In this document: in pieces, positions 1 through 64,000 of the stretch
Numbering within the stretch: position 1 is the stretch's first letter
Layout of the letters: each line of letters starts with the position of its first letter
Assembly (NCBI RefSeq): GCF_009900765.1
Contig: NZ_JAAABL010000001.1
Span: forward strand, 434,001 to 498,000
Length of the DNA: 64,000 nt
Direction: 5' to 3'
Source of the DNA: Rhodovarius lipocyclicus
Lineage (GTDB): Bacteria; Pseudomonadota; Alphaproteobacteria; Acetobacterales; Acetobacteraceae
Notes under the pieces: model-generated
Seen by the model: the letters and a program-made list of their open reading frames with translations, nothing else
Database searches by the model: none
What the model was told of the DNA's origin: nothing
Made by a program: the position numbers and the translations under genes

Positions 1-258
1 CGCATGCCACCTGGGACCATTGCGGTCACGCGCCCTGGCCCGTGGGGGAATTATGCCGGCCCGACAGCGCGGCATTACCGGGAGGATGTGGCTGGGATGT
101 CGAATGCCGATCGGGCTTTCTTCTTCGACCGCTTGAAGGAAATCCGAGGCAAGAACCTCGCCTGCTGGTGCCGCCTCGATCAGGAATGTCACGCCGACGT
201 TTTGCTGGAACTGGCCAATGCGCCAGAGATAGGAGGCGCCGATGACCGGCCAGCCTGA
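1..258 (+). CDS. DUF4326 domain protein, 5' end cut by window
   Basis: The frame is open from base 1, so the true start probably lies left of the window; the first in-window ATG is at 4. The protein ends with the pattern GKNLACWC-x4-ECHADVLLELAN, which is the signature of DUF4326, a small Cys/His domain common in phages and mobile elements whose biochemical role is not established. The C-terminus reads DDRPA. The last 17 bases overlap the start of the next gene, so the two are translationally coupled. It belongs to the integrated element that ends near 2126. Confidence 0.7.
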   Translation, partial: RMPPGTIAVTRPGPWGNYAGPTARHYREDVAGMSNADRAFFFDRLKEIRGKNLACWCRLDQECHADVLLELANAPEIGGADDRPA

Positions 259-643
259 CGCTGAGAGGGTGCCGTGGTGGGGCGCCCGTCTCTACCGCCG
301 ATGGCATGACTGGCGTGAATGGAAGCGCCGAGACCGGGAAGAAATCTTTGTGGCAAGCGCGGAGTTCTCCACGGTTTGGACCGAGAGCGGCGAAAAGACC
401 GGGGATATCACGACCTACATCGTGTCCTTCTTCATCGACGGGAACGGAACCCGCTGGTCAACTGTGGATCGCGAAGGCACGCACAGAGGCGAATTCGGCG
501 AAGAGCGTCATATCCACATGCGTCAGTGCCGACATGAGTGGCGTGAATTTGGCGATCTGCCGTCCTGGGCGCGGCGTCCAGCATCTACTCCAAAAGGGAA
601 GCTTGTGTTGATCAAGGGGGGCCTTAATGACAGGCCAGTCTAA
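242..643 (+). CDS. hypothetical protein of integrated element
   Basis: This 133-residue protein is rich in Trp and Arg at its start and has no family I recognise. There is no signal peptide or membrane segment. The start is supported by the ribosome-binding sequence TAGGAGG about six bases upstream. It overlaps the DUF4326 gene by 17 bases and the next small gene by 17 bases, and both overlaps use nearly the same sequence. Tight packing of short overlapping genes ahead of an integrase suggests a phage or integrative element accessory gene. Confidence 0.6.
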   Translation: MTGQPDAERVPWWGARLYRRWHDWREWKRRDREEIFVASAEFSTVWTESGEKTGDITTYIVSFFIDGNGTRWSTVDREGTHRGEFGEERHIHMRQCRHEWREFGDLPSWARRPASTPKGKLVLIKGGLNDRPV

Positions 644-812
644 CGCCGCCGCCGAACGCAGCGCCCATGTGGTGCGAGAGCGCCCGGCAAACGAGCCAGA
701 CCCGCACGGCCCAGACGGCACGCACCCTATCGTCCTGCTGCCAGATGGCCGTTGGATATGCCGAGCCGTGTGGCGGCTGCGTCAGCGGTTGAAGGGAGGC
801 TCCGATGGGTGA
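627..812 (+). CDS. small hypothetical protein of integrated element
   Basis: This is a 61-residue polar protein without a recognised domain. The start ATG follows a strong purine-rich site (AAGGGGGG). Its first residues, MTGQ, match those of the preceding gene because the start sequence is a near-duplicate. A motif HPIVLLPDGRWICRAVWRLR in the second half suggests a small folded module, possibly of phage accessory type. It overlaps the next gene by eight bases. Reality as a protein is supported by coupling and ribosome-binding site rather than by homology. Confidence 0.5.
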   Translation: MTGQSNAAAERSAHVVRERPANEPDPHGPDGTHPIVLLPDGRWICRAVWRLRQRLKGGSDG

Positions 813-1182
813 TGCCCTGCTGACACTGGCTGATATGCAGGCCCGGCTGCATTGCGGTCGGACTTGGCTTCTCAGCCACCTCAAGGACCACCCGCACTAT
901 GCCGGTGGCCCTACCCATCGGCGCGCCGGGCGCCGTATCGTCGCATCTGAGGCCGATTTCGCGCGGTTGGTGGAGAGCCTGGAATGCCCCTCAAGGTTGT
1001 CTCGCGCCCCGGAACTGCCATCCTCTATGTCCGTGGCACGGTCAGAGGACAAAGCATTTTCGAGAGCACGGGCACTTCTAAACCCGAAAAAGCCGAAGCC
1101 TACCGATCGAAGCGGGAAGCGGAGCTCTGGGACCGTAGCGTCTATGGCGCCCGGGCGGTCGTCACCTTTGCGCACGCCGTAG
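805..1182 (+). CDS. excisionase-like helix-turn-helix protein
   Basis: The first ~65 residues look like a MerR/excisionase-type winged helix-turn-helix: a start LLTLADMQARLHCGRTWL followed by a basic wing with RRAGRRIVASEADF. Such proteins act as recombination directionality factors or small repressors next to integrases. A GGGAGG ribosome-binding site precedes the ATG. The remaining half of the frame overlaps the integrase gene by 199 bases and is Arg/Ser/Pro-rich, so it may be a read-through tail under little selection. The role is inferred from fold and position only. Confidence 0.6.
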   Translation: MGDALLTLADMQARLHCGRTWLLSHLKDHPHYAGGPTHRRAGRRIVASEADFARLVESLECPSRLSRAPELPSSMSVARSEDKAFSRARALLNPKKPKPTDRSGKRSSGTVASMAPGRSSPLRTP

Positions 1183-2057
1183 CGTCCTATCTGGAAGACC
1201 GCGAACGGCGCCCAGCAGACAAGGCGCTGATAAGCAAGCTGCTGGATCATTACGGCACAACCCAGCTCGGCAAGATCACCCAGGAAACGCTGCCGGGCGC
1301 CTATCGTGCGTGCCTCAAGAAGGGCCTTGAGGCAGCGCCGGCCACCAAGCTGCGAAACGTGCTGGTGCCGCTCCGAGCGATCCTCGAGCATGCCGCCATC
1401 ATGGGCTGGTGCGCGCGGCCCGCCTTCAAATCGCCGGAAGTTCCGAAGCAGGTCACACCGTATCTGCGCCCCGCTGAGGCAACCGCCCTTGTACAGGCCG
1501 CAGCGCCGCACCTACGCCCGCTTCTGGTGCTCTTGATCGGCACAGGTGTGCGCCTGTCTGAGGCGCTGGAACTGGATTGGAGCAAGGTGGACCTGCGAGG
1601 CGGCAGGGCGACGGTATGGCAGAAGCAGCAAGACGAGCGAGATGTGGAATTGCCCCCCGCTGTCCTTGCGGCGCTCTCTGCGCTCCCGCACCGCAAGGGG
1701 CCCGTGTTCCGGCCTCCGGCGCGCGCAGGCCGCAAGGTGGCGAGCTATAGAGACAACGGCCGAGAGGGCGGTGGCCAAATCAAAACTGGTTGGGCTGGCG
1801 CGCGAAAGCGGGCCGGTCTGTCAGCCGAGCTCACGCCACACGACTGCCGTCATACCTGGGCGACATGGCACTATTGCATCCACAAGGATCTTCAGCGGCT
1901 GCGTGATGAGGGCGGCTGGGGCTCTGTGAAGATGGTGGAGCGGTATGCCAAGCGCATGCCGGATGCCTATCGTAAGGATGCCATGGCGTGGCTGGATGGG
2001 CGAGCAAAATCCGTGCAGGCAGGTAGCGGGCTGGCCAAAAAACAGCGGAAGTCCTAG
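984..2057 (+). CDS. int: site-specific tyrosine recombinase (integrase)
   Basis: This is a 357-residue phage-type integrase. The catalytic domain contains Arg190 in IGTGVRLSEALELDW, the box HDCRHTW at 286-292 (His286, Arg289) and the nucleophile Tyr321 in VERYAKR; residues ~60-145 form a SAM-like core-binding domain and the first ~50 residues a small arm-binding region. It would insert and excise the element by strand exchange at an attachment site. The stop codon lies only 19 bases before the remnant of tRNA-Thr, the normal arrangement for an integrase sitting at one end of its element. GGAGAG precedes the ATG. Confidence 0.93.
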   Translation: MPLKVVSRPGTAILYVRGTVRGQSIFESTGTSKPEKAEAYRSKREAELWDRSVYGARAVVTFAHAVASYLEDRERRPADKALISKLLDHYGTTQLGKITQETLPGAYRACLKKGLEAAPATKLRNVLVPLRAILEHAAIMGWCARPAFKSPEVPKQVTPYLRPAEATALVQAAAPHLRPLLVLLIGTGVRLSEALELDWSKVDLRGGRATVWQKQQDERDVELPPAVLAALSALPHRKGPVFRPPARAGRKVASYRDNGREGGGQIKTGWAGARKRAGLSAELTPHDCRHTWATWHYCIHKDLQRLRDEGGWGSVKMVERYAKRMPDAYRKDAMAWLDGRAKSVQAGSGLAKKQRKS

Positions 2058-2076
2058 CCTTCTTGCAAGCAGACCG

Positions 2077-2126
2077 CGCCCTTGGTAAGGGAGAGGTCGA
2101 GAGTTCAATCCTCTCTGGCAGCACCA
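2077..2126 (+). other. tRNA-Thr(GGU) 3' fragment, attachment-site remnant
   Basis: The sequence holds an anticodon arm with loop TTGGTAA (anticodon GGT at 2084-2086; one mismatch in the stem), a perfect T arm (GAGAG-TTCAATC-CTCTC, 2099-2115), the 3' acceptor strand TGGCAGC and the terminal CCA at 2124-2126. No matching GCTGCCA acceptor strand or D arm exists upstream, so it is not a functional tRNA gene. Elements that integrate into the 3' end of a tRNA leave an intact gene at one end and such a fragment at the other. The intact copy is expected left of this window. Confidence 0.72.
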
Positions 2127-2158
2127 TCCTTCCCCTGATATCGCTGGTTTTTAGCCCC

Positions 2159-2347
2159 ATGAGCGCACCCGACGCCCAGGCCCCGAAACCGCCCCCGAGC
2201 GCCGCAGAGCAGCGCGAGGCCCGCCTGGCCGCCGCCCTGCGGGAGAACCTGCGCCGGCGCAAGACCCAGGCCCGCGCCCGGGCCGAATCGCCCGACGCAC
2301 CCGCCCCCCCTGGGTCCACCCCCGACCAAACCAAAGCCCAGCCCTGA
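2159..2347 (+). CDS. small conserved-type hypothetical protein
   Basis: This 62-residue protein is Ala/Pro/Arg-rich with a central basic helix (AEQREARLAAALRENLRRRK) and low-complexity ends. No enzymatic domain is visible. I chose the ATG at 2159 because the longer frame would start inside the tRNA fragment. It lies between the element border and dcd and is probably a chromosomal gene. The function is unknown; the basic helix could contact nucleic acid, but that is only a guess. Confidence 0.5.
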   Translation: MSAPDAQAPKPPPSAAEQREARLAAALRENLRRRKTQARARAESPDAPAPPGSTPDQTKAQP

Positions 2348-2421
2348 CTTCACCACCGGTTGCCCGCCCCCCGGCACTGGACTAGACCCGAGCCGCCAGA
2401 GCCCTGAGGGGGAGTTCCGCC

Positions 2422-2976
2422 ATGTCCATCATGCCCGATAGCTGGATCCGCCGGATGGCGGAGGAACACGGCATGATCGAGCCCTTCTCCCCCGCCCAGA
2501 AGCGGGAGGGGATCATCAGCTACGGCCTGTCCTCCTATGGCTATGACGCCCGGGCCTCGAACGAATTCAAGATCTTCACCAATGTGGACAACGCGGTGGT
2601 GGACCCGAAATCGTTCTCGGACACCGGCTTCGTCACCCGCACGCAGGATGTCTGCATCATCCCGCCCAACTCCTTCGTGCTGACCCACACAGTGGAATAT
2701 TTCCGGATCCCGCGCGACGTGCTGGTGATCTGCCTCGGCAAATCCACCTATGCCCGCTGCGGGCTGATCGTGAACGTCACCCCGCTGGAACCCGAATGGG
2801 AAGGCCAAGTGACGATCGAGATCAGCAACACCACCCCCCTGCCCGCCAAGGTCTATGCCAATGAGGGCATCTGCCAGTTCATTTTCCTGAAGGGCGAGGG
2901 CGCGCCCGAGGTGAGCTACGCCGACCGCGCGGGCAAATACATGGGCCAGCGCGGCGTGGCGCTGCCGAGGCTCTGA
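2422..2976 (+). CDS. dcd: dCTP deaminase
   Basis: The 184-residue product matches dCTP deaminase along its length: [10 protein letters not shown] near the start, the central trimeric-dUTPase-like core with SYGYDARAS, and the active-site block containing [18 protein letters not shown]. The enzyme converts dCTP to dUTP in the cytosol, feeding dUMP and thymidylate synthesis. GGGGGAG lies before the ATG. A second ATG four codons in (MPDSW) is an alternative start. murA begins two bases after its stop, so the two are likely cotranscribed. Confidence 0.95.
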
Positions 2977-2978
2977 CG

Positions 2979-4238
2979 ATGGACCGCATCCGCATCCGTG
3001 GCGGCCGCCCGCTGAACGGCATCATCCCCATCTCCGGCGCCAAGAACGCCGTGCTGGCGCTGATGCCGGCCGCCCTGCTGGCCGAGACGCCGCTGCACCT
3101 GTCCAACGTGCCGGACCTGGCCGATGTGGCCACCATGTCCGCCCTGTTGCGCCAGCTCGGCCTGTCGGTGGAACACGACAAGGCCGCCAAGACGCTGGCC
3201 ATCGGCGGCCAGGCGACCTCCTATGAGGCGCCCTATGACATCGTGCGCAAGATGCGCGCCTCCGTGCTCGTGCTGGGGCCGCTGGTGGCGCGCCAGGGCA
3301 TCGCGCGCGTCTCCCTGCCCGGCGGCTGCGCCATCGGCACCCGCCCCGTGGACCTGCACCTGAAGGGGCTGGAGGCCATGGGCGCGACCATCACGGTCGA
3401 ATCCGGCTATATCGAGGCCCGCGCCCCCGCCAATGGCCTGAAGGGCGCGCGCTTCATCTTCCCCGTGGTCAGCGTCGGCGCCACCGAGAACCTGATGCTG
3501 GCCGCCGCCATGGCCGAAGGCGAGACCGAGCTGCAGAACGCGGCGCGCGAGCCCGAGATCGAGGATCTGGCCCTGTGCCTGATGCGCATGGGCGCGCGCA
3601 TCGAGGGGCTGGGCACCGGCGTGCTGCGCATCCAGGGCAGCCCCAGCCTGACCGGCGCGCACCACCCCGTGCTGCCGGACCGTATCGAGGCCGGCAGCTT
3701 CGCCTGCGCCGCCGCCATCACGGGCGGCGAGGTGCTGTTGCAGGGCGCGCGCATCGACCATCTCGGCTCCGTCGCGCGCGTGCTGCGGGAAGCGGGGGTG
3801 GGCGTGAACGAGGAACCCGCCGGCCTGCGCATCAGCCGCATCAACGGCCTGCACGGCGTGGATGTGGTCACCGAGCCCTTCCCCGGCTTCGCCACCGACA
3901 TGCAGGCGCAGTTCATGTCCCTGATGTGCCTGGCCCAGGGGGCCAGCATGGTGACGGAGACGATCTTCGAGAACCGCTTCATGCATGTGCCCGAGCTGAA
4001 CCGCATGGGCGCGCGCATCAATGTGCATGGGTCGAGCGCCATCGTGCGCGGCGTGCCCTCGCTGTCCGGCGCGCCCGTCATGGCGACGGATCTGCGCGCC
4101 TCCATCTCCCTGGTTCTGGCGGGCCTCGCCGCGCGCGGCGAGACCATCGTGAACCGCGTCTATCACCTGGATCGGGGCTATGAGCGGCTTGAGGAGAAAC
4201 TCGCCGCCGTGGGTGCCGATATCGAACGGCTGAGCTGA
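2979..4238 (+). CDS. murA: UDP-N-acetylglucosamine 1-carboxyvinyltransferase
   Basis: This 419-residue EPSP-synthase-fold enzyme transfers enolpyruvate from PEP to UDP-GlcNAc, the first committed step of peptidoglycan synthesis in the cytosol. Visible landmarks are Lys22-Asn23 in SGAKNAV, and the loop with the catalytic cysteine at Cys117 in [14 protein letters not shown]; a cysteine here predicts fosfomycin sensitivity. Length is normal for the family. It sits directly between dcd and hisG with gaps of two and three bases. Confidence 0.97.
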
Positions 4239-4241
4239 ATC

Positions 4242-4925
4242 ATGGACCTGCCCCTGCAAACCCCCGCGATCGCCGGCACCACCGGGCCGATCATCCTGGC
4301 CCTGCCCAAGGGCCGCATCCTGAAGGAGCTGCTGCCGGTGCTGGAGCGCGCGGGCCTCGCCCCCGCCCCCGACTGCGCCGAGGAAAGCAGCCGCCGCCTG
4401 CGCTTCGAGACCGCCGACCCGCATGTGGAGGTGATCCGCGTGCGCAGCTTCGATGTCGCGACCTTCGTGGCCCATGGCGCGGCGCATCTGGGTGTCGCGG
4501 GCGGCGATGTGCTGATGGAATTCGACTATCAGGAGATCTACGCGCCGCTCGACCTCGGCATCGGGCGCTGCCGCGTCTCGGTGGCCGAGCCCACCGACGC
4601 GCCGCCGCTGGACACCGCCCGGCTGTCCCGCCTGTCGGTCGCCACCAAATACCCGAACATCGCCCGCCGCCACTACGCGGCCAAGGGCGTGCAGGCGGAG
4701 GTGGTGCACTTGAACGGCGCGATGGAGCTCGCCCCCTCCATGGGCCTGGCGCGCGTCATCGTGGACCTGGTGCAGACCGGCGGCACGCTGAAGGCCAATG
4801 GGCTGGCGGAAACCGAGGTGATCGCCGATGTCACCTCCCGCCTCATCGTCAACCGCGGCGCGCTGAAGACCATGCCCGATGAGCTGGGCGCGCTGCTCGC
4901 CCGCTTCCGGGGTGCCATCCAGTGA
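4242..4925 (+). CDS. hisG: ATP phosphoribosyltransferase, short form
   Basis: At 227 residues this is the short HisG, which lacks the C-terminal regulatory domain and in known cases needs the HisZ subunit for activity and histidine feedback. It joins ATP and PRPP in the first step of histidine synthesis. LPKGRI is at 21-26, and the PRPP-binding loop DLVQTGGTLKANG is at 175-187. hisD overlaps its stop by four bases. No hisZ is present here, so it must be encoded elsewhere in the genome. Confidence 0.96.
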   Translation: MDLPLQTPAIAGTTGPIILALPKGRILKELLPVLERAGLAPAPDCAEESSRRLRFETADPHVEVIRVRSFDVATFVAHGAAHLGVAGGDVLMEFDYQEIYAPLDLGIGRCRVSVAEPTDAPPLDTARLSRLSVATKYPNIARRHYAAKGVQAEVVHLNGAMELAPSMGLARVIVDLVQTGGTLKANGLAETEVIADVTSRLIVNRGALKTMPDELGALLARFRGAIQ

Positions 4926-6220
4926 TCACGCTCTCCACCGCCGAGGCCGGCTTCGAGGCCGGCTTCACCGCCCTGGTCGAGCAGGCGCGCGAGACCACCA
5001 ACCGGGTGGACGGCGCCGTTGCCGCCATCATCCAGGATGTCCGCACGCGCGGCGACGCGGCCCTGCTGGACTACACGGCGAAGTTCGACCGCTGGCAACC
5101 CACCGGCGGCCTGCGCATCACCGAGGCCGAGCTGATCGCCGCCGAGGACAGCGTGGACCCCGCCTTGCTGGAGGCGCTGGACCTGGCCGCCGCCCGCATC
5201 GAGGCCTTCCATCGTGCGCAGATGCCCAGCGACATCCGGCTGGATGACCCGGCGGGGCTTACGCTCGGCATGCGCTGGGGCGCGCTGGATGCGGTGGGGC
5301 TGTATGTGCCGGGCGGCAAGGCGGCCTACCCGTCCTCCGTGCTGATGAACGCCCTGCCCGCCCGGGTGGCCGGGGTGCAGCGGGTGGTGATGTGCGTGCC
5401 CACCCCCGACGGCGTGCTGAACCCGCTGGTGCTGGCCGCCGCCCGCCGCGCCGGGGTTTCGGAGCTGTGGCGCGTGGGCGGGGCCCAGGCCATCGCCGCC
5501 ATGGCCTGGGGCACCGAGAGCATCGCCCCCGTGGACCGCATCGTGGGCCCCGGCAATGCCTATGTGGCCGAGGCCAAGCGCCAGGTCTTCGGCCGGGTCG
5601 GCATCGATTCCATCGCCGGCCCCTCCGAGGTGGTGGTGATCGCCGACAACGCGAACGACCCCGCCCATGTCGCCATGGACCTGCTGGCCCAGGCCGAGCA
5701 TGACGAGGCCGCCCAATCCATCCTGATCACCAATGACGCGGCCTTCGGCGCCGCGGTGGCGGGCGCGGTGGAGCGGGCGCTGAAGACCCTGCCGCGCGCG
5801 GCCATCGCGGACGAGAGCTGGCGACGCCATGGCGCCGTGGTGGTGGTGCGCGACTGGGACGAGGCCGCCGAGCTGACCAACCGCCTGGCGCCCGAACACC
5901 TGCAGATCATGCTGCCCGACCCGCAGGCCCTGTTCGCGCGCATCCGCCACGCGGGCGCGGCCTTCCTCGGCCCCTGGTGCCCGGAGGCGGTGGGCGACTA
6001 TGTCGCCGGCCCCAACCACGTGCTGCCCACCGGGCGCTCGGCGCGCTATGCCTCCGGGCTGTCGGTGTTCGACTTCCTCAAGCGGACCACCTGGGTGGCC
6101 GCCGAGCGCCGTGGGCTGGAGGCCGTGGGCCCTGCCGCCGTGGCGCTGGCGCGTGCCGAAGGGCTGACCGCACATGGCGAAAGCGTGGCGCAGAGGTTAC
6201 GGCTGAACCGCCCCGCCTGA
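4922..6220 (+). CDS. hisD: histidinol dehydrogenase
   Basis: This 432-residue enzyme carries out the final two oxidations of histidinol to histidine using NAD and a bound zinc. The family patterns are clear: [17 protein letters not shown], the IDSIAGPSE block, the zinc/active-site region [11 protein letters not shown] and the C-terminal [26 protein letters not shown] region spread over about 25 residues. It starts with GTG within the hisG stop (overlap of four bases), so expression is coupled to hisG. Confidence 0.97.
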
Positions 6221-6228
6221 TCTGCCGC

Positions 6229-6257
6229 TTGACCTTGACGCGGGACTTAACCATGTT
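6229..6257 (+). promoter_or_regulatory. candidate sigma-70 promoter for infA
   Basis: In the gap between hisD and infA, TTGACC (6229-6234) is followed after 17 bases by CATGTT (6252-6257), a fair match to -35 and -10 elements. A second TTGACG follows immediately at 6235. This would start the infA-maf-RNase-yacG transcript about 50 bases before infA. The call rests on sequence resemblance only. Confidence 0.35.
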
Positions 6258-6315
6258 CCGCGCCGAAACCCAGATTATCAACCGCCTGAAAGGCGAAAGC
6301 GAATGACGAATATGC

Positions 6316-6534
6316 ATGTCTAAGGAAGACATGATGGAATTCAGCGGACAGGTCGTGGAGCTTCTGCCCAACGCCATGTTCCGTGTGAAGCTGGACAACG
6401 AGCACATGGTCCTCGCCCATACCTCGGGCAAGATGCGCAAGAATCGCATCCGCGTCCTGGCCGGTGACCGCGTGAATGTCGAAATGACGCCCTATGACCT
6501 GACCAAGGGCCGCATCACCTTCCGCTTCAAATAG
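6316..6534 (+). CDS. infA: translation initiation factor IF-1
   Basis: The 72-residue protein is a canonical single OB-fold IF-1 ([19 protein letters not shown] at the start, [22 protein letters not shown] in the second half). It binds the ribosomal A site during initiation together with IF-2 and IF-3. It heads the block infA-maf-RNase G/E-yacG, an order common in alphaproteobacteria. maf follows after a 29-base gap. Confidence 0.98.
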
Positions 6535-6563
6535 AATCGGGCAGCCCAGGCGGACCGGGCCGG

Positions 6564-7139
6564 ATGCCGCGCCCTCCCCTCATCCTCGCCTCGGCCAGTC
6601 CGCGGCGTCTCGAACTTCTGGCACGCATCGGGGTGATTCCCGACGCGGTGCGGGCGGCCGACATCGACGAGACGCCCGGCAAGGCCGAATTGCCGCGCCA
6701 ATTGGCGCAACGGCTCGCCACCCAGAAAGCCCATGCCGCCACCCAGCCGGGGGAGATGATCCTGGCCGCCGACACGGTGGTCGGCGTGGGCCGGCGCATC
6801 CTGGGCAAGCCGCGTGACGCGGTTCAGGCCCAGGCCTTTCTCGAACTCCTCTCCGGCAGGCGGCACCGCGTTTATACCGGTGTCGCGTTGCTGACGCCCG
6901 ACGGCAAGCTGCGCACGCGGCTGGTGGAATCCATCTTGGCCTTCCAGCGGCTGACGGCGCAGCAGATCGCGGCCTATGTCGATTCCGGCGAATGGCAGGG
7001 CAAGGCCGGCGGCTATGCCATCCAGGGCCAGGCCGAGATGTTCTGCCGCTTCATGTCCGGTTCCTGGTCCAACATCGTGGGGCTGCCGCTGTTCGAAACC
7101 GCGCAGCTGCTGCGCGGCGTAGGCTGGCTGAAACCGTGA
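6564..7139 (+). CDS. maf: Maf-family nucleoside triphosphate pyrophosphatase
   Basis: The 191-residue product is a Maf/YhdE-type house-cleaning enzyme that hydrolyses non-canonical or excess nucleoside triphosphates to monophosphates. SASPRRLELL at 10-19 forms the substrate-binding loop and Asp70 in LAADTVV is the conserved acidic residue of the active site. The C-terminus contains the family stretch GKAGGYAIQGQAEMF. The stop codon overlaps the GTG start of the downstream RNase gene, so translation is coupled. Confidence 0.93.
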   Translation: MPRPPLILASASPRRLELLARIGVIPDAVRAADIDETPGKAELPRQLAQRLATQKAHAATQPGEMILAADTVVGVGRRILGKPRDAVQAQAFLELLSGRRHRVYTGVALLTPDGKLRTRLVESILAFQRLTAQQIAAYVDSGEWQGKAGGYAIQGQAEMFCRFMSGSWSNIVGLPLFETAQLLRGVGWLKP

Positions 7140-8218
7140 GCACGGAAATCCGTCTCTCCCGCTCACCGGGGGAAAGGCGGGTGGCGCTGCTGCGGGACGG
7201 CACACTCACCGAAGCCTGGGTGGAACGCCCCGCCCGCCCGGATGGGGTGGGCGATGTGGTGGCGGCCCGGGTGGCGGCGCTGGCCCCCGCCATGGCCGGG
7301 GCCTTCATCCTGATGCCCGATGGCAGCACCGGCTTCCTGCCCGAATCCGAGGCCAGCCGCGACCGCCGCCCGATCCGGGAGGTGGCGCAGGAAGGCCAGT
7401 TGCTGGTGCTGCGCGTGACGCGCGCGGCGCAGGGGCTGAAGGGCCCGCGCCTGTCCGCCCGCCGCGCGCCGCCCCTGACCGCCCGCGAGCCCGGCCTGCT
7501 GGAACGCGGCCCGGATGCCGCCCAGCGCCTGCGCGCGGCCTTCCCCGAGGCCGCCTTCCTGGCCGATGACCGCATGGAGGCCGCGCGGCTCGGCGCCAGC
7601 TACACCCCCCGTGCCTTCGACGATGCGCTGGAGGCGGAGTTCGATGCCCTCGCCCTGCCCCAGGCCCCCCTGCCCGGCGGCGGCACGCTGCACATCGAGA
7701 CCACCCACGCCCTGACCGCGCTGGATGTGGATGCGGGCGGTGCCGCTGGCAGCGCCGACAAGCTGGCCCAGCGCCGGTTGAACGAGGCCGCGATCGCCGA
7801 GGCCGCCCGCCAGATCCGGCTGCGGCAATTGGCGGGGGCGATCCTGCTGGACATCGCGGGGCTGCCGGCGCGTGAGCGTGCCCTGCTGGAAGAACCGCTG
7901 CGCGCGGCCCTGCGCCCCGATCCGCTGGCGGAGCTGCTAGGCACCGGCCCGCTGGGCCTGTTCGAGATGCGCCGTGCCCGGGTGCACCCGCCACTGGCCG
8001 AAACCTTGCATGGCCCGCTGACCCGGGGCCTGGCCCTGCTGCGCCAAGCGGCGCGGGAGGCAGCGGCCACCCCGCACCGGCGCCTGGCGCTGTCGGCCGC
8101 CGCCCCGGTGCTGGCGGCGCTGCGCGACCTGCCGGGCGCGCTGGAGGAATTCCAGGCCGGTGCCGGGCATCCCCTCACCCTGCTACCCGGAGAGGACGGC
8201 ATCCATGACGCCCCCTGA
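7136..8218 (+). CDS. rng: short ribonuclease E/G family protein
   Basis: I chose the GTG at 7136 because it overlaps the maf stop (GTGA); an upstream ATG would lie deep inside maf. The 360-residue protein has an N-terminal S1-like region (GDVVAARVAALAPAMAGAFI) and the RNase E/G catalytic pattern, with acidic residues in TTHALTALDVDAG and GAILLDIAGL. It is much shorter than E. coli RNase G (~489 residues), and I see no CPxC zinc-link cysteines, so metal linkage and oligomer form may differ. It probably acts in rRNA or mRNA processing. Confidence 0.85.
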   Translation: MSTEIRLSRSPGERRVALLRDGTLTEAWVERPARPDGVGDVVAARVAALAPAMAGAFILMPDGSTGFLPESEASRDRRPIREVAQEGQLLVLRVTRAAQGLKGPRLSARRAPPLTAREPGLLERGPDAAQRLRAAFPEAAFLADDRMEAARLGASYTPRAFDDALEAEFDALALPQAPLPGGGTLHIETTHALTALDVDAGGAAGSADKLAQRRLNEAAIAEAARQIRLRQLAGAILLDIAGLPARERALLEEPLRAALRPDPLAELLGTGPLGLFEMRRARVHPPLAETLHGPLTRGLALLRQAAREAAATPHRRLALSAAAPVLAALRDLPGALEEFQAGAGHPLTLLPGEDGIHDAP

Positions 8219-8378
8219 GAAGACGAAGCCCTGCCCGATCTGCCGCAAGCCCATGGTGGCGGCGTTCAAGCCCTTCTGCTCGGACCGGTGCCGCCAGGTG
8301 GATCTGGGGCGCTGGCTGACCGAGGCCTATTCCGTGCCGGCCCAGCCCTCGGGCGAGGAAGATGACGGGGCGGTCTAG
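8205..8378 (+). CDS. yacG: DNA gyrase inhibitor YacG, zinc-binding
   Basis: This 57-residue protein has the YacG four-cysteine zinc site, CPIC at residues 9-12 and CSDRC in the middle, followed by VDLGRWLTEAYSVP, the typical family core. YacG of E. coli binds GyrB and inhibits gyrase. The start overlaps the RNase gene by 14 bases, so both are translated from one message. The placement after an RNase E/G gene is usual in alphaproteobacteria. Confidence 0.93.
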   Translation: MTPPEKTKPCPICRKPMVAAFKPFCSDRCRQVDLGRWLTEAYSVPAQPSGEEDDGAV

Positions 8379-8935
8379 GCTCCGGAGGCGCTTCGACATC
8401 GCAGCCCCCCAGGGCGTCTCTGTCTCAGAGATTGAGGATCGCGATCCCGCACTGCGCCGCCAGACCTGTTGAGTAAACGCCCGGTCCGCCGGCGACCTGG
8501 GCGCAGCATTCGAGCAGACCGTCAGTTTGGCTTTATGAGCGAGAATGTCGTCGTCAAGAGTGGCCAGCATCGTTAGAGTTAACGTGACATCTCGCAGGCG
8601 CATTTGCCCTTGTGCGCGGCCGCATCCGCCGTGTAGATACGACTACGCAGGGTTCCTGCAACATTAGCCCGCAGCGAAGGGCTCATGCCTGATCGGGACG
8701 CAACGCGACTGTATTGGTGCACATGGTAGCTGGCCAAGGGTACGGTTAGCGCCGTGTTTTATGAGCGAGCAGGTGCGTGCGTCCGCACGCATTTCTCCTT
8801 CTTTGCATCAAATCTTAAAATTTAGTAAATCTTAAAGATTATTTTCTTCACAATCGTTGTGCAGTGCGCCATAGTACTCTAACAAAAAATTCTCGAGCAT
8901 AACTTCATTCTCTGTAACGCAAAAAGGTGTCCAAC
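8379..8935. other. 557-base non-coding stretch before glycan island
   Basis: I find no convincing gene here. The left 370 bases have normal GC and only antisense shadow frames. A perfect inverted repeat, TGCGTGCG-TC-CGCACGCA, lies at 8774-8791. From about 8800 the sequence becomes strikingly AT-rich up to the rfbF start, unlike the rest of the window. This looks like the junction and promoter region of an acquired surface-polysaccharide locus. Confidence 0.6.
8810..8840. promoter_or_regulatory. AT-rich direct repeat and palindrome before rfbF
   Basis: AAATCTTAAA occurs twice, at 8810-8819 and 8827-8836, 17 bases apart, and the second copy overlaps the 13-base palindrome AATCTT-A-AAGATT (8828-8840). 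Spacing near two helical turns on an AT-rich background is what a dimeric regulator or nucleoid protein (IHF or H-NS-like MucR) would contact. It lies ~95 bases upstream of rfbF, so it probably governs the glycan operon. Confidence 0.4.
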
Positions 8936-9712
8936 ATGGGAATTCCTGCCGTATTGCTGGCTGGCGGTCTTGGGACGCGCCTCCGAGAAGAGACGGATGT
9001 AAAGCCCAAGCCCATGGTGGAGATTGGCGGGCATCCTATTCTATGGCATATCATGAAACAGTACGCGCATCATGGTGTCGATGAGTTTGTTATCTGTCTT
9101 GGATACAAAGGCGACTATATCAAGAACTTCTTCTTGAATTACAAATCCAGACAGAGTGGCCTCAGCATTGATCTCGGCGGAGGCCAGTACACGATGCACA
9201 ATCCTGAGGCCGGCGAGAACTGGAAGGTTCATCTGCTGGAAACCGGCGAAAACAGCATGACTGGCGGACGCATCCGCCGAGCCGCTCAGTTTCTTGGGCC
9301 GCGCCGCTTCCTGGCCACCTATGGCGACGGCGTCAGCGATATCGACATCGGTGAGCTCGTCCGCTTCCATGAGGAACAGGGCCGCACGGCGACCATCTCC
9401 GCTGTCAGGCCGCCGGCTCGTTTCGGCAGCCTGAAGATTGCCGATGGCGCCGTCGAGGCCTTCGAGGAAAAGCCGCAGGTCGGTGAGGGCTGGATCAACG
9501 GCGGCTTCATGGTGTTTGAGCCGGGCGTGGTGGATTTGATCGAAGGCGACGCCACCATCCTGGAGCGCAGCCCCCTCGAGACCCTCGCCGCCACCGGCCA
9601 GCTCAGCGCGTTCCAGCATGATGGCTTCTGGCAATGCATGGACACCATCCGCGACCTTACCTTCCTGCGTGAGCTCTGGGATTCCGGCGAGGCACCCTGG
9701 AAGCGTTGGTGA
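8936..9712 (+). CDS. rfbF: glucose-1-phosphate cytidylyltransferase
   Basis: The 258-residue nucleotidyltransferase has the N-terminal signature LLAGGLGTRLREETDVKPKP and the hexose-binding segment GWINGGFMVFEP typical of RfbF. It makes CDP-glucose from CTP and glucose-1-phosphate. I chose ATG 8936 rather than the GTG at 8927 because AAGGTG (8924-8929) is correctly spaced for it. It is the first gene of the glycan operon; rfbG follows after 22 bases and supplies the next step. Confidence 0.95.
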   Translation: MGIPAVLLAGGLGTRLREETDVKPKPMVEIGGHPILWHIMKQYAHHGVDEFVICLGYKGDYIKNFFLNYKSRQSGLSIDLGGGQYTMHNPEAGENWKVHLLETGENSMTGGRIRRAAQFLGPRRFLATYGDGVSDIDIGELVRFHEEQGRTATISAVRPPARFGSLKIADGAVEAFEEKPQVGEGWINGGFMVFEPGVVDLIEGDATILERSPLETLAATGQLSAFQHDGFWQCMDTIRDLTFLRELWDSGEAPWKRW

Positions 9713-9734
9713 TCAAGGCCAGGAGGGTCTGATC

Positions 9735-10856
9735 GTGTCGCACAATCAATTCGCTGGCGCCTATCGGGGGCGCCGGGTGCTGGTAACGGGGCATACGGGC
9801 TTCAAGGGAAGCTGGCTTTGCCTCTGGCTCGAAGCGCTGGGCGCTGAAGTCTGCGGGTATTCCTTCGACATTCCGACCAGCCCGGCGCTGTTCGACTCAG
9901 TGGGGTTGGCCAGCCGTATCCGACACGAAATCGGCGACGTGCGCGATGCCAGCCGCTTCAACGCGCTGGTTGCGGATTTCCAGCCCGATTTCGTGCTGCA
10001 CCTGGCCGCGCAGGCGATCGTCTCCTCATCCTATCGGGAACCGCTCGAGACCATTTCGAGCAACGTCATGGGCACTGCGGTCGTCCTTGACGGGTTGCGC
10101 CGACAGGCGCGCCCCTGCACCGCGCTCGTCGTCACCAGCGACAAGTGCTACGAGAATATCGAGCAGATCTGGGGCTATCGCGAGATTGACCCGATGGGCG
10201 GCAAGGACGTCTACAGCGCCTCCAAGGGCGCGGCGGAGATCGTCACGCGCTCCTTCTACAAATCCTTCTTCAGCGCACCCGGTTCGCCCGTGCGCGTCGT
10301 CTCCGCCCGTGCCGGCAATGTGATCGGGGGCGGCGACTGGGCGGCCGACCGGATCGTCGCGGACTGCATGCGCGCATGGCCCGCGGGCGGGGTGGTCCAG
10401 CTTCGCCGCCCCTCCTCCACGCGCCCCTGGCAGCACGTCCTGGAGCCACTGAGCGGCTATCTCGCCCTGACGGCCGCGGCGGCTCAGAGCCCGTCCCTGA
10501 ACGGCGAAGGCTTCAATTTTGGCCCACCCGCCGAGCGTCCGCGCACGGTGCTGGAACTGCTTGGCGATCTGGCGCGGGTGTGGGGCTTCGAGGACCACGC
10601 CGCTGCCTATGAGGCGCTGAAGGAGCCGCCCTTCGCCGAGGCAGGGTTGCTGCGCTTGAACTGCGACAAGGCGCTGCAAATGCTCCGCTGGGAACCAACG
10701 CTGCTCTACGACGAATGCGTCGACATGACCGGCACGTGGTATCGGGATGTGCTGAAGGGTGGCGCGGACCCGCACACGCTCACCCTCGCTCAAATCGACT
10801 GCTATGTGGCGCTCGCCACCGCCCGGGGCCGCCACTGGACGCAGGCCGCCGCATGA
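9735..10856 (+). CDS. rfbG: CDP-glucose 4,6-dehydratase
   Basis: This 373-residue extended SDR begins with the Rossmann motif TGHTGFKGSW at ~18-27 and carries the YSASKGAAE active-site block, both diagnostic of RfbG. It converts CDP-glucose to CDP-4-keto-6-deoxyglucose. The GTG at 9735 is preceded by a perfect AGGAGG eight bases upstream; the longer frame would start inside rfbF. The stop overlaps the next gene by ATGA. No rfbH-type 3-dehydrase follows, so the product is not obviously heading to a 3,6-dideoxyhexose. Confidence 0.95.
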   Translation: MSHNQFAGAYRGRRVLVTGHTGFKGSWLCLWLEALGAEVCGYSFDIPTSPALFDSVGLASRIRHEIGDVRDASRFNALVADFQPDFVLHLAAQAIVSSSYREPLETISSNVMGTAVVLDGLRRQARPCTALVVTSDKCYENIEQIWGYREIDPMGGKDVYSASKGAAEIVTRSFYKSFFSAPGSPVRVVSARAGNVIGGGDWAADRIVADCMRAWPAGGVVQLRRPSSTRPWQHVLEPLSGYLALTAAAAQSPSLNGEGFNFGPPAERPRTVLELLGDLARVWGFEDHAAAYEALKEPPFAEAGLLRLNCDKALQMLRWEPTLLYDECVDMTGTWYRDVLKGGADPHTLTLAQIDCYVALATARGRHWTQAAA

Positions 10857-11746
10857 CGGAGATACTGCTGACCGGTGCGACGGGCATGCTCGGCAGCAGT
10901 TTCGCCGAAGCGCTCGGGCCGCGTGCGACGCTGGTGCCAAGGACAGCGCTGGACATACGCGACCCGGCTGCGGTCATGCGGATGGTGGCGACGAGCGGGG
11001 CCTCGGTCCTGATCAATTGCGCCGCCGATGTGGATGCCGAGGCCGCGGAGGACAATCCCGACCGCGCCCTGGCTGCGAACTCCATGCTGCCTGGGCTGCT
11101 GGCCATAGCATGCCGGCGGGCGGGAATGCGCCTGGTCCATTTCTCCAGCACCGGCTGCTACGGCGCATGGAAGACAACGCCCTACAGCGAGGAGGACCCG
11201 GTCCGTCCGACCACGGTCCATCACAGCTCCAAGGTTTCCGGCGAGGCGGCGGTGCGCGAGGCGGCACCCGAGCATGTGATCCTGCGCACTGGCTGGCTGT
11301 TCGGCGGCGGCCCGGGGCACAAGAAGAACTTCGTCTGGAAGCGGCTGCTGGAGGCGGCGGCCGAGGATGAACTCGGAAGCGACACGGCCCAGTTCGGCAA
11401 TCCCACCTATGTGGGCGATGTCGTGGCGCAGACCATGGCGCTGATCGAGGCCGGCCTCTGCGGCACCTACAATTGCGTCAGTCAGGATGGCACCAGCCGC
11501 TTTGCCTATGTGGAGCGGATCGTGCGGGCCGGGGGGCTGGATTGTCGGTTGGTGCCGCGTGGGGCCTTCGCCCGCCGCGCGCCCGTCTCTCCCAATGAGA
11601 TGGCGGTGAATCAGCGGCTCGGTCTCCTCGGCCTCGACATGATGCCAGCCTGGGACAGTTCCATCGACGCCTATGTGGCCGCCCTGCGGGCGAGTACCGC
11701 ATGGGTAGAAATCGAAACGATCCAGCGGAAATGCAAAGCGCAATGA
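10853..11746 (+). CDS. RmlD-like nucleotide-sugar reductase, altered catalytic motif
   Basis: The 297-residue protein has the RmlD fold pattern: TGATGMLG at 7-14, NCAADVDAEAAEDNP, FSSTGCYG and the C-terminal NEMAVN segment. RmlD enzymes reduce the 4-keto group of dTDP-4-keto-rhamnose. Here the usual YxxxK reads H-H-S-S-K (in VHHSSKVSGE), so the catalytic tyrosine appears replaced by histidine. Being coupled to rfbG by ATGA overlaps, it plausibly acts on CDP-4-keto-6-deoxyhexose. It could also be a non-reductive binding protein or epimerase-like variant; substrate is inferred from context. Confidence 0.75.
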   Translation: MTEILLTGATGMLGSSFAEALGPRATLVPRTALDIRDPAAVMRMVATSGASVLINCAADVDAEAAEDNPDRALAANSMLPGLLAIACRRAGMRLVHFSSTGCYGAWKTTPYSEEDPVRPTTVHHSSKVSGEAAVREAAPEHVILRTGWLFGGGPGHKKNFVWKRLLEAAAEDELGSDTAQFGNPTYVGDVVAQTMALIEAGLCGTYNCVSQDGTSRFAYVERIVRAGGLDCRLVPRGAFARRAPVSPNEMAVNQRLGLLGLDMMPAWDSSIDAYVAALRASTAWVEIETIQRKCKAQ

Positions 11747-13029
11747 GCAATATCGTACTGGGCGCCGGCATCTCGGGGCTCGCGGCGGCCTATAAGGCAC
11801 GGGGCGAGGGTATCCCGGTCACCATCTACGAGGCGGCAGAGCGCGCCGGCGGGTTGCTCGACAATTTCGTCGTCGAAGGCTTCCGCTTCGACCGCGCTGT
11901 GCATCTGTCCTTTGCCACGGAGCAGGAGGTGCGCCGTGTCTTCGATAAGGCGCCGTATCATACGCACCAACCGGAATCAGTGAACTGGGATCAGACCCTG
12001 TGGCTGCGCCATCCCGTTCAGAATAACATGCACGCACTGCCGGCCGCTGAACGTGTGGAACTCATAGCCGGCCTGGTGGAAGCACCGAACGTCGAGATCA
12101 ATAACTACCGCGACTGGCTAATTCATCAGTATGGGCTCCCCATCGCTAGCCGCTGGCCTATGGTTTATACTGAAAAATATTGGACCGTTCCGGCCGAAGA
12201 GCTCAGCACTGACTGGATCGGCCAGCGGGTACGCCGCGCCGACCTGCGAGAGGTGCTGGCCGGCGCCTTCACGGACGATACGCCGAACGCCTTCTACGCG
12301 AAGGAGATGCGCTACCCCGAGGAAGGCGGCTATCGCCACTTCATCGAGCCGATGATGGAAGGGGCCGACCTGCGGACCGGGCATCGCGCGGTGCGGATCG
12401 ACGCGGATGCACGCCGCATCACCTTCGCCAATGGTGTCGAGGCCGACTACAAGGCGCTGGTCTCCACCCTCCCGCTGCCCCGGTTGATCGAGTTGATGCC
12501 GGATGCCCCCGCCGCGGTGCGGGAGGCGGCCGGGAGCCTGTTCGCCACCCAGATCGACCTGATCTCGATCGGCTTCAACCGGCCGCGCGTATCGCCCACC
12601 CTTTGGTTCTACATCTACGATCGCGAGATCCTGGCTGCCCGTGCCTATGCGCCCGACTGGAAATCGCCAGCCAATGCGCCTGAAGGGTGCAGCTCGCTCC
12701 AGTTCGAGATCTATTCCTCGGTGCGCAAGCCGCAGACCCACAGTGTCGAGGAGCTGAAGCGCAACACTGTCGAGGGGCTCAAGCGGATGGGCCTGGCCGA
12801 TGAGAGCGACATCCTCTTTGTGCACCACACCAGACTGCCCTACGGAAATGTGGTGTTCGACCTGGGCATGGAACAGCGGCGCGATCTGGTGCGCGACTGG
12901 GTGCGAGCACAGGGAATTCACTTGGCCGGGCGTTTCGGCGTCTGGGAATATCTCTGGAGCAACCAGGCGATGCTGAGCGGCCTGAACGCCGGAGAGGCCG
13001 CCTTCCTGCATGGAGAAGGAGCGCCATGA
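11743..13029 (+). CDS. FAD-dependent oxidoreductase, mutase/amine-oxidase-like
   Basis: The 428-residue flavoprotein begins with the FAD dinucleotide motif GAGISGLAAAY (7-17) and glycine-rich ERAGGLL. The middle has YTEKYWTVPAEELSTDW and HPVQNN, reminiscent of UDP-galactopyranose mutase and of protoporphyrinogen-oxidase-like flavoproteins found in polysaccharide loci. There is no clear evidence for haem synthesis here; the tight coupling with the CDP-sugar genes suggests a sugar-modifying role such as ring contraction. It starts inside the stop of the reductase (ATGA); an upstream ATG at 11701 is less likely. Confidence 0.75.
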   Translation: MSNIVLGAGISGLAAAYKARGEGIPVTIYEAAERAGGLLDNFVVEGFRFDRAVHLSFATEQEVRRVFDKAPYHTHQPESVNWDQTLWLRHPVQNNMHALPAAERVELIAGLVEAPNVEINNYRDWLIHQYGLPIASRWPMVYTEKYWTVPAEELSTDWIGQRVRRADLREVLAGAFTDDTPNAFYAKEMRYPEEGGYRHFIEPMMEGADLRTGHRAVRIDADARRITFANGVEADYKALVSTLPLPRLIELMPDAPAAVREAAGSLFATQIDLISIGFNRPRVSPTLWFYIYDREILAARAYAPDWKSPANAPEGCSSLQFEIYSSVRKPQTHSVEELKRNTVEGLKRMGLADESDILFVHHTRLPYGNVVFDLGMEQRRDLVRDWVRAQGIHLAGRFGVWEYLWSNQAMLSGLNAGEAAFLHGEGAP

Positions 13030-13076
13030 ACGGCCACTCCCCTCGATCCCCCAACATGCGGAAAAGGTTCTGACAC

Positions 13077-14627
13077 ATGGAACCGAAGGTTTCCGTCATC
13101 GTTCCAGTCTACAATGTCGAGACGTACCTGGAGAAATGCCTGGACACGATCTCCGCCCAGACCCTGCGGGACATCGAGATCATCGTCGTCAATGACGGCG
13201 CCACCGACCGCTCACGCGAGGTGGCGCTGCGCAAGGCACGGGAGGATTCCCGTATCCGATTGATCGACCAGGAGAACCAGGGTCTCGGCTTTGCCCGCAA
13301 CACCGCCCTGGACGTCGCTACCGGCAAGTATGTCGTCTTCGTCGATAGCGACGACTGGCTGGATCACGGCTGCCTGGAAGCTTTCTATGCGGAAGGCGAG
13401 CGGACCAACGCGGATATCATTATCGGCGCCTATTACGGTGCCTATTCCAATGGCCGGCGAATTCTGATCAACGATTTGGATCCGGCCCTCAAGTACATCG
13501 ACACGCCCTTTCACTGGAGGGATGCGCGCGAGGTGCTGCTTATGCCCACCCCGGTGTGGGACAAGATGTACCGGCGCGATCTGATCGAGCGGAACCACAT
13601 CCGCTTCGTGAAGGAGACTTCGGAAGACATTCCCTTTAAGTGGCAAGTGCTCCCGGCGGCGCAGCGGATTTCCGTGGTCAACGCCCCTTTCTATTATTAC
13701 CGGGTGCGCGGGAATTCGCTGACCAGCGGCCTCAAGGTCGCGGTGGACGTATTCCGTGCCCATGACCTGGCGCGGCGAAGCCTGCAGCGGGCGGGCCTCT
13801 ACGACGAGGTCTATCCCGAATGGACCGTCCGCGAGATCAACGAGATCATCTATGTGAGCGACAAAGCCAGGCCCGCCCTGCTCGCCAACAATCTCGTTTT
13901 CAGCGCCTATTATAACTTGGCGAGCAAGGTTTTCCGCGCTCTCGACCTCAGCCGGCTCGGCTCCGCCATCACTTATATCCCGCGGGAGTATCTGTTCCGC
14001 GTGCTGCATATCCGGGAGCTGGACAGCCCGGAGGCATTCCGACGCCTGCTGCAGCGCGAAGCCAACGAGTTCCAGGGCGACGAGCGCGGCCTGTCGCTGA
14101 GCCTGGGCAAGAAGCGGTTGCATGTCCGGCTGTCGCCGCAGGATTCGAGCACAGCCGAGGCAAAGGACAAGACGGGGGTCACCGCCATCCATGAGGCCGT
14201 CACGGCCGTGGATTGCGTGCCGGAGCGGTACGCGCATGCGCCGGAATGGCCCGCCGCTGCGATCACATACAACACGCCGACGCTGCTGCCGCCCATCCAT
14301 GACGATGGCACCGAACCGGCCGAGGTTCGCATGACTATGCGCGCCCCTTGGGCAGCCAAGGCGTGCACCTGCATTGCCGAAGCATTCCAACCGGAGCGCG
14401 AGGTGGCCATCAAGGCCAGAATCCGGGTGATCCGCCCTTCCGACGCCTCTATTCTGGCCGAAACGGTGGTGGAATTCCCCGTGGGCCAGCGGATTGCCCT
14501 GATGGCCGCGACCTTCCCCGAGATCAAGAAGGGCGAGGAATTCATCCTGAGCCTGAGCGCGCTTCGAGGAGCGCCCGGCCCGGCGTACTACACGGCCATG
14601 TGGTTCCACAGTTTTCATATCGAATAG
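13077..14627 (+). CDS. family 2 glycosyltransferase with C-terminal extension
   Basis: Residues 1-220 form a GT-A catalytic domain: VSVIVPVYNVETYLEKCLDT at the start, VVNDGATDRS and the metal-binding DSDDWLDHG. The family makes inverting glycosidic transfers from nucleotide sugars. The remaining ~290 residues are unlike a standard GT2 and end in a beta-rich portion with no membrane helix, perhaps a carbohydrate-binding or partner domain. The enzyme is therefore probably cytosolic. The next gene begins 10 bases downstream. Confidence 0.88.
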   Translation: MEPKVSVIVPVYNVETYLEKCLDTISAQTLRDIEIIVVNDGATDRSREVALRKAREDSRIRLIDQENQGLGFARNTALDVATGKYVVFVDSDDWLDHGCLEAFYAEGERTNADIIIGAYYGAYSNGRRILINDLDPALKYIDTPFHWRDAREVLLMPTPVWDKMYRRDLIERNHIRFVKETSEDIPFKWQVLPAAQRISVVNAPFYYYRVRGNSLTSGLKVAVDVFRAHDLARRSLQRAGLYDEVYPEWTVREINEIIYVSDKARPALLANNLVFSAYYNLASKVFRALDLSRLGSAITYIPREYLFRVLHIRELDSPEAFRRLLQREANEFQGDERGLSLSLGKKRLHVRLSPQDSSTAEAKDKTGVTAIHEAVTAVDCVPERYAHAPEWPAAAITYNTPTLLPPIHDDGTEPAEVRMTMRAPWAAKACTCIAEAFQPEREVAIKARIRVIRPSDASILAETVVEFPVGQRIALMAATFPEIKKGEEFILSLSALRGAPGPAYYTAMWFHSFHIE

Positions 14628-14637
14628 GAGCGACGCG

Positions 14638-15579
14638 ATGACGAAAGCACCAGACGATCTGAAAATCTATATCGTGAGCAAGAACTCCATCGGCTTCCCA
14701 GCGGAGCGGCATTTTCAGCCCATCCAGGGTGGACGGGCACTGACCACGACGATACTTCCCGGCACCGTGGGAGACGACAGCGGAGACAGCATATCGGCAT
14801 TCAATGAATACTATGCCGAGGTGTCTTCCATGTATTGGGTCTGGAAGAATGCTCCGAAGTCGAAATATGTCGGCTTCTTTCACTATCGCCGCTTTCTCAA
14901 CTTCGGGGCGCCGCTGTGCCCGGAGGCGCATTGGTCGGAGCGAAATTTCTACGATTTCAGCCCTGAGAGCATCGAGCGTTTCGGCTGGAGCGAGAAGGCG
15001 ATCATGGATGCGATCGGCGACGCGGATGTGGCATTGCCTTTCCGCGAGGTGATCACGCGCCCGCCCCAGTGGGACCAGCCCTGCTCCCTGTATACCCACT
15101 ATCGCAATGCGCATCTCTCGCGGGACATCAACCTTGCGATGCAAGGCATGCGCGAACTCTACCCGCATGAATACGCGGGCTACGAGGAAACGCTGTACGG
15201 GCAGATGGGCTATTTCTGTCACATGTACGTCATGCGTTGGGAAATCTTCGACGCCTATATGACGTGGCTTTTCTCGATCCTGTTCTACGTGCAGGAACGT
15301 ATCGACACGAGCGCCGAAGTCTACGGCCCCTCAAGTGGCCAGACCCGCATGCTGGGCTTCATCGCCGAGCGCATCTTCAACGTGTTCCTGGAGCAGAAGC
15401 GGCGGGAGGGGGCGACCTTCGTGGAGTTCGAACGGCTGTTCGGCAAGTTGCCTGCGGCCTCTAACGTCAAACTGCAGCAGCGCCGGAAGGAGTCGAGCCG
15501 TGAGGTGATGACGCGGTTCCAGAACGGCATCACCTTCTCCCTGCCGCGGCTGAAGATCGACCTGTACCAGCCGGACTGA
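14638..15579 (+). CDS. DUF4422 domain protein, putative glycosyltransferase
   Basis: This 313-residue protein matches the DUF4422 pattern: an N-terminal strand KIYIVSKN, the tryptophan-containing helix SSMYWVWKN and the block YVGFFHYRRFLNF. DUF4422 proteins occur in capsule and lipopolysaccharide loci and are regarded as glycosyltransferases, but the linkage formed here cannot be read from sequence. AGGAGCGACGCG precedes the ATG. It is the last gene before a strong terminator, so it likely ends the rfbF operon. Confidence 0.85.
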   Translation: MTKAPDDLKIYIVSKNSIGFPAERHFQPIQGGRALTTTILPGTVGDDSGDSISAFNEYYAEVSSMYWVWKNAPKSKYVGFFHYRRFLNFGAPLCPEAHWSERNFYDFSPESIERFGWSEKAIMDAIGDADVALPFREVITRPPQWDQPCSLYTHYRNAHLSRDINLAMQGMRELYPHEYAGYEETLYGQMGYFCHMYVMRWEIFDAYMTWLFSILFYVQERIDTSAEVYGPSSGQTRMLGFIAERIFNVFLEQKRREGATFVEFERLFGKLPAASNVKLQQRRKESSREVMTRFQNGITFSLPRLKIDLYQPD

Positions 15580-15622
15580 TCCAGATCGGACCGATCAATG
15601 GTTCAAGCTCGCACCCTCAGTG

Positions 15623-15665
15623 GAAGGGCATCGGCCGGATATTCAGTGCCGATGCCCTTCTGATT
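15623..15665 (+). terminator. rho-independent-type terminator of glycan operon
   Basis: A perfect 13-base stem, GAAGGGCATCGGC (15623-15635) and GCCGATGCCCTTC (15648-15660), encloses a 12-base loop and is followed by TGATT. It lies 44 bases after the DUF4422 stop. The T tract is weak, so termination efficiency is uncertain. Confidence 0.65.
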
Positions 15666-15797
15666 GATCTTGAGCACCCAAAAATAGATTGAATAAAATT
15701 GAGGCTGGCTTAGCCTGATGCACATGATTTCGTTCTTTCCCGATGGCCTTTATAGGGGCTCTAACTGCGAGCCAGTCCGCGCCGTCGAGGTGAGGGC

Positions 15798-16448
15798 ATG
15801 AGATTCCTGGCAGTCGGGGACAGTCATTCCTTCTTCTGGTCCGGGCGTGACGACTTCTCGCGCACGCAGAGCGACGATGACCGCTATCATGTGTTCCACT
15901 GCGGGCCCACCATTGCCTATCAGGCCCACAAGATCCGCGAGAGTCTCGACACGACGGTCGACCAGTGGCTCGACACGCACAGGTCGCTCTACTCGCACGC
16001 GATCTTCTGTTTTGGCGAGATTGATTGCCGCGCGGATTTCCTCAAGCAGGCGGAGCGCCAGCAGCGGCCGGTCGAGACGATCATCGAGGAAACGGTGGAT
16101 CGCTATCTGGCGGTGGTTCAGGGCATCAATGCCAAGTACGATATCCCTTGCCTGGTGCAGAGCCCGGCCCCCTCACCGGATGAGAACACCCATCAGGACC
16201 TCGCCTTCCCCTTCGTGGGCCCCGCGGCGGAACGGAATCGCTGCGCACTGATCTTTGACGGGTTGGTGGCGGCCAAGACGGCTGGCCATCCTTCGATCAC
16301 GCATTTCACGGTCCTGCGTGATCTGCTACATGAGAACCTACTGCCACGCGATGGCATCACCTACGACGGCATTCACCTCAAGCAGACGGTGCGGCCGATG
16401 GTAGAGGCCGCGTTGATGGAGGCGGTGCAACGGCTGGCTGCGAGCTAG
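15798..16448 (+). CDS. SGNH/GDSL-type hydrolase-like protein
   Basis: The 216-residue protein has GDSHSFF near the start (block I Ser), FGEIDCR in the middle and DGIHL near the C-terminus, the Asp-x-x-His pair typical of SGNH hydrolases. Members often remove or transfer acyl groups on surface glycans. No signal peptide is seen, so action in the cytosol or on a lipid-linked precursor is more likely than on exported polymer. GAGGTGAGGGC precedes the ATG. A preceding AT-rich spacer suggests its own promoter. Confidence 0.72.
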   Translation: MRFLAVGDSHSFFWSGRDDFSRTQSDDDRYHVFHCGPTIAYQAHKIRESLDTTVDQWLDTHRSLYSHAIFCFGEIDCRADFLKQAERQQRPVETIIEETVDRYLAVVQGINAKYDIPCLVQSPAPSPDENTHQDLAFPFVGPAAERNRCALIFDGLVAAKTAGHPSITHFTVLRDLLHENLLPRDGITYDGIHLKQTVRPMVEAALMEAVQRLAAS

Positions 16449-16514
16449 GCCCCGCCTGCCCAATTTGGTGGGTCAGGCTGCGGCCTTCTGCAGCAGCAAA
16501 GCCAAAGGTTCAGC

Positions 16515-17153
16515 ATGGTCCATTATGAACTGGGGCACTTGACCCAATCCGATGCGCAGGACGTCGTCGGTCCCATACAGGACGACGAGGCGCTGTTCCT
16601 GTTCAGCTTGGTCCGGGTCCTGCGCTGTCGCAATATCCTCGAGATTGGCGGGCTGGACGGCTATAGCGCGCGCAATTTTCTCGCCGCCATGGGTGAGGGA
16701 GGCACGCTGTTCACAGTGGACCTCAGCCCCGTGCCGCAGTTGGGCGAGAACCATGTGGTGATCGTCAAGGATTGCGCGGCAATCGAGCCGGCAGACATCC
16801 GCCACGCAACCCTGGATCTCCTCTTTTTCGATGCGCACGCCTATGATGCGCAATTGGAGTTGTTCATGCGCCTGACCAGCGCCGGCGCGGTGGATGAGCA
16901 TACCGTCCTCGCACTGCACGACACCAATCTGCATCCTCATAAGTTCGTCCCGTGGTCCTACGAAACGGAGGGCGGCTTCGTCCACCAGGCGGTGGAACGA
17001 CGGCTGGTGAATGAGTTGAAGTCTCTCGGCTATGATGCATTCTCGCTCCATCCACCAATGTCACGGCACCAGGAGAGCCTGCCCTACCGGCACGGGCTGA
17101 CGGTCATGCAGAAGTACCGGGCGCTCAGCGTGACGCCGCTCGAGCCCGCGTAA
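16515..17153 (+). CDS. class I SAM-dependent methyltransferase
   Basis: This 212-residue protein has motif I LEIGGLDGYSARNFL, a following VDLSP acidic strand end and LLFFDAHAYD, the Methyltransf_24-type arrangement. Such enzymes methylate sugars or small molecules with S-adenosylmethionine. The location at the end of the glycan island suggests O-methylation of a sugar residue. The motif has GGLDG in place of GxGxG, as is common in this subfamily. It converges on the alpha/beta hydrolase gene at 17201. Confidence 0.75.
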   Translation: MVHYELGHLTQSDAQDVVGPIQDDEALFLFSLVRVLRCRNILEIGGLDGYSARNFLAAMGEGGTLFTVDLSPVPQLGENHVVIVKDCAAIEPADIRHATLDLLFFDAHAYDAQLELFMRLTSAGAVDEHTVLALHDTNLHPHKFVPWSYETEGGFVHQAVERRLVNELKSLGYDAFSLHPPMSRHQESLPYRHGLTVMQKYRALSVTPLEPA

Positions 17154-17200
17154 AGTTGCAGGCCCGTCACCAGAGCAGGGCACTCCGATCGACTTGCATT

Positions 17201-18049
17201 CTAACCCCACAGCGCCTGGGCAGCACGTGGCGCCATGCCGGCGTTGGAATGGGCCACACCGGGCACCGTGCCTAGCCGCCAGCCGAATTCCACCCCCAGC
17301 CGGGCCGCCGCCTCCCGCCCCGCCGCGAAGAAGGCCTGCCCGCGCGCGAGGCGATAGGGCCCCTGCGCCATCGCCTGGGGCGTGCGGCGCAGCTCGGGGT
17401 GCTGGGTGTCGGTATCCGCCTCCCCCAGCAGCACGGTCAGCGGGCGGGCCAGCGCGGCCTTCAGCACCGCCGCATCCCCCACCCCGCCCAACCCATAGGG
17501 CCAGGCCACATCCAGGCTGGGAAAGCTGTAGAAGCCGGCATTGGCCGCCACCATCCGCCCTGCCCCGGGCGCGCCGCACAGCAGCAGGAAGCGGTGCAGG
17601 AACTGCGCCCCGGCGGAATGGCCGTAAGCCTCGAAGGGTCGGTCCCCAACATCCCCCGCCGCCGCCCGGGCCGCCGCCACGGCACGCGGCAGGGCCAGAT
17701 AGGCCGGCGGATGCCCAGGCACCCGCCCCTCATTGTAGGAAGCCCCCCTCGGATAGGCCGCGCGGGAGAATTCGGGGCAGATCAACAGCGCCTGGGCGGC
17801 CTCGGCCTGCGGGGCCCAGGTGTCGCGGTAGCGGTCGGCATCCCGGCCCGCGCCGTGCAGCACCGCCAACACCCGCCCGCCAGCCGCCCAGCCCGCCGGG
17901 CGGTACAGCCACAGGGGCAGGATGCCGTCGGCGGAACTCTCCTCCCGCACCTCCATGCGGGAGGCACCGGCGGGCACGGCGGCGCGCGCCAGCCCGGGCA
18001 TCGCCAGGGCCAGCCCCACCGCCGCGCGCCGGGTCAGATCATGTCGCAT
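17201..18049 (-). CDS. secreted alpha/beta hydrolase
   Basis: The 282-residue protein has an N-terminal signal with a twin-arginine-like start (LTRRAAVGLALAMPGLARA), the nucleophile elbow GHSAGAQ, an acidic motif GEADTDTQ and a late VAHSN histidine, completing a Ser-Asp-His triad. It probably acts as a periplasmic esterase or related hydrolase. I chose the ATG at 18049 since it overlaps the stop of the upstream Bug receptor gene; the longer frame would need 18067. Coupled translation with that receptor hints at hydrolysis of a ligand captured in the periplasm. Confidence 0.75.
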   Translation of the reverse strand: MRHDLTRRAAVGLALAMPGLARAAVPAGASRMEVREESSADGILPLWLYRPAGWAAGGRVLAVLHGAGRDADRYRDTWAPQAEAAQALLICPEFSRAAYPRGASYNEGRVPGHPPAYLALPRAVAAARAAAGDVGDRPFEAYGHSAGAQFLHRFLLLCGAPGAGRMVAANAGFYSFPSLDVAWPYGLGGVGDAAVLKAALARPLTVLLGEADTDTQHPELRRTPQAMAQGPYRLARGQAFFAAGREAAARLGVEFGWRLGTVPGVAHSNAGMAPRAAQALWG

Positions 18050-19022
18050 CCATCTGCAGGCCTTCACGCCGGATCACGCCGCCCCACTTCTCCGTCTCCG
18101 CGCGGACGAAATTGCCGAAATCCTCGGGGCTACCGGGCATGGGCACGCCGCCCATCTGGGCGAAGCGGGCCTTGGTCTCATCGCTGTTGAGCAGCACGTT
18201 GATCTCGGCATTGATCGCCAGGATCGCCTCACGCGGGGTGTTCACATGGGCGAACATGCCGAACCAGGTGTTCACGTCATAGGGGGCGAGTTCGGCCATC
18301 GTCTCCCGCAGGGCGGGCAGTTCGGGCATCTGGGCGTTGCGGTCGGCACTCGTCACGCCCAGCGCCCGCACCTGCCCGCTGCGGATCTGCTGCACGCTGC
18401 TGGTCAGGTTGTCGAAGCTGAACTTCACATTGCCGGCGATGAGATCGACCATCAGCGGCCCGGCGCCACGGAAGGGCACATGGGTGGCCTCCGTGCCCGT
18501 CAGCTGGGTGAACCACACGCCCGACAGGTGCGGCGACTGCCCCACGCCCGAGGAGCCATAAGGCAGCCCCGGATTGGCCTTCAGATAGGCCACGAACTCC
18601 GCCGCCGTGCGCGCGGGGATGGAGGGATGCACCAGCAGCACGTTCGGCCCGCGGATCATGCCCCCCACGGGCGCGAAGGATTCCGGCCGGTACTGCAAGT
18701 TGCGGAACAGCGAATAGGCGATGGCGTTGGGCCCGATATTGCTGGCCAGCAGCGTGGTGCCGTCGGCGGGCGTGCGCAGCGCCTCCGCCGAGCCGATGGT
18801 GCCGCCGCCGCCCGAGCGGTTGTCCGCCACCACCTGGGTGTTCCAGCGCGTCTGCAGATGCTGGGCCAGCAGCCGGCCCATGATGTCCGTGGTGCCGCCG
18901 GGCGCGGCGTTGATCACGATGCGCATGGGCGCGCTGGGGCGCCAGCCCTGCGCGCGGGCCAGGCTGGGCAGCAGGGCGGGCGCTGCGAATGGGGCAGCCA
19001 GCAGCATACGGCGGGTTGTCAT
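18039..19022 (-). CDS. Bug-family tricarboxylate-type solute-binding protein
   Basis: The 327-residue protein has a signal peptide (MTTRRMLLAAPFAAPALL, cleaved near ARAQ) and the Bug/TctC landmarks: MRIVINAAPGGTTDIMGR, VVADNRSGGGGTIGSEAL-like segment, YGSSGVGQSPHLSG and HVPFRGAGP. Such periplasmic receptors bind carboxylates, amino acids or aromatic acids and normally deliver them to a TctAB permease, which is absent here. It is translated with the alpha/beta hydrolase gene. Confidence 0.93.
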   Translation of the reverse strand: MTTRRMLLAAPFAAPALLPSLARAQGWRPSAPMRIVINAAPGGTTDIMGRLLAQHLQTRWNTQVVADNRSGGGGTIGSAEALRTPADGTTLLASNIGPNAIAYSLFRNLQYRPESFAPVGGMIRGPNVLLVHPSIPARTAAEFVAYLKANPGLPYGSSGVGQSPHLSGVWFTQLTGTEATHVPFRGAGPLMVDLIAGNVKFSFDNLTSSVQQIRSGQVRALGVTSADRNAQMPELPALRETMAELAPYDVNTWFGMFAHVNTPREAILAINAEINVLLNSDETKARFAQMGGVPMPGSPEDFGNFVRAETEKWGGVIRREGLQMDAT

Positions 19023-19099
19023 GGAGTTTCCCTACGGCTTGTTCAAACGTTGCACCAAGCATGGCGCAACGCCCGGGAAAACGCCAGATCCCGCGTGCT

Positions 19100-21484
19100 T
19101 CAGCCGCTGGTCATCGCCAGCAGGAAGCGCCCCTGCTCGCTGTCCGGGAAGCGACGGGCGAGAGCGCCCGCCAGCACCCGGGCGGAGGCCTGGTCCCCGC
19201 GCGCCATCAGCCGCCCCAGCGCCAACCCGGCGCGGGAGAGCTCGTCCTCCCGCAGCCCCGCCGCCACCTGCTCCAGCCAGGGCGGCGCCGGCGGGGCGGC
19301 GTCCTCCTCCCGGCCGATCAGCTCGATCGCGACATGCGCCGCGGAGGGCTGGATCGTCAGCGCCTGGCGCAACAGCAGCAGGCCGGTGGCCTCGTCGCCA
19401 CGCCCCAGCACATGCCTGGCGGCGGCGACCAGCCCTTCCGTGCCGCCCGGCCCCGTCTCCGCGATGGCCCGGATGCCCGGTTCCGCCTGGCCGTGACGCG
19501 CCCAATAGCCCTCGCCCTGCTGTCTGGAGGCCGCGAAGCGGGATTCGGAGGCGAGCCGCATGGCCATGACCAGCCCGGGCGGCATCTTCGCCCGGGCGGG
19601 GCGCACGGCGCGGGTGAAGCTGTCGTACAGCACCTTGCCGGAATAGCGCCGGGCCAGATTGTCCACCGTCGCGCGATAGCAGAACAGCAGTTCCGGCAGG
19701 CATTCCAGATGGTAGCCCTCCAGCCCGGCGCGCAGCAGGAACTCCCAGTCCTCGCAGCCCACCCGGTCCTCGGTGAAGCCGCCCAGCGTGTTCCACACCT
19801 CCCGCCGGACCAGCATGTTCAGGTCGCCCAGGCAGTTCTCGAACAGCGCCAGCGACAGGCAGGGCCCGACGGGCATCCAGCCCATGGGATAGCGCGCGAC
19901 GTGGCGCGGCGGCTCGCCAGGGCCCGTGAAGGGCTGTTGCTGGCAGGTGATGATGTCCGCGCCGGAGGCCTGCGCCGCCCGCATCAGCGTCTCCACCTCA
20001 TGCGGGAAGGCGGCGTTGTCGTCGTCCATCAGCAGCACGTGGTCGCCCTTGGCATGGGCGACGGCATGGTTGCGGGCGCGGCCTGTCCACATCTCCGTCT
20101 CATTGCGCAGCAGCGTCCAGCCGCGCGCGGCGAAGACCGGGGCCAGCGCATCGAAATGGCGCTTCGCCGCCTCCGACGGGCTGGCATCGTCCACCAGCAC
20201 CATCTCCAGCCGCGTCCAGCTCTGCGCCTCGATGGAGCGGATGGCCTGGGCCAGCAGTTCGGGCCGGTTGAAGCTGGACATGCAGACGCTGACCAGCGGG
20301 GTGGAATCGACCACGGCCGGGGCGCCGGGCCCGCCCAGCGTGGCGTGCCATTCGCGCCAGCGGCGGCGGTTCTCGGCCAGGGTCACGGCGGGCCGGGCGC
20401 ACAGCCCGCCCTGGGCCAGCGCATCGGCCATCGCGGCCTCCAGCGCGGCGGGGGTGCGGGCGAAGACCACCGCTGGCTGGTCGTCCGCGTGCACGAGTTC
20501 CCGCACGCCGCCCACATCGGCGGCCAGGAATGGCTGGCCGGAGGCGATGCATTCCAGCACAGTATAGGGCGAATTCTCGATGCTGGAGGCAATGACGGCC
20601 AGGCGGCGGCCACGGGCCAGGAAGGCCTTGGCGCCATCCGTGTCCAGGTCGTTGCGCACCATCCAAGGCACGGTCCAGCCCGCCGTCGCCTCGGTGATAT
20701 AGGCCAGGGCGCTGCCGCCCGCGACCTCGCCGATCTTGCCCAGGAACACCACGCGGCTGGGCCCCGCGCCGCGCGCCAGCAGGCGCGTCATGGCATCGCA
20801 GAACAGTTCCAGGCCCTTGCGGCTTTCCAGCCGGCCGAAGAAGACGATCTCCTCCACCGGCTTGCGGGTGCCATCGCCCTCCTGGCCCTCGGGGAAGGAT
20901 TTGGGCAGCAGGTTGGGGGTGACGAAGCGCCGCCCGGGCACGGCCCAGCCGCGCGCGGCCATGTAGTCGATGAAATAGGCGCTGGGCGAATACAGGATAT
21001 CGGCGCCTTCGACCGAACGCTGCTCCAGCCAATCGGTCTCCACCTCGGCCGGCGCGCTGAGGAAGATGCCCGAATGCTCCAGGTGCCAGAAGGTCTGGCC
21101 ATGGGCCTGGCAGACCAGCGTGGTGTCCCGGAACGCCAACCCGCAGCGCTTGGCCACCGTCAGCCAGTAACCGGCGCCTCTCCAGTCATGGTAATGGATG
21201 ACATCGAAATCCCGCTGCTTCAGCCACTGATAGGCCAGATAGGCATGCAGCTTGGCCGTGCCCTCGACAAAGAGGGAGACGACCTTGATCCCCCGCTCCC
21301 GCCAATGGTCGATCCACCAGGAAACGGGCAGGTTCTCGGTATAGGCGGAAGGGGTGAGGACCGTGACATCGTGCCCGGCCTCGACCAGTTCCTCCGCCAG
21401 GGCGCGGAAGGCGGTGCCGATGCCGCCATTGGCGATGATGCCGGGGAATTCAAAGGTGTAGAGACAGATCTTCTGCCGCTTCAC
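19100..21484 (-). CDS. two-domain GT4-GT2 glycosyltransferase fusion
   Basis: The 794-residue protein joins two catalytic folds. Residues ~1-400 are GT4-like: EFPGIIANGGIGT for acceptor binding, then FFGRLESRKGLELF, and the EN-SPYTVLECIASGQPF motif with the donor-binding Glu. Residues ~415-640 are GT2: VSVCMSSFNRPELL, LVDDASPSE and LLMDDDNAAF. The final ~150 residues are helical, possibly TPR-like. I chose the GTG at 21484 because it overlaps the preceding gene stop (GTGA). It probably adds two sugars in sequence to a surface glycan or glycoprotein. Confidence 0.88.
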   Translation of the reverse strand: MKRQKICLYTFEFPGIIANGGIGTAFRALAEELVEAGHDVTVLTPSAYTENLPVSWWIDHWRERGIKVVSLFVEGTAKLHAYLAYQWLKQRDFDVIHYHDWRGAGYWLTVAKRCGLAFRDTTLVCQAHGQTFWHLEHSGIFLSAPAEVETDWLEQRSVEGADILYSPSAYFIDYMAARGWAVPGRRFVTPNLLPKSFPEGQEGDGTRKPVEEIVFFGRLESRKGLELFCDAMTRLLARGAGPSRVVFLGKIGEVAGGSALAYITEATAGWTVPWMVRNDLDTDGAKAFLARGRRLAVIASSIENSPYTVLECIASGQPFLAADVGGVRELVHADDQPAVVFARTPAALEAAMADALAQGGLCARPAVTLAENRRRWREWHATLGGPGAPAVVDSTPLVSVCMSSFNRPELLAQAIRSIEAQSWTRLEMVLVDDASPSEAAKRHFDALAPVFAARGWTLLRNETEMWTGRARNHAVAHAKGDHVLLMDDDNAAFPHEVETLMRAAQASGADIITCQQQPFTGPGEPPRHVARYPMGWMPVGPCLSLALFENCLGDLNMLVRREVWNTLGGFTEDRVGCEDWEFLLRAGLEGYHLECLPELLFCYRATVDNLARRYSGKVLYDSFTRAVRPARAKMPPGLVMAMRLASESRFAASRQQGEGYWARHGQAEPGIRAIAETGPGGTEGLVAAARHVLGRGDEATGLLLLRQALTIQPSAAHVAIELIGREEDAAPPAPPWLEQVAAGLREDELSRAGLALGRLMARGDQASARVLAGALARRFPDSEQGRFLLAMTSG

Positions 21485-22404
21485 GCCACGGCCTCCGCGG
21501 TGAAGATGGCCGAGCGCCCGCCCCAGCTCGGAGTGACGGAGATCACGCGATAGCCCGCATCCAGCAGCATGCCGCGCACCGCCTCCCGGCCCATGAACCA
21601 CCACCAGAGCGCATCCAGCCCGGCGCGGCGGAAATCCTCCCGCGTGCCGCCATGGGGCAGCAGGTCGAACTGCGCCGGGCAGGGCTGGATGGCGCGCCAG
21701 TAGTCGGCCATCAGCCGCGTCTGCTCAGGCGTCATGGCCGCCACATACCAGGCGGAGGCCGCGGTGAAGGGCGAGCCCTCCGGCAGGCGGGTCTCGTCGA
21801 TGATCAACGTGTCCAGCACCAGCAGGCGGGGGCGCAGCTCGGCCAGGCGCAGGATGCGCCGGCGCGGGTCCGCCTCATGGAACAGGGTGCCGAAATCGAC
21901 CACGATCTCGGGCGCATCCAGCCGCTGCCGGATATCGGGGTGTTCCAGGGAGGCCCTGACCCACCAGCAATCGGCCGTGTCCGTCAGGTGGTATTCGCTG
22001 GCCGGGCCGGTGTCGCGCCCGGTGCCGTGCCGGGCCAGAAAGGCCCGGACCTCGGCGCCCAGCCCCAGCGCCTCCCCCTGCTCCAGCAGGGCCTGGTCCA
22101 GCCCTTCGGGGCGGTCGGAGGCCAGGGCGCGAATGCCGGGCAATCCCAGTTCCAGCCCCAGCAGCGTGGCGTTGATGATGCGCGACACTTCCCAGCCCGA
22201 GAAGGCCACGCTGTGCCCGCCCATGATCGTGGCGAGGAATGCCAACCCCTCATCCGCCAGCAGTGGCAGGCAGCGCAGAGGTTGCGGTTCGAGGGGCGGG
22301 GGCAGGAGTTTCAGCTGTTCCGCCGGGGCCGCATGCACTACTACCGGCGGGCGGCGCCGGAGACGCTGAAGCCAGCCGTGCACACGCTCGACGATGTGAC
22401 CCAT
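21481..22404 (-). CDS. methyltransferase-like protein paired with glycosyltransferase
   Basis: The 307-residue protein lacks an obvious GxGxG SAM motif but its middle resembles late motifs of small-molecule methyltransferases: VVDFGTLFHEADPRRRI, then LLVLDTLIID, and near the end ALWWWFMGREAVRGMLLDAGYRVI. A first region with GGHSVAFSGWEVSRIINATLLG may supply an atypical cofactor site or may have lost it. I chose the ATG at 22404; the longer frame starts at 22446. It is coupled to the GT4-GT2 gene. The function is uncertain. Confidence 0.55.
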   Translation of the reverse strand: MGHIVERVHGWLQRLRRRPPVVVHAAPAEQLKLLPPPLEPQPLRCLPLLADEGLAFLATIMGGHSVAFSGWEVSRIINATLLGLELGLPGIRALASDRPEGLDQALLEQGEALGLGAEVRAFLARHGTGRDTGPASEYHLTDTADCWWVRASLEHPDIRQRLDAPEIVVDFGTLFHEADPRRRILRLAELRPRLLVLDTLIIDETRLPEGSPFTAASAWYVAAMTPEQTRLMADYWRAIQPCPAQFDLLPHGGTREDFRRAGLDALWWWFMGREAVRGMLLDAGYRVISVTPSWGGRSAIFTAEAVA

Positions 22405-22539
22405 GCGCAAAGCACATGCCTGACGCACCACCACATAGCAACCCACTTAATTGTCCTGACATGCCCGGATTTTGCGGGTCAGGCACCCTCAATTGGGATT
22501 TGATAAGCCCCGGCAGGACTTCTAAGGAAACGCGCCGTC

Positions 22540-23013
22540 ATGATGCCGACAAGAAAACCAATGCCCACAACAAGCCCCACCGGCGCTCGCGCTGGAAAGA
22601 CGGGCCCCGTAGCCGCCAACCTGGACGACCCGATGTCGGTCCCGCAGAAGCTGGGTTTCAAACCCGGCATGGTCTGCTCGGTCCTTGATGTCCCGAACGG
22701 GTTCAAGCACGGCCTCCCTGCCACCAGCGCGGCCGAGCCCGAGCTGATCCTGGCCTTCGCCACCGACCGTGCCTCGCTGGGCCGGGTCGCTGCGCGGGCG
22801 CTGGATCTGTACGGCGTCGGCGGAAGGCTGTGGTTCGCCTATCCCAAGAAGGGCGGCCCGATTCGCTCCGACCTGGACCGCGACCATGGCTGGGAACCGC
22901 TGACCCAGGCCGGGCTGCTGCCCGTGACGCAGGTGGCCCTGGACGGCACCTGGTCCGCGCTGCGCTTCCGCCTGCGAGAGGAAGTGCCGACGCTGACCCG
23001 CAAGGGCGGCTGA
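22540..23013 (+). CDS. DUF3052-like hypothetical protein
   Basis: The 157-residue protein has KLGFKPGMVCSVLDVPNGF, then a predicted strand ending LWFAYPKKGG and the C-terminal TWSALRFRLRE. This resembles DUF3052, whose role is unknown. The first ~30 residues are Pro/Thr/Ala-rich and could be mistranslated; MSVPQKLGF at 22633 is a shorter start. AAGGA lies about 11 bases before the first ATG. It is divergent from the methyltransferase-like gene and is followed by a strong terminator. Confidence 0.6.
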   Translation: MMPTRKPMPTTSPTGARAGKTGPVAANLDDPMSVPQKLGFKPGMVCSVLDVPNGFKHGLPATSAAEPELILAFATDRASLGRVAARALDLYGVGGRLWFAYPKKGGPIRSDLDRDHGWEPLTQAGLLPVTQVALDGTWSALRFRLREEVPTLTRKGG

Positions 23014-23043
23014 TCCACTTCGGATTTTTTCGGAACATGGCGA

Positions 23044-23070
23044 GGCCGGGATGGGGACATCCCGGCCTTT
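23044..23070 (+). terminator. intrinsic terminator
   Basis: GGCCGGGATG (23044-23053) pairs perfectly with CATCCCGGCC (23058-23067) around a four-base GGGA loop and is followed by TTT. It lies 30 bases after the DUF3052-like stop codon and is oriented for that gene. Confidence 0.75.
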
Positions 23071-23071
23071 G

Positions 23072-23116
23072 CCGTTTCTGGCGGGGGAGCGCGCAGCGCT
23101 CCCCCGCCAGAAACGG
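23072..23116. repeat. perfect 21-bp stem-loop, 3-nt loop
   Basis: The two 21-base arms at 23072-23092 and 23096-23116 are exact reverse complements separated by GCA. The arms carry GGCGGGGGAGCGC and its complement. It begins two bases after the preceding terminator tract. It could be a second bidirectional terminator, a REP-like unit or an mRNA stabiliser. There is no T run on either side. Confidence 0.8.
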
Positions 23117-23124
23117 TGTTCCTT

Positions 23125-23249
23125 GTGCCCTCAGACGCCGGGCGCGCGCATCCGCGCGCTTGGCTTCGCCGGACTGCCGGCGGGCCGCGTTCGCGGCCTT
23201 GTTTGCGCCCTCAAACGCCGGGCGCGCGCATCCGCTGCCTGGGCTTCGC
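23125..23249. repeat. two imperfect 45-bp direct repeats
   Basis: Copies at 23125-23169 and 23205-23249 share the core ACGCCGGGCGCGCGCATCCG and the end GGCTTCGC, 80 bases apart. They contain small dyads and lie just after the MerR gene 3' end. They look like a REP-type intergenic family of this GC-rich genome. They are not CRISPR: only two copies and no regular spacers. Confidence 0.7.
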
Positions 23250-23272
23250 GGTCTCGAAAAAGGAAAAGGCGC

Positions 23273-23653
23273 TCAGCGGCGCTTCAGCAGGTCCCGCAAC
23301 TCGGCCGCCACGGCCTCCAGCGCCGCCATGGCGCCGTCCACGCCCTGCCCGGGCATGTCGGGGGCCGGCGTGCCAGCATCGTCGCTCAGCAGCCGCTGCA
23401 CGCCCTTGATCGTATAGCCCTGGCTGTACAGCAGGCCCGCGATGCGCCGCAGCAGCGCGATATCCTCGGGCCGGTAATAGCGCCGACCGCCGCCGCGCTT
23501 CAGCGGCTTCAGCTGCGGAAACTTGCCTTCCCAGAAGCGCAGGACGTGCTGGGGAACATTCAGTTCCTCCGCCACCTCGCTGATGGTGCGATAGGCCTGG
23601 GCCCCCTTGCGCACGCGCGGCTCAGCGGCCTCCAGCGCGTCGGCCCCCAGCAT
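23273..23653 (-). CDS. MerR-family transcriptional regulator
   Basis: The 126-residue protein has an N-terminal winged helix-turn-helix of MerR type: [22 protein letters not shown], then [28 protein letters not shown]. It lacks metal-binding cysteines, so it is not a metal-sensing MerR. The C-terminus is short and helical. I chose ATG 23653, which has a GGAGG-rich leader; an upstream GTG at 23671 would overlap ihfA. A MerR gene right after ihfA is a common alphaproteobacterial arrangement. Confidence 0.9.
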
Positions 23654-23667
23654 ATCCTCGCCTCCCC

Positions 23668-23985
23668 TCACGAATCCTCATCCAGGGCGCTGCCCACGGG
23701 TTCGTGGTTGATCCGCGCCTTCAGCACCTGGCTGGGCCGGAAGCTAAGAACCTTGCGCGGCATGATCGGCACCTCGACCCCGGTCTTCGGGTTGCGGCCG
23801 ATCCGCTCGGACTTCTGCCGCACGGCGAAGGTCCCGAAAGCCGAGATCTTCACCGACTCGCCCTTGCCGAGCGCAGTGGCCATCCGCCCCAGCACCGATT
23901 CGAGCAATGCGGCGGATTCATTCCGCGAAAGCCCGACCTGGGCATAGATCGCCTCTACAAGCTGGGCGCGTGTCAATGTTTCCAT
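23668..23985 (-). CDS. ihfA: integration host factor subunit alpha
   Basis: The ~105-residue DNA-bending protein reads [20 protein letters not shown] at the start and has [13 protein letters not shown] and [14 protein letters not shown], the beta-arm region with the intercalating proline. The final [10 protein letters not shown] matches IhfA rather than HU. With IhfB it bends DNA at sites for recombination, replication and transcription. The 13-residue longer frame was not used because METLTRAQL is the usual family start. Confidence 0.93.
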
Positions 23986-24055
23986 GGGTGAACGATGCCC
24001 TGCAACATGCTGTCTCTGCACCAAAGCCGCTCCGGGGGGTGCGCGTCAACCTTGC

Positions 24056-25306
24056 TCAACCGGCGGCGACGCCATTCCAGTGGATGGAAAGCGCCGTTCC
24101 ACAGGAATCGCAGCGCGGCGACCAGTGCGCGTGCTCCGTGCCGCAATGGCCGCAACGCCATTGCGGGGGCTCCGGCGCGGCCTGGGCGGCGGCCTCGGCG
24201 CGGGCCAGGGCCAGGTGGCCGGCATCGCCCTGCTCCAGCTTCTCCAGCGCCACCAGCGCCTCGAACACGCGGCGGTCGGCGCCGGGCATGGCACCCGCCG
24301 TCTGCAACTCCGCCCGCGCCCGGCCCGTCAGCCCCGCCCGCAGCGCGGCCTCGCCCAGCATCAGGTGGGTTTCCAGATGCTGCGGGTTGCGCCGGGCCAG
24401 CATCTCGGCGGCCTTCACGCGCTCCAGCGGGTCCTGCGTGGGCGCCAGATAGGCCTGGGCGATATCGGGGTGCGGGGCCACGGCCCAGCCCTGCTCCAGC
24501 GCCTGGCGGGCGCGGCGGGGGCTGCCTTCCTCCGTCAGCCGCGCGGCATGGGCGATCACGGCGGGCGCGAAGCCCGGATCGGTGACGAAGGCCTGGCGTT
24601 CCAGCTCCGCGGCCTTGAGCGGGTCGGGTTCCTCCCGTGCCGCGGCCAGGGAGAGGGCGGCGCGCGGCGCGCCCATGGGGGCCAAGGCCAGCGCCTCCCG
24701 CCAGGCGGCGGTGGCCAGGGCCATCTCGGCGCGTTCCTGCCGCAGCCAGACGGCGCCGGGCTCGGCCTGCTCGGCCTGTTCGGCCAGGGCGCGGGCGCCT
24801 TCGAAATCGTGCTGCGCCACGGCCTGGCGCAGTAGCCCGCGCAGGCCCAGGAAGCGCGAATCCTCCCGCGCGGCCAGGGCGCGGAAATGCCCGGCGGCGG
24901 CGTCCTCGCGGCCGGCCTGGCGCTCGGCCTCGGCGGCCAGCAGCAGCAGTTGCGGGGTTTCCCCCAGCAGGCGGCGGGCGCGGCCGATCTCCAGCAGCGC
25001 CTGTTCGGGCGAACCGGCGGCGAGCCGCACCAGGGCGCGGGTCACGGCGGCCTCCGCCCCTTCATGCGCGGCCAGGCGCAGGCGCAGGCGGCGCCGCGCG
25101 GGCCAGCCGCGCAGCCAGCCGATGGTGCGCAGCACCACATGCAGCACGGCGAAGACCACCACCAGCAGCACCAGCGTGACCGACATCGGCGCGGCGATCA
25201 GCCATTCGCCGAAGCGCAGCTCCACCGTGCCGCCCAGACCCGTCAGCCACAGCCCGCCCCCGATCGCCAGGGCCGAGAGCAGCAGCAGCTTGATCGCGCG
25301 TTTCAT
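24056..25306 (-). CDS. hemY: HemY-type inner-membrane TPR protein
   Basis: The 416-residue protein has two N-terminal membrane segments (LLLLSALAIGGGLWLTGLGG and a second ending ~residue 60) followed by a TPR-rich domain, as in E. coli HemY, a membrane protein encoded downstream of hemC/hemD whose exact role in haem synthesis is unclear. The C-terminus ends with a zinc-ribbon pattern CGHCGTEHAHWSPRCDSCG, which is common in alphaproteobacterial versions. It starts three bases after the Mic60-like gene. Confidence 0.88.
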   Translation of the reverse strand: MKRAIKLLLLSALAIGGGLWLTGLGGTVELRFGEWLIAAPMSVTLVLLVVVFAVLHVVLRTIGWLRGWPARRRLRLRLAAHEGAEAAVTRALVRLAAGSPEQALLEIGRARRLLGETPQLLLLAAEAERQAGREDAAAGHFRALAAREDSRFLGLRGLLRQAVAQHDFEGARALAEQAEQAEPGAVWLRQERAEMALATAAWREALALAPMGAPRAALSLAAAREEPDPLKAAELERQAFVTDPGFAPAVIAHAARLTEEGSPRRARQALEQGWAVAPHPDIAQAYLAPTQDPLERVKAAEMLARRNPQHLETHLMLGEAALRAGLTGRARAELQTAGAMPGADRRVFEALVALEKLEQGDAGHLALARAEAAAQAAPEPPQWRCGHCGTEHAHWSPRCDSCGTALSIHWNGVAAG

Positions 25307-25309
25307 GGT

Positions 25310-26323
25310 TCAGCCCGCCAGCAGCTGGGCGATGGCGGCGCGCGCTTCCTGCAATTGCCGCGCGCGGGTGATCCAGGGGGCCATCGCCTCCTTCGCGGCG
25401 GGGTGCAAGGCATCGAGGGCGGCCAGCACCGCCTCCATCTCGCCGGCGGCCAGGGCGCGGCGGGCGCGTTCCAGATGCGCCTCCGTCTCCTCGCCCCAGA
25501 CCACCTGCTCGCCGCGCCGGATGGTGACGAGGCCGCCGAGCCGCGCCAGCGCCGATTCGGCCAGCGTGCCGCGCGGGGTGGCGTCCTGCGCGGCACGGGC
25601 GGCGCGGGCGGCATCCTCGAATTCCAGGCGCAGCCGGGCCTCGGTGGGGGCGCCGGTGGCGGCGAAGCGCGCCAGGGCGGGCGACGGGCTGCCCAGCACC
25701 GCCAGATGCGGGGCCAGCGGGCGGCCGGCCTCCAGCGCGGTGGCCAGCCCGACCACGGCGGTCAGGGTGCGGGCTCGGGTTTCCAGCGCCGTCAGCGCCT
25801 GGCGGCCCGCGGCCTCCTGCCGGGCCAGCGCGTCGTTCACGCCGCGCTCCAGCGTGCCCAGCCGGGCTTCCAGGCGCGATTGCGCCTCGGTCAGGCCGGC
25901 TTCCAGGCGGCTGCGCAGCGCCTCGGCGCGCTGGGCATCGGCGGCCTCGACGGAGCGGGTGGCGGCCACGGCGGCATCCAGGCGCTCACCCAGCCGGTCG
26001 ATGCGCGCCTGCAGCCCCTCGATCTGCCCGACACGGGCCGCGAGCGGCGCCAGGTCCGGCATGGCGGGGGCGGGGCGCGCCTCCAGCCCGGCCAGCCGGC
26101 GTTCCAGGGCGTTCAGCGTGGCGGTGTGGTCGGGCACGGCCACCGTCTGGGGGGGTGGCAGGTCGGGCGGGGATTGCAGCGCCAGGAAGCCCAGCGCCCC
26201 CAACAGCACCAGCCCCGCGGCCCCCAGCATGACCACAGGCGCCAGGGTGCGCCGCGCCGGGCTGGCTGGCGCCGCGATGGCCGCGGGTTCGGTGGTGCTG
26301 GTCTCGGAGGCGGTGTCGGTCAT
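25310..26323 (-). CDS. Mic60/mitofilin-like membrane coiled-coil protein
   Basis: The 337-residue protein has a short N-terminal tail, one transmembrane segment (~residues 28-50, LGAAGLVLLGALGFLALQ), a long coiled coil with repeated ALERRLAGLEARP-type heptads and a C-terminal mitofilin-like portion. Alphaproteobacterial homologues of Mic60 are encoded next to haem-synthesis genes and shape intracytoplasmic membranes. It lies between hemD and hemY, coupled to hemD by four bases. The Mic60 assignment rests on architecture and synteny. Confidence 0.75.
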   Translation of the reverse strand: MTDTASETSTTEPAAIAAPASPARRTLAPVVMLGAAGLVLLGALGFLALQSPPDLPPPQTVAVPDHTATLNALERRLAGLEARPAPAMPDLAPLAARVGQIEGLQARIDRLGERLDAAVAATRSVEAADAQRAEALRSRLEAGLTEAQSRLEARLGTLERGVNDALARQEAAGRQALTALETRARTLTAVVGLATALEAGRPLAPHLAVLGSPSPALARFAATGAPTEARLRLEFEDAARAARAAQDATPRGTLAESALARLGGLVTIRRGEQVVWGEETEAHLERARRALAAGEMEAVLAALDALHPAAKEAMAPWITRARQLQEARAAIAQLLAG

Positions 26324-27033
26324 CGTGGCTCGCCCAGGGCTTCCATCATGGAGGAATGATCCGGCCGCGCGGCGGTTGCCACGGCGGCCCAGGGTAGCGC
26401 GGCGAGAACCCCCGCCACGCGCGGGCTGATGGCCACGGCACGGATGCCGCGCGCGGCCTCGGCCAGACCCGCCGCGCGCATCTGGGCCATACTGGCCCTG
26501 GCCGTGCGCGGCGAGAAGAACAAAGCGGCCCCTACCCTGCCGGCGGCCAGCGCGTCGCGCGCCGGGCCGGGCAGTTGTCGGGCCGCACAGGCGGCATAGG
26601 CCACCCGGCGCCGCACCGCAAACCCCGCCCCCCGCAGCGCCGCCGCCAGCTCCTGGCCATAGCCCTCGCCGATCGCCAGCAGCAACGCGCCATCCCGGGG
26701 GTTCAGCCGGGCGCGGGCCAGCGCCGCCAGGGCCTCGGCATCGCCCTCGGCCGCGATGACATCGCGATGGCCATGGGCGCGGGCCTCGGCGGCGGTCGCC
26801 TCGCCCACCGCCAGCACGGGCATGCCCAGCGGGGCCACGGCGCGGGCGGCGGCGCGGCTGGTCAGCAGCAGCGCCTGGGCTCGGGGGGGCGTAAAGGGCA
26901 CGGGGCGCAATTCCAGCCCCGGGGCCTCCAGCGGCAGCCAGCCCAGCGCGGCGGCGGCGCGGGCGGTCTCGGCGCAGCCGGGTTCGGGCCGGGTGATCAG
27001 CACACCCGGGTGCCGGGCCTCAGCCAAACACAT
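26320..27033 (-). CDS. hemD: uroporphyrinogen-III synthase
   Basis: The 237-residue protein has the two-domain HemD pattern: VLITRPEPGCAETARAAAALG near the start, LLLTSRAAARAV, GEATAAEA and a C-terminal FFSPRTARASMAQM with VAISPRVA. It cyclises and inverts ring D of hydroxymethylbilane to uroporphyrinogen III. The family is weakly conserved; position immediately after hemC and before a Mic60-like gene and hemY makes the call firm. The start overlaps the hemC stop by 14 bases. Confidence 0.92.
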   Translation of the reverse strand: MCLAEARHPGVLITRPEPGCAETARAAAALGWLPLEAPGLELRPVPFTPPRAQALLLTSRAAARAVAPLGMPVLAVGEATAAEARAHGHRDVIAAEGDAEALAALARARLNPRDGALLLAIGEGYGQELAAALRGAGFAVRRRVAYAACAARQLPGPARDALAAGRVGAALFFSPRTARASMAQMRAAGLAEAARGIRAVAISPRVAGVLAALPWAAVATAARPDHSSMMEALGEPR

Positions 27034-28018
27034 CCGCCGGCGTGTCCCGGCGCAGGGCGTCGCCCAGCTCGCGGCCCAGGGCCGCGGCGTCCTTGGGGGA
27101 ACCCTCGATGGCGCGGCGCAGGATGAAGGTGCCGTCGGCGCGGGCCGTCATGCCCACCAGGCGCAGGCCACCATCGGCCAGCAGCCGGGCATGGCCGCCG
27201 ATGGGGGTGCGGCAATTGCCGTCCAGCGCGGCCAGCAGCGCGCGCTCGGCCTGGCTCACGGCCTTGGCCTCGGGGTCCTCGATGCCGGAGAGCAGCTCGG
27301 CCAGCTCCGTATCGGCGGCGCGCACGGTGATGCCGATGATGCCCTGGCAGGCGGCGGGCAGCATCAGCTCGGCGGAGAGCACCGCCGCGGCCTCGCTCTC
27401 CATGCCCATGCGCTTCAGGCCGGCCAGCGCCAGCAGGCTCGCGGCCATCTCGCCGCCGCGCACGCGGCCCAGGCGCGTCTGCACATTGCCCCGGATGGGC
27501 ACCACGGTCAGGTCGGGGCGGGCCGCCAGCAGCTGGGCCTGGCGGCGCAGGCTGGCGGTGCCCACCACCGCGCCCTGGGCCAGCGCGGCATAGGGGTCGG
27601 CGGGGTCGGCCACCTCGCCGGGCTCGGTCAGGATCAGCGCCTCACGCGCGTCCTCGCGCTTCAGGGTGCAGGCCAGGATGATGCCGGCGGGCAGCTCGGT
27701 TTCCAGGTCCTTCAGGGAATGCACCGCGAAATCCACCCGGCGGTCCAGCAGGGCTTCGTGGATTTCCTTGGCGAACAGGCCCTTGCCGCCGATATCGGCC
27801 AGGCGGCGGTTCTGCACCGCGTCGCCGGTGGTGACGATGTGGTGTTCCTCGAACGCGTTCATGTGCTTCAGCACGGGGCAGAAGCGGATCAGCTGGTCCA
27901 GGAAGAAGCGCGTCTGCCACAGGGCGAGCGGGCTGGCCCGCGTGCCCACGCGCAACGGCAGGCCCGGCATGGCGGCGTGCGGGCGCTGGGCGGCGGACAG
28001 GGGGGCGTTCGGCTGCAT
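27020..28018 (-). CDS. hemC: hydroxymethylbilane synthase
   Basis: This ~332-residue enzyme polymerises four porphobilinogens using a dipyrromethane cofactor linked to a cysteine, Cys269 in DGNCRTPIGG. RVGTRASPLALWQ lies near the start, and the catalytic Asp104 is in HSLKDLE. The start ATG at 28018 keeps the gene clear of the divergent tsaD; a shorter start at MPGLPLRV is possible. It is the first gene of hemC-hemD-Mic60-like-hemY. Confidence 0.96.
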   Translation of the reverse strand: MQPNAPLSAAQRPHAAMPGLPLRVGTRASPLALWQTRFFLDQLIRFCPVLKHMNAFEEHHIVTTGDAVQNRRLADIGGKGLFAKEIHEALLDRRVDFAVHSLKDLETELPAGIILACTLKREDAREALILTEPGEVADPADPYAALAQGAVVGTASLRRQAQLLAARPDLTVVPIRGNVQTRLGRVRGGEMAASLLALAGLKRMGMESEAAAVLSAELMLPAACQGIIGITVRAADTELAELLSGIEDPEAKAVSQAERALLAALDGNCRTPIGGHARLLADGGLRLVGMTARADGTFILRRAIEGSPKDAAALGRELGDALRRDTPADVFG

Positions 28019-28103
28019 CGCGGGGCTATAATCCGCCGGGAGGCATTGCGAAAGAGTGACCGCGCGCGTTCCCCCCCGGCTGGATGTGCTGTAATGGCCG
28101 CGC
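28019..28103. promoter_or_regulatory. divergent hemC/tsaD promoter region
   Basis: This 85-base gap serves both hemC (left) and tsaD (right). A TATAAT element occurs at 28027-28032 on the + strand; on the - strand the same segment reads TTATAG, preceded 16 bases earlier by TTTCGC, a possible hemC promoter. No recognisable operator was seen. Confidence 0.35.
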
Positions 28104-29126
28104 ATGTCCGCGCTCGGCCCGGTTCTGGGCATCGAATCCTCCTGTGACGAGACCGCCGCCGCCGTGCTGGCGCCCGACGGGCGTATCCTGTCCGAGGTCG
28201 TGCACTCCCAATTGCAGGAACATGCCCGCTTCGGCGGGGTGGTGCCGGAAGTGGCCGCCCGCGCCCATCTGCAACGCCTGCCGGAACTGACGGCGCGCGC
28301 GATGCGCGAGGCCGGGGTGGCATTCCAGGATCTGGCGGGCGTGGCCGCGACCTCCGGCCCCGGGCTGATCGGCGGGCTGGTGGTGGGGGCCTGTTTCGGC
28401 AAGGGCGTGGCGCTGGCGCATCACCTGCCCTTCGTCGCGGTGAACCATCTGGAAGGCCATGCGCTGACCGTGCGCCTGACCAACCCGGAGACCGAATTCC
28501 CCTATCTGCTGCTGCTGCTGTCGGGCGGGCATTGCCAGTGCGTGGCCGTGGAGGGGCTGGGCCGCTACCGCCGGCTGGGCACCACGCTGGATGACGCGGT
28601 GGGCGAGGCCTTCGACAAATCCGCCAAGCTGATGGGCCTGCCCTGGCCCGGCGGCCCCTATCTGGAAAAGCTGGCGCGGGAGGGCGATGCCACCCGCGTC
28701 TCCCTGCCCCGGCCCATGGTCGGGCGGCAAGGGTGCGACTTCTCCTTCTCCGGCCTCAAGACCGCCGTGGCGCGGGCGCTGGCCCAGGGGGCGGAGAAAG
28801 CGGATGTGGCCGCGGCCTTCCAGCATTCCGTGGCCGCCGTGCTGGCCGACCGCGCGCGCCATGCCCTGGCCATGCTGCCCGGCGCGCGGGCGTTGGTGGT
28901 GGCGGGGGGGGTGGCCGCCAACCAGGCCGTGCGCCAAGCCCTGAACGCGGTGGCCGAGGGTGCCGGCGTGCCGCTGATCGCGCCCCCCATCCGGCTGTGC
29001 ACCGACAATGCGGTGATGATCGCCTGGGCCGGGCTGCTGCGCCTGCAAGCCGGCGTGCAGGACAGGCTGGACCACGCCCCGCGCCCGCGCTGGCCGCTGG
29101 ATGAGATGAGCCTTACTCCGGCCTGA
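28104..29126 (+). CDS. tsaD: tRNA threonylcarbamoyltransferase subunit TsaD
   Basis: The 340-residue ASKHA-fold enzyme catalyses the transfer step that makes N6-threonylcarbamoyladenosine at position 37 of ANN-decoding tRNAs, with TsaB and TsaE. The signature ESSCDETAAAV is at 11-21, the metal-binding motif HLEGH at 115-119, and the C-terminal VAGGVAANQAVR and CTDNAVMI are present. Length and motifs are normal. The final 14 bases overlap the convergent transporter gene. Confidence 0.97.
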   Translation: MSALGPVLGIESSCDETAAAVLAPDGRILSEVVHSQLQEHARFGGVVPEVAARAHLQRLPELTARAMREAGVAFQDLAGVAATSGPGLIGGLVVGACFGKGVALAHHLPFVAVNHLEGHALTVRLTNPETEFPYLLLLLSGGHCQCVAVEGLGRYRRLGTTLDDAVGEAFDKSAKLMGLPWPGGPYLEKLAREGDATRVSLPRPMVGRQGCDFSFSGLKTAVARALAQGAEKADVAAAFQHSVAAVLADRARHALAMLPGARALVVAGGVAANQAVRQALNAVAEGAGVPLIAPPIRLCTDNAVMIAWAGLLRLQAGVQDRLDHAPRPRWPLDEMSLTPA

Positions 29127-30069
29127 ACAGCGCCCCGCTGAGCGCCGCCCGCGCCGTGGCCCAGCACACGATGCCGACGATCGCGCTGGCGGCCAGCAGC
29201 ACCGGCCACAGCAGCAGCGCCATGCCCGGAAACGGATGCGCCGCCCCCGCCTGCAGGCTGGCCGCCGCGAAGGCCGCCGAGGGAAAGGTCCAGCCCCACC
29301 AGGACATGGCGAAGGGCGCCGCCGCGAATTCCCGCAGCATGGAGAGGAACACCCCCGCGAACAGCACCGCGAGCCCAAGGCAGGCGAGCGGCCCCGGCCC
29401 GAACCCGCCCGTCAGCGCCGAGAGCGACAGCGCCGCCGCCGCCGGGGGCGCCAGGAAGATCACCAGCGCCGGGCGCAGCGGCGCGGGCAGCGGCGGGCCC
29501 GTCACCACCCGGGCCAGCAGCAGCGGCTGCAACAGCGCCCACAGCAGCGCGCCCAGGCCGAAGAACATCCAGGACAGCGCCTCGAACCCCATCCGCGCGC
29601 CGAAGGCCGGGGCCAGCACATTGCCCACCAGCGGGATCAGCAGCGGCGGGGTCAGGGCCGCGGCCTCTCGCGGGGCGAGCAGCAGGCCCCGGATGGTCCA
29701 GCCCGCGATCAGCAGGTGCACCGCCACCGCCAGCAGCCACACCCCCGCCGCCAGCCCCGGCGCATGCGGCGCCAGCCCGCCCGAGACGATCATCAGCCCC
29801 ACCGTCAGCGCGCCGGCGAAGGCCGCGCGCACCGGGTGGCGCAGATCGGCTGCCAGCGCCTGGGGGTGCCGCACCAGGCGCCAGCCGTGCAGCGCCGTGA
29901 TCAGCAGCCAGAACAGGCCGGCCAGCGCCAGCAGCGCCTCACCCGCCAGGGCGGGCGCGGCCAGCACCCGCGCGCCCTCCCGCCAGGCCAGGCCCAGCCC
30001 GCCCACCCCCATCGGCACGGCGAACAGAGGCAGCGGCAGGTGGCGCAGGCGGGCAGGGGCTTCCATCAT
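29113..30069 (-). CDS. SLAC1/TehA-type anion channel or transporter
   Basis: The 318-residue membrane protein has about ten hydrophobic segments and the family start PLPLFAVPMGVGGLGLAW. A later segment WWGWTFPSAAFA is characteristic of the SLAC1/TehA (TDT) group, whose members conduct small anions or have been linked to tellurite and dicarboxylate handling. Substrate cannot be assigned. It converges on tsaD with a 14-base tail overlap and lies 14 bases after the acyl-CoA ligase gene. Confidence 0.85.
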   Translation of the reverse strand: MMEAPARLRHLPLPLFAVPMGVGGLGLAWREGARVLAAPALAGEALLALAGLFWLLITALHGWRLVRHPQALAADLRHPVRAAFAGALTVGLMIVSGGLAPHAPGLAAGVWLLAVAVHLLIAGWTIRGLLLAPREAAALTPPLLIPLVGNVLAPAFGARMGFEALSWMFFGLGALLWALLQPLLLARVVTGPPLPAPLRPALVIFLAPPAAAALSLSALTGGFGPGPLACLGLAVLFAGVFLSMLREFAAAPFAMSWWGWTFPSAAFAAASLQAGAAHPFPGMALLLWPVLLAASAIVGIVCWATARAALSGALFRPE

Positions 30070-30083
30070 CCCCCATGATGCGG

Positions 30084-32150
30084 TCAGGCGCTCAGCACCA
30101 GCAAGCCGTCGGCGGCGCGCACCCCCTGCCCTTCCGGCATCACGAACAGCGGGTTGATCTCCGCTTCCTCCAGCCGCGCGCCCAGGGCGCCGGCCATGCG
30201 GGCGAAGCCCAGCACCGCCTGGCGCAGTGCCGCCACATCGGCACGCGGCGCGCCGCGATAGCCCTCCAGCAAGGGGCGGGTCTTCAGCTCGGCCAGCATG
30301 GCGTCCACATCGGCCTCGCCCAGCGGCAGCAGGCGCATGGCGGTGTCCTGGATCAGCTCCGCCGTGACGCCGCCCATGCCCAGCAGGATGGCCGGGCCCA
30401 GCTGCGGGTCGCGGATGAAGCCCAGGATCATCTCCACCCCGCCGCGCGCCATCTCCTGCATCAGCAGCCCCTCGGGCACCGGCGCGCCCTGGGCGGCCAG
30501 GCGCGCCAGCATGGCCTCGGCCTCGGCGGGCACGGCGGCGGGGTCGAGGTTCACCTTCACCGCGCCCAGCTCGCTTTTATGGGCGATGTGGCGGGACAGC
30601 GCCTTCAGCACCACCCGCCCGCCCAGGGAGGCCGCGGCGGCGCCCGCTTCCCGCGGCGTGGCCGCGATGACCTCCCGCACCGGGGTGATGCCGTATCGGG
30701 CGAACAGCGCCTTGGCCTCGGCCTCATTCGCGGGGCCGGCGGGCAGCGCGCAGGCGGCGGGCGGCGGGGCCGGGATGGGCTCCGGCACCTCGCGCGCCTG
30801 CAACGCCTCCAGCACCGAGGCGCAGGCTTCGGGCGAGGCCAGGGCCGGGATGCCGCGCGCGTTCAGCGCCCGCAGCACCTGGGGCGCGTGCGGGCTGACA
30901 TAAGCCAGGATGGGCTTGCCGCTCTCGGCCTGGCATTCGAACAGGGCGTCCGCCACCAGCTCCGGCTGCGCCAGCGCCGAGGAACCCACGATGGTCACCA
31001 GCGCGTCATAGCTGGGGCTGGCCAGCAGGGCGCGGATGGAGGTGCGGATCAGCTTCGGCTGCAACCCCGCCAGCGTCACGTCCACCGGGTTGCGGTCGTG
31101 CGCCGCCTGGCCGCTGTCGCCGATGGCCGAGAGGCGTTCCACCGTCTCCGCATCCGGCACCGGCAGCTCGAAACCCGCCAGGCCGCAGGCATCGGCCACC
31201 AGCGTGCCGGCGCCGCCCGTGGAGGTCAGCACCGCCACCCGCCGCCCGGCCGCCCGCCGCCCGCAGGCCAGCGCCGCCGGGATGTCCAGCAGGTCGGAGA
31301 AGGTCTCGGCCCGGATCACGCCGAGCTGGCGGAAGAAGGCGTCGTAGAGCCGGTCCATCCCCGCCAGCGCCCCGGTGTGGGAGGAAGCGGAGCGCGCCCC
31401 GGACTCGGAGCGCCCCACCTTGAACACCACGATGGGCTTGCCCGCCCGCCCGGCCCGCAGCGCGGCGGCGCGGAAGGCATCGGGGCGGCGCAGCCCCTCC
31501 ATGTACACCGCGATCACATCGGTCGCCGGGTCGTCCACCAGCAGGTCGATCATGTCGGCGCTGTCGATGTCGGCCTCATTGCCCGTGCTCAGCAGCTTGG
31601 CGAAGCCGATGCCGCGATCGGCCGCGCGCGACAGCAGCGAACCCAGGATGCCCCCCGATTGCGAGACTAGCGAGATGCGGCCCGGCGGCAGTTCCCCCAC
31701 CTCCAGCGCGCCGGAGGCCGAGAGGGTGATGCGGTCCGTCAGGTTCACCAGGCCAATGGTGTTGGGGCCCAGCAGGCGCATGGGCCCCGCGGCCTGCTTC
31801 AGCGCGGCCTGGCGGGCGGCGCCCTCGGGGCTGGCCTCGCCATAGCCGGAGGCCAGCACGATCGCCGCCGCCGTGCCGCGTGCGGCCAGGTCGCGCACGG
31901 CGGCCTCCGCGCGCTCGGGGCCGAGCAGGATCAGGCCCACATCCGGGGCCTCGGGCAGCGCCGCGATATCGGGGTAGCAGCGCAGGGCGCCGATGGCCTC
32001 CGCGCGCGGGTTCACCGGATACACCGCGCCGGTGAAGCCGTGCTTCAGCAGATAGCCCACCGGGCGGCCCGTCATCTTCGCGGGGTCCGCCGAGGCCCCC
32101 ACCACCGCGACGCTGCGCGGCTTCAGCAGGCGTTCGAGCGGGTTCATCAC
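30084..32150 (-). CDS. ADP-forming acyl-CoA ligase (acetate-CoA ligase family)
   Basis: The 688-residue protein begins with a CoA-binding domain (PRSVAVVGASADPAKM), contains two succinyl-CoA-ligase-like domains with the phosphorylated His258 in SSHTGALAG and SLVSQSGGILG, and ends with an ATP-grasp domain (GYGEAS upstream, VVLKALSRHIAHKSELGAV downstream). It would activate a carboxylic acid to its CoA thioester with ATP or run in reverse. The hydratase gene overlaps its start by ATGA, and a Bug receptor lies upstream, suggesting uptake and activation of one acid. Confidence 0.92.
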   Translation of the reverse strand: MMNPLERLLKPRSVAVVGASADPAKMTGRPVGYLLKHGFTGAVYPVNPRAEAIGALRCYPDIAALPEAPDVGLILLGPERAEAAVRDLAARGTAAAIVLASGYGEASPEGAARQAALKQAAGPMRLLGPNTIGLVNLTDRITLSASGALEVGELPPGRISLVSQSGGILGSLLSRAADRGIGFAKLLSTGNEADIDSADMIDLLVDDPATDVIAVYMEGLRRPDAFRAAALRAGRAGKPIVVFKVGRSESGARSASSHTGALAGMDRLYDAFFRQLGVIRAETFSDLLDIPAALACGRRAAGRRVAVLTSTGGAGTLVADACGLAGFELPVPDAETVERLSAIGDSGQAAHDRNPVDVTLAGLQPKLIRTSIRALLASPSYDALVTIVGSSALAQPELVADALFECQAESGKPILAYVSPHAPQVLRALNARGIPALASPEACASVLEALQAREVPEPIPAPPPAACALPAGPANEAEAKALFARYGITPVREVIAATPREAGAAAASLGGRVVLKALSRHIAHKSELGAVKVNLDPAAVPAEAEAMLARLAAQGAPVPEGLLMQEMARGGVEMILGFIRDPQLGPAILLGMGGVTAELIQDTAMRLLPLGEADVDAMLAELKTRPLLEGYRGAPRADVAALRQAVLGFARMAGALGARLEEAEINPLFVMPEGQGVRAADGLLVLSA

Positions 32151-32938
32151 TTGCGGTCCAGCTTGGCCAGGAAGGCGGTGACGGAATCCCGGTGCTCCTG
32201 CGTCGAGTAGCAGATCGCCTGCGCCTGGCTGCCCAGCGAGAACACATCCTCCATCGAGGTCTCGAAGCTTTGGTTCATCGTGGTCTTGGCGAGAGCGAGG
32301 GCCGCCAGCGAACCGGCCGACAGCTCCTTGGCCCAGGCCTTCGCCTCATCCAGCAGAGTGTCGTGGGGCACCACGCGCTCGATCATGTTGATCGCCAGCG
32401 CCTCGGCGGGCGTCAGGCGGCGGCCGGTGAAGACCAGCTCCTTCGCGCGGGCCAGGCCCACCCGGCGCGGCAGGAAATACATGCCCCCGCCATCGGGGAT
32501 CAGCCCGCGCTGGATGTAGCTCATGGTCAGCATGGCGGCGTCGGAGGCCATCACGAAATCGCAGCACAGCGCCAGGTCGCAGCCGAGGCCGGTGGCGGCC
32601 CCGTTCACCGCCGCGATCGTCACCTTGGGCAAATTGTGCAGCATGGAAATGGCGTGGTGCGTGCGCTGCTGGCGCCGCCAGCCATTGATGGCGACGGAGC
32701 CAGCCGGCGCTTCCATGCGGGCGCGCATGCCCTTCACATCGCCGCCGGCGCAGAAGCCCTTGCCCTGCCCGGTCACGACCACGGCGCGGATGCCGTCATC
32801 GCGGCTGATGCGGTCGATCGCGGCCATCATCTCGGCGCGCATCGCGTCGTCGATAGCGTTGCGCACCTCGGGGCGGTTGAGGCGCATGATGGCGATGCCA
32901 TCCTCGATCTCCAGCAGGATGGCGGCGGTGTCGGACAT
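32147..32938 (-). CDS. enoyl-CoA hydratase/isomerase
   Basis: The 263-residue crotonase-fold protein carries an N-terminal strand IAIMRLNRPEVRNAID, the oxyanion-loop segment FCAGGDVKGM and the second loop AAVNGAATGLGCDLAL. It lies between a Bug receptor and an acyl-CoA ligase, so it probably hydrates the enoyl-CoA made from the imported acid. I chose ATG 32938, which follows GGAGAG; upstream frame extension would overlap the receptor gene. Confidence 0.93.
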   Translation of the reverse strand: MSDTAAILLEIEDGIAIMRLNRPEVRNAIDDAMRAEMMAAIDRISRDDGIRAVVVTGQGKGFCAGGDVKGMRARMEAPAGSVAINGWRRQQRTHHAISMLHNLPKVTIAAVNGAATGLGCDLALCCDFVMASDAAMLTMSYIQRGLIPDGGGMYFLPRRVGLARAKELVFTGRRLTPAEALAINMIERVVPHDTLLDEAKAWAKELSAGSLAALALAKTTMNQSFETSMEDVFSLGSQAQAICYSTQEHRDSVTAFLAKLDRK

Positions 32939-32955
32939 GGAATGCTCTCCGGAAT

Positions 32956-33921
32956 TCATTCGGCGGTGATGCGGGCGGTGCGGATGACAGCCGCCCAGCG
33001 CTCGCGCTCGGTGGCGACGAAGCGGGCGAAATCGTCGGGGGTGGGGCTGGGCTCGGGCTCCAGCCCCTGTTCCAGCAGGCGGCGGCGCACATCGGGTTCG
33101 GCCAGCGTGGCGTTCAGCGCGGCATGCACCGCGGTGACGGCGGCGGCGGGCGAGCCGCCCGTAGTGGACAGCCCGAACCAAGTGGCGCTGTCGATGGCCG
33201 GGAAGCCCTGCTCGGCGGCGGTGGCGAGGTTCGGCAGCAGGTCGCTGCGCCGGCCGGCCGCCAGCGCGATGCCGCGCAGCGTGCCCGCCTGCAGAAAGGG
33301 CTGCAGGGGGGCCGCGGCGTTGGAGATCATGTCCACCCGCCCCGCGATCACGTCCTGAAGCGCCGGGCCGGTGCCGCGATAGGGCACGTGCTCCAGCCCG
33401 ATGCCCAGCACCTGGCCGATCAGCGCGCCGGTCACATGGCCGGTGGTGCCCACCCCGGGGCTGGCATAGGACATCGGCTGGCCGCGGGTTTTGCCGAGGG
33501 CCTGGAACTCCGCCAGCGTCCGCGCCGGCAGGGCCGGGTTGATGGCGATCACGGCCGGCGAGGCGCCGATATAGCCGATATGCGAGAAGCCCCGCGCCCA
33601 GTCATAGGGCACGCGCGGCTGGATGAGGCCGGAGGAGACGAAGCTGCCGCTGCCGGTGAGCAACAGGGTGTGGCCGTCGGGGGCGGCACTCGCCACCACC
33701 TCATTGCCCAGAATGCCGCCGGCGCCGCCCCGGTTTTCCACCACCACCGGTTGGCCGAGGCGGGTGGCCAGGCCCTCGATGAGGATGCGGCCGATGATGT
33801 CGTTGGAGCCGCCGGCGGCGAAGGGGATGATCAGGCGCATGGGACGGGCGGGAAAGCTCTGGGCCCGGGCCAAGCCGGGCAGGCCCAGCAGGGGCAGCAG
33901 CAGGGTGTGACGGCGGCGCAT
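32956..33921 (-). CDS. Bug-family solute-binding protein
   Basis: The 321-residue protein has a basic start MRRRHTLLLPLLGLPGLARAQ for export, then MRLIIPFAAGGSNDIIGR, VVENRGGAGGILG, YASPGVGTTGHVTG and HVPYRGTGP, the Bug/TctC pattern. Ligand is likely an organic or aromatic acid used by the next two genes. GAGGAGGAAAC precedes the ATG at 33921. It is divergent from a LysR-type gene that probably controls it. Confidence 0.93.
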   Translation of the reverse strand: MRRRHTLLLPLLGLPGLARAQSFPARPMRLIIPFAAGGSNDIIGRILIEGLATRLGQPVVVENRGGAGGILGNEVVASAAPDGHTLLLTGSGSFVSSGLIQPRVPYDWARGFSHIGYIGASPAVIAINPALPARTLAEFQALGKTRGQPMSYASPGVGTTGHVTGALIGQVLGIGLEHVPYRGTGPALQDVIAGRVDMISNAAAPLQPFLQAGTLRGIALAAGRRSDLLPNLATAAEQGFPAIDSATWFGLSTTGGSPAAAVTAVHAALNATLAEPDVRRRLLEQGLEPEPSPTPDDFARFVATERERWAAVIRTARITAE

Positions 33922-34032
33922 GTTTCCTCCTCGCGGCGTCGGGGCCGCGTTGGACCCAGGGGTATGCCCTGCGGCCGCCCGAGGGAAGCGCCGCAATTCT
34001 TGCCCTACCCCAACTTCAGCTTATGCTGGGCC

Positions 34033-34872
34033 ATGACCGACACGCTGCCCCCGCTGGGGGCGCTTTCCGCCTTCGCCCTGGTGGCGGAAACCGGCAGCCT
34101 GACCGCCGCCGCCCGTGCCCTGAACGTGACCCAGCCCGCCATCAGCCGCCGATTGCGGGAGCTGGAGGCGGCGCTGGGCGTGGCACTGGTGCAACGGGGC
34201 GCCAATTCCCTGCGCCTGACCGAGGCCGGCACGCGCTATGCCGCCACCCTGTCGGAGGCCTTCGGCCTGATGCGCCGGGCCACGGCGGAGCTGTCGGCCG
34301 CCCCCGGGCCCTTTCGCGTGCGGGCCTATACCACCTGGGCCCGGCACTGGCTGATCCCGCGCCTGGCGCGGTTCCGCGCCGCCCATCCGGGCCGCGAGAT
34401 CGAGGTGGTGGCCAGCACCGCCCCGGTGGATTTCGGGCGCGAGGCGGTGGATGCCGCCATCCGCTCCGGCCCCAGCGACACGCCGCCCGCGCCGGGAGCC
34501 ATCCGGTTGCAGGCGCTGCATGTGGCGCCCTTCGCCGCGCGCGGGAAGGTGGGGGGCAGCCTGCTCGGCAGCCGGGTGCGGCCCGATGACTGGGCCCGCT
34601 GGTGCGCCGCCACCGGCAACCCGCCCCCCGCCACCCCGCCCCTGCTGTTCGAGAGCACGACCCTGGCCATCCAGGCCGCCATCGAGGGGCTGGGCGCCGT
34701 GATCTGCCCGCCCGAATTCGTGGAGGGCGATCTGCGCGCCCGCCGCCTGCGCCCCCTGCCCGGCGGCGCGGTGGCGATGGAGGAACATTACTGGCTGCTG
34801 CTGCCCCCGGGGCCGGTGGCGCCCATGGCGCGGGCCTTCTCGGCGTGGCTGCTCACGGAAGCGGGTGCTTGA
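34033..34872 (+). CDS. LysR-family transcriptional regulator
   Basis: This 279-residue regulator has the N-terminal LysR helix-turn-helix (SLTAAARALNVTQPAISRRL, residues ~20-39) and an effector domain starting near residue 90. The start ATG at 34033 gives the usual short lead. It is divergent from the Bug receptor-hydratase-ligase operon across 111 bases, so it probably responds to the acid or its CoA ester. Operator half-sites were not identified with confidence. Confidence 0.93.
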   Translation: MTDTLPPLGALSAFALVAETGSLTAAARALNVTQPAISRRLRELEAALGVALVQRGANSLRLTEAGTRYAATLSEAFGLMRRATAELSAAPGPFRVRAYTTWARHWLIPRLARFRAAHPGREIEVVASTAPVDFGREAVDAAIRSGPSDTPPAPGAIRLQALHVAPFAARGKVGGSLLGSRVRPDDWARWCAATGNPPPATPPLLFESTTLAIQAAIEGLGAVICPPEFVEGDLRARRLRPLPGGAVAMEEHYWLLLPPGPVAPMARAFSAWLLTEAGA

Positions 34873-34875
34873 ATA

Positions 34876-34889
34876 TTAGAATTTACTAA
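34876..34889. promoter_or_regulatory. AT-rich dyad before YeeE pair
   Basis: TTAG (34876-34879) and CTAA (34886-34889) flank six A/T bases in an AT-rich patch that interrupts GC-rich DNA just upstream of the first YeeE gene. ArsR-type persulfide sensors bind AT-rich dyads at such transporter genes, but none is encoded nearby. Treat as a candidate only. Confidence 0.3.
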
Positions 34890-34921
34890 CATAATAAGAG
34901 CCGGAAATACCGAGGCTCGCC

Positions 34922-35341
34922 ATGGACCATTTCACACCTCTCTCCTCCCTGCTGGGGGGCGCCATGATCGGCGCGGCGGCGCTGCTGCTGCTGGCCGGCG
35001 CCGGGCGCATCGCCGGGATCTCCGGCATCGCGGCGCGGCTGCTGCCGCCGGGCGGCGTCGCGGATGCCCTGCCCCGCTTCCTGTTCCTGCTGGGGCTGGT
35101 GCTGGCGCCGCTGCTGTACGCGGCCGCCACCGGCCGGGGCTTCGCGCCGGTGATGCAGGCGCATGGGCCGTTGCTGCTGCTGGCCGGGCTGCTGGTGGGG
35201 TTCGGGGCCGTGTGGGGGAATGGCTGCACCTCCGGCCACGGGGTGTGCGGGCTGTCGCGGCTGTCCGTGCGGTCGCTGGTGGCGACCGTGGTGTTCATGG
35301 CCGCGGGCTTCCTGACGGTGTGGGTGATGCGCCATGTCTGA
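34922..35341 (+). CDS. YeeE/YedE-family transporter subunit
   Basis: The 139-residue protein has four hydrophobic segments and the family motif GNGCTSGHGVCGLSRLSVRS (residues ~99-118), whose cysteine is thought to handle sulfur species such as thiosulfate. It is one half of a split YeeE/YedE channel; the second half overlaps by eight bases. It may import thiosulfate or related reduced sulfur across the inner membrane. Confidence 0.88.
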   Translation: MDHFTPLSSLLGGAMIGAAALLLLAGAGRIAGISGIAARLLPPGGVADALPRFLFLLGLVLAPLLYAAATGRGFAPVMQAHGPLLLLAGLLVGFGAVWGNGCTSGHGVCGLSRLSVRSLVATVVFMAAGFLTVWVMRHV

Positions 35342-35774
35342 GAACCTGTTTTCCCGCTCGCTGCTGCATCTGGCCGCCGGGCTGCTGTTCGGGCTGGGGC
35401 TGGTCGTCTCCGGCATGGCCGATCCGGGCAAGGTGCTGGGGTTTCTCGATCTCGGCGCCATCCCCTCGGGCGGGTGGGACCCCAGCCTGGCTTTTGTGAT
35501 GGGCGGGGCCATCGCGGTGGGGCTGCCGGGCTTCCGGCTGATCCCGCGCTGGAACCGGCCCTGGTTCGCCGCGAAGTTCGAACTGCCGACGCGGCGCGAT
35601 ATCGACAGCCGCATCCTGCTGGGCCCCTCCATCTTCGGGGTGGGCTGGGGGCTGGCGGGGCTGTGCCCCGGGCCGGCCTTCACGGCGCTGGCCGGGGGCT
35701 CGGGGGCCGCGCTCGGCTTCGTTCTGGCCATGCTGCTGGGCATGGCGCTGGCCCGCTGGCTGGCCGCGCGCTAA
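35334..35774 (+). CDS. YeeE/YedE-family (DUF6691) second subunit
   Basis: The 146-residue membrane protein carries LLFGLGLVVSGMADPGKVLGFLD and WGLAGLCPGPA, the typical motifs of the second half of split YeeE/YedE transporters, with a conserved cysteine in LCPGPA. It begins inside the end of the first half. The two proteins would form one sulfur-compound channel. No sulfurtransferase or rhodanese gene is adjacent in this window. Confidence 0.85.
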   Translation: MSENLFSRSLLHLAAGLLFGLGLVVSGMADPGKVLGFLDLGAIPSGGWDPSLAFVMGGAIAVGLPGFRLIPRWNRPWFAAKFELPTRRDIDSRILLGPSIFGVGWGLAGLCPGPAFTALAGGSGAALGFVLAMLLGMALARWLAAR

Positions 35775-35821
35775 AACTTTCCGGGTTGTAATCCTCTCCC
35801 CGGTCATGCAGGAACCCCGGC

Positions 35822-36976
35822 ATGACCGCACCTGCCCGCCGCCCGTCCATGCTCCGCCGCTTCCTGGACGGGGAGGCCGCGGGCGGGCTGGTGCTGATGG
35901 CCGCGGCGGCGCTGGCGCTGCTGGTGGCCAATTCCCCCGCCGCCGGGCTGTATGCCTCGGCGCTACATGCCTATCTCGGCCCGCTTTCGGTCGAGCACTG
36001 GGTCAATGACGGGCTGATGGCCCTGTTCTTCCTGCTGGTGGGGCTGGAAATCAAACGCGAGATGCTGGACGGCCAGCTTTCGACCTGGTCGCGCCGGGTG
36101 CTGCCGGGGCTGGGCGCGCTGGGGGGCATGGTGGTGCCGGGGCTGCTCTATGCGGCGCTGAACCGGGCCGATGCCTCGGCGCTGCGCGGCTGGGCCATCC
36201 CGACCGCCACCGACATCGCCTTCGCGCTGGCGGTGCTGTCATTGGCCGGGTCGCGCGTGCCGGCCTCGTTGAAAGTGTTCCTGACCGCGCTGGCGGTGAT
36301 CGACGATCTGGGCGCGATCGTGATCATCGCGGCCTTCTACACGGCCTCCGTCTCCTGGTTCGACCTCGCGGGGGCGGGGCTGGTGCTGGCGGTGCTGTTC
36401 GGGCTGAACCGGGCGGGGGTGACGCGGCTGTGGCCCTATCTGCTGCTGGGGGCGGTGCTGTGGGTGCTGGTGCTGCGCTCGGGCATTCACGCCACCATCG
36501 CGGGGGTGCTGCTGGCGCTGTGCATCCCGCTGCGGGCGGAGGAATCGGCCTCTCCCCTGCACCGGCTGGAGCACGCGCTGCATGCCCCGGTGGCCTTCCT
36601 GGTGGTGCCGGTCTTCGGTTTCGCCAATGCCGGGGTGGCGCTGGGCGGCATCGGCTGGGCCAGCCTGCTGCATCCGGTGACGGCGGGCGTGGCGGTGGGG
36701 CTGCTGGCGGGCAAGGTGATTGGCGTGTTCGGCGCGGTGCTGGCCGCCGTGAGGCTGGGGCTGGCGCCCATGCCGCGCCATGCCGGCTGGGGGCAGGTGC
36801 TGGGCGTGGCCCTGCTCTGCGGCATCGGCTTCACCATGAGCCTGTTCGTGGGCGGGCTGGCCTTTCCGGGCGATGCCGCGCGGCAGGATGAGGTGAAGCT
36901 GGGGATTCTGCTGGGCTCCGGCCTGGCCGGGCTGCTGGGCTGGGCCGCGCTGCGGATGAGCGCGCCCCGGGGGTGA
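35822..36976 (+). CDS. nhaA: Na+/H+ antiporter NhaA
   Basis: This 384-residue inner-membrane antiporter exchanges protons for sodium under alkaline or saline stress. It has [16 protein letters not shown], the unwound-helix region [12 protein letters not shown] with Asp131, and the ion-binding pair Asp161-Asp162 in AVIDDLGAI; late [10 protein letters not shown] is also characteristic. The gene follows the YeeE pair after 47 bases and ends before a Fur-like box. Confidence 0.97.
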
Positions 36977-37077
36977 CATCGGAAAGCGCTGGCTGGCTCG
37001 GTGGGGCAAGGTTGGGCTGGCTGCGCGTGACGGGCCGTGCCTTTGCCGGTGCGGGCCCGGGGAGTGCCTAGATCAGA

Positions 37078-37092
37078 TGCAAATGATTCGCA
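37078..37092. promoter_or_regulatory. orphan Fur-like 7-1-7 box
   Basis: TGCAAAT-G-ATTCGCA is an inverted repeat of two seven-base arms around one base with six of seven pairs intact, the layout of Fur-family operators. It lies between the converging 3' ends of nhaA and the DUF6525 gene, so no adjacent start codon is a natural target. Confidence 0.4.
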
Positions 37093-37093
37093 A

Positions 37094-37429
37094 CTACTGA
37101 TTGGACCGCAACACCCCCACCCCCGCCGCCAGACCAGGCAGCGGACTACCGTGATGCCGCGCATGGATGGTGGAAAACGCCTCCCGCTCCAGCACCTCCA
37201 ACTGGTCCAGATAGCGTAGCAGGCGCCGTTCGGCGCGCGCGCTGCTGCCGGTCTGCCGACGGAACAGGCGCCACAATTTCAGCAGGTTCACCGACCAGGG
37301 ATCGTAGGCGTGCTCTCGCGCGCGGGCACGGACGGCCGGCGGCAAGGCGTCGAAGGCGGCCCAGTCATCGCCGGGCAGCCGTCGCCACATGCCTGGGCGG
37401 CCAGTCTGGTCATTGTCGTGGGAAGGCAT
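37094..37429 (-). CDS. DUF6525 family protein
   Basis: The 111-residue protein carries LPGDDWAAFDALPPAVRARAREHAYDPWSVNLLKLWRLFRR, whose separate parts DDWAAFDALPP and AYDPWSVN match the DUF6525 core. It is helical, soluble and of unknown function. It is divergent from DUF1826, and a Zur-type sequence lies in the shared 73-base gap, so it may also be zinc-regulated. The C-terminus ends next to the Fur-like box. Confidence 0.75.
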   Translation of the reverse strand: MPSHDNDQTGRPGMWRRLPGDDWAAFDALPPAVRARAREHAYDPWSVNLLKLWRLFRRQTGSSARAERRLLRYLDQLEVLEREAFSTIHARHHGSPLPGLAAGVGVLRSNQ

Positions 37430-37474
37430 GGCCCCACGCTACATGAGACATTATAACATCTCAAGTCTATCGCG

Positions 37475-37497
37475 GTTCGTTATATTATACCATTTTC
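37475..37497. promoter_or_regulatory. Zur-box-like operator
   Basis: The 23-base site contains GTTATATTATACCATTTTC (37479-37497), a close match to the Zur palindrome core GTTATANTATAAC followed by ATTTC. A second AT dyad, GAGACATTATAACATCTC, lies at 37445-37462. Both lie immediately upstream of DUF1826 and the CobW gene, families known as Zur targets in other proteobacteria. Binding is inferred. Confidence 0.6.
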
Positions 37498-37502
37498 CGC
37501 TC

Positions 37503-38168
37503 ATGCCCGGCTTCCGCACCGAATCCTTCCCCCCGGCCGCCACCACCTATCCGGCCCCCGGCTCCGCCATCGCGGCCGAGGATGGGGAGGTGCTGCTGAA
37601 CATCCTCCGGCCAGAGGTGAACCTGGCCATCTGGCAGCGCCCCATGGCCCGGGACTTCGCCGCGATGATCGCGCCGCTGCTGAGCCATGCCCCTTTCTGC
37701 GCCGAGGCCGAAGGCGTGGTGGGCGAAGCCACGGATGCGCTGCAATCCCGCCTGCCCTGCCCCGCCCCGCTGGACCTGCTGCTGGATATCCGGCGGCTGG
37801 GCGTGGCGTTTTCGGTCATCGCCGACAGCGGCGGCCGCGCGCGCCTGCGGCTGGAGGCCATCACCGGCCCCGCCTGCCACCGCTGGCACGCCGATGCGGT
37901 GGGGCTGCGCATGCTGTGCACCTATCGTGGCCCGGGCACGCAATGGCTGTGCCGCGAGGGGGGCGCCGCGCTCGCCCGGGGCCTGCCGCCCCGGGGCCAT
38001 CCCGGCGCCGGGCAGATCGCGCCCGGCTCGGTCGCGGTGCTCAAGGGTGAAGGCTACGCGGGCAATGCCGGGCTCGGCTGCATCCACCGCTCTCCTCCGG
38101 CCGGGCCCGGCGCCGCCGCCCGGCTGCTTCTGTGCATCGACGAACCGGGAAGGATTCCCTGCCCATGA
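37503..38168 (+). CDS. DUF1826 protein, zinc-associated
   Basis: This 221-residue protein has the DUF1826 segments [16 protein letters not shown] and [23 protein letters not shown], with His/Cys residues possibly binding metal. DUF1826 genes are often found with COG0523 GTPases in zinc-limitation regulons. I chose ATG 37503 because it follows the Zur-like site and the longer frame would cross the promoter. The stop overlaps the CobW gene by ATGA. Confidence 0.8.
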
Positions 38169-39364
38169 CCACCCCCGATCAGCGCCTTCCCGTCACCGTC
38201 CTCTCGGGCTTTCTGGGTGCGGGCAAGACCACCTTGCTGAACCATGTGCTGGCCAATCGCGAGGGCCTGCGCGTCGCCGTCATCGTGAACGACATGAGCG
38301 AGGTGAACATCGACGCCGCCCTCATCGCCCAGGGCGCCAGCCTGTCCCGCACCGAGGAGAAGCTGGTGGAGATGTCCAATGGCTGCATCTGCTGCACCCT
38401 GCGGGAGGATCTGATGGCCGAGGTAACGGCCCTGGCCCGCGAAGGCCGCTTCGACGCGCTGCTGATCGAGAGCACCGGCATCGCGGAGCCCATACCGGTC
38501 GCCGCCACCTTCGATTTCCGGGCGGAGGACGGCACATCGCTGCAGGATATCGCGCGGCTGGACACCATGGTGACGGTGGTGGATGCCGCCGCCTTCCTGG
38601 CCGATTACGGCAGCACCGACAGCTTGGCCCGGCGCGGCGAGACCGCCGGCGAGGGCGATACCCGCCTGCTGGTGGATCTGCTGGTCGAGCAGGTGGAATT
38701 CGCCGATGTGATCGTGGTGAACAAGGCCGACCGGGTGAGCGCCGCGGAGCTGGCCCGGCTGCGTGGCATCCTGGCCACCTTCAACCCGGGGGCCGAGATC
38801 ATCGCCGCCACCCGGGGCGCCGTGCCGCTGGCGCGGGTGCTGAACACCCACCGCTTCGACTTCGCGGCGGCCCAGCAGGCGGCGGGCTGGGCCCAGGCGC
38901 TGTCGGGCAGCCATCTGCCGGAGAGCGAGGAATTCGGCATCGCCAGCTTTGTCTGGCGCGCCCGCCGGCCACTGCACCCGGCCCGCTTCAAGACCTTCAT
39001 CGAGGGCGGAATGCCCGGCGTGATCCGCGCCAAGGGGTTCTTCTGGCTGGCCACCCGCATGGCCTGGGCCGGAAGCTGGCAATTGGCGGGCGCCGTCGGC
39101 AGGCATGAGGCCGCGGGCTTCTGGTTCGCCGCGGTCGATCCCTCCGAATGGCCGGACGATGCGGGCTGGCGCGCCCAGGTGAAGGCGCTGTGGCAGGAAC
39201 CGCACGGCGACCGTCGGCAGGAGATCGTGTTCATCGGCGTCGGCATGGAGGAAGCCGCGCTGCGCCGCGCGCTGGACGCCTGCCTGCTGACCGAGGCCGA
39301 ATACGCCGCCGGCCCGCGCGCCTGGGCCAGGCTGCCCGACCCTTTCCCGGCGTGGCAACGCTGA
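38165..39364 (+). CDS. CobW/COG0523-family GTPase, putative zinc chaperone
   Basis: The 399-residue G3E GTPase has the P-loop GFLGAGKT (15-22), the metal-binding GCICC (73-77, CxCC), ESTGIAEP and the NKAD base-recognition motif, followed by a C-terminal CobW domain. It probably delivers zinc to essential proteins during limitation, like ZigA/ZagA. It is the second gene of the DUF1826 operon under a Zur-type site; cobalamin genes are absent nearby, arguing against a CobW role in B12. Confidence 0.9.
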
Positions 39365-39394
39365 ACGCGGATGCCGCCCCGGCCTGCGGGCGGC

Positions 39395-40174
39395 TCAGCG
39401 CCGGGCCCCCGGCGCCTCGAAACCATGCCGCGCCAGGATGTCCTGCCCGTCCGGCGAGAGCAGGAACAGGGTGAAGCGCGCCGCCTCCGGCCGGTCATTC
39501 AGCACCGTCACCCCGTAATCGGCGGCCACCTGCAGGTCGGCCGGGATTTCCACCCGGCCTATGGCGGGGTTGGCGGCCCGCGCCAGCACGGCGCTGGTGC
39601 AGTAGGTCAGCAGGATATCGGCGGCGTCGCGCTCGAATTGCCAGGCATAGCCATCGTGGCCCGGCGGCGGGCGGGGGCTGTCGGGCCCACCGGTCAGGCG
39701 CAGGGCCTTGGCCTCCAGCATCGCGCGGGCACCGGGGCGGAAGGCCTCGGCGCGGGCGAACAGCATGAAGGCGTAATCCCCCGCCGGGTCCGCGCCGGGG
39801 GTGGAGGTGCCGAGCCGGGTTTCGGGCCGCAGCATGCGCACCAGCAGCTCGCCGGGCGGAAAATCCAGCCCCGGCCGCGTCAGGGCGCACAGCCGGTTGC
39901 GGGCGAACATCACGACAGGGCCGCGGTTCAGCGCCTGGGGGTGCTCCATATTGGCGCTGGCGAAGACATCCTGCGCCTCGCCGCCCGCGATGCGCTGCCG
40001 CAACAGGCCGGAGGGGCCATAGGTCTCGGCCACCGGCACGCCGCCGGGGCTGGCGGCGAAAGCCTGCGCCACCTCATGCAGGGCGGCGCGCAGGGAGCCG
40101 GCGGCGGCCAGGCGCACCGGTTCGGCGGCGGCGGGCGCGGCGATCAGCATCAGCCCGAGAACCAGCCCCTTCAC
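39395..40174 (-). CDS. ModA-like molybdate-type solute-binding protein
   Basis: The 259-residue protein begins VKGLVLGLMLIAAPAAAEP, an export signal, then LAAAGSLRAALHEVAQAF and GPSGLLRQRIAGGEAQDVFASA, the ModA fold for oxyanion binding. It starts with GTG inside the stop of the TupA gene. No permease (modB) or ATPase (modC) lies next to it, so it must share another transporter or act with the TupA protein. Molybdate versus another oxyanion cannot be settled here. Confidence 0.82.
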   Translation of the reverse strand: MKGLVLGLMLIAAPAAAEPVRLAAAGSLRAALHEVAQAFAASPGGVPVAETYGPSGLLRQRIAGGEAQDVFASANMEHPQALNRGPVVMFARNRLCALTRPGLDFPPGELLVRMLRPETRLGTSTPGADPAGDYAFMLFARAEAFRPGARAMLEAKALRLTGGPDSPRPPPGHDGYAWQFERDAADILLTYCTSAVLARAANPAIGRVEIPADLQVAADYGVTVLNDRPEAARFTLFLLSPDGQDILARHGFEAPGARR

Positions 40175-41007
40175 GCCCCTGGTTCCGGCTGGGCCGCGTT
40201 CGGGAAGAACAGCTGCTCGCCATTGATCCGGTAGCCCGCCACCGCCGCCTGGCCCTCGGCCGAGAGGATCCAGTCGATGAAGGCCTGGCTCTCGGCCACC
40301 TTCACATGCGGGTGGCGCTGAGGATTCACGAGCATCACGCCATACTGGTTGAACAGGCGCGCGTCGCCCTCGGACAGAATCCGCAGGTCCTGGCGGTTGC
40401 GGAAGGACAGCCAGGTGCCGCGGTCGGTCAGCACATAGCCGCCCTGGGCGGCGCCGGTGTTCAGCGCGGGGCCCATGCCCTGGCCGATCTCGCGGTACCA
40501 GGCGCCGCGCCCGGCGGCGGGGTCCACGCCGGCCTGCTGCCACAGGCGCAGCTCCGCCGCATGGGTGCCGGAACGGTCACCCCGGCTGACGAAGGGCGCG
40601 CGGGCGGCGGCGATGCGGCGCAGGGCCTCCGTCACATCGCTCACGCCCTGGATGCGCGCGGGGTCGGCGGCGGGGCCGACGATCACGAAGTCATTGTACA
40701 TCACATGCCGGCGCGGGCCGCCGAAGCCCTCGGCCACGAAGCGCTCCTCGGCCGCACGGTCGTGCACGAACACCACATCGGCATCGCCGCGCCGGCCCAC
40801 ATCCAGCGCCTGGCCGGTGCCGAGCGCCACGACGCGCACCTGGATGCCGGTCTTTTGCGTGAAGATCGGCAGGATATGGCCGAACAGGCCCGATTGCTCG
40901 GTGCTGGTGGTGCTGGCGACGGTGATGGAACGGGGCGCCTGGGCCTGGGCCGCCACGGGCAGGGCGAACAGCAGGGCTGCCAGAGCGCGGCGGAGGATCG
41001 GGGACAT
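40171..41007 (-). CDS. tupA: TupA-like tungstate-binding protein
   Basis: The 278-residue protein has a signal peptide (MSPILRRALAALLFALPVAAQAQ), the TTST motif at 33-36 in VASTTSTEQSGLF, DVVFVHDRAAEERF and SRGDRSGTHAAELRLW, matching TupA of the tungstate ABC importer. It captures tungstate (or molybdate) in the periplasm. The partner genes tupB and tupC are absent; instead a ModA-like receptor gene is coupled downstream by GTGA. Confidence 0.85.
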   Translation of the reverse strand: MSPILRRALAALLFALPVAAQAQAPRSITVASTTSTEQSGLFGHILPIFTQKTGIQVRVVALGTGQALDVGRRGDADVVFVHDRAAEERFVAEGFGGPRRHVMYNDFVIVGPAADPARIQGVSDVTEALRRIAAARAPFVSRGDRSGTHAAELRLWQQAGVDPAAGRGAWYREIGQGMGPALNTGAAQGGYVLTDRGTWLSFRNRQDLRILSEGDARLFNQYGVMLVNPQRHPHVKVAESQAFIDWILSAEGQAAVAGYRINGEQLFFPNAAQPEPGA

Positions 41008-41172
41008 GACATTCTCCTGGTTGCGCCCAAACTGGCATGGCAGCTTCAGGCGTCAACGCACGAGCCCATGAGGCATTCCCGGATTTTGCCGGTTTTTGCC
41101 AGATACAGCCAGGGCTTCACAACGGCCGCGCCAACCCGCAACCTGTGCGCAAACGTTCCAAGGGGAAGCACC

Positions 41173-41958
41173 GTGAACAACCTGTTCGACCTGTCCGGCA
41201 AGACCGCGATCGTCACCGGCGGCAGCCGCGGCATCGGCAAGGCCATCTGCCTGCGCCTGGCCCAGCACGGCGCGAAGGTCGTCGTCTCCTCACGCAAGCT
41301 CGACGCCTGCCAGGCCGTGGTGGACGAGATCAAGGCGAATGGCGGCACCGCCATCGCGCATGCCGCCTCCATCTCCCGCAAGGAGGAATTGCAGGGGCTG
41401 GTGGATGCCGCCATCGCCGCCTTCGGGCAGATCGATATCCTGGTCTGCAACGCGGCGCTGAACCCGCATTTCGGCCCCAGCCAGTCCATCACCGACGACG
41501 CCTATGACCGCATCATGAACGGCAATGTCCGCTCCAACCTGTGGCTCAGCCAGATGGTGGTGCCGGCCATGGCCGAACGCGGCCAGGGCAGCGTGATCTT
41601 CATCTCCTCCATCGGCGGCTTCCGGGGTTCGCCCACGCTCGGCATCTATGGCGTCTCCAAGGCCGCCGACATGCAGTTGGCCCGGGCGCTGGCGGTGGAA
41701 TGGGGGCCGAAAGGCGTGCGCGTGAACAGCATCGCCCCCGGCCTGGTCCGCACCGATTTCGCCCGCGCCCTATGGGAGGACCCGGCGAACCTGAAGAAGC
41801 GCACCGCCGACAGCCCGCTGCAACGCATCGGCGAACCCGACGAGATCGCGGGCGCCGCCGTGTTCCTGGCCAGCCCCGCCTCCGGCTTCATGACAGGGCA
41901 GTCCATCGTGATCGACGGCGGCGTGCTGGCGGGCCCGCCCCGCATTGTGGAGGATTGA
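41173..41958 (+). CDS. short-chain dehydrogenase/reductase
   Basis: The 261-residue classical SDR has TGGSRGIG at 15-22, NAAL at ~93, Ser145/146 and the catalytic Tyr159-x-x-x-Lys163 in YGVSK. The C-terminus ends SIVIDGG with a glycine-rich tail. Substrate is not evident. GTG at 41173 follows AAGGGGAAG. The flavin oxidoreductase gene follows after 31 bases and may act with it. Confidence 0.92.
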   Translation: MNNLFDLSGKTAIVTGGSRGIGKAICLRLAQHGAKVVVSSRKLDACQAVVDEIKANGGTAIAHAASISRKEELQGLVDAAIAAFGQIDILVCNAALNPHFGPSQSITDDAYDRIMNGNVRSNLWLSQMVVPAMAERGQGSVIFISSIGGFRGSPTLGIYGVSKAADMQLARALAVEWGPKGVRVNSIAPGLVRTDFARALWEDPANLKKRTADSPLQRIGEPDEIAGAAVFLASPASGFMTGQSIVIDGGVLAGPPRIVED

Positions 41959-41989
41959 GGCCGGGCCCGGGCATGGTAGCGTGACGGCC

Positions 41990-43018
41990 ATGCCCCTTTC
42001 GCTCTCCGTCCTCGACCAATCCACCATCGCCTCCGGCCGTGGCCCCGCCGCCGCGATCCAGGAGACGCTGGCCCTCGCCCCGCAGGTCGAGGCCTGGGGC
42101 TACAAGCGCTACTGGATGGCGGAGCATCACAACTCCGCCGCCCATGCGGGTTCGGCGCCCGAGATCCTGATCGCGGCGATCGCCGCCACCACCAAGCGCA
42201 TCCGGGTGGGTAGCGCGGGGGTGATGCTGCCGCATTACTCGGCCCTGAAGGTGGCCGAGCAGTTCCGCGTGCTGGAAGCCATCGCCCCGGGCCGGATCGA
42301 CCTCGGCCTGGGCCGCGCGCCCGGCAGCGACGGGCGCACCGCCTATGCCCTGAACCCGCAAGCCGGGACGGCGGCCGACAATTTCCCCGCGCAATTGCGC
42401 GACCTGATGGGTTGGCTGGGCGATGGCCTGCCGGAGGCCCACCCCTTCCGCGCCGTCACCGCGAGCCCGGCGGTGGAAACGCGGCCCGAGCTATGGATGC
42501 TCGGTTCCTCGGAATACGGCGCGCAGGTCGCGGCCTTCTTCGGCCTGCCTTACTGCTACGCCCATTTCATCACCGACGGCGCGGGCGGCGAGCAGGCGAT
42601 GGAGATGTACCACCAGGGCTTCCGCCCCTCCGCCCACTGCGCGGCCCCGCATGCGGCCATTGGCGTCTTCGCCCTGACGGCGCCGACGCGCGAGGAGGCC
42701 CGCCGCCTGTTCGCGCCCCGCGGCCTGTGGCGGCTGTGGCGCGACCAGGGCCGCTTCCTGCCCCTGCCGAGCCAGGCGGAGGCCGAGGCCTATGACTACT
42801 CCCCCGCCGAGCGCGAGCATGTGGAGCGCCTGGCCAGCCGCGCGCTGATCGGCTCGCCCGCCGAGGTGCGCGCGGGCATCGAGGCGCTGGCCGCGCGCTA
42901 CAACGCGCGGGAGGTGGCGGTGCTGACCCCGTGCCATGACGCGACGGCGCGCGCCGACAGCTATCGCCTGCTGGCGGAGGCCTTCGGGCTCGGCGCGCTC
43001 GCCCAGGCGGCGGAGTAG
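41990..43018 (+). CDS. LLM-class flavin-dependent oxidoreductase
   Basis: This 342-residue luciferase-like protein has SVLDQST, YKRYWMAEHHN and GRIDLGLGRAPGSD, typical of the MsnO8-type LLM group that uses FMN or F420. No luciferase beta partner is present, so a monooxygenase or dehydrogenase role is more likely than light emission. Start ATG 41990 is preferred over 41945 because the homologous core begins PLSLSVLDQS. Confidence 0.9.
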   Translation: MPLSLSVLDQSTIASGRGPAAAIQETLALAPQVEAWGYKRYWMAEHHNSAAHAGSAPEILIAAIAATTKRIRVGSAGVMLPHYSALKVAEQFRVLEAIAPGRIDLGLGRAPGSDGRTAYALNPQAGTAADNFPAQLRDLMGWLGDGLPEAHPFRAVTASPAVETRPELWMLGSSEYGAQVAAFFGLPYCYAHFITDGAGGEQAMEMYHQGFRPSAHCAAPHAAIGVFALTAPTREEARRLFAPRGLWRLWRDQGRFLPLPSQAEAEAYDYSPAEREHVERLASRALIGSPAEVRAGIEALAARYNAREVAVLTPCHDATARADSYRLLAEAFGLGALAQAAE

Positions 43019-43077
43019 CGCCGGACCGGCACGGCTGGGTTGCGGCGTGGTAATCTTGCTGCGGCGCGCGGCGCGCC

Positions 43078-43108
43078 CTGAAATAACATTCACGAAAAGT
43101 GATTTCAG
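43078..43108. promoter_or_regulatory. nested inverted repeat before receptor gene
   Basis: CTGAAA (43078-43083) pairs with TTTCAG (43103-43108), and inside it TCAC (43090-43093) pairs with GTGA (43099-43102) around GAAAA. The dyad is 10 bases before the receptor start in locally AT-rich sequence, so it could be an operator or a leader hairpin. Confidence 0.35.
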
Positions 43109-43118
43109 GATTCACGCT

Positions 43119-44714
43119 ATGCAGCGACGTCAATTCCTCCCGGCCCTGGGCGCCACCGCCCTGGCCTCTCCCTTGGCCCCTCCCCTGGCCCGCCCCGCCC
43201 GCGCGGCCGAGGGCCGCGTGCTGCGCTTCGTGCCCCAAGCCAATCTCAGCTCCATCGACCCGATCTGGACCACGGCCAATGTCAGCCGCAACCACGGCTA
43301 TCTGGTCTACGACACGCTCTATGGCTCCGACCGGCAGTACAATCCGCACCCACAGCTGGCGGCAGGCCATGTGGTCGAGGATGACGGCCGCCGCTGGATC
43401 ATCACCCTGCGCGACGGCATCCGCTTCCATGACAATGAGCCGATCCGCGCGCGGGACGCCGTGGCCAGCATCAACCGCTGGGGCCGGCGCAACGCCTTCG
43501 GCCAGAAGCTGCTGGCGGCGACCGCCGAGCTGAGCGCGCTGGACGACCGCCGCATCCAGTTCCGCCTGCACAAGCCCTTTCCGCTGCTGGTGCACGCCCT
43601 GGCCTTCGCCGGCCAGCCGGCCTCGATCATGCCCGAGCGCGTGGCCCTGACCGACCCCTTCCGCCAGATCACCGACACCACCGGCTCCGGCCCCTTCCGC
43701 TTCCTGCGCGACGAATACAACAGCGGCGCCTTCGCGGCCTATGCCCGCTTCGAGGGCTACAAGCCGGTCGAGAGCGGCACGCCGAGCCTGACCGCCGGCC
43801 CCAAGATCGCGCATTTCGACCGCATCGAATGGCGCATCATCACCGATGGCGCCACCGCCTCCGCCGCGCTGCAATCGGGCGAGATCGACTGGTTCGAGAT
43901 GCCGGAATACGAGTTGCTGGAACTGTTCCGGCGCAACCGCAACCTGGCGGTGGAGGTGCTGGACAGCGGCGGCAACAACGGCTTCCTGCGGCTGAACCAC
44001 CTCAACGCGCCCTTCGACAACAAGGCGATCCGCCAGGCGCTGCTGTATGGCGTGCAGCAGGCGGATTTCATGACCGCCAATGCGGGCCCCGACCGCGCCA
44101 ACTGGCGCGACGACACGGGCGTGTTCACCCCCGGCTCCCCCTATGCCAGCGATGCCGGCCTCGAACCCCTGCGCGGCCCGCGCGACATCGAGAAGACGAA
44201 GCGCCTGCTGCGGGAGGCCGGCTACGCCAACCAGCCCGTGCGGGTGCTGGGCACCACCGACATCCCCGCCGTCACGGCCTGGAGCCAGGTCGCGGCCGAC
44301 CTGTTCCGGCGCATGGGGCTAAATGTGGACCTCGCCATCTCCGACTGGGGCACGGTGCTGCAGCGCCGCGCGAGCCAGGAGCCTCTGGAGCGCGGCGGCT
44401 GGTCGGTCACCACCTCGGGCTTCTCCAGCTACGATTTCGCCTCGCCCGCCACCCATCCGCTGATCCGCGGCAATGGGCGCGAGGGCTGGTTCGGCTGGCC
44501 GACCATCCCCCGGCTGGAGGAACTGCGCGACGCTTGGTTCGACGCGCCGGACGAGGCGAGCCGCCAGGCCATCGCCGCCGACATCCAGCGCACCGTGATC
44601 GACGAAGTCGCCTATATTCCCACCGGCACCTACTACTTCCGCACCGCGCTGCGGAAGAACCTGACCGGCCGTGTGGAAGGGCTGCCGATCTTCTGGAACA
44701 TCCGCCGGGTGTAG
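43119..44714 (+). CDS. ABC transporter substrate-binding protein, peptide type
   Basis: The 531-residue family-5 receptor begins with a twin-arginine-like signal (MQRRQFLPALGATALASPLA) and has LVYDTLYGSDRQYNP, DDGRRWIITLRDGIRFHDNEPI and GSGPFRF, typical of DppA/OppA-like proteins. Ligands of this subgroup in Acetobacteraceae are unknown and need not be peptides. The membrane and ATPase parts are absent locally. Start ATG at 43119 follows an AT-rich dyad. Confidence 0.93.
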   Translation: MQRRQFLPALGATALASPLAPPLARPARAAEGRVLRFVPQANLSSIDPIWTTANVSRNHGYLVYDTLYGSDRQYNPHPQLAAGHVVEDDGRRWIITLRDGIRFHDNEPIRARDAVASINRWGRRNAFGQKLLAATAELSALDDRRIQFRLHKPFPLLVHALAFAGQPASIMPERVALTDPFRQITDTTGSGPFRFLRDEYNSGAFAAYARFEGYKPVESGTPSLTAGPKIAHFDRIEWRIITDGATASAALQSGEIDWFEMPEYELLELFRRNRNLAVEVLDSGGNNGFLRLNHLNAPFDNKAIRQALLYGVQQADFMTANAGPDRANWRDDTGVFTPGSPYASDAGLEPLRGPRDIEKTKRLLREAGYANQPVRVLGTTDIPAVTAWSQVAADLFRRMGLNVDLAISDWGTVLQRRASQEPLERGGWSVTTSGFSSYDFASPATHPLIRGNGREGWFGWPTIPRLEELRDAWFDAPDEASRQAIAADIQRTVIDEVAYIPTGTYYFRTALRKNLTGRVEGLPIFWNIRRV

Positions 44715-44912
44715 GCATCCTGCCGCCTACCCCTCGTTCATATGCCTGCGAACGGAACACAGCCATGCCCGCACCCGGCCCGCGGCGCGCCTGATCGCGC
44801 CGGGGCCGCATTGCCGCGCCCCCCGTTCCCGCTAGCCTCGGCCCCAGGAAGACACGGGAACGGACCGCCCGGCCGCAACGGCCGGCGGCCTGCCCGATCG
44901 TCAGGAGGTGAA

Positions 44913-45893
44913 ATGAGGCGACCGGTGCGCGCTGCGCTGTTTCTGGCAACCCTGCTCATGGCCTTGCCCGCCGCCGCCCAGAGGCCCTTCCCGGAGCCGG
45001 GCCGGCCGCTGACCGTCATCGTGCCCTATCCGCCCGGCGGCGGCAGCGACGTGACCGCCCGCGCCCTAGCGCCGGAGCTGGAACGCACGCTGGGCACGCC
45101 CGTCGTCATCGTGAACCGCGCCGGCGCCAGTTCGCAGATCGGCATGGCCGAGCTCGCGCGCTCGCGCCCCGATGGCTACACCATCGCCTATGGGCTGTGG
45201 CCCACCACCTTCACGCTCTATCTTGATCCCTCCCGCCACGCCCCGTTCAACCGGGCCAGCTTCGCGCCGCTGGCGATGCATGTGATCGACGCGGGCACCA
45301 TCCTGGTGCCGGCGGCCAGCCCCATCCGCAGCTTCGCCGACCTGGTGGCGGCCGCCCGCGCGCGGGCCGGCGCGGTGTCCATGGCCGACCCCGGCCTGCT
45401 GGGGTGGGAGCACATCTCCTCCGTGCTGATGCAGCGCGCGCTGGGGATCGAATTCAACCAGATCCATTTCCAGGGCGGCGGGCCGGCGACCACGGCCGTC
45501 ATCGCGGGCCAGGTGGACGTGTTGATGGCCAGCAGCAGCACCGCCCTGACCCAGAGCCGCGCGGGCACGCTGCGCGTGCTGGCGACGCTGACCTCGCAGC
45601 CCGTGGCCTCGCTGCCCGGGGTGCCGACGCTGGCCTCGCTCGGCACGCCGCTGACGGCGGGTTCGGCGCGCGGCTTCGTGGCGGCGGCCGGCACGCCGGA
45701 ACCCATCATCCGCCGCCTGGCGGAAGCCCTGGAAGCCGCCATCACCAGCCCCGCCCACCGCGAGGCACTGGCCCGCTTCGGGCTGGAAGCCAGCTTCATG
45801 GGGCCCGCCGAATTCGATGCCTATTGGACGCGGGAGGAAAACGCGATGCGCGGGGTGATCGAGGAGATCGTGAAGCAGGGGCAGAATAACTGA
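44913..45893 (+). CDS. Bug-family solute-binding protein
   Basis: The 326-residue receptor has a signal peptide (RAALFLATLLMALPAAAQ) and the family segments LTVIVPYPPGGGSDVTARAL, VIVNRAGASSQIG and HFQGGGPATTAVIAG. The ATG at 44913 follows a perfect AGGAGG; upstream frame is Gly/Arg-rich non-coding. It is the third Bug receptor in the window and ends before a REP-like repeat and terminator. Confidence 0.93.
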   Translation: MRRPVRAALFLATLLMALPAAAQRPFPEPGRPLTVIVPYPPGGGSDVTARALAPELERTLGTPVVIVNRAGASSQIGMAELARSRPDGYTIAYGLWPTTFTLYLDPSRHAPFNRASFAPLAMHVIDAGTILVPAASPIRSFADLVAAARARAGAVSMADPGLLGWEHISSVLMQRALGIEFNQIHFQGGGPATTAVIAGQVDVLMASSSTALTQSRAGTLRVLATLTSQPVASLPGVPTLASLGTPLTAGSARGFVAAAGTPEPIIRRLAEALEAAITSPAHREALARFGLEASFMGPAEFDAYWTREENAMRGVIEEIVKQGQNN

Positions 45894-45908
45894 GGGGGGG
45901 CGCACGGC

Positions 45909-45980
45909 GGGGCTTTGCCCCGGACCCCACCTAGGGGCGCTGCCCCTTGAAACCCCGCCAAAGGCCGAAAGGCCCTTGGA
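45909..45980. repeat. REP-like GC-rich repeat, forward copy
   Basis: Three small hairpins follow one another: GGGGC-TTT-GCCCC (45909-45921), AGGGGC-GCT-GCCCCT (45933-45947) and AAGGCC-GAAA-GGCCCTT. This arrangement is common between genes of GC-rich Rhodospirillales. It separates convergent receptor genes and has a related inverse copy 100 bases away. Confidence 0.7.
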
Positions 45981-45990
45981 ACCCATAAAC

Positions 45991-46025
45991 TGGCGCCCAA
46001 TCTCCATCGGTTGGGCGCCATTTTC
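45991..46025 (+). terminator. intrinsic terminator
   Basis: TGGCGCCCAA (45991-46000) and TTGGGCGCCA (46011-46020) form a perfect 10-base stem with a 10-base loop and are followed by TTTTC. Orientation fits the forward Bug receptor gene ~100 bases upstream. Confidence 0.85.
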
Positions 46026-46072
46026 AATAAGAAGCGACTTTCCAGGCAGTAGCGCCAGACTCACCGGGGTCC

Positions 46073-46146
46073 AGGGCCGCTACGGTCCTGGCGGGGTCGC
46101 CAGGGGCAGAGCCCCTGGCTGGGGGCTCCGGGGGCAAAGCCCCCGC
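46073..46146. repeat. REP-like GC-rich repeat, inverse copy
   Basis: On the minus strand this reads as the same family as 45909-45980: GGGGGCTTTGCCCCC, then CCAGGGGCTCTGCCCCTGG. The two copies face each other around the terminator, between convergent genes. It abuts the stop codon of the next receptor gene. Confidence 0.65.
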
Positions 46147-46149
46147 CCT

Positions 46150-47721
46150 TCACCCCTTGCGCAGGTTGGTGAACACCGGCGCCCCGTTCAAAATCCCCGT
46201 GATATTCCGCCGATACGCGATCGGCTGCTTGAACAGCCCCAGCGGGATATAGGGCACCACCTCGGCGGCCTTGGCCGCGATCCGCGCGCCGATCTCGCCC
46301 TGCTGCGCCGTATCGGCCATCAGCCATTCCGTCCGCAGGGCTTCCAGCTCCGGGCTGTCCGGCCAGCCGGTGGCGCCGCGCGCACCGTTCGCGCGCAGGA
46401 AGGTGTGCATCGCCGGCAGCGCCTGGTCCATGCCCGACCAGTAGGTGCAGTAGCAGCTCCAGCCCCCCTGCTCGACCGGGTTGCGGCTGTTGATGCGCGC
46501 CACCACGCTGCCCCAGTCGGTGCTGACGTAGTCCACGTTCATGCCGAGCTGCGTCAGCACGTCGCGCATCACCTCGCAGATCGCGTTGATGCGCGGCACG
46601 TCGGAGCCCACGAGCAGCACCACCTTCTCGCCCTTGTAGCCCGCGTCGATCAGCGCCTGGCGCATGCCCGGCAGGCGCGCGGCATCCGTGTTGCCGAAGC
46701 TGGGCTTGTCCGCGATGGGGGAGCCGGGCGGGAAGAAGCCCACCTCCGCCTGCCAGTAGTCCGGGCGGGCGCTGGCGACCGCCGTCATGCAGGTGGCCTG
46801 GTTCACCGCGTTCAGCACCACGCGGCGGACGGCGGCATTGTTGAACGGCGCGTTCAGGTGGTTGAAGCGGAAGGTGCCGACCATGCCGGTGCGGTCCTTG
46901 ATCTCCACCGCGATGTTGCGGTTGCGCTGCAAGGTGGGCAGCAGGTCGATCAGCGGCTGCTCCACCCAATCCGCGTCGCCGGTCTGCAGGGCGGCGATGG
47001 CGGTGCCGGGGTCGGTGATCACGTTGAACACCACGCGGTCCACATTGGGCGTGCGGGGGCCGGCGGTATAGCTAGGGGTGCCGTCCGCGCGCGGCACATA
47101 GCCGGTGTGGCGGGCATAGACCACGCGGGCCCCCGGCACGCGCTCATCGGCCACGAACTTGAACGGGCCGCTGCCCACCACCTCGGTCTGCTGGCGGAAC
47201 GGGTCGTGGTTGGCCAGGCGCTCCGGCATGATGCCCGGCACCAGCGAGGAGGCGCGGCCGAGCGCCATCGGCAACAGCGGAAACTTGCGCTTCAGGCGGA
47301 ACTGGATGGTCTTGTCATCGGGCGCCGTCAGCTCGTTGGTCGCATCCATCAGCACCTGGCCGAAGGCGTCGCGCGCGCCCCAGCGCTTGATGCTGGCCAC
47401 GCAGTCCCGCGCCAGCACGGGCGTGCCATCATGGAATTGCAGGCTGTCGCGCAGCGTCAGCTTCCAGGTCAGGCCATCATCCTCGACCGTGTGGCCGGCC
47501 AGCATCTGGTATTGCGGGGTCAGGTTCTCATCCATGCCCCACAGCGTGTCGAAGCACGCCAGCGCATGGGTGCGGGTGGTATAGGCGGTGGAGAAGACCG
47601 GATCGACCACCGCCACATCGGCGTAGGGGATGAAGTTCAGCACCCGGTTCGCCTGCGCCAATGACAGGCGGGGGGCCATGACCGCGGCCGCACCAGCGGC
47701 TAACACATGACGACGACGCAT
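46150..47721 (-). CDS. ABC transporter substrate-binding protein, peptide type
   Basis: The 523-residue family-5 receptor starts MRRRHVLAAGAAAVMAPRL (signal), and has CFDTLWGMDENLTPQYQ, DDGLTWKLTLRDSLQFHDGTP and GSGPFKFVADERVPG. It is clearly related to the receptor at 43119 (shared order of these segments), so the two are probably paralogues with different ligands. CCGGGAGAATTTGCG precedes the ATG at 47721. No ABC permease lies nearby. Confidence 0.93.
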   Translation of the reverse strand: MRRRHVLAAGAAAVMAPRLSLAQANRVLNFIPYADVAVVDPVFSTAYTTRTHALACFDTLWGMDENLTPQYQMLAGHTVEDDGLTWKLTLRDSLQFHDGTPVLARDCVASIKRWGARDAFGQVLMDATNELTAPDDKTIQFRLKRKFPLLPMALGRASSLVPGIMPERLANHDPFRQQTEVVGSGPFKFVADERVPGARVVYARHTGYVPRADGTPSYTAGPRTPNVDRVVFNVITDPGTAIAALQTGDADWVEQPLIDLLPTLQRNRNIAVEIKDRTGMVGTFRFNHLNAPFNNAAVRRVVLNAVNQATCMTAVASARPDYWQAEVGFFPPGSPIADKPSFGNTDAARLPGMRQALIDAGYKGEKVVLLVGSDVPRINAICEVMRDVLTQLGMNVDYVSTDWGSVVARINSRNPVEQGGWSCYCTYWSGMDQALPAMHTFLRANGARGATGWPDSPELEALRTEWLMADTAQQGEIGARIAAKAAEVVPYIPLGLFKQPIAYRRNITGILNGAPVFTNLRKG

Positions 47722-47858
47722 CGCAAATTCTCCCGGCAAGGATGAGCCGGAAGATTGCTGCAACGCGGCATGGCGCTGAACCGGCGCGCGGGCGCCGATC
47801 TGCGGCGGTCAGGCCGGTTCCGCGCAAATCGCGGGCACGGCCTGCCCGCAAGCGGGCA

Positions 47859-48707
47859 TCAATGGGCGATCAGCACCGGCAGGCCCGCGCCGCGCAGCAC
47901 CTGCTGGGTGAAGCCGCCGAACACCATCTCCCGCGTGCGGCTGTGGCCGTAGCCGCCCATCACCAGCAGGCCGGCCTGCACCTCGTCGCAGGTGGCCAGC
48001 AGCACATCCACCGGCTTGCCGCCGCCCTGCGGGATGCGGCGCAGCGCCACATAGGGGTTGTGGCGTCGCAGCGTGGCCAGCAGGCGCTGGCAGGAATCCT
48101 CGCTGGTAGCGGCGGCAGGGCTGCCCGCCTCCTCCTCCACGCTCAGCACCAGCACTTCGGTCGCGCGGGCGATGAAGGGCATGGCGGCGGCGACGGCGCG
48201 CGCGGCCTCCGGCGTGTCCTTCCAGGCGATGGCGATCTTGCCGAAACGGGCGTCGCCCTCGGCATCGGGCACCAGCAGCAGCGGGCGGCCGGTGGCGAAC
48301 AGCACCTCCTGCAACAGGCCCAGCGCCGCTTCCTCACCACCGCGCCGGCGGCCGGTCACCAGCAGGTCGGAGGTGCGGCCGTGCTCGGAAAGCCAGAAGG
48401 CTTCCTCGCCCACCCGCACGGTCAATTCGGCATCGGCCTCGTTGCCGGCCTGGAACTGGGCGAAGGCGGCGCGGGCGCGGGCCTCGCCCTCGGCGCCCAT
48501 TTCCTCCACCGCGTCGATCAGCCCGGCGGTGGCCATGCCGCCCGCCATGTCGGCGGAGGCGACGCCCACCACCACATCCATCGGGTCCGGGCGGGCATGC
48601 AGGAATTCGATATGCGCGCCGAACAGCCGGCTGACCGCCAGCGCCGTGGCGAAAACCGGGGCATCCGTGGCCGCACCCGTGGCCGGAACGAGGATCTGCT
48701 TGAACAT
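47859..48707 (-). CDS. universal stress protein, two UspA domains
   Basis: The 282-residue protein has two UspA-like halves: FKQILVPATGAATDAPVFATAL at the start and GKIAIAWKDTPEAARAV from ~residue 150, with the late nucleotide-binding GGYGHSRTREMVFGG. Universal stress proteins bind ATP or act in signalling under starvation and low oxygen. An FNR-type site lies 35 bases upstream of the ATG (48707), which AAAGGA precedes. An upstream extension to 48782 would cover that site and is unlikely. Confidence 0.9.
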   Translation of the reverse strand: MFKQILVPATGAATDAPVFATALAVSRLFGAHIEFLHARPDPMDVVVGVASADMAGGMATAGLIDAVEEMGAEGEARARAAFAQFQAGNEADAELTVRVGEEAFWLSEHGRTSDLLVTGRRRGGEEAALGLLQEVLFATGRPLLLVPDAEGDARFGKIAIAWKDTPEAARAVAAAMPFIARATEVLVLSVEEEAGSPAAATSEDSCQRLLATLRRHNPYVALRRIPQGGGKPVDVLLATCDEVQAGLLVMGGYGHSRTREMVFGGFTQQVLRGAGLPVLIAH

Positions 48708-48741
48708 GGGCATCCTTTCGGGGGCCATAGCGACGGCCCGC

Positions 48742-48755
48742 TTGACGGATATCAA
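48742..48755. promoter_or_regulatory. FNR/FixK-type site
   Basis: TTGACGGATATCAA has the FNR dyad TTGAC-N4-ATCAA with near-perfect arms. The centre is about 41 bases upstream of the universal stress protein start codon. Members of this regulator family respond to low oxygen or nitric oxide. Confidence 0.6.
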
Positions 48756-48781
48756 TATGGAGCCATTCCAAATGCGCAACA

Positions 48782-48795
48782 TTGACGCAGGTCAC
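48782..48795. promoter_or_regulatory. second FNR-like half-dyad
   Basis: TTGACGCAGGTCAC contains TGAC-N4-GTCA (48783-48794), another FNR/Dnr-like dyad in the same 135-base gap. It is nearer to the PepSY and two-component genes and could control that direction. Confidence 0.4.
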
Positions 48796-48842
48796 AATTC
48801 GCCGTCAGCGTGATGTCAGCCGTCATGGTGCAGAATGAGAAG

Positions 48843-49154
48843 ATGCGCAGAATGCTCCCGTTCCTGCTTTCGGCCGTGCTGTTGCCGGGCCCGGCCCCCG
48901 CGCAGGACCGCCACCGCCATCGCCACCTGGACCACGACAGCGCCCGCGCCGCCGTGATGGAAGGCCGCGTGCTGCCCCTGGCCGAGATCCTGGCCATGGT
49001 GCAGCCGAGGCTGGAGGCCCGCATCATCGAGGTGGAGCTGGAGGAGCATGACGGCGTGCTGATCTATGAGCTGCGCGCCGTCACCCCCCAGGGCCGGTTG
49101 CTGGAGCTGGAGGTGGACGCCGCCACCGGCCGCATCCTGAAGGGCGGCGGCTGA
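48843..49154 (+). CDS. PepSY-domain periplasmic protein
   Basis: The ~103-residue protein has a signal peptide (MRRMLPFLLSAVLLPGPAPAQ) and a PepSY domain with LAEILAMVQPRLEARIIEVELEEHDG and YELRAVTPQGRLLELEVDAATGRIL. PepSY proteins are small periplasmic modulators, often encoded with two-component systems that sense metals. No start is clearly favoured: ATG 48843 gives a compact signal peptide, while 48813 and 48825 are in frame upstream. Its stop meets the response-regulator start. Confidence 0.8.
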   Translation: MRRMLPFLLSAVLLPGPAPAQDRHRHRHLDHDSARAAVMEGRVLPLAEILAMVQPRLEARIIEVELEEHDGVLIYELRAVTPQGRLLELEVDAATGRILKGGG

Positions 49155-49819
49155 TGCGCCTGTTGCTGGTCGAGGACGAGCCCCGCATCGCCGAACATGT
49201 CGCCACAGCCCTGCGCGGCGCGGGCTTCCTGGTGGAGGTCGCCCCGGATGGCGAGACCGCCTGGCTGCGCGGCGATACGGAGGATTTCGCCCTGGTGGTG
49301 CTCGACCTCGGCCTGCCGCGGCTGGATGGGCTGGCGGTGCTGAAGCGCTGGCGCGCGGCCGGGCGGCAGATGCCCGTGCTGGTGCTGACCGCGCGCGGCA
49401 GCTGGGCGGAGCGCGTGGAGGGCATCGACGCCGGCGCCGACGACTACCTGCCCAAGCCCTTCCGCATCGAGGAATTGCTGGCCCGCGTCCGCGCCCTGCT
49501 GCGCCGCGCGGGCGGCATCGGCACCGCCAACATCGAGGCCGGGCGCCTGCTGGTCGATCCGCGCCAGATGCGCGTGCGGCTGGATGGCCAGCCGGTGCAG
49601 CTCTCGCCGCTGGAATACCGGCTGGTCAGCTACCTGGCGCATCACCGGGGCCGCGTGGTCCCGGCCGGGGAGCTGATCGAGCACCTGTATGGCGACGACG
49701 ACGCGCGCGATGCCAACGCGCTGGAGGCGCTGGTGACGCGCCTGCGCCGCAAGCTGGGCCCGGAGACGATCGAGACGCGGCGCGGCTTCGGCTATCTGCT
49801 GCCGGAACCCGAGGCATGA
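49154..49819 (+). CDS. OmpR-family response regulator
   Basis: The 221-residue protein has a receiver domain with phospho-acceptor Asp51 in VVLDLGLPRLDG and Lys101 in LPKPF, and a winged-helix output domain with QLSPLEYRLVSYLAHHRGRVV. It overlaps the sensor gene by four bases. It probably activates the cytochrome and RND-efflux genes after it. Confidence 0.95.
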   Translation: MRLLLVEDEPRIAEHVATALRGAGFLVEVAPDGETAWLRGDTEDFALVVLDLGLPRLDGLAVLKRWRAAGRQMPVLVLTARGSWAERVEGIDAGADDYLPKPFRIEELLARVRALLRRAGGIGTANIEAGRLLVDPRQMRVRLDGQPVQLSPLEYRLVSYLAHHRGRVVPAGELIEHLYGDDDARDANALEALVTRLRRKLGPETIETRRGFGYLLPEPEA

Positions 49820-51249
49820 CGCCCCTCGCGCGGCTGCGCGGGGCGCTGGGCTCGCTGCGGCTGCGGCTGGTGCTGGCGGGGCTGGTGGCGCTGGCGGCGG
49901 CGCTGGCGGCCGCCTCCATCGGCCTGACCGTGCTGTTCGAACGCCACGCCGAACGCCGGCTGGTGCGCGAATTGTCCGAGACGGTGGAAAGCATCGCGGG
50001 CCAGCTCGACCGCGGCCCGAACGGGGAGTTCCTGCTGACCCGCCCGCCCTTCGACCCGGGGTTCGAGCGCCCGCTCTCGGGCCATTACTGGCAGGTGCAG
50101 CATGACCGGGGCACGGTGCTGCTGCGCTCGCGCTCCCTGTGGGATGAGGTGCTGGACCTGCCGCACGACGATCTGTCGCAGGGGCAGGACCACACCCACC
50201 GCATCCAGGGCCCGGGCGGGCAGGTGCTGCTGGCGGTGGAACGCCAGGTGCAACTGCCCGACCGGCTGGGCGGGCAGAAGCTGCGCGTGGTCAGCGCCCG
50301 CGACGCGCGGGAGATCACGGATGCCAGCCACGACTTCAACGCCGATATCCGCCCCTTCCTGCTGGTGATCGGGCTGCTGCTGCTGGCGGCCGGGGTGGGG
50401 CAGCTGGCGGTGGGGCTCGCCCCCCTGCGCGCGGTGCGGGAGCGGCTGGGCGCCATCCGCTCCGGCCGGGAACGCCGCATGGGCCAGGGCTTCCCGGAGG
50501 AGATCCAGCCCCTGGCGCTGGAGCTGGACGCGCTGCTGGCCCGGCGCGAGCACGACATCGCCACCGCCGAGGCCGAGGCCGCCGACCTGGCCCATGGCCT
50601 GAAGACCCCCTTGCAGGTGCTGTTCGGAGAGGTCGGGCGGCTGCGCGCGGCGGGCGATGCCGCCACCGCCGCGACGCTGGAGGATGTCTCCCTGGCCATG
50701 CGCCGGCATGTGGAGCGCGCCCTGCAACGCGCCCGCCACGCCGGCGGCGCGCCGGAGACCGTGACCCCGCTGCGCCCCGTGGCCGCCAGCGTGCTGCGCG
50801 TGCTGCGCCGCACCCCCGATGGCGCGCGGCTGCGCTGGCTGCTGGAGGTGCCGCCGGAGCTGGCCGCCGCCATCCCCCCCGACGCGCTGGCCGACGCGCT
50901 GGGCCCGCTGGCCGAGAACGCCGCGCGCTTCGCCCGCCAGCAGGTGCGCGTGCATGGCTGGGCCGATGGCCCCTGGGCGCTGCTGGCGGTGGAGGATGAC
51001 GGCCCCGGCATCGCGCCCGAACACCACGCGGCCGTGCTGCGGCGCGGCGGGCGGCTGGATGAATCGCCGGGCCAGGGCCTCGGCCTCAGCATCGCGCGCG
51101 ACATTCTGGAGGCCCATGGCGGCGCGCTGGAACTGCCCTGCACCGCCGATGGCGCCATGACGGCGCTGCTGCGCCTGCCCTTGGGCCCGCCCCTGGCTGA
51201 CAGAACGCTGACGCCGGGCGACGGGGCGGCGTCAGCCGGCGCGGATTAG
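49816..51249 (+). CDS. membrane sensor histidine kinase
   Basis: The 477-residue kinase has two transmembrane segments (~18-40 and ~180-200) around a 140-residue periplasmic sensor, HAMP-like linker, the phospho-His260 in DLAHGLKTPLQVL, and the ATP-binding N box LAENAARFA and G box GLGLSIAR. The periplasmic domain contains several His residues (DLPHDDL, HTHRI) that could bind metal. It probably senses periplasmic cations for the downstream RND pump. Confidence 0.93.
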   Translation: MTPLARLRGALGSLRLRLVLAGLVALAAALAAASIGLTVLFERHAERRLVRELSETVESIAGQLDRGPNGEFLLTRPPFDPGFERPLSGHYWQVQHDRGTVLLRSRSLWDEVLDLPHDDLSQGQDHTHRIQGPGGQVLLAVERQVQLPDRLGGQKLRVVSARDAREITDASHDFNADIRPFLLVIGLLLLAAGVGQLAVGLAPLRAVRERLGAIRSGRERRMGQGFPEEIQPLALELDALLARREHDIATAEAEAADLAHGLKTPLQVLFGEVGRLRAAGDAATAATLEDVSLAMRRHVERALQRARHAGGAPETVTPLRPVAASVLRVLRRTPDGARLRWLLEVPPELAAAIPPDALADALGPLAENAARFARQQVRVHGWADGPWALLAVEDDGPGIAPEHHAAVLRRGGRLDESPGQGLGLSIARDILEAHGGALELPCTADGAMTALLRLPLGPPLADRTLTPGDGAASAGAD

Positions 51250-51279
51250 AAGATGGAACGAGACAAGGAGCGCATCATC

Positions 51280-51828
51280 ATGCCCCGCACCAGCCACGAC
51301 CTGTTCACGATCATCCTGCACTGGCTCACCGCCCTGCTGGTGCCCTTCGCCTATGTGGTGGTGCAGGTGATGGAGGATGTGCCGCGCGGCGCCTTCAAGA
51401 ACCAGCTCTATGGCACGCACCTGACGGTGGGCACGCTGGTGCTGCTGGTCACGATCGTGCGGCTGGGCTGGAAGCCCTTCGCGCCCAAGGTGGCACCCAA
51501 TGACAGCCCGGCGCTGATGGAGCGCGCGGCGAAGCTGGTGCACTGGCTGCTGTTCCTGGGCCTGCTGGCGGTGCCGCTGCTGGGGCTGTTCAGCGTGTGG
51601 TTCCGCGGCCGGCCGCTGGAACTGTTCGGGCTGTTCTCCCTGCCCTCCCCCTTCGCGGCCGACCGCCCGCTGGCCCGCAACCTGACCGAGGCGCATGAGC
51701 TGCTGGCCAACAGCCTGATGATCCTGGCGGTGCTGCACGCCGCCGCCGCCCTGTTCCACCAGTATGCGATGCAGGATGGGCTGATCCTGCGCATGCTGCC
51801 GGGGCGGCGCGACAAGGGCACCCCATGA
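51280..51828 (+). CDS. cytochrome b561-type membrane protein
   Basis: The 182-residue protein has four membrane helices with haem-ligand histidines in TIILHWLTAL, GTHLTVGTLV, KLVHWLLFL and LAVLHAAAALFHQ, the di-haem cytochrome b561 pattern. It moves electrons between quinol and periplasmic partners. AAGGAG supports ATG 51280 over 51253. The next gene overlaps by four bases, tying it to the efflux operon. Confidence 0.88.
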   Translation: MPRTSHDLFTIILHWLTALLVPFAYVVVQVMEDVPRGAFKNQLYGTHLTVGTLVLLVTIVRLGWKPFAPKVAPNDSPALMERAAKLVHWLLFLGLLAVPLLGLFSVWFRGRPLELFGLFSLPSPFAADRPLARNLTEAHELLANSLMILAVLHAAAALFHQYAMQDGLILRMLPGRRDKGTP

Positions 51829-53036
51829 GGCCCGCCCTGATCGGGGCGCTGGCGCTGCTGCTGGCCGCCCCATTTTCCGCCCGCGCCATGACATTGGCCG
51901 AGGCGGTGGAAGCCGCCATGGCCCGCGCGCCGGAGGGCCGGGCCCTCGGCGCCGAACGCCTCAGCCAGCAGGCGCAGCGTGAGGCCGCGAACCGGCTGTT
52001 CCCCGGCGCGCCCTATCTGCAGCTCGACACCAGCTCCGACCGGCCGGGCACGCATCGCGGCTTCGCCACCTATGGGCAGGAGCTGGGCACGCCGCTGTGG
52101 CTGCCCGGCGAGGGCACCGCCACCGGCCGCCGCGCCGATGCCGGCATGGCCGAGGTGGACGCCCGCCAGACCGAACTGCGCCTGGCCGTCGCCGGCTTGG
52201 TGCGGGAAGCCGTGGGCAATCTGGACGAGGCGAAGCTGGCCATCCCCGTGCTGCAACGCCGCTTGCAGGCCGCGCGGCAGTTGCAGGGCATCGCCGAGCG
52301 CCGGGCCGCGCGCGGGGAGGCGGCGCCGACCGACGCGCTGCTCGCGCAGTCCGAAACCGCGCTGGCGGAGGCCGCCCTGGCAGAGCCCCGCACCCTGGCC
52401 GCGCAGGCCCGCGCCCGGCTGGAAGGCCTGACCGGCCAGCCCCTGCCGGAGGATGCCCGCGCCCCCAGCCTGGCCGAGGAGCGCCCATCCCCCGCCCGCC
52501 CGCTGGCGGAACACCCGCGCCTGCTGGGCGCCGAGCGCGCGGTGGAAACCGCCCGCGCGGCCCTGGCCCTCGTCGAGGCCTCGCGGCGCGAAAGCCCCGT
52601 GCTGGCCTTGCAGACGCGCCAGGAACAGGCGGGCGCCGGGCAGGGTTTCGACAGCCGGGTGGGTGTGCTGGTGCGCATCCCCTTCGCCACCGAGGGCCGC
52701 AACCGCCCCCGCCGCGCCGCCGCCGAGGCCGATCTGGCCCGCGCCGAGGCCCAGCGCGCCCTGGCGGAGCGCGAGATCACCACCGGCCTGCGCCAGGCCC
52801 GGCTCGCGCTCGACGCCGCCGTGAACCAGCGCCGGCTGGCGGATACGGCCTTCCGCGCCCTGGATGCGCGGCGGGGACAGCTGGAACGCGGCTTCGCCGC
52901 CGGGGAATTTCCGCTGGTGGAACTGCTGCGCGCGCGGCTGGCGGCGCATGACGCGGAGCTGGCGCGCGCCCGGGCCGAGGCCGCGCGCCGGCGCGCCCTG
53001 GCCCAACTCAATCAGATCGCGGGGCAATGGCCATGA
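51825..53036 (+). CDS. TolC-family outer-membrane efflux protein
   Basis: The 403-residue protein has a signal peptide (MRPALIGALALLLAAPFSARA), then MTLAEAVEAAMARAPEGRALG and two coiled-coil repeats rich in Ala/Arg, ending RARLAAHDAELARARAEAARR. It is the outer-membrane channel of the tripartite pump, corresponding to CzcC/CusC. It starts inside the cytochrome stop and overlaps the adaptor by ten bases. Confidence 0.9.
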   Translation: MRPALIGALALLLAAPFSARAMTLAEAVEAAMARAPEGRALGAERLSQQAQREAANRLFPGAPYLQLDTSSDRPGTHRGFATYGQELGTPLWLPGEGTATGRRADAGMAEVDARQTELRLAVAGLVREAVGNLDEAKLAIPVLQRRLQAARQLQGIAERRAARGEAAPTDALLAQSETALAEAALAEPRTLAAQARARLEGLTGQPLPEDARAPSLAEERPSPARPLAEHPRLLGAERAVETARAALALVEASRRESPVLALQTRQEQAGAGQGFDSRVGVLVRIPFATEGRNRPRRAAAEADLARAEAQRALAEREITTGLRQARLALDAAVNQRRLADTAFRALDARRGQLERGFAAGEFPLVELLRARLAAHDAELARARAEAARRRALAQLNQIAGQWP

Positions 53037-54271
53037 CGGACAGGCGGGGCGTGGTGCTGGGGCTCGCGGGGCTCGGGGTGGGGCTGGGCGCGGGGTATTG
53101 GCTGGGGCAAGGCGGCGCGCCCGTCGCCCCGCCCACCCCAGCCGCCAGCGGTCCGGAACCGCTGCCGGATGTGGTGGAGCTCTCGCCCGAGGCCGAGCGC
53201 AATTTCGGCATCGGCACCGAGCCCGTGGCCAGCCGCGCCTTGCAGCGGCGCATCCGCGCCACCGGCATGATCGGCTACAACGACCTGCGCGTGGCCCATA
53301 TCACGCCGCTGGCGCGCGGCCGGGTGCAGGCGGTGGAGGTCTCGGTGGGCGACCAGGTGGCCGCCGGCCAGCGCCTGCTGGTGCTGGACGCGCTGGAACT
53401 GGCCGAGGCGCGCTACAGCCTGGCCACCGCCGAGGCCGGTCAGCGCCAGGCCGAAGCCGAGGCCAGCGCCGCCCGCACCGCGCTGCAACGCGCGCAGGAG
53501 CTGGTGCGCGGCGGCGCCCTGGCGCAGAGCGAGGTGGAACGCCGCCGCGCCGATCTGGCCCGCGCCGAGGCCGCCGCCGCCACCCGCGCGGTGGAGGCCA
53601 CCCATTGGCGGGAGATGCTGGGCCGCTACAGCCCCACCCGCACCGGCGGCAGCGGCGAACGCCTGCGGGACGACAGCCCCGCCGATGCGCTGGGCGCCAT
53701 CCTGGCCCCCTTCCCCGGCACCGTCATGGCCATCAACGCCACCCCGGGCGAGATGGTGGAGCCCGCGCGGGAAATCCTGACCCTGGCCGATCTCTCCACC
53801 CTCTGGGCCCAGGCGGAGGTACCGGAGCGCGAGCTGGGCGGCATCGCCGCCGGCACGCCGGTGGAGCTGACCGTGCCCGCCTTTCCGGGCCGCAGCTTCA
53901 GCGGCCAGGTCTCCCGCGTCGCCAATGAGCTGGACGCGCGCACCGGCACCGCGCGGGTGCGCTGCGAACTGCCCAACCCGGAGGGGCTGCTGCGGGTGAA
54001 CATGTTCGCCAGCATGTCCCTGCTGATCCCGCTGGGGCGGGAGGCGCTGGTGGTGCCCGACGGCGCCGTGCAGACCATCGACGGCCGGCCCGTGATCTTC
54101 GTGGCCCAGGGCCCGCAGCGCTATGCCAGGCGCGATGTGGCGCTGGGCCAGGCGCAGCCGGGCGGTATCGAGGTCACGGCCGGGCTCGCGGCCGGTGAGC
54201 CGGTGGTGGTGCGCGGCGGCTTCCGCCTGAAATCCCTGCTGCTGCGCAGCCGCATGGCCGCCGAGGACTGA
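53027..54271 (+). CDS. RND efflux periplasmic adaptor subunit
   Basis: The 414-residue membrane-fusion protein has an N-terminal anchor (LGLAGLGVGLGAGYWLGQ), a lipoyl-like and hairpin region, and barrel sections such as ITPLARGRVQAVEVSVGDQV and VELTVPAFPGRSFSGQV. It bridges the TolC-like channel and the RND pump. Methionines typical of copper adaptors are not conspicuous. The RND gene starts five bases later. Confidence 0.92.
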   Translation: MAMTDRRGVVLGLAGLGVGLGAGYWLGQGGAPVAPPTPAASGPEPLPDVVELSPEAERNFGIGTEPVASRALQRRIRATGMIGYNDLRVAHITPLARGRVQAVEVSVGDQVAAGQRLLVLDALELAEARYSLATAEAGQRQAEAEASAARTALQRAQELVRGGALAQSEVERRRADLARAEAAAATRAVEATHWREMLGRYSPTRTGGSGERLRDDSPADALGAILAPFPGTVMAINATPGEMVEPAREILTLADLSTLWAQAEVPERELGGIAAGTPVELTVPAFPGRSFSGQVSRVANELDARTGTARVRCELPNPEGLLRVNMFASMSLLIPLGREALVVPDGAVQTIDGRPVIFVAQGPQRYARRDVALGQAQPGGIEVTAGLAAGEPVVVRGGFRLKSLLLRSRMAAED

Positions 54272-54275
54272 CCCC

Positions 54276-57200
54276 ATGATCCGCCGCCTGATCGAGGCAT
54301 CGCTGGCCAACCGGGCCGTGGTGTTGCTGCTGGTGCTGCTGCTGGGCGCGATCGGGGTGGCGGACCTGCGCCGCCTGCCCATCGACGCGCAGCCCGATAT
54401 CTCTCCCCGCCAGGTGCTGGTCATCACCCAGGCCCCGGGGCTGGGGCCGCTGGATGTGGAACGCTTCATCACCTTTCCCGTGGAACTGGCGCTGCAGGGC
54501 CTGCCACGGATGGCGGGGATGCGCTCCGTCTCCCGCTACGGGCTCTCGGTGGTCTATGTGCGCTTCGACGACAGCATGGACATCTATGAGGCGCGGAACC
54601 TCGTCTTCTCGCGCCTTCCCTCGGTGCAGGTGCCGCCCGAATACGGCACGCCGCAGATGGGCCCGGTCTCCACCGGCCTGGGCGAGATCTTCCAGTTCGA
54701 GGTGCACGGCCCCGGCCACAGCCAGATGGAGCTGCGCCGGCTGCTGAACTGGTCCATCGCGCCCCGCCTGCGCCAGGTGCCGGGCGTGGTGGATGTGAAC
54801 GCCAATGGCGGGGAGCTGCTGACCTATGAGGTGCAGGTCTCGGCCGATGCGCTGGCGCGCCATGGCCTGGCGGTGTCGGATGTGTTCGAGGCGGTGGCGC
54901 GCAACAACGGCGCGCGCGGCGGCGCCACGCTGGAGCGAAACGGCGAGCAGGCCGTGATCCGCGGCGAGGGCCTGTTGCAGGACCCCGAGGATATCGGCCG
55001 GGTCGTGCTGTCCAACACCGGGGGCGTGCCGCTCTATATCCGCGACGTGGCCACGGTGCGCGAGGCCCCGATGCCGCGCCTGGGCGCGGTGACGCGCGAC
55101 GGCGAGGGCGAGACGGTGGTGGGCGTGGCCCTGATGTTGCTGGGCCAGAACACGCGGGAGGTCGCGGCCCGCGTGCGCACGGCGGTGGAGGCGATCGGCC
55201 CCAGCCTGCCGCCGGGGGTGGAGATCAGGCCCTATTACGACCGTTCCGACCTGATCGACCGCACCATCCAGACCGTGGCGCGCAACCTGGCGGAAGGCGC
55301 GATCCTGGTGGTGGCGGTGCTGCTGCTGGTGCTGGGCAATCTGCGCGCGGGGCTGATCGTGGCGCTGGCCATCCCGCTCTCGATGCTCGCGGCGGCGACG
55401 GCCATGTATTACTCGGGCCTGTCGGGCAATCTCATGAGCCTGGGCGCCATCGATTTCGGCCTGGTGGTGGATGGCGCGGTGGTGATGATCGAGAATGTGG
55501 TGCGCCACCGTTCCGAGGACCCGGACCGCCCCCTGACCGAGGCCGTGCGCGATGCCGCCACCCAGGTCGCGCGCCCGGTGGTGTTCGGCGTCGCCATCAT
55601 CACCATCGTCTATCTGCCCATCCTGACGCTGTCCGGCGTCGAGGGGCGGATGTTCCAGCCCATGGCGCTGACGGTGATCTATGCCCTGCTGGCCTCCCTG
55701 GTGCTGACGCTGACGCTGATGCCGGTGCTGGCGAGCCTGGCGCTGAAGGGCCGCATCTCCGAGCATGAAAGCCGGCCCGTGGCCTGGGTGCGGCGCGGCT
55801 ATGCCCCCATGCTGCGCGCGGCCGAGCGTCATCCGGGCCGCGCCATCGGCCTGGCGCTGGCGCTGCTGCTGGGCACCGGCGTGCTGGGCAGCAGGCTGGG
55901 CGCCGAGTTCATCCCCCGCCTGGACGAGGGCGCGCTGGCCGTGACCATCACCAAGCTGCCCAGCATCGGGCTTTCCACCGCCGTCGAGACCACCACCCTG
56001 ATCGAGCGCACCCTGCGCCGCTTCCCGGAGGTGACGACGGTGGTCAGCCTCTCCGGCAGTTCGGAAATCCCGACCGACCCGATGGGCGTGGAGCAGAGCG
56101 ACAGCTTCATCATGCTGCGCCCGCACGCGGAATGGACCACCGCCCAGGACCGCGAGGGGCTGATCGCCGCCTTCTCCGCCGCGCTGGAGCGCGAGGTGCC
56201 AGGGCTCCAGCTCTCCTGGTCGCAGCCGATCGAGATGCGGATGCAGGACATGCTGCAGGGCGTGCGTTCGGACGTAGCGCTGGTCATCTATGGCGACGAC
56301 CCCGATGTGCTGCGCGACCGGGCGGAGGCCGCGATGGCCGTGCTGGGCAGCGTGCCCGGCGCCGCCGACACCCGCGTGGAGCAGACCGCCGGCCAGCCCT
56401 ATCTGCGCATCATCGTGGACCGGGACGCGGTGGCCCGCTACGGGCTGAACGCCGGGCGCGTGCTGGATGTGGTGGAGGCGATGGGCGGGCGCAGCGTGGG
56501 CAGCATCGTGCGCGATGGCGCGCGGCACGACATCCGTGTGCGGCTGGCGCCCGCGGACCGCTCCGACATCGAACGCATCGGGGAATTGCGGATCTCGGAC
56601 GGGCTGGGCCGCGCCATCCCGCTGTCGCAGCTGGCGCAGATCAGGCTGGAGGACGGCCCGGCGCAGATCAGCCGCGAGGGCGGCCGGCGCAAGATCACCG
56701 TGGAGGCCAATGTGCGCGGGCGCGACATCGCGGGTTTCGTGGCCGACGCCCAGGCCGCCGTCGCGGCGCGGGTGACGCTGCCGCCCGGCTATGCCGTGCA
56801 ATGGGGCGGGCAGTTCCAGAATTTGCAGGAGGCGACGCAGCGCCTGGCCATCGTGGTGCCGGCGGCGCTGGGGCTGATCTATGCCCTGCTGTTCCTGATG
56901 TTCGGCAGCCTGCGGCTGGCGGCGCTGATCTTCGTGAACGTGCCCTTCGCGGCCACGGGCGGCATATTGGCGCTGTGGTTGCGCGGGCTGCCGTTCAGCA
57001 TCTCGGCCGCGGTGGGCTTCATCGCGCTGTTCGGCATCGCGGTGCTGAACGGGGTGGTGCTGGTCAGCACCGTGGTGGAACGCCACAAGGCGGGGCTGAG
57101 CGCGAAGGAAGCGGCCTTCGAGGGCGCCATGCAGCGCCTGCGTCCGGTGCTGATGACGGCGCTGGTGGCCAGCCTGGGCTTCCTGCCCATGGCGATTTCC

Positions 57201-57341
57201 ACCAGCGCGGGGGCGGAGGTGCAGCGGCCGCTGGCCACGGTGGTGATCGGCGGGCTGATCACGGCCACGCTGCTGACGCTGCTGGTGCTGCCTTCGCTGT
57301 ATCCGCGCTTCGCGGGCGGAAAGGCCACGCCCCCGGCTTGA
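54276..57341 (+). CDS. czcA: heavy-metal RND efflux pump, CzcA-like
   Basis: This 1021-residue inner-membrane pump has 12 predicted helices and the TM4 pattern GAIDFGLVVDGAVVMIEN. Two acidic residues (DFG-x3-DGA) are typical of pumps for zinc, cobalt, cadmium or nickel, whereas copper/silver CusA pumps keep one. The start ANRAVVLLLVLLLGAIGVADLRRLPIDA is standard. It is the last gene of the sensor-cytochrome-pump operon. Confidence 0.92.
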   Translation: MIRRLIEASLANRAVVLLLVLLLGAIGVADLRRLPIDAQPDISPRQVLVITQAPGLGPLDVERFITFPVELALQGLPRMAGMRSVSRYGLSVVYVRFDDSMDIYEARNLVFSRLPSVQVPPEYGTPQMGPVSTGLGEIFQFEVHGPGHSQMELRRLLNWSIAPRLRQVPGVVDVNANGGELLTYEVQVSADALARHGLAVSDVFEAVARNNGARGGATLERNGEQAVIRGEGLLQDPEDIGRVVLSNTGGVPLYIRDVATVREAPMPRLGAVTRDGEGETVVGVALMLLGQNTREVAARVRTAVEAIGPSLPPGVEIRPYYDRSDLIDRTIQTVARNLAEGAILVVAVLLLVLGNLRAGLIVALAIPLSMLAAATAMYYSGLSGNLMSLGAIDFGLVVDGAVVMIENVVRHRSEDPDRPLTEAVRDAATQVARPVVFGVAIITIVYLPILTLSGVEGRMFQPMALTVIYALLASLVLTLTLMPVLASLALKGRISEHESRPVAWVRRGYAPMLRAAERHPGRAIGLALALLLGTGVLGSRLGAEFIPRLDEGALAVTITKLPSIGLSTAVETTTLIERTLRRFPEVTTVVSLSGSSEIPTDPMGVEQSDSFIMLRPHAEWTTAQDREGLIAAFSAALEREVPGLQLSWSQPIEMRMQDMLQGVRSDVALVIYGDDPDVLRDRAEAAMAVLGSVPGAADTRVEQTAGQPYLRIIVDRDAVARYGLNAGRVLDVVEAMGGRSVGSIVRDGARHDIRVRLAPADRSDIERIGELRISDGLGRAIPLSQLAQIRLEDGPAQISREGGRRKITVEANVRGRDIAGFVADAQAAVAARVTLPPGYAVQWGGQFQNLQEATQRLAIVVPAALGLIYALLFLMFGSLRLAALIFVNVPFAATGGILALWLRGLPFSISAAVGFIALFGIAVLNGVVLVSTVVERHKAGLSAKEAAFEGAMQRLRPVLMTALVASLGFLPMAISTSAGAEVQRPLATVVIGGLITATLLTLLVLPSLYPRFAGGKATPPA

Positions 57342-57410
57342 TGCGCCGGGCGCGCGGCGCGAGGCTTGCCCCGGCACGTGCCAAAGGGGCGCGGCCCAGA
57401 GGGGCACAGG

Positions 57411-58358
57411 ATGACACAGGCGGTGCGGCCGGCGGTGGGCTTGGCGCTGGGCAGCGGCTCCGCGCGGGGCCTCGCGCATATCGGCGTGCTGCGGGCGCTG
57501 GATGAGGCCGGGATCGCCGTGGACATGGTGGCCGGCACCAGCATCGGCGCCCTGATCGGCGCGGTGCACGCGGCGGGCAAGATCGACCTGCTGGCCGAGA
57601 CCTTCCGCGCCTTCGACTGGCGGCGCATGGCTTCCTTCTTCGATGTGGTGCTGCCGACATCGGGGCTGCTGGACGGCGCGCGGATCAGCGCCATGGTGCG
57701 CGACCATGTGCCCAGCGAGGCGATCGCCGAGCTCCGCCTGCCCTTCGCCGCCGTGGCGACCGACATCGCCACCGGCCAGGAGGTGGTGATCCGCGAGGGC
57801 GACGTGATCGAGGCGGTGCGCGCCAGCATCTCCGTGCCCGGCATCCTGACGCCGGTGCGCCGCGACGGGCGCTTCCTGGTGGATGGGGGGCTGGTGAACC
57901 CGGTGCCGGTCTCGGCCGCGCGGGGGCTGGGGGCGCGCTTCGTGATCGCGGTCGACCTCAACCACGGCATCGTGGCGGGCAAGAACCTGAAGCCGCTGCG
58001 CCAGCGCAAGCCGCGCGCGGAACCCCCGCGCCTGCCGCCCTGGGCGCAGAATCTGAGCCAGTCCGTGCAGGAGCTGACCGCCCGGCTGCTGCCGCAGGAC
58101 AGCGCCGGAAAGCCACCCGCCCGCCGCCCCGCCAAGGCCGAGCCGATGCCCAGCATCTTCGAGGTGCTGCTGGCCTCCATCAACATCATGGAAAGCCAGA
58201 TCACCGAAAGCCGGCTGGCGCTGGAACGGCCGGAACTGCTGATCCGCCCGCCGCTCGGCCATATCCGCTTCCTGGATTTCGACCGGGCGGAGGAGATCAT
58301 CGAGATCGGCTACAACAGCGCGGTGGAGCAGCTATCCGCCCTGCGGGGGCTGCCTTAG
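57411..58358 (+). CDS. patatin-like phospholipase
   Basis: The 315-residue protein has the oxyanion segment LGSGSARGLAHIGVL, the nucleophile Ser44 in AGTSIGA and the catalytic Asp158 in LVDGG, forming the Ser-Asp dyad. It would cleave acyl chains of phospholipids. No signal peptide is present. It lies 69 bases after the RND gene and may be independently expressed. Confidence 0.93.
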   Translation: MTQAVRPAVGLALGSGSARGLAHIGVLRALDEAGIAVDMVAGTSIGALIGAVHAAGKIDLLAETFRAFDWRRMASFFDVVLPTSGLLDGARISAMVRDHVPSEAIAELRLPFAAVATDIATGQEVVIREGDVIEAVRASISVPGILTPVRRDGRFLVDGGLVNPVPVSAARGLGARFVIAVDLNHGIVAGKNLKPLRQRKPRAEPPRLPPWAQNLSQSVQELTARLLPQDSAGKPPARRPAKAEPMPSIFEVLLASINIMESQITESRLALERPELLIRPPLGHIRFLDFDRAEEIIEIGYNSAVEQLSALRGLP

Positions 58359-58366
58359 ATCATCAT

Positions 58367-58392
58367 CCGATCAGATGGAATCATCTGATCGG
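58367..58392. repeat. 26-base palindrome after patatin gene
   Basis: CCGATCAGATG (58367-58377) and CATCTGATCGG (58382-58392) form a perfect 11-base stem with loop GAAT, eight bases after the stop codon. There is no T tract, so it may be a terminator, an mRNA-end protector or an operator. Confidence 0.6.
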
Positions 58393-58460
58393 GTAAAGAT
58401 GATCGTGAAAACAATTAGCTAGAGGGGCTTCTGTGAGCCGGTGCGAACGGAAACCGCTCT

Positions 58461-58580
58461 AGTGTCCTGCCCGCGAAGTTCGCGGGATCTCCCGCGGACG
58501 GCGCGGATCAGCAGGCCACTGAAAACACAGGCTAGTGGCCTGAGAACGAAATCCGAGGGATTTCGGAATCAGGACACTAG
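58461..58580. mobile_element. MITE-like element with terminal inverted repeats and TA duplication
   Basis: A 116-base segment (58463-58578) has the ends GTGTCCTG and CAGGACAC and is flanked on both sides by TA, as expected for IS630/mariner-type insertion. Inner dyads CAGGCCACT/AGTGGCCTG and CGAAATCC/GGATTTCG make it highly structured. It has no transposase. Its right end encodes the last residues and stop of the LysR gene. Confidence 0.7.
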
Positions 58581-59465
58581 CGCGCCGCTCAGCGCCAGCT
58601 CCCAGCAATGGGCGGCGGCCTGGCGCGGCACCTCCCGCCGCCGGACCAGATAGAAGCGCACGGGCCCGTCCTCCAGCGGCATGGGGCGGGCCACGCGGCC
58701 CATTTGCCGGGCGGCGTCGGCGGTGGTCCAGCCGAACAGGGCGATGATCTGGTCGATGCCGCACATCTCCCGCATGCGGCGGAAATCCAGGATGTCGGGC
58801 ACATCCACCAGCCGTGCGCCGGCCGCGGCCATGGGGCCGAACAGGCGCTGGTGCAGTTCGGGGTTCAGCCCGCGCGTGAAGGCCGCCACCTGCCGCCCGG
58901 CCAGCATGGCGGGGGTGATCGCGGCCTCATTCGCCAGCGGGTCCGTCGGGTGCAGCAGCAGGTCCTGGGTGGTCTCGCCCAGGGCCAGCGCCTCCAGCCC
59001 CGGGGGTGGGGAGACACCCACCACGAAGGCCAGCTCGATGGCGCCCTGGCGCAGGCGTTCCAGCAGCACCTGGGTCCAGCCGATATCCAGCTCCAGGCTG
59101 ATGCGCGGCCAGCGGCGGCGGAATTCCTCGACCAGGGAAAGCTGTTCGGGGATGTGCGAGCCATAGGGCAGCGTGCCCAGGCGCAGCCGGGCGGTGCCGC
59201 CGCGCAGGGCCAGGGCCTGCTCCTCCACCGCGCGCGCGGCCTCGATCAGCGGGCGGGCGGCGGCCAGCATGGCCAGGCCTTCCTCCGTCAGCTCCACCCG
59301 GCGGGTGCTGCGCAGCAGCAGCGGCACGCCCAGCTGGGCCTCCAGCTGGCGGATGCGGGTGGACAGCCATGGCTGCGCCACCGACAGCCGCTGGGCGGCC
59401 CGGGTGAAGGAGAGCTCCTCGGCGACGACCGCGAAATCATGGACCAGGCGGATATCCAAACTCAT
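58569..59465 (-). CDS. LysR-family regulator, C-terminus altered by MITE
   Basis: The 298-residue protein has the LysR helix-turn-helix (LSFTRAAQRLSVAQPWLSTRIR) and an effector domain from ~residue 92. The final codons (L-V-S-stop) come from the inserted MITE-like element, which may replace a few original residues. It is divergent from the receptor-monooxygenase-esterase operon, with a dyad between them, so it probably regulates that operon in response to the substrate. Confidence 0.92.
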   Translation of the reverse strand: MSLDIRLVHDFAVVAEELSFTRAAQRLSVAQPWLSTRIRQLEAQLGVPLLLRSTRRVELTEEGLAMLAAARPLIEAARAVEEQALALRGGTARLRLGTLPYGSHIPEQLSLVEEFRRRWPRISLELDIGWTQVLLERLRQGAIELAFVVGVSPPPGLEALALGETTQDLLLHPTDPLANEAAITPAMLAGRQVAAFTRGLNPELHQRLFGPMAAAGARLVDVPDILDFRRMREMCGIDQIIALFGWTTADAARQMGRVARPMPLEDGPVRFYLVRRREVPRQAAAHCWELALSGALVS

Positions 59466-59485
59466 CCGTCCGTTTCCCCGGTTTT

Positions 59486-59520
59486 ATATGGTTTTCGGCA
59501 GAATACGCCGAAACCCGTAT
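59486..59520. promoter_or_regulatory. candidate LysR operator
   Basis: Arms at 59486-59499 (ATATGGTTTTCGGC) and 59507-59520 (GCCGAAACCCGTAT) are inverted, matching at 11 of 14 positions, around a seven-base spacer. They sit 20 bases before the LysR start, in the gap shared with the catabolic operon. Confidence 0.5.
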
Positions 59521-59630
59521 TGGACAAGCACGCCCCCCAGCCGCTTGCATGCAAACGGCCTGAGGCGGAACACCGCCCTGACAAGAACAAGCGGCCCGCC
59601 TGAATGGGACCGCACCGGGAGAGAGAAACG

Positions 59631-60860
59631 ATGCAGACGATCCAACGCCGGCACATGCTGGCGGCCGCTGGCGCCGCCGCAGCCCCCCTGGGCTCCGCCC
59701 GCGCGCAGCAACCAGTCATCCGCCTGGGCGTGCTGGGGGATTTCTCGGGCCCCTACCGCCATCTGTCGGGCCCCACCAATGTGGCCTGCGTGCGCCAGGC
59801 GGTGGCCGATTCCGGCCTGCTGGAACGCGGCATCGCGGTGGAGGTGGTGCAGGCCGACCATCTGCAACGCGCCGATACCGGGGTGGCCATCGCGCGCGAA
59901 TGGTTCGACCGCGGCGGCGTGGATGTGGTGCTGGAGGTGAACAACTCCTCCATCGCGCTGGCCCTGAACGGGCTGGTGCGGGAGAAGGACCGCGTCCACC
60001 TCAACACCGGCGCCGCCAGCACGGAGCTGACGGGCGCGGCCTGCAGCCCCAACACCATCCACTGGACCTATGACACCTACATGGCCGCTCGGTCCTCCGG
60101 CGTGGCGACGGTGCAGGCGGGGGGCGACAGCTTCTTCTTCATCACCGCCGACATGGCATTCGGCCACCAGATGGAGCGCGACCTGGCCCGCTTCATCGAG
60201 GAAGGCGGCGGGCGGGTCGCGGGGCGGGTGCGCTATCCCTTCCCCGGCACCTCCGATTTCTCGGCCTTCCTGCTGCAGGCCCAGGCGAGCCGGGCGAAGG
60301 TGGTGGCGTTCCTGAACGCCGGCGCGGACCTGATCAACTGCGTGAAGCAGGCGAACGAGTTCGGCATCACCCGGCGCGGGCAGAAGCTGCTGGGCATCAT
60401 CAGCTTCGTGAACGACATCCATTCCCTGGGCTTGCAGACGGCGCAGGGCTTCCTGCTGACCGAATGCTTCTACTGGGACCTGAACGACCGCACCCGCGCC
60501 TTCACCCGCCGCGTGCTGCCGCGCACGCCCGAGAATTACCCCAACCAGTGCCAGGCCGGCGCCTATTCCGCGGCCCTGCACTACCTGAAGGCGGTGGCGG
60601 AGGTGGGCCCGGCCCGCGCCAAGGCCTCGGGGCGGGAGATGGTGGAGCTGATGAAGCGCATGCCCACCGATGACGACGTGTTCGGCCCCGGGCGCATCCG
60701 CCCCGACGGGCGCAAGCTGCACGACGTGCATCTGTTCGAGGTGAAGCGCCCCGCCGAATCCACCGGCCCGTGGGACCTGATGAAACTGGTGCGCACCACC
60801 CCCGCCGAGCAGGGCTTCCGCCCGATGGCGGAAGGCGGCTGCCCGCTGGTGACCGGCTGA
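59631..60860 (+). CDS. branched-chain-type ABC substrate-binding protein
   Basis: The 409-residue receptor has a twin-arginine-like signal (MQTIQRRHMLAAAGAAAA), then IRLGVLGDFSGPYRHLSG and AREWFDRGGVDVVLEV, FITADMAFGHQMERD, typical of Peripla_BP_6 (LivJ-like) proteins that bind amino acids or aromatic and alicyclic acids. GGGAGAGAGAAACG precedes the ATG. The next gene follows in 16 bases; the ligand may be the monooxygenase substrate. Confidence 0.92.
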   Translation: MQTIQRRHMLAAAGAAAAPLGSARAQQPVIRLGVLGDFSGPYRHLSGPTNVACVRQAVADSGLLERGIAVEVVQADHLQRADTGVAIAREWFDRGGVDVVLEVNNSSIALALNGLVREKDRVHLNTGAASTELTGAACSPNTIHWTYDTYMAARSSGVATVQAGGDSFFFITADMAFGHQMERDLARFIEEGGGRVAGRVRYPFPGTSDFSAFLLQAQASRAKVVAFLNAGADLINCVKQANEFGITRRGQKLLGIISFVNDIHSLGLQTAQGFLLTECFYWDLNDRTRAFTRRVLPRTPENYPNQCQAGAYSAALHYLKAVAEVGPARAKASGREMVELMKRMPTDDDVFGPGRIRPDGRKLHDVHLFEVKRPAESTGPWDLMKLVRTTPAEQGFRPMAEGGCPLVTG

Positions 60861-60876
60861 ACGAAGGGAGATGACC

Positions 60877-62502
60877 ATGCAGGATGCCGAACACTTCGAT
60901 GTCGTGATCGTGGGCGCGGGGTTCGCCGGGCTCTATCTGCTGCACCGGCTGCGCGGCCAGGGCATGTCCGCCGTGGCGCTGGAGGCGGCCGACGGGGTGG
61001 GCGGCACCTGGTACTGGAACCGCTACCCCGGCGCGCGCTGCGATGTGGAGAGCATGCAGTACTCCTACTCCTTCGACGAGGAGTTGCAGCAGGAATGGCG
61101 CTGGTCCGAACGCTTCGCCACCCAGCCCGAGATCCTGCGCTATGCCAACCATGTGGCCGACCGCTTCGACCTGCGCCGCGACATCCGGTTCAACACCCGG
61201 GTCAGCGGCGCGGAATTCGACGCGGGGCGCGACCGCTGGACGGTGCGCACCGAACAGGGCGGCACCTTCACCGGCCGTTTCTGCGTGATGGCCACCGGCT
61301 GCCTGTCCAGCACGCGGCTGCCGGAATTCCCGGGGCTGGAGAGCTTCCGGGGCAAGACCTACCACACCGGCCAATGGCCGCATGGGGGGGTGGATTTCAC
61401 CGGCCAGCGCGTGGGCGTGGTGGGCACCGGTTCCTCCGCCATCCAGGCCATCCCCGTGATCGCGGAACAGGCGGAGCATCTGTTCGTGTTCCAGCGCACG
61501 CCCAATTTCAGCATCCCCGCGCACAACCGCCCGATCGACGAGGCGTATGAGCGCAGCTGGAAGGACCGCTACGCCGAGCGCCGCCAGCAGGCCCGGCAGA
61601 TGCGCACCGGCATCGACTATCCCATCAACCAGGCCTCGGCGCTGGAGCTGGAGAAGGCCGAGCGCGACCGAGTGTATGAGGAACGCTGGCAGCTCGGCAG
61701 CACGTCCTTCATGGCGGCGTTCAGCGACCTGATCACCGACCGGGCGGCCAATGAGACGGCCGCGGAATTCGTCCGCCGCAAGATCCGCTCCCTGGTGCAT
61801 GACCCGGCGGTGGCGGAGCTGCTGTGCCCCGACAACCACCCGATCGGCACCAAGCGCATCTGCGTGGACACCGGCTATTACCAGACCTTCAACCGGGACA
61901 ACGTGACGCTGGTGAACCTGCGCGAGGGCGGGATCGAGGCGATCACCCCCACCGGCCTGCGCACCGCCAAGGCGGAATACGAGCTGGACAGCATCGTCTT
62001 CGCCACGGGCTTCGACGCCATGACCGGCACGCTGCTGGCCATGGATATCCGGGGCAGCGGCGGCCGCACCCTGGCCGAGGCGTGGGAGGCCGGGCCCGTC
62101 ACCTATCTGGGGCTGATGGTCGCGGGCTTTCCCAACCTGTTCACCGTGACCGGGCCGGGCAGCCCCTCGGTGCTCAGCAACATGATCGTGTCCATCGAGC
62201 AGCATGTGGAATGGATCACGGATGCCATGGCGTATCTGCGCCGCCAGGGGCTGACGCGTATCGAGGCGACGGAGCAAGCCCAGGAAGACTGGGTGCGCCA
62301 CGCCAATGAGGTGGCGCACCGCACGCTCTATCCGCAGGCCAACAGCTGGTACATGGGCGTGAACATCCCGGGCAAGCCGCAGGTCTTCATGCCCTATATC
62401 GGGGGGGTGGGGACATACCGGCAGATCTGCGAGGAGGTGGCGGCCGAGGGCTATCGCGGCTTCGCCCTGTCGGGTGCCAGCAGCGCGGCGGCGGCGGAAT
62501 GA
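60877..62502 (+). CDS. Baeyer-Villiger-type flavin monooxygenase
   Basis: The 541-residue enzyme has the FAD motif GAGFAG (13-18), the BVMO fingerprint FRGKTYHTGQWP (157-168) and the NADPH motif GTGSSA (~183-188). Such enzymes insert oxygen next to a ketone to make an ester or lactone. AAGGGAG favours ATG 60877 over 60871. Its stop overlaps an esterase gene (ATGA), the natural next step in ketone breakdown. Confidence 0.9.
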   Translation: MQDAEHFDVVIVGAGFAGLYLLHRLRGQGMSAVALEAADGVGGTWYWNRYPGARCDVESMQYSYSFDEELQQEWRWSERFATQPEILRYANHVADRFDLRRDIRFNTRVSGAEFDAGRDRWTVRTEQGGTFTGRFCVMATGCLSSTRLPEFPGLESFRGKTYHTGQWPHGGVDFTGQRVGVVGTGSSAIQAIPVIAEQAEHLFVFQRTPNFSIPAHNRPIDEAYERSWKDRYAERRQQARQMRTGIDYPINQASALELEKAERDRVYEERWQLGSTSFMAAFSDLITDRAANETAAEFVRRKIRSLVHDPAVAELLCPDNHPIGTKRICVDTGYYQTFNRDNVTLVNLREGGIEAITPTGLRTAKAEYELDSIVFATGFDAMTGTLLAMDIRGSGGRTLAEAWEAGPVTYLGLMVAGFPNLFTVTGPGSPSVLSNMIVSIEQHVEWITDAMAYLRRQGLTRIEATEQAQEDWVRHANEVAHRTLYPQANSWYMGVNIPGKPQVFMPYIGGVGTYRQICEEVAAEGYRGFALSGASSAAAAE

Positions 62503-63419
62503 CGGCGCTGGATGCCGGCGCCCGGCGCGTTCTGGAACTGATCAGGGAATCGGGCAGGCCACCGCTGGAAAGCCTCTCGCCGGAGGCCGCGCGGGCGGCC
62601 TCCGCCGCCTCCCGGCCCGTGCTGCAGCCGGAGCCGCCCCCGGTGCCGGAATGGCGGGACATCGCGGGGCCGGTGCCGCTGCGGCTGTACCGCGCGGCGG
62701 CGGGGGTCAGGCCCTGCCTGCTGTATCTGCATGGCGGCGGCTGGGTGATCGGGGATCTCGACAGCCATGACCAGCTTTGCCGCGAACTCGCGTTGCTGCT
62801 GGATGCGGTGGTGGTGGCGGTGGATTACCGGCTGGCGCCGGAACACCCCTTCCCCGCCGCCGTGGAGGATTGCGCCGCCGCCCTGCGCTTCGTGACGGAG
62901 CAGGCGGAGGCGCTGGGCATCGACCCCACCCGCATCGCGGTGGGCGGGGACAGCGCGGGCGGCAATCTGGCCACGGTGCTGTGCCTGCTGGCGCGACAGG
63001 GCGCGCTGCCCATGCCGGGCTTCCAGATGCTGCTGTACCCGGTGACCGACATGGCGGAGGAAAGCCCCGCCTATGCCCGCTTCACCGAGGGCTATCCGCT
63101 GACCGCCGCGACCATGCGCTGGTTCATCGCCCACTACGCGCCGCAACCGGCGATGCGGGCGGATTGGCGTGCCTCACCCGCGCGGGCGGAGAGCCTCTCG
63201 GGCCTGCCGCCCGCCTTCGTGATGACGGCGGGGCATGACCCGCTGGCCGATGAGGGCATCGCCTATGCCAGGCGGCTGGAGGCCGAGGGCGTGCCCGTCA
63301 GCCATCTGCATGTCTCGGACCAGATGCATGCCTGCCTGACGATGGGGAAATTCATCCCCGCCTCGGCGCTGGTGCTGCGGCAGGCGGCGGCCGCGCTGCG
63401 GCAGCATTGGGGGGATTAG
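62499..63419 (+). CDS. HSL-family alpha/beta hydrolase (esterase)
   Basis: The 306-residue protein has HGGGW at 78-82 for the oxyanion hole, the nucleophile Ser152 in GDSAGG, and DPLADEG plus a late H (QMHAC) for the triad, the hormone-sensitive-lipase type. Coupled directly to a Baeyer-Villiger monooxygenase, it probably hydrolyses the ester that enzyme forms. It converges with the small membrane protein gene. Confidence 0.93.
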   Translation: MTALDAGARRVLELIRESGRPPLESLSPEAARAASAASRPVLQPEPPPVPEWRDIAGPVPLRLYRAAAGVRPCLLYLHGGGWVIGDLDSHDQLCRELALLLDAVVVAVDYRLAPEHPFPAAVEDCAAALRFVTEQAEALGIDPTRIAVGGDSAGGNLATVLCLLARQGALPMPGFQMLLYPVTDMAEESPAYARFTEGYPLTAATMRWFIAHYAPQPAMRADWRASPARAESLSGLPPAFVMTAGHDPLADEGIAYARRLEAEGVPVSHLHVSDQMHACLTMGKFIPASALVLRQAAAALRQHWGD

Positions 63420-63712
63420 AAGCCCCGACCCCGGAACACCATGATCCGCACATCCTGGCCGTTGCGCCGCGCCTGGCGCAGCCGCCACCACAGGATGACG
63501 CCCGCCACCGCCGCCGCCCCGAACAGGATCGGCAGGATCACGCTGAGCGCCACGATGGCGAGCGACGCCAGCGCCAGCAGCCCCGCCAGCACCACCACCC
63601 CCAGCGCCGCCCGCAACACGACGGACGCGATGCGGTCGGCGCGCGAAGGGGGCGGCGGATCGCGGAAATCCCCCTGCGGCGTCATGTCGAGAAGCGGCGG
63701 CCGGTCGTTCAT
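63416..63712 (-). CDS. small membrane protein of unknown function
   Basis: The 98-residue protein has a polar, Pro-rich N-terminus (residues 1-28) and two hydrophobic segments (~29-55 and ~58-75, with ILFGAAAVAGVILWW), then a basic tail. No family is recognised. It converges with the esterase gene and overlaps its end by four bases. Confidence 0.55.
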   Translation of the reverse strand: MNDRPPLLDMTPQGDFRDPPPPSRADRIASVVLRAALGVVVLAGLLALASLAIVALSVILPILFGAAAVAGVILWWRLRQARRNGQDVRIMVFRGRGF

Positions 63713-63743
63713 GGATGTGATGTCGCCTCGCGCCGTGCCGAAT

Positions 63744-64000
63744 TCAAGACCAGATGGAACGGTCGCCCAGCACCTCGGCCAGGCGGGTGGAGATCGCCTC
63801 CAGCAGCTTCCCGCCCTTTTCCGCGCTGGCGCGGCGGGCGTCGCCGATCACGCCGCTCTCGCTGACCGCGCGGAAGCTGCGCTGCATCACCAGCCCCTTG
63901 GGCTGCGCCGGCGGGCGGGTGGTGTGCGGGCCATGGGCGTTGGGCAGTTGTTCCGCCCGCATGGTGCCGGTGGTCAGGTGCAGCATCATGCTGGTCTCGG
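63744..64000 (-). CDS. creatininase-family amidohydrolase, C-terminal part only
   Basis: The reading frame is open through the right edge of the window, so only the last ~85 residues are visible. Before the first internal Met the codons read E-T-S, the family segment ETSMML, and later GVIGDARRASAEKGGKLL matches the creatininase C-terminus. Creatininase-type enzymes are cytosolic metal-dependent amidohydrolases. The substrate cannot be told. Confidence 0.75.
   Translation of the reverse strand, partial: ETSMMLHLTTGTMRAEQLPNAHGPHTTRPPAQPKGLVMQRSFRAVSESGVIGDARRASAEKGGKLLEAISTRLAEVLGDRSIWS

Follow-up and report, generated by a model that had tools for sequence, protein, structure and literature searches.

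A four-gene cassette in Rhodovarius lipocyclicus is predicted to make CDP-D-fucofuranose, a donor for surface polysaccharide; we put the probability of this reading, which rests on gene content and on analogy with a characterized pathway, at roughly 0.57. The broader statement that the product is a CDP-6-deoxyhexofuranose of some kind we consider quite likely. In the proposed route, RfbF would make CDP-glucose and RfbG would convert it to CDP-4-keto-6-deoxy-D-glucose, the C4 ketone of which would be reduced by an RmlD-like enzyme in which H123 probably stands in for the usual catalytic tyrosine; CDP-D-fucopyranose is the most likely product of this step. A reduced FAD mutase would then contract the ring to the furanose via a flavin-N5 sugar adduct, as in UDP-galactopyranose mutase (UGM), and the downstream GT2 and/or DUF4422 proteins would probably transfer the sugar to surface polysaccharide. 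We infer the reductase reaction, its stereochemistry, the CDP specificity, and the acceptor. To our knowledge, a full enzymatic pathway to CDP-linked 6-deoxyhexofuranoses first became available in 2025, from a single Campylobacter serotype.

The rfbF-rfbG cassette

The window, by which we mean the whole 64,000-nucleotide stretch analyzed (G000:C1:434001-498000), comes from a draft genome of 4.59 Mb that is 98.9% complete. The cassette and the genes that follow it are listed in Table 1. The first-pass annotation had proposed that rfbF and rfbG lead to CDP-4-keto-6-deoxyglucose, and both proteins score above their NCBI equivalog cutoffs (369.7 bits against 300 for TIGR02623 and 431.4 bits against 278 for TIGR02622), which establishes the RfbF and RfbG identities at the sequence level. 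It had also described an RmlD-like reductase and a mutase-like flavoprotein, each coupled by ATGA overlaps, and then glycosyltransferases. We verified these genes and located the overlaps at positions 10853 (rfbG/reductase) and 11743 (reductase/flavoprotein); the rfbF-rfbG and flavoprotein-GT2 gene pairs do not overlap. The low GC content of the segment suits an acquired polysaccharide island.

Table 1. Features of the cassette segment (positions within the window)
Feature	Position	Strand	Basis
rfbF, glucose-1-phosphate cytidylyltransferase (Glc-1-P + CTP -> CDP-glucose)	8936..9712	+	TIGR02623
rfbG, CDP-glucose 4,6-dehydratase (-> CDP-4-keto-6-deoxy-D-glucose), GTG start	9735..10856	+	TIGR02622
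RmlD-family SDR, proposed CDP-4-keto-6-deoxyhexose C4-reductase, HxxxK (H123, K127)	10853..11746	+	PF04321
UGM-like FAD protein, proposed CDP-6-deoxyhexose pyranose/furanose mutase	11743..13029	+	phmmer, model, residues
GT2 glycosyltransferase with C-terminal extension, possible product user	13077..14627	+	PF00535 (122 bits); membership by position
DUF4422 (GT111-type) protein, candidate furanosyltransferase	14638..15579	+	PF14393 (182.9 bits)
Low-GC segment, cassette and following polysaccharide genes	8600..17153		GC 62.3% vs 69-72% around

The family defined by the DUF4422 domain, GT111, includes the Galf transferase domain of Klebsiella pneumoniae WbbM (PMC12269835). The window protein carries a DUF4422 domain and is a candidate furanosyltransferase. 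We rejected DUF4422 as a general marker of the cassette, because it follows the mutase in just two loci, those of the window and of Azospirillum, and in no other cassette examined.

The flavoprotein belongs to an rfbF-linked clade of UGM-like proteins

Among solved relatives, the best phmmer matches of the flavoprotein were eukaryotic-type UGMs (E = 1.5e-37 for the T. cruzi [Tc] enzyme), and its AlphaFold model (pLDDT 93) matched the UGM structures 4dsg and 3ukp with a TM score of 0.91, above protoporphyrinogen oxidases. Its identity to the A. fumigatus (Af) and T. cruzi enzymes is 24-27%. Five UGM-aligned residues, R162, Y290, R300, R397, and Y403, are invariant in all 45 members of its clade, and the flavin-loop histidine, H54, is likewise invariant. 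The five align with the mechanistic Arg and Tyr residues of UGM. By fold, Arg/Tyr set, and flavin-loop His, the protein falls within the UGM superfamily as far as sequence and model can place it.

The nucleotide site has both shared and altered positions. Q93 lies at the position of the uracil-contacting Af Q107 (PMC3624792), while Af Y104 and F106 are replaced by H90 and V92, and Tc Y395 by N369. The asparagine is present in 45/45 clade members and the histidine in 43/45. These changes would be compatible with CDP.

We assembled the clade by scanning ~85,000 species genomes, together with plasmid and whole-genome searches; the resulting 45 loci include one record counted two times. An rfbF gene lies near 41 of the 45, across several phyla, compared with none of six UGM-like outgroup loci with wider flanks. 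Because genes of this family adjoin rfbF so regularly, it is very likely that the flavoprotein interconverts the pyranose and furanose forms of a CDP sugar, and the genomic context and the changed nucleotide-site residues together argue for a CDP substrate over UDP-Galp. The earlier suggestion of a CDP-linked 6-deoxy sugar, perhaps in furanose form, is well supported.

The first-pass annotation had recommended searching other genomes for the order rfbF-rfbG-reductase-flavoprotein. This order recurs in 17 other loci and so is not due to chance. With the window, these make up 18 loci of the form rfbF-rfbG-[cupin]-HxxxK reductase-mutase, mainly from alphaproteobacteria; the genera represented include Azospirillum, Rhizobium, Agrobacterium, Gluconacetobacter, Methylobacterium, Sphingomonas, and Pandoraea. 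A further locus, L101, has rfbF-rfbG-cupin-HxxxK reductase and no mutase within the stretch fetched, which counts against the proposed route. In a second arrangement the loci carry RfbH, identified by NCBIfam (L050 Gallionella, L060, L062 Rheinheimera, and L083 Vibrio penaeicida) or by phmmer (L067 Helicobacter rodentium); RfbH implies a CDP-3,6-dideoxyhexose, which the mutase family appears to serve in these loci. A third arrangement combines an SDR with RmlC (L064), as in the gene content of Campylobacter jejuni HS:41, and a fourth has rfbF and RmlC without rfbG.

In the tree, the window mutase groups with copies from Caulobacteraceae, Methylobacterium, and Sphingomonas (98/93, 99/90), outside the Af and Tc UGMs, and the UGM-like proteins of other members of its own family (L011-L014) form a different, distant group. 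A close mutase occurs in 2 of 150 genomes of the window's family, its own genome excluded, and a close reductase in 2 of 385 genomes of its class. The distribution of the cassette is sporadic.

The putative reductase has HxxxK in place of YxxxK

The reductase shares its fold and domain family with RmlD (dTDP-4-dehydrorhamnose reductase), matching Pfam RmlD_sub_bind with 168 bits and RmlD structure 1vl0 with TM scores of 0.88-0.93 for the predicted model. It differs from RmlD in scoring 152 bits against the NCBI RmlD equivalog, below the cutoff of 224, in having STGCYG rather than STDYVF, and in having HxxxK rather than YxxxK. All 18 aligned reductase sequences conserve the motif SSTG[CV]YG...P.T.HH..K, the first His of which sits, in the alignment to solved RmlD, at the catalytic Tyr; the YxxxK lysine, the STD threonine, and the glycine-rich NAD(P) motif all remain. 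Since the enzyme lacks the SDR catalytic tyrosine, C4 reduction is not guaranteed.

Comparison across loci helps to place the protein. Between rfbG and the mutase, other loci hold a different SDR (L053), an SDR with RmlC (L064), or RfbH (L050, L060, L062, and L083), so the RmlD-like protein fits the reductase slot, and this slot comparison would assign it the step between RfbG and the mutase. The SDRs in the equivalent slot of L053 and L062 show YxxxH, indicating that noncanonical SDR motifs do occur in such loci.

The cassette resembles the C. jejuni HS:41 pathway

Although the first-pass annotation could not match the cassette to a known pathway, a route with the same enzyme classes has been described: Simons, Narindoshvili, and Raushel (Biochemistry, August 2025) characterized CDP-D-fucofuranose synthesis in C. 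jejuni HS:41, proceeding from CDP-Glc through CDP-4-keto-6-deoxy-Glc and CDP-D-fucose to CDP-D-fucofuranose (PMC12369002). When the HS:41 3,5-epimerase is present, the reductase and mutase give CDP-6-deoxy-L-altrofuranose, and when it is absent they give CDP-D-fucofuranose (PMC12369002). As in HS:41 (HS41.17-HS41.21; UniProt Q5M6T4 for HS41.17 and Q5M6T3 for HS41.18), a CDP-glucose synthase, a 4,6-dehydratase, a candidate C4-reductase, and an FAD mutase homologue lie in one cluster in the window, and neither system has an RfbH step; this likeness is one of enzyme classes as described. Unlike HS:41, the window has no epimerase, which corresponds to the fuco branch. The C4-reductase position is occupied by an RmlD-family SDR, but with His at the catalytic Tyr, whereas HS41.18 is described as being annotated a nucleotide-sugar dehydratase (PMC12369002).

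Most relatives with the window's gene order encode a ~139-amino-acid cupin between rfbG and the reductase, weakly similar to FdtA/WxcM and with 3ejk as the nearest solved structure. The cassettes of the window, L048, and L049 have none. A search of the window's whole genome for a cupin of this type found none, and we therefore rejected its relocation elsewhere in the genome. By analogy with the effect of the HS:41 epimerase, which takes the corresponding place in that pathway, the lack of a cupin in the window favors CDP-D-fucofuranose. In the relatives, the cupin seems more likely to be an epimerase than a 3,4-ketoisomerase, given that one reductase subfamily serves both cassettes that have it and cassettes that lack it.

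Alternative readings

The cassette shares its first two steps with the CDP-3,6-dideoxyhexose pathway of Salmonella and Yersinia (rfbF-rfbG-rfbH...) but lacks RfbH, and we considered whether a classical route of the abequose or paratose type could be completed by RfbH encoded elsewhere, as RfbH does occur in four related loci, or whether the reductase is a misplaced enzyme of dTDP-rhamnose synthesis. The first-pass annotation had noted the absence of rfbH and had named either outcome as one that would overturn its proposal. Inspection of the full-length DegT-family proteins found no rfbH in the window or in the whole genome (98.9% complete): all three retain the lysine that binds PLP, which rules them out as RfbH, and the other PF01041 matches were four weaker, partial ones in other frames. 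As a control, the RfbH model, NF011936, did detect L050, L060, L062, and L083. The window has no RmlC partner; the one RmlC detected in the genome shares an rml operon on contig C16 with the sole additional strong RmlD. As this operon has its own RmlD, the window enzyme is dispensable for dTDP-rhamnose, and we rejected it as a dTDP-rhamnose reductase. The reading is extremely improbable and all but refuted, needing an rfbH in the ~1% of the genome that the assembly lacks. It is also improbable, if not quite to that degree, that the flavoprotein is an ordinary UGM with no connection to a CDP sugar. Its nearest solved structures are indeed UDP-galactopyranose mutases, but it belongs to a supported clade separate from the Af and Tc enzymes, differs from them at H90, V92, and N369, and is encoded beside rfbF throughout nearly all of that clade.

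Two further readings keep the cassette intact and change its chemistry. The reductase could produce the gluco epimer at C4, which would make the product CDP-6-deoxy-D-glucofuranose (CDP-quinovofuranose): its subfamily is unlike classical RmlD, its sequence is compatible with a fuco or a gluco outcome, and the mutase clade also occurs in RfbH loci, whose products may have either C4 configuration. Known UGM substrates, on the other side, are galacto-configured. The assayed HS:41 reductase also gives a fuco (galacto) product (PMC12369002), and we regard the gluco outcome as unlikely. Slightly less likely again is that the HxxxK protein is no C4-ketoreductase and catalyzes epimerization, C3 reduction, or some other SDR reaction, in which case the mutase substrate would be a different CDP-hexose. 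The replacement of the catalytic Tyr by His in all 18 aligned sequences speaks for such a change, as does the cupin related to FdtA/3ejk that directly precedes the reductase in most relatives. Against this, the fold is that of RmlD with the NAD(P) motif, active-site Thr, and Lys in place, and L053 fills the same slot with another SDR. Moreover, the reductase occurs without the cupin in three cassettes (those of the window, L048, and L049), and its expected substrate is then the RfbG product itself.

Novelty and implications

This kind of pathway has been known since August 2025 from C. jejuni HS:41. Within the material searched, what is new is its alphaproteobacterial occurrence, the HxxxK RmlD-type subfamily, and evidence that a single UGM-like clade serves several CDP sugars. 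Our literature search found no paper on an HxxxK reductase, an alphaproteobacterial cassette, or a multi-CDP-sugar mutase clade, nothing useful on a paratofuranose mutase or on fucofuranose in the genera concerned, and nothing relevant on rfbF/rfbG with a furanose mutase, with subscription papers mostly outside its scope. A more general proposal, which we hold at even odds, is that the flavoproteins are CDP-sugar pyranose mutases of one broad family, marked by HPxQ and by Asn at UGM Tyr395/419, that acts on 6-deoxy- and 3,6-dideoxyhexoses in several phyla, and that the alphaproteobacterial partner is an undescribed HxxxK RmlD-type ketoreductase with His as catalytic acid.

These data suggest that the route or variants of it extend to plant- and soil-associated alphaproteobacteria and, beyond these, to Campylobacterota, Firmicutes, and a number of gammaproteobacteria. 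They further suggest that the mutase is reused with RfbH in the synthesis of 3,6-dideoxyhexofuranoses. The reductases represent a subfamily of SDRs whose catalytic residue is atypical and which lends itself to direct assay, and the sequence signatures of the cassette could be used to predict such sugars in surface polysaccharides.

Gene content variation among mutase cassettes

In compared loci from other genomes (L numbers), a small cupin gene carrying a KGWKRH motif lies between rfbG and the HxxxK reductase gene (L038, L039, L043, L044, L046, L047, L052 to L059, L061, L063, and L101), the exception being L053, where it precedes a different SDR. The cupin, absent from the window, is a relative of 3ejk with weak similarity to FdtA, and it probably sets the stereochemistry of the sugar. 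In the reductase slot, the SDRs of L053 and L062 have YxxxH in place of YxxxK.

A second branch within the mutase clade (L040, L071 to L080, L082, and L085) shares 38 to 40% identity with the window mutase and has a histidine where UGMs have W161. Its members neighbor rfbF and genes for an RmlC-like protein and an SDR, without rfbG; the Paroceanicella locus additionally encodes a methyltransferase and DUF4910/DUF707 proteins. On a Pantoea plasmid, a UGM-like domain is fused to other domains in a protein of ~1,240 aa (L041:6670-10398), with no rfbF near the gene. A gene at 984-2057, close to the window's left edge, resembles, as judged by eye, a phage-type tyrosine integrase.

Coordinates of cassette variants and a window glycosyltransferase
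Feature	Location	Strand
Small cupin	L038:7687-8106	
Small cupin	L039:7657-8076	
YxxxH SDR, reductase slot	L053:6957-7907	
YxxxH SDR, reductase slot	L062:7118-7993	
GT4-type + GT2-type glycosyltransferase fusion, 834 aa	window 19100-21604	-

L101 (G233:C12) has the order rfbF-rfbG-cupin-HxxxK reductase with no mutase nearby, and CDP-6-deoxyhexopyranose would be its predicted product. RfbH is encoded near a mutase-clade gene in L050, L060, L062, L083, and L067, lying between rfbG and the mutase in the first four; this proximity to the same clade suggests that Gallionella, Rheinheimera, Vibrio penaeicida, and Helicobacter rodentium make a CDP-3,6-dideoxyhexofuranose.
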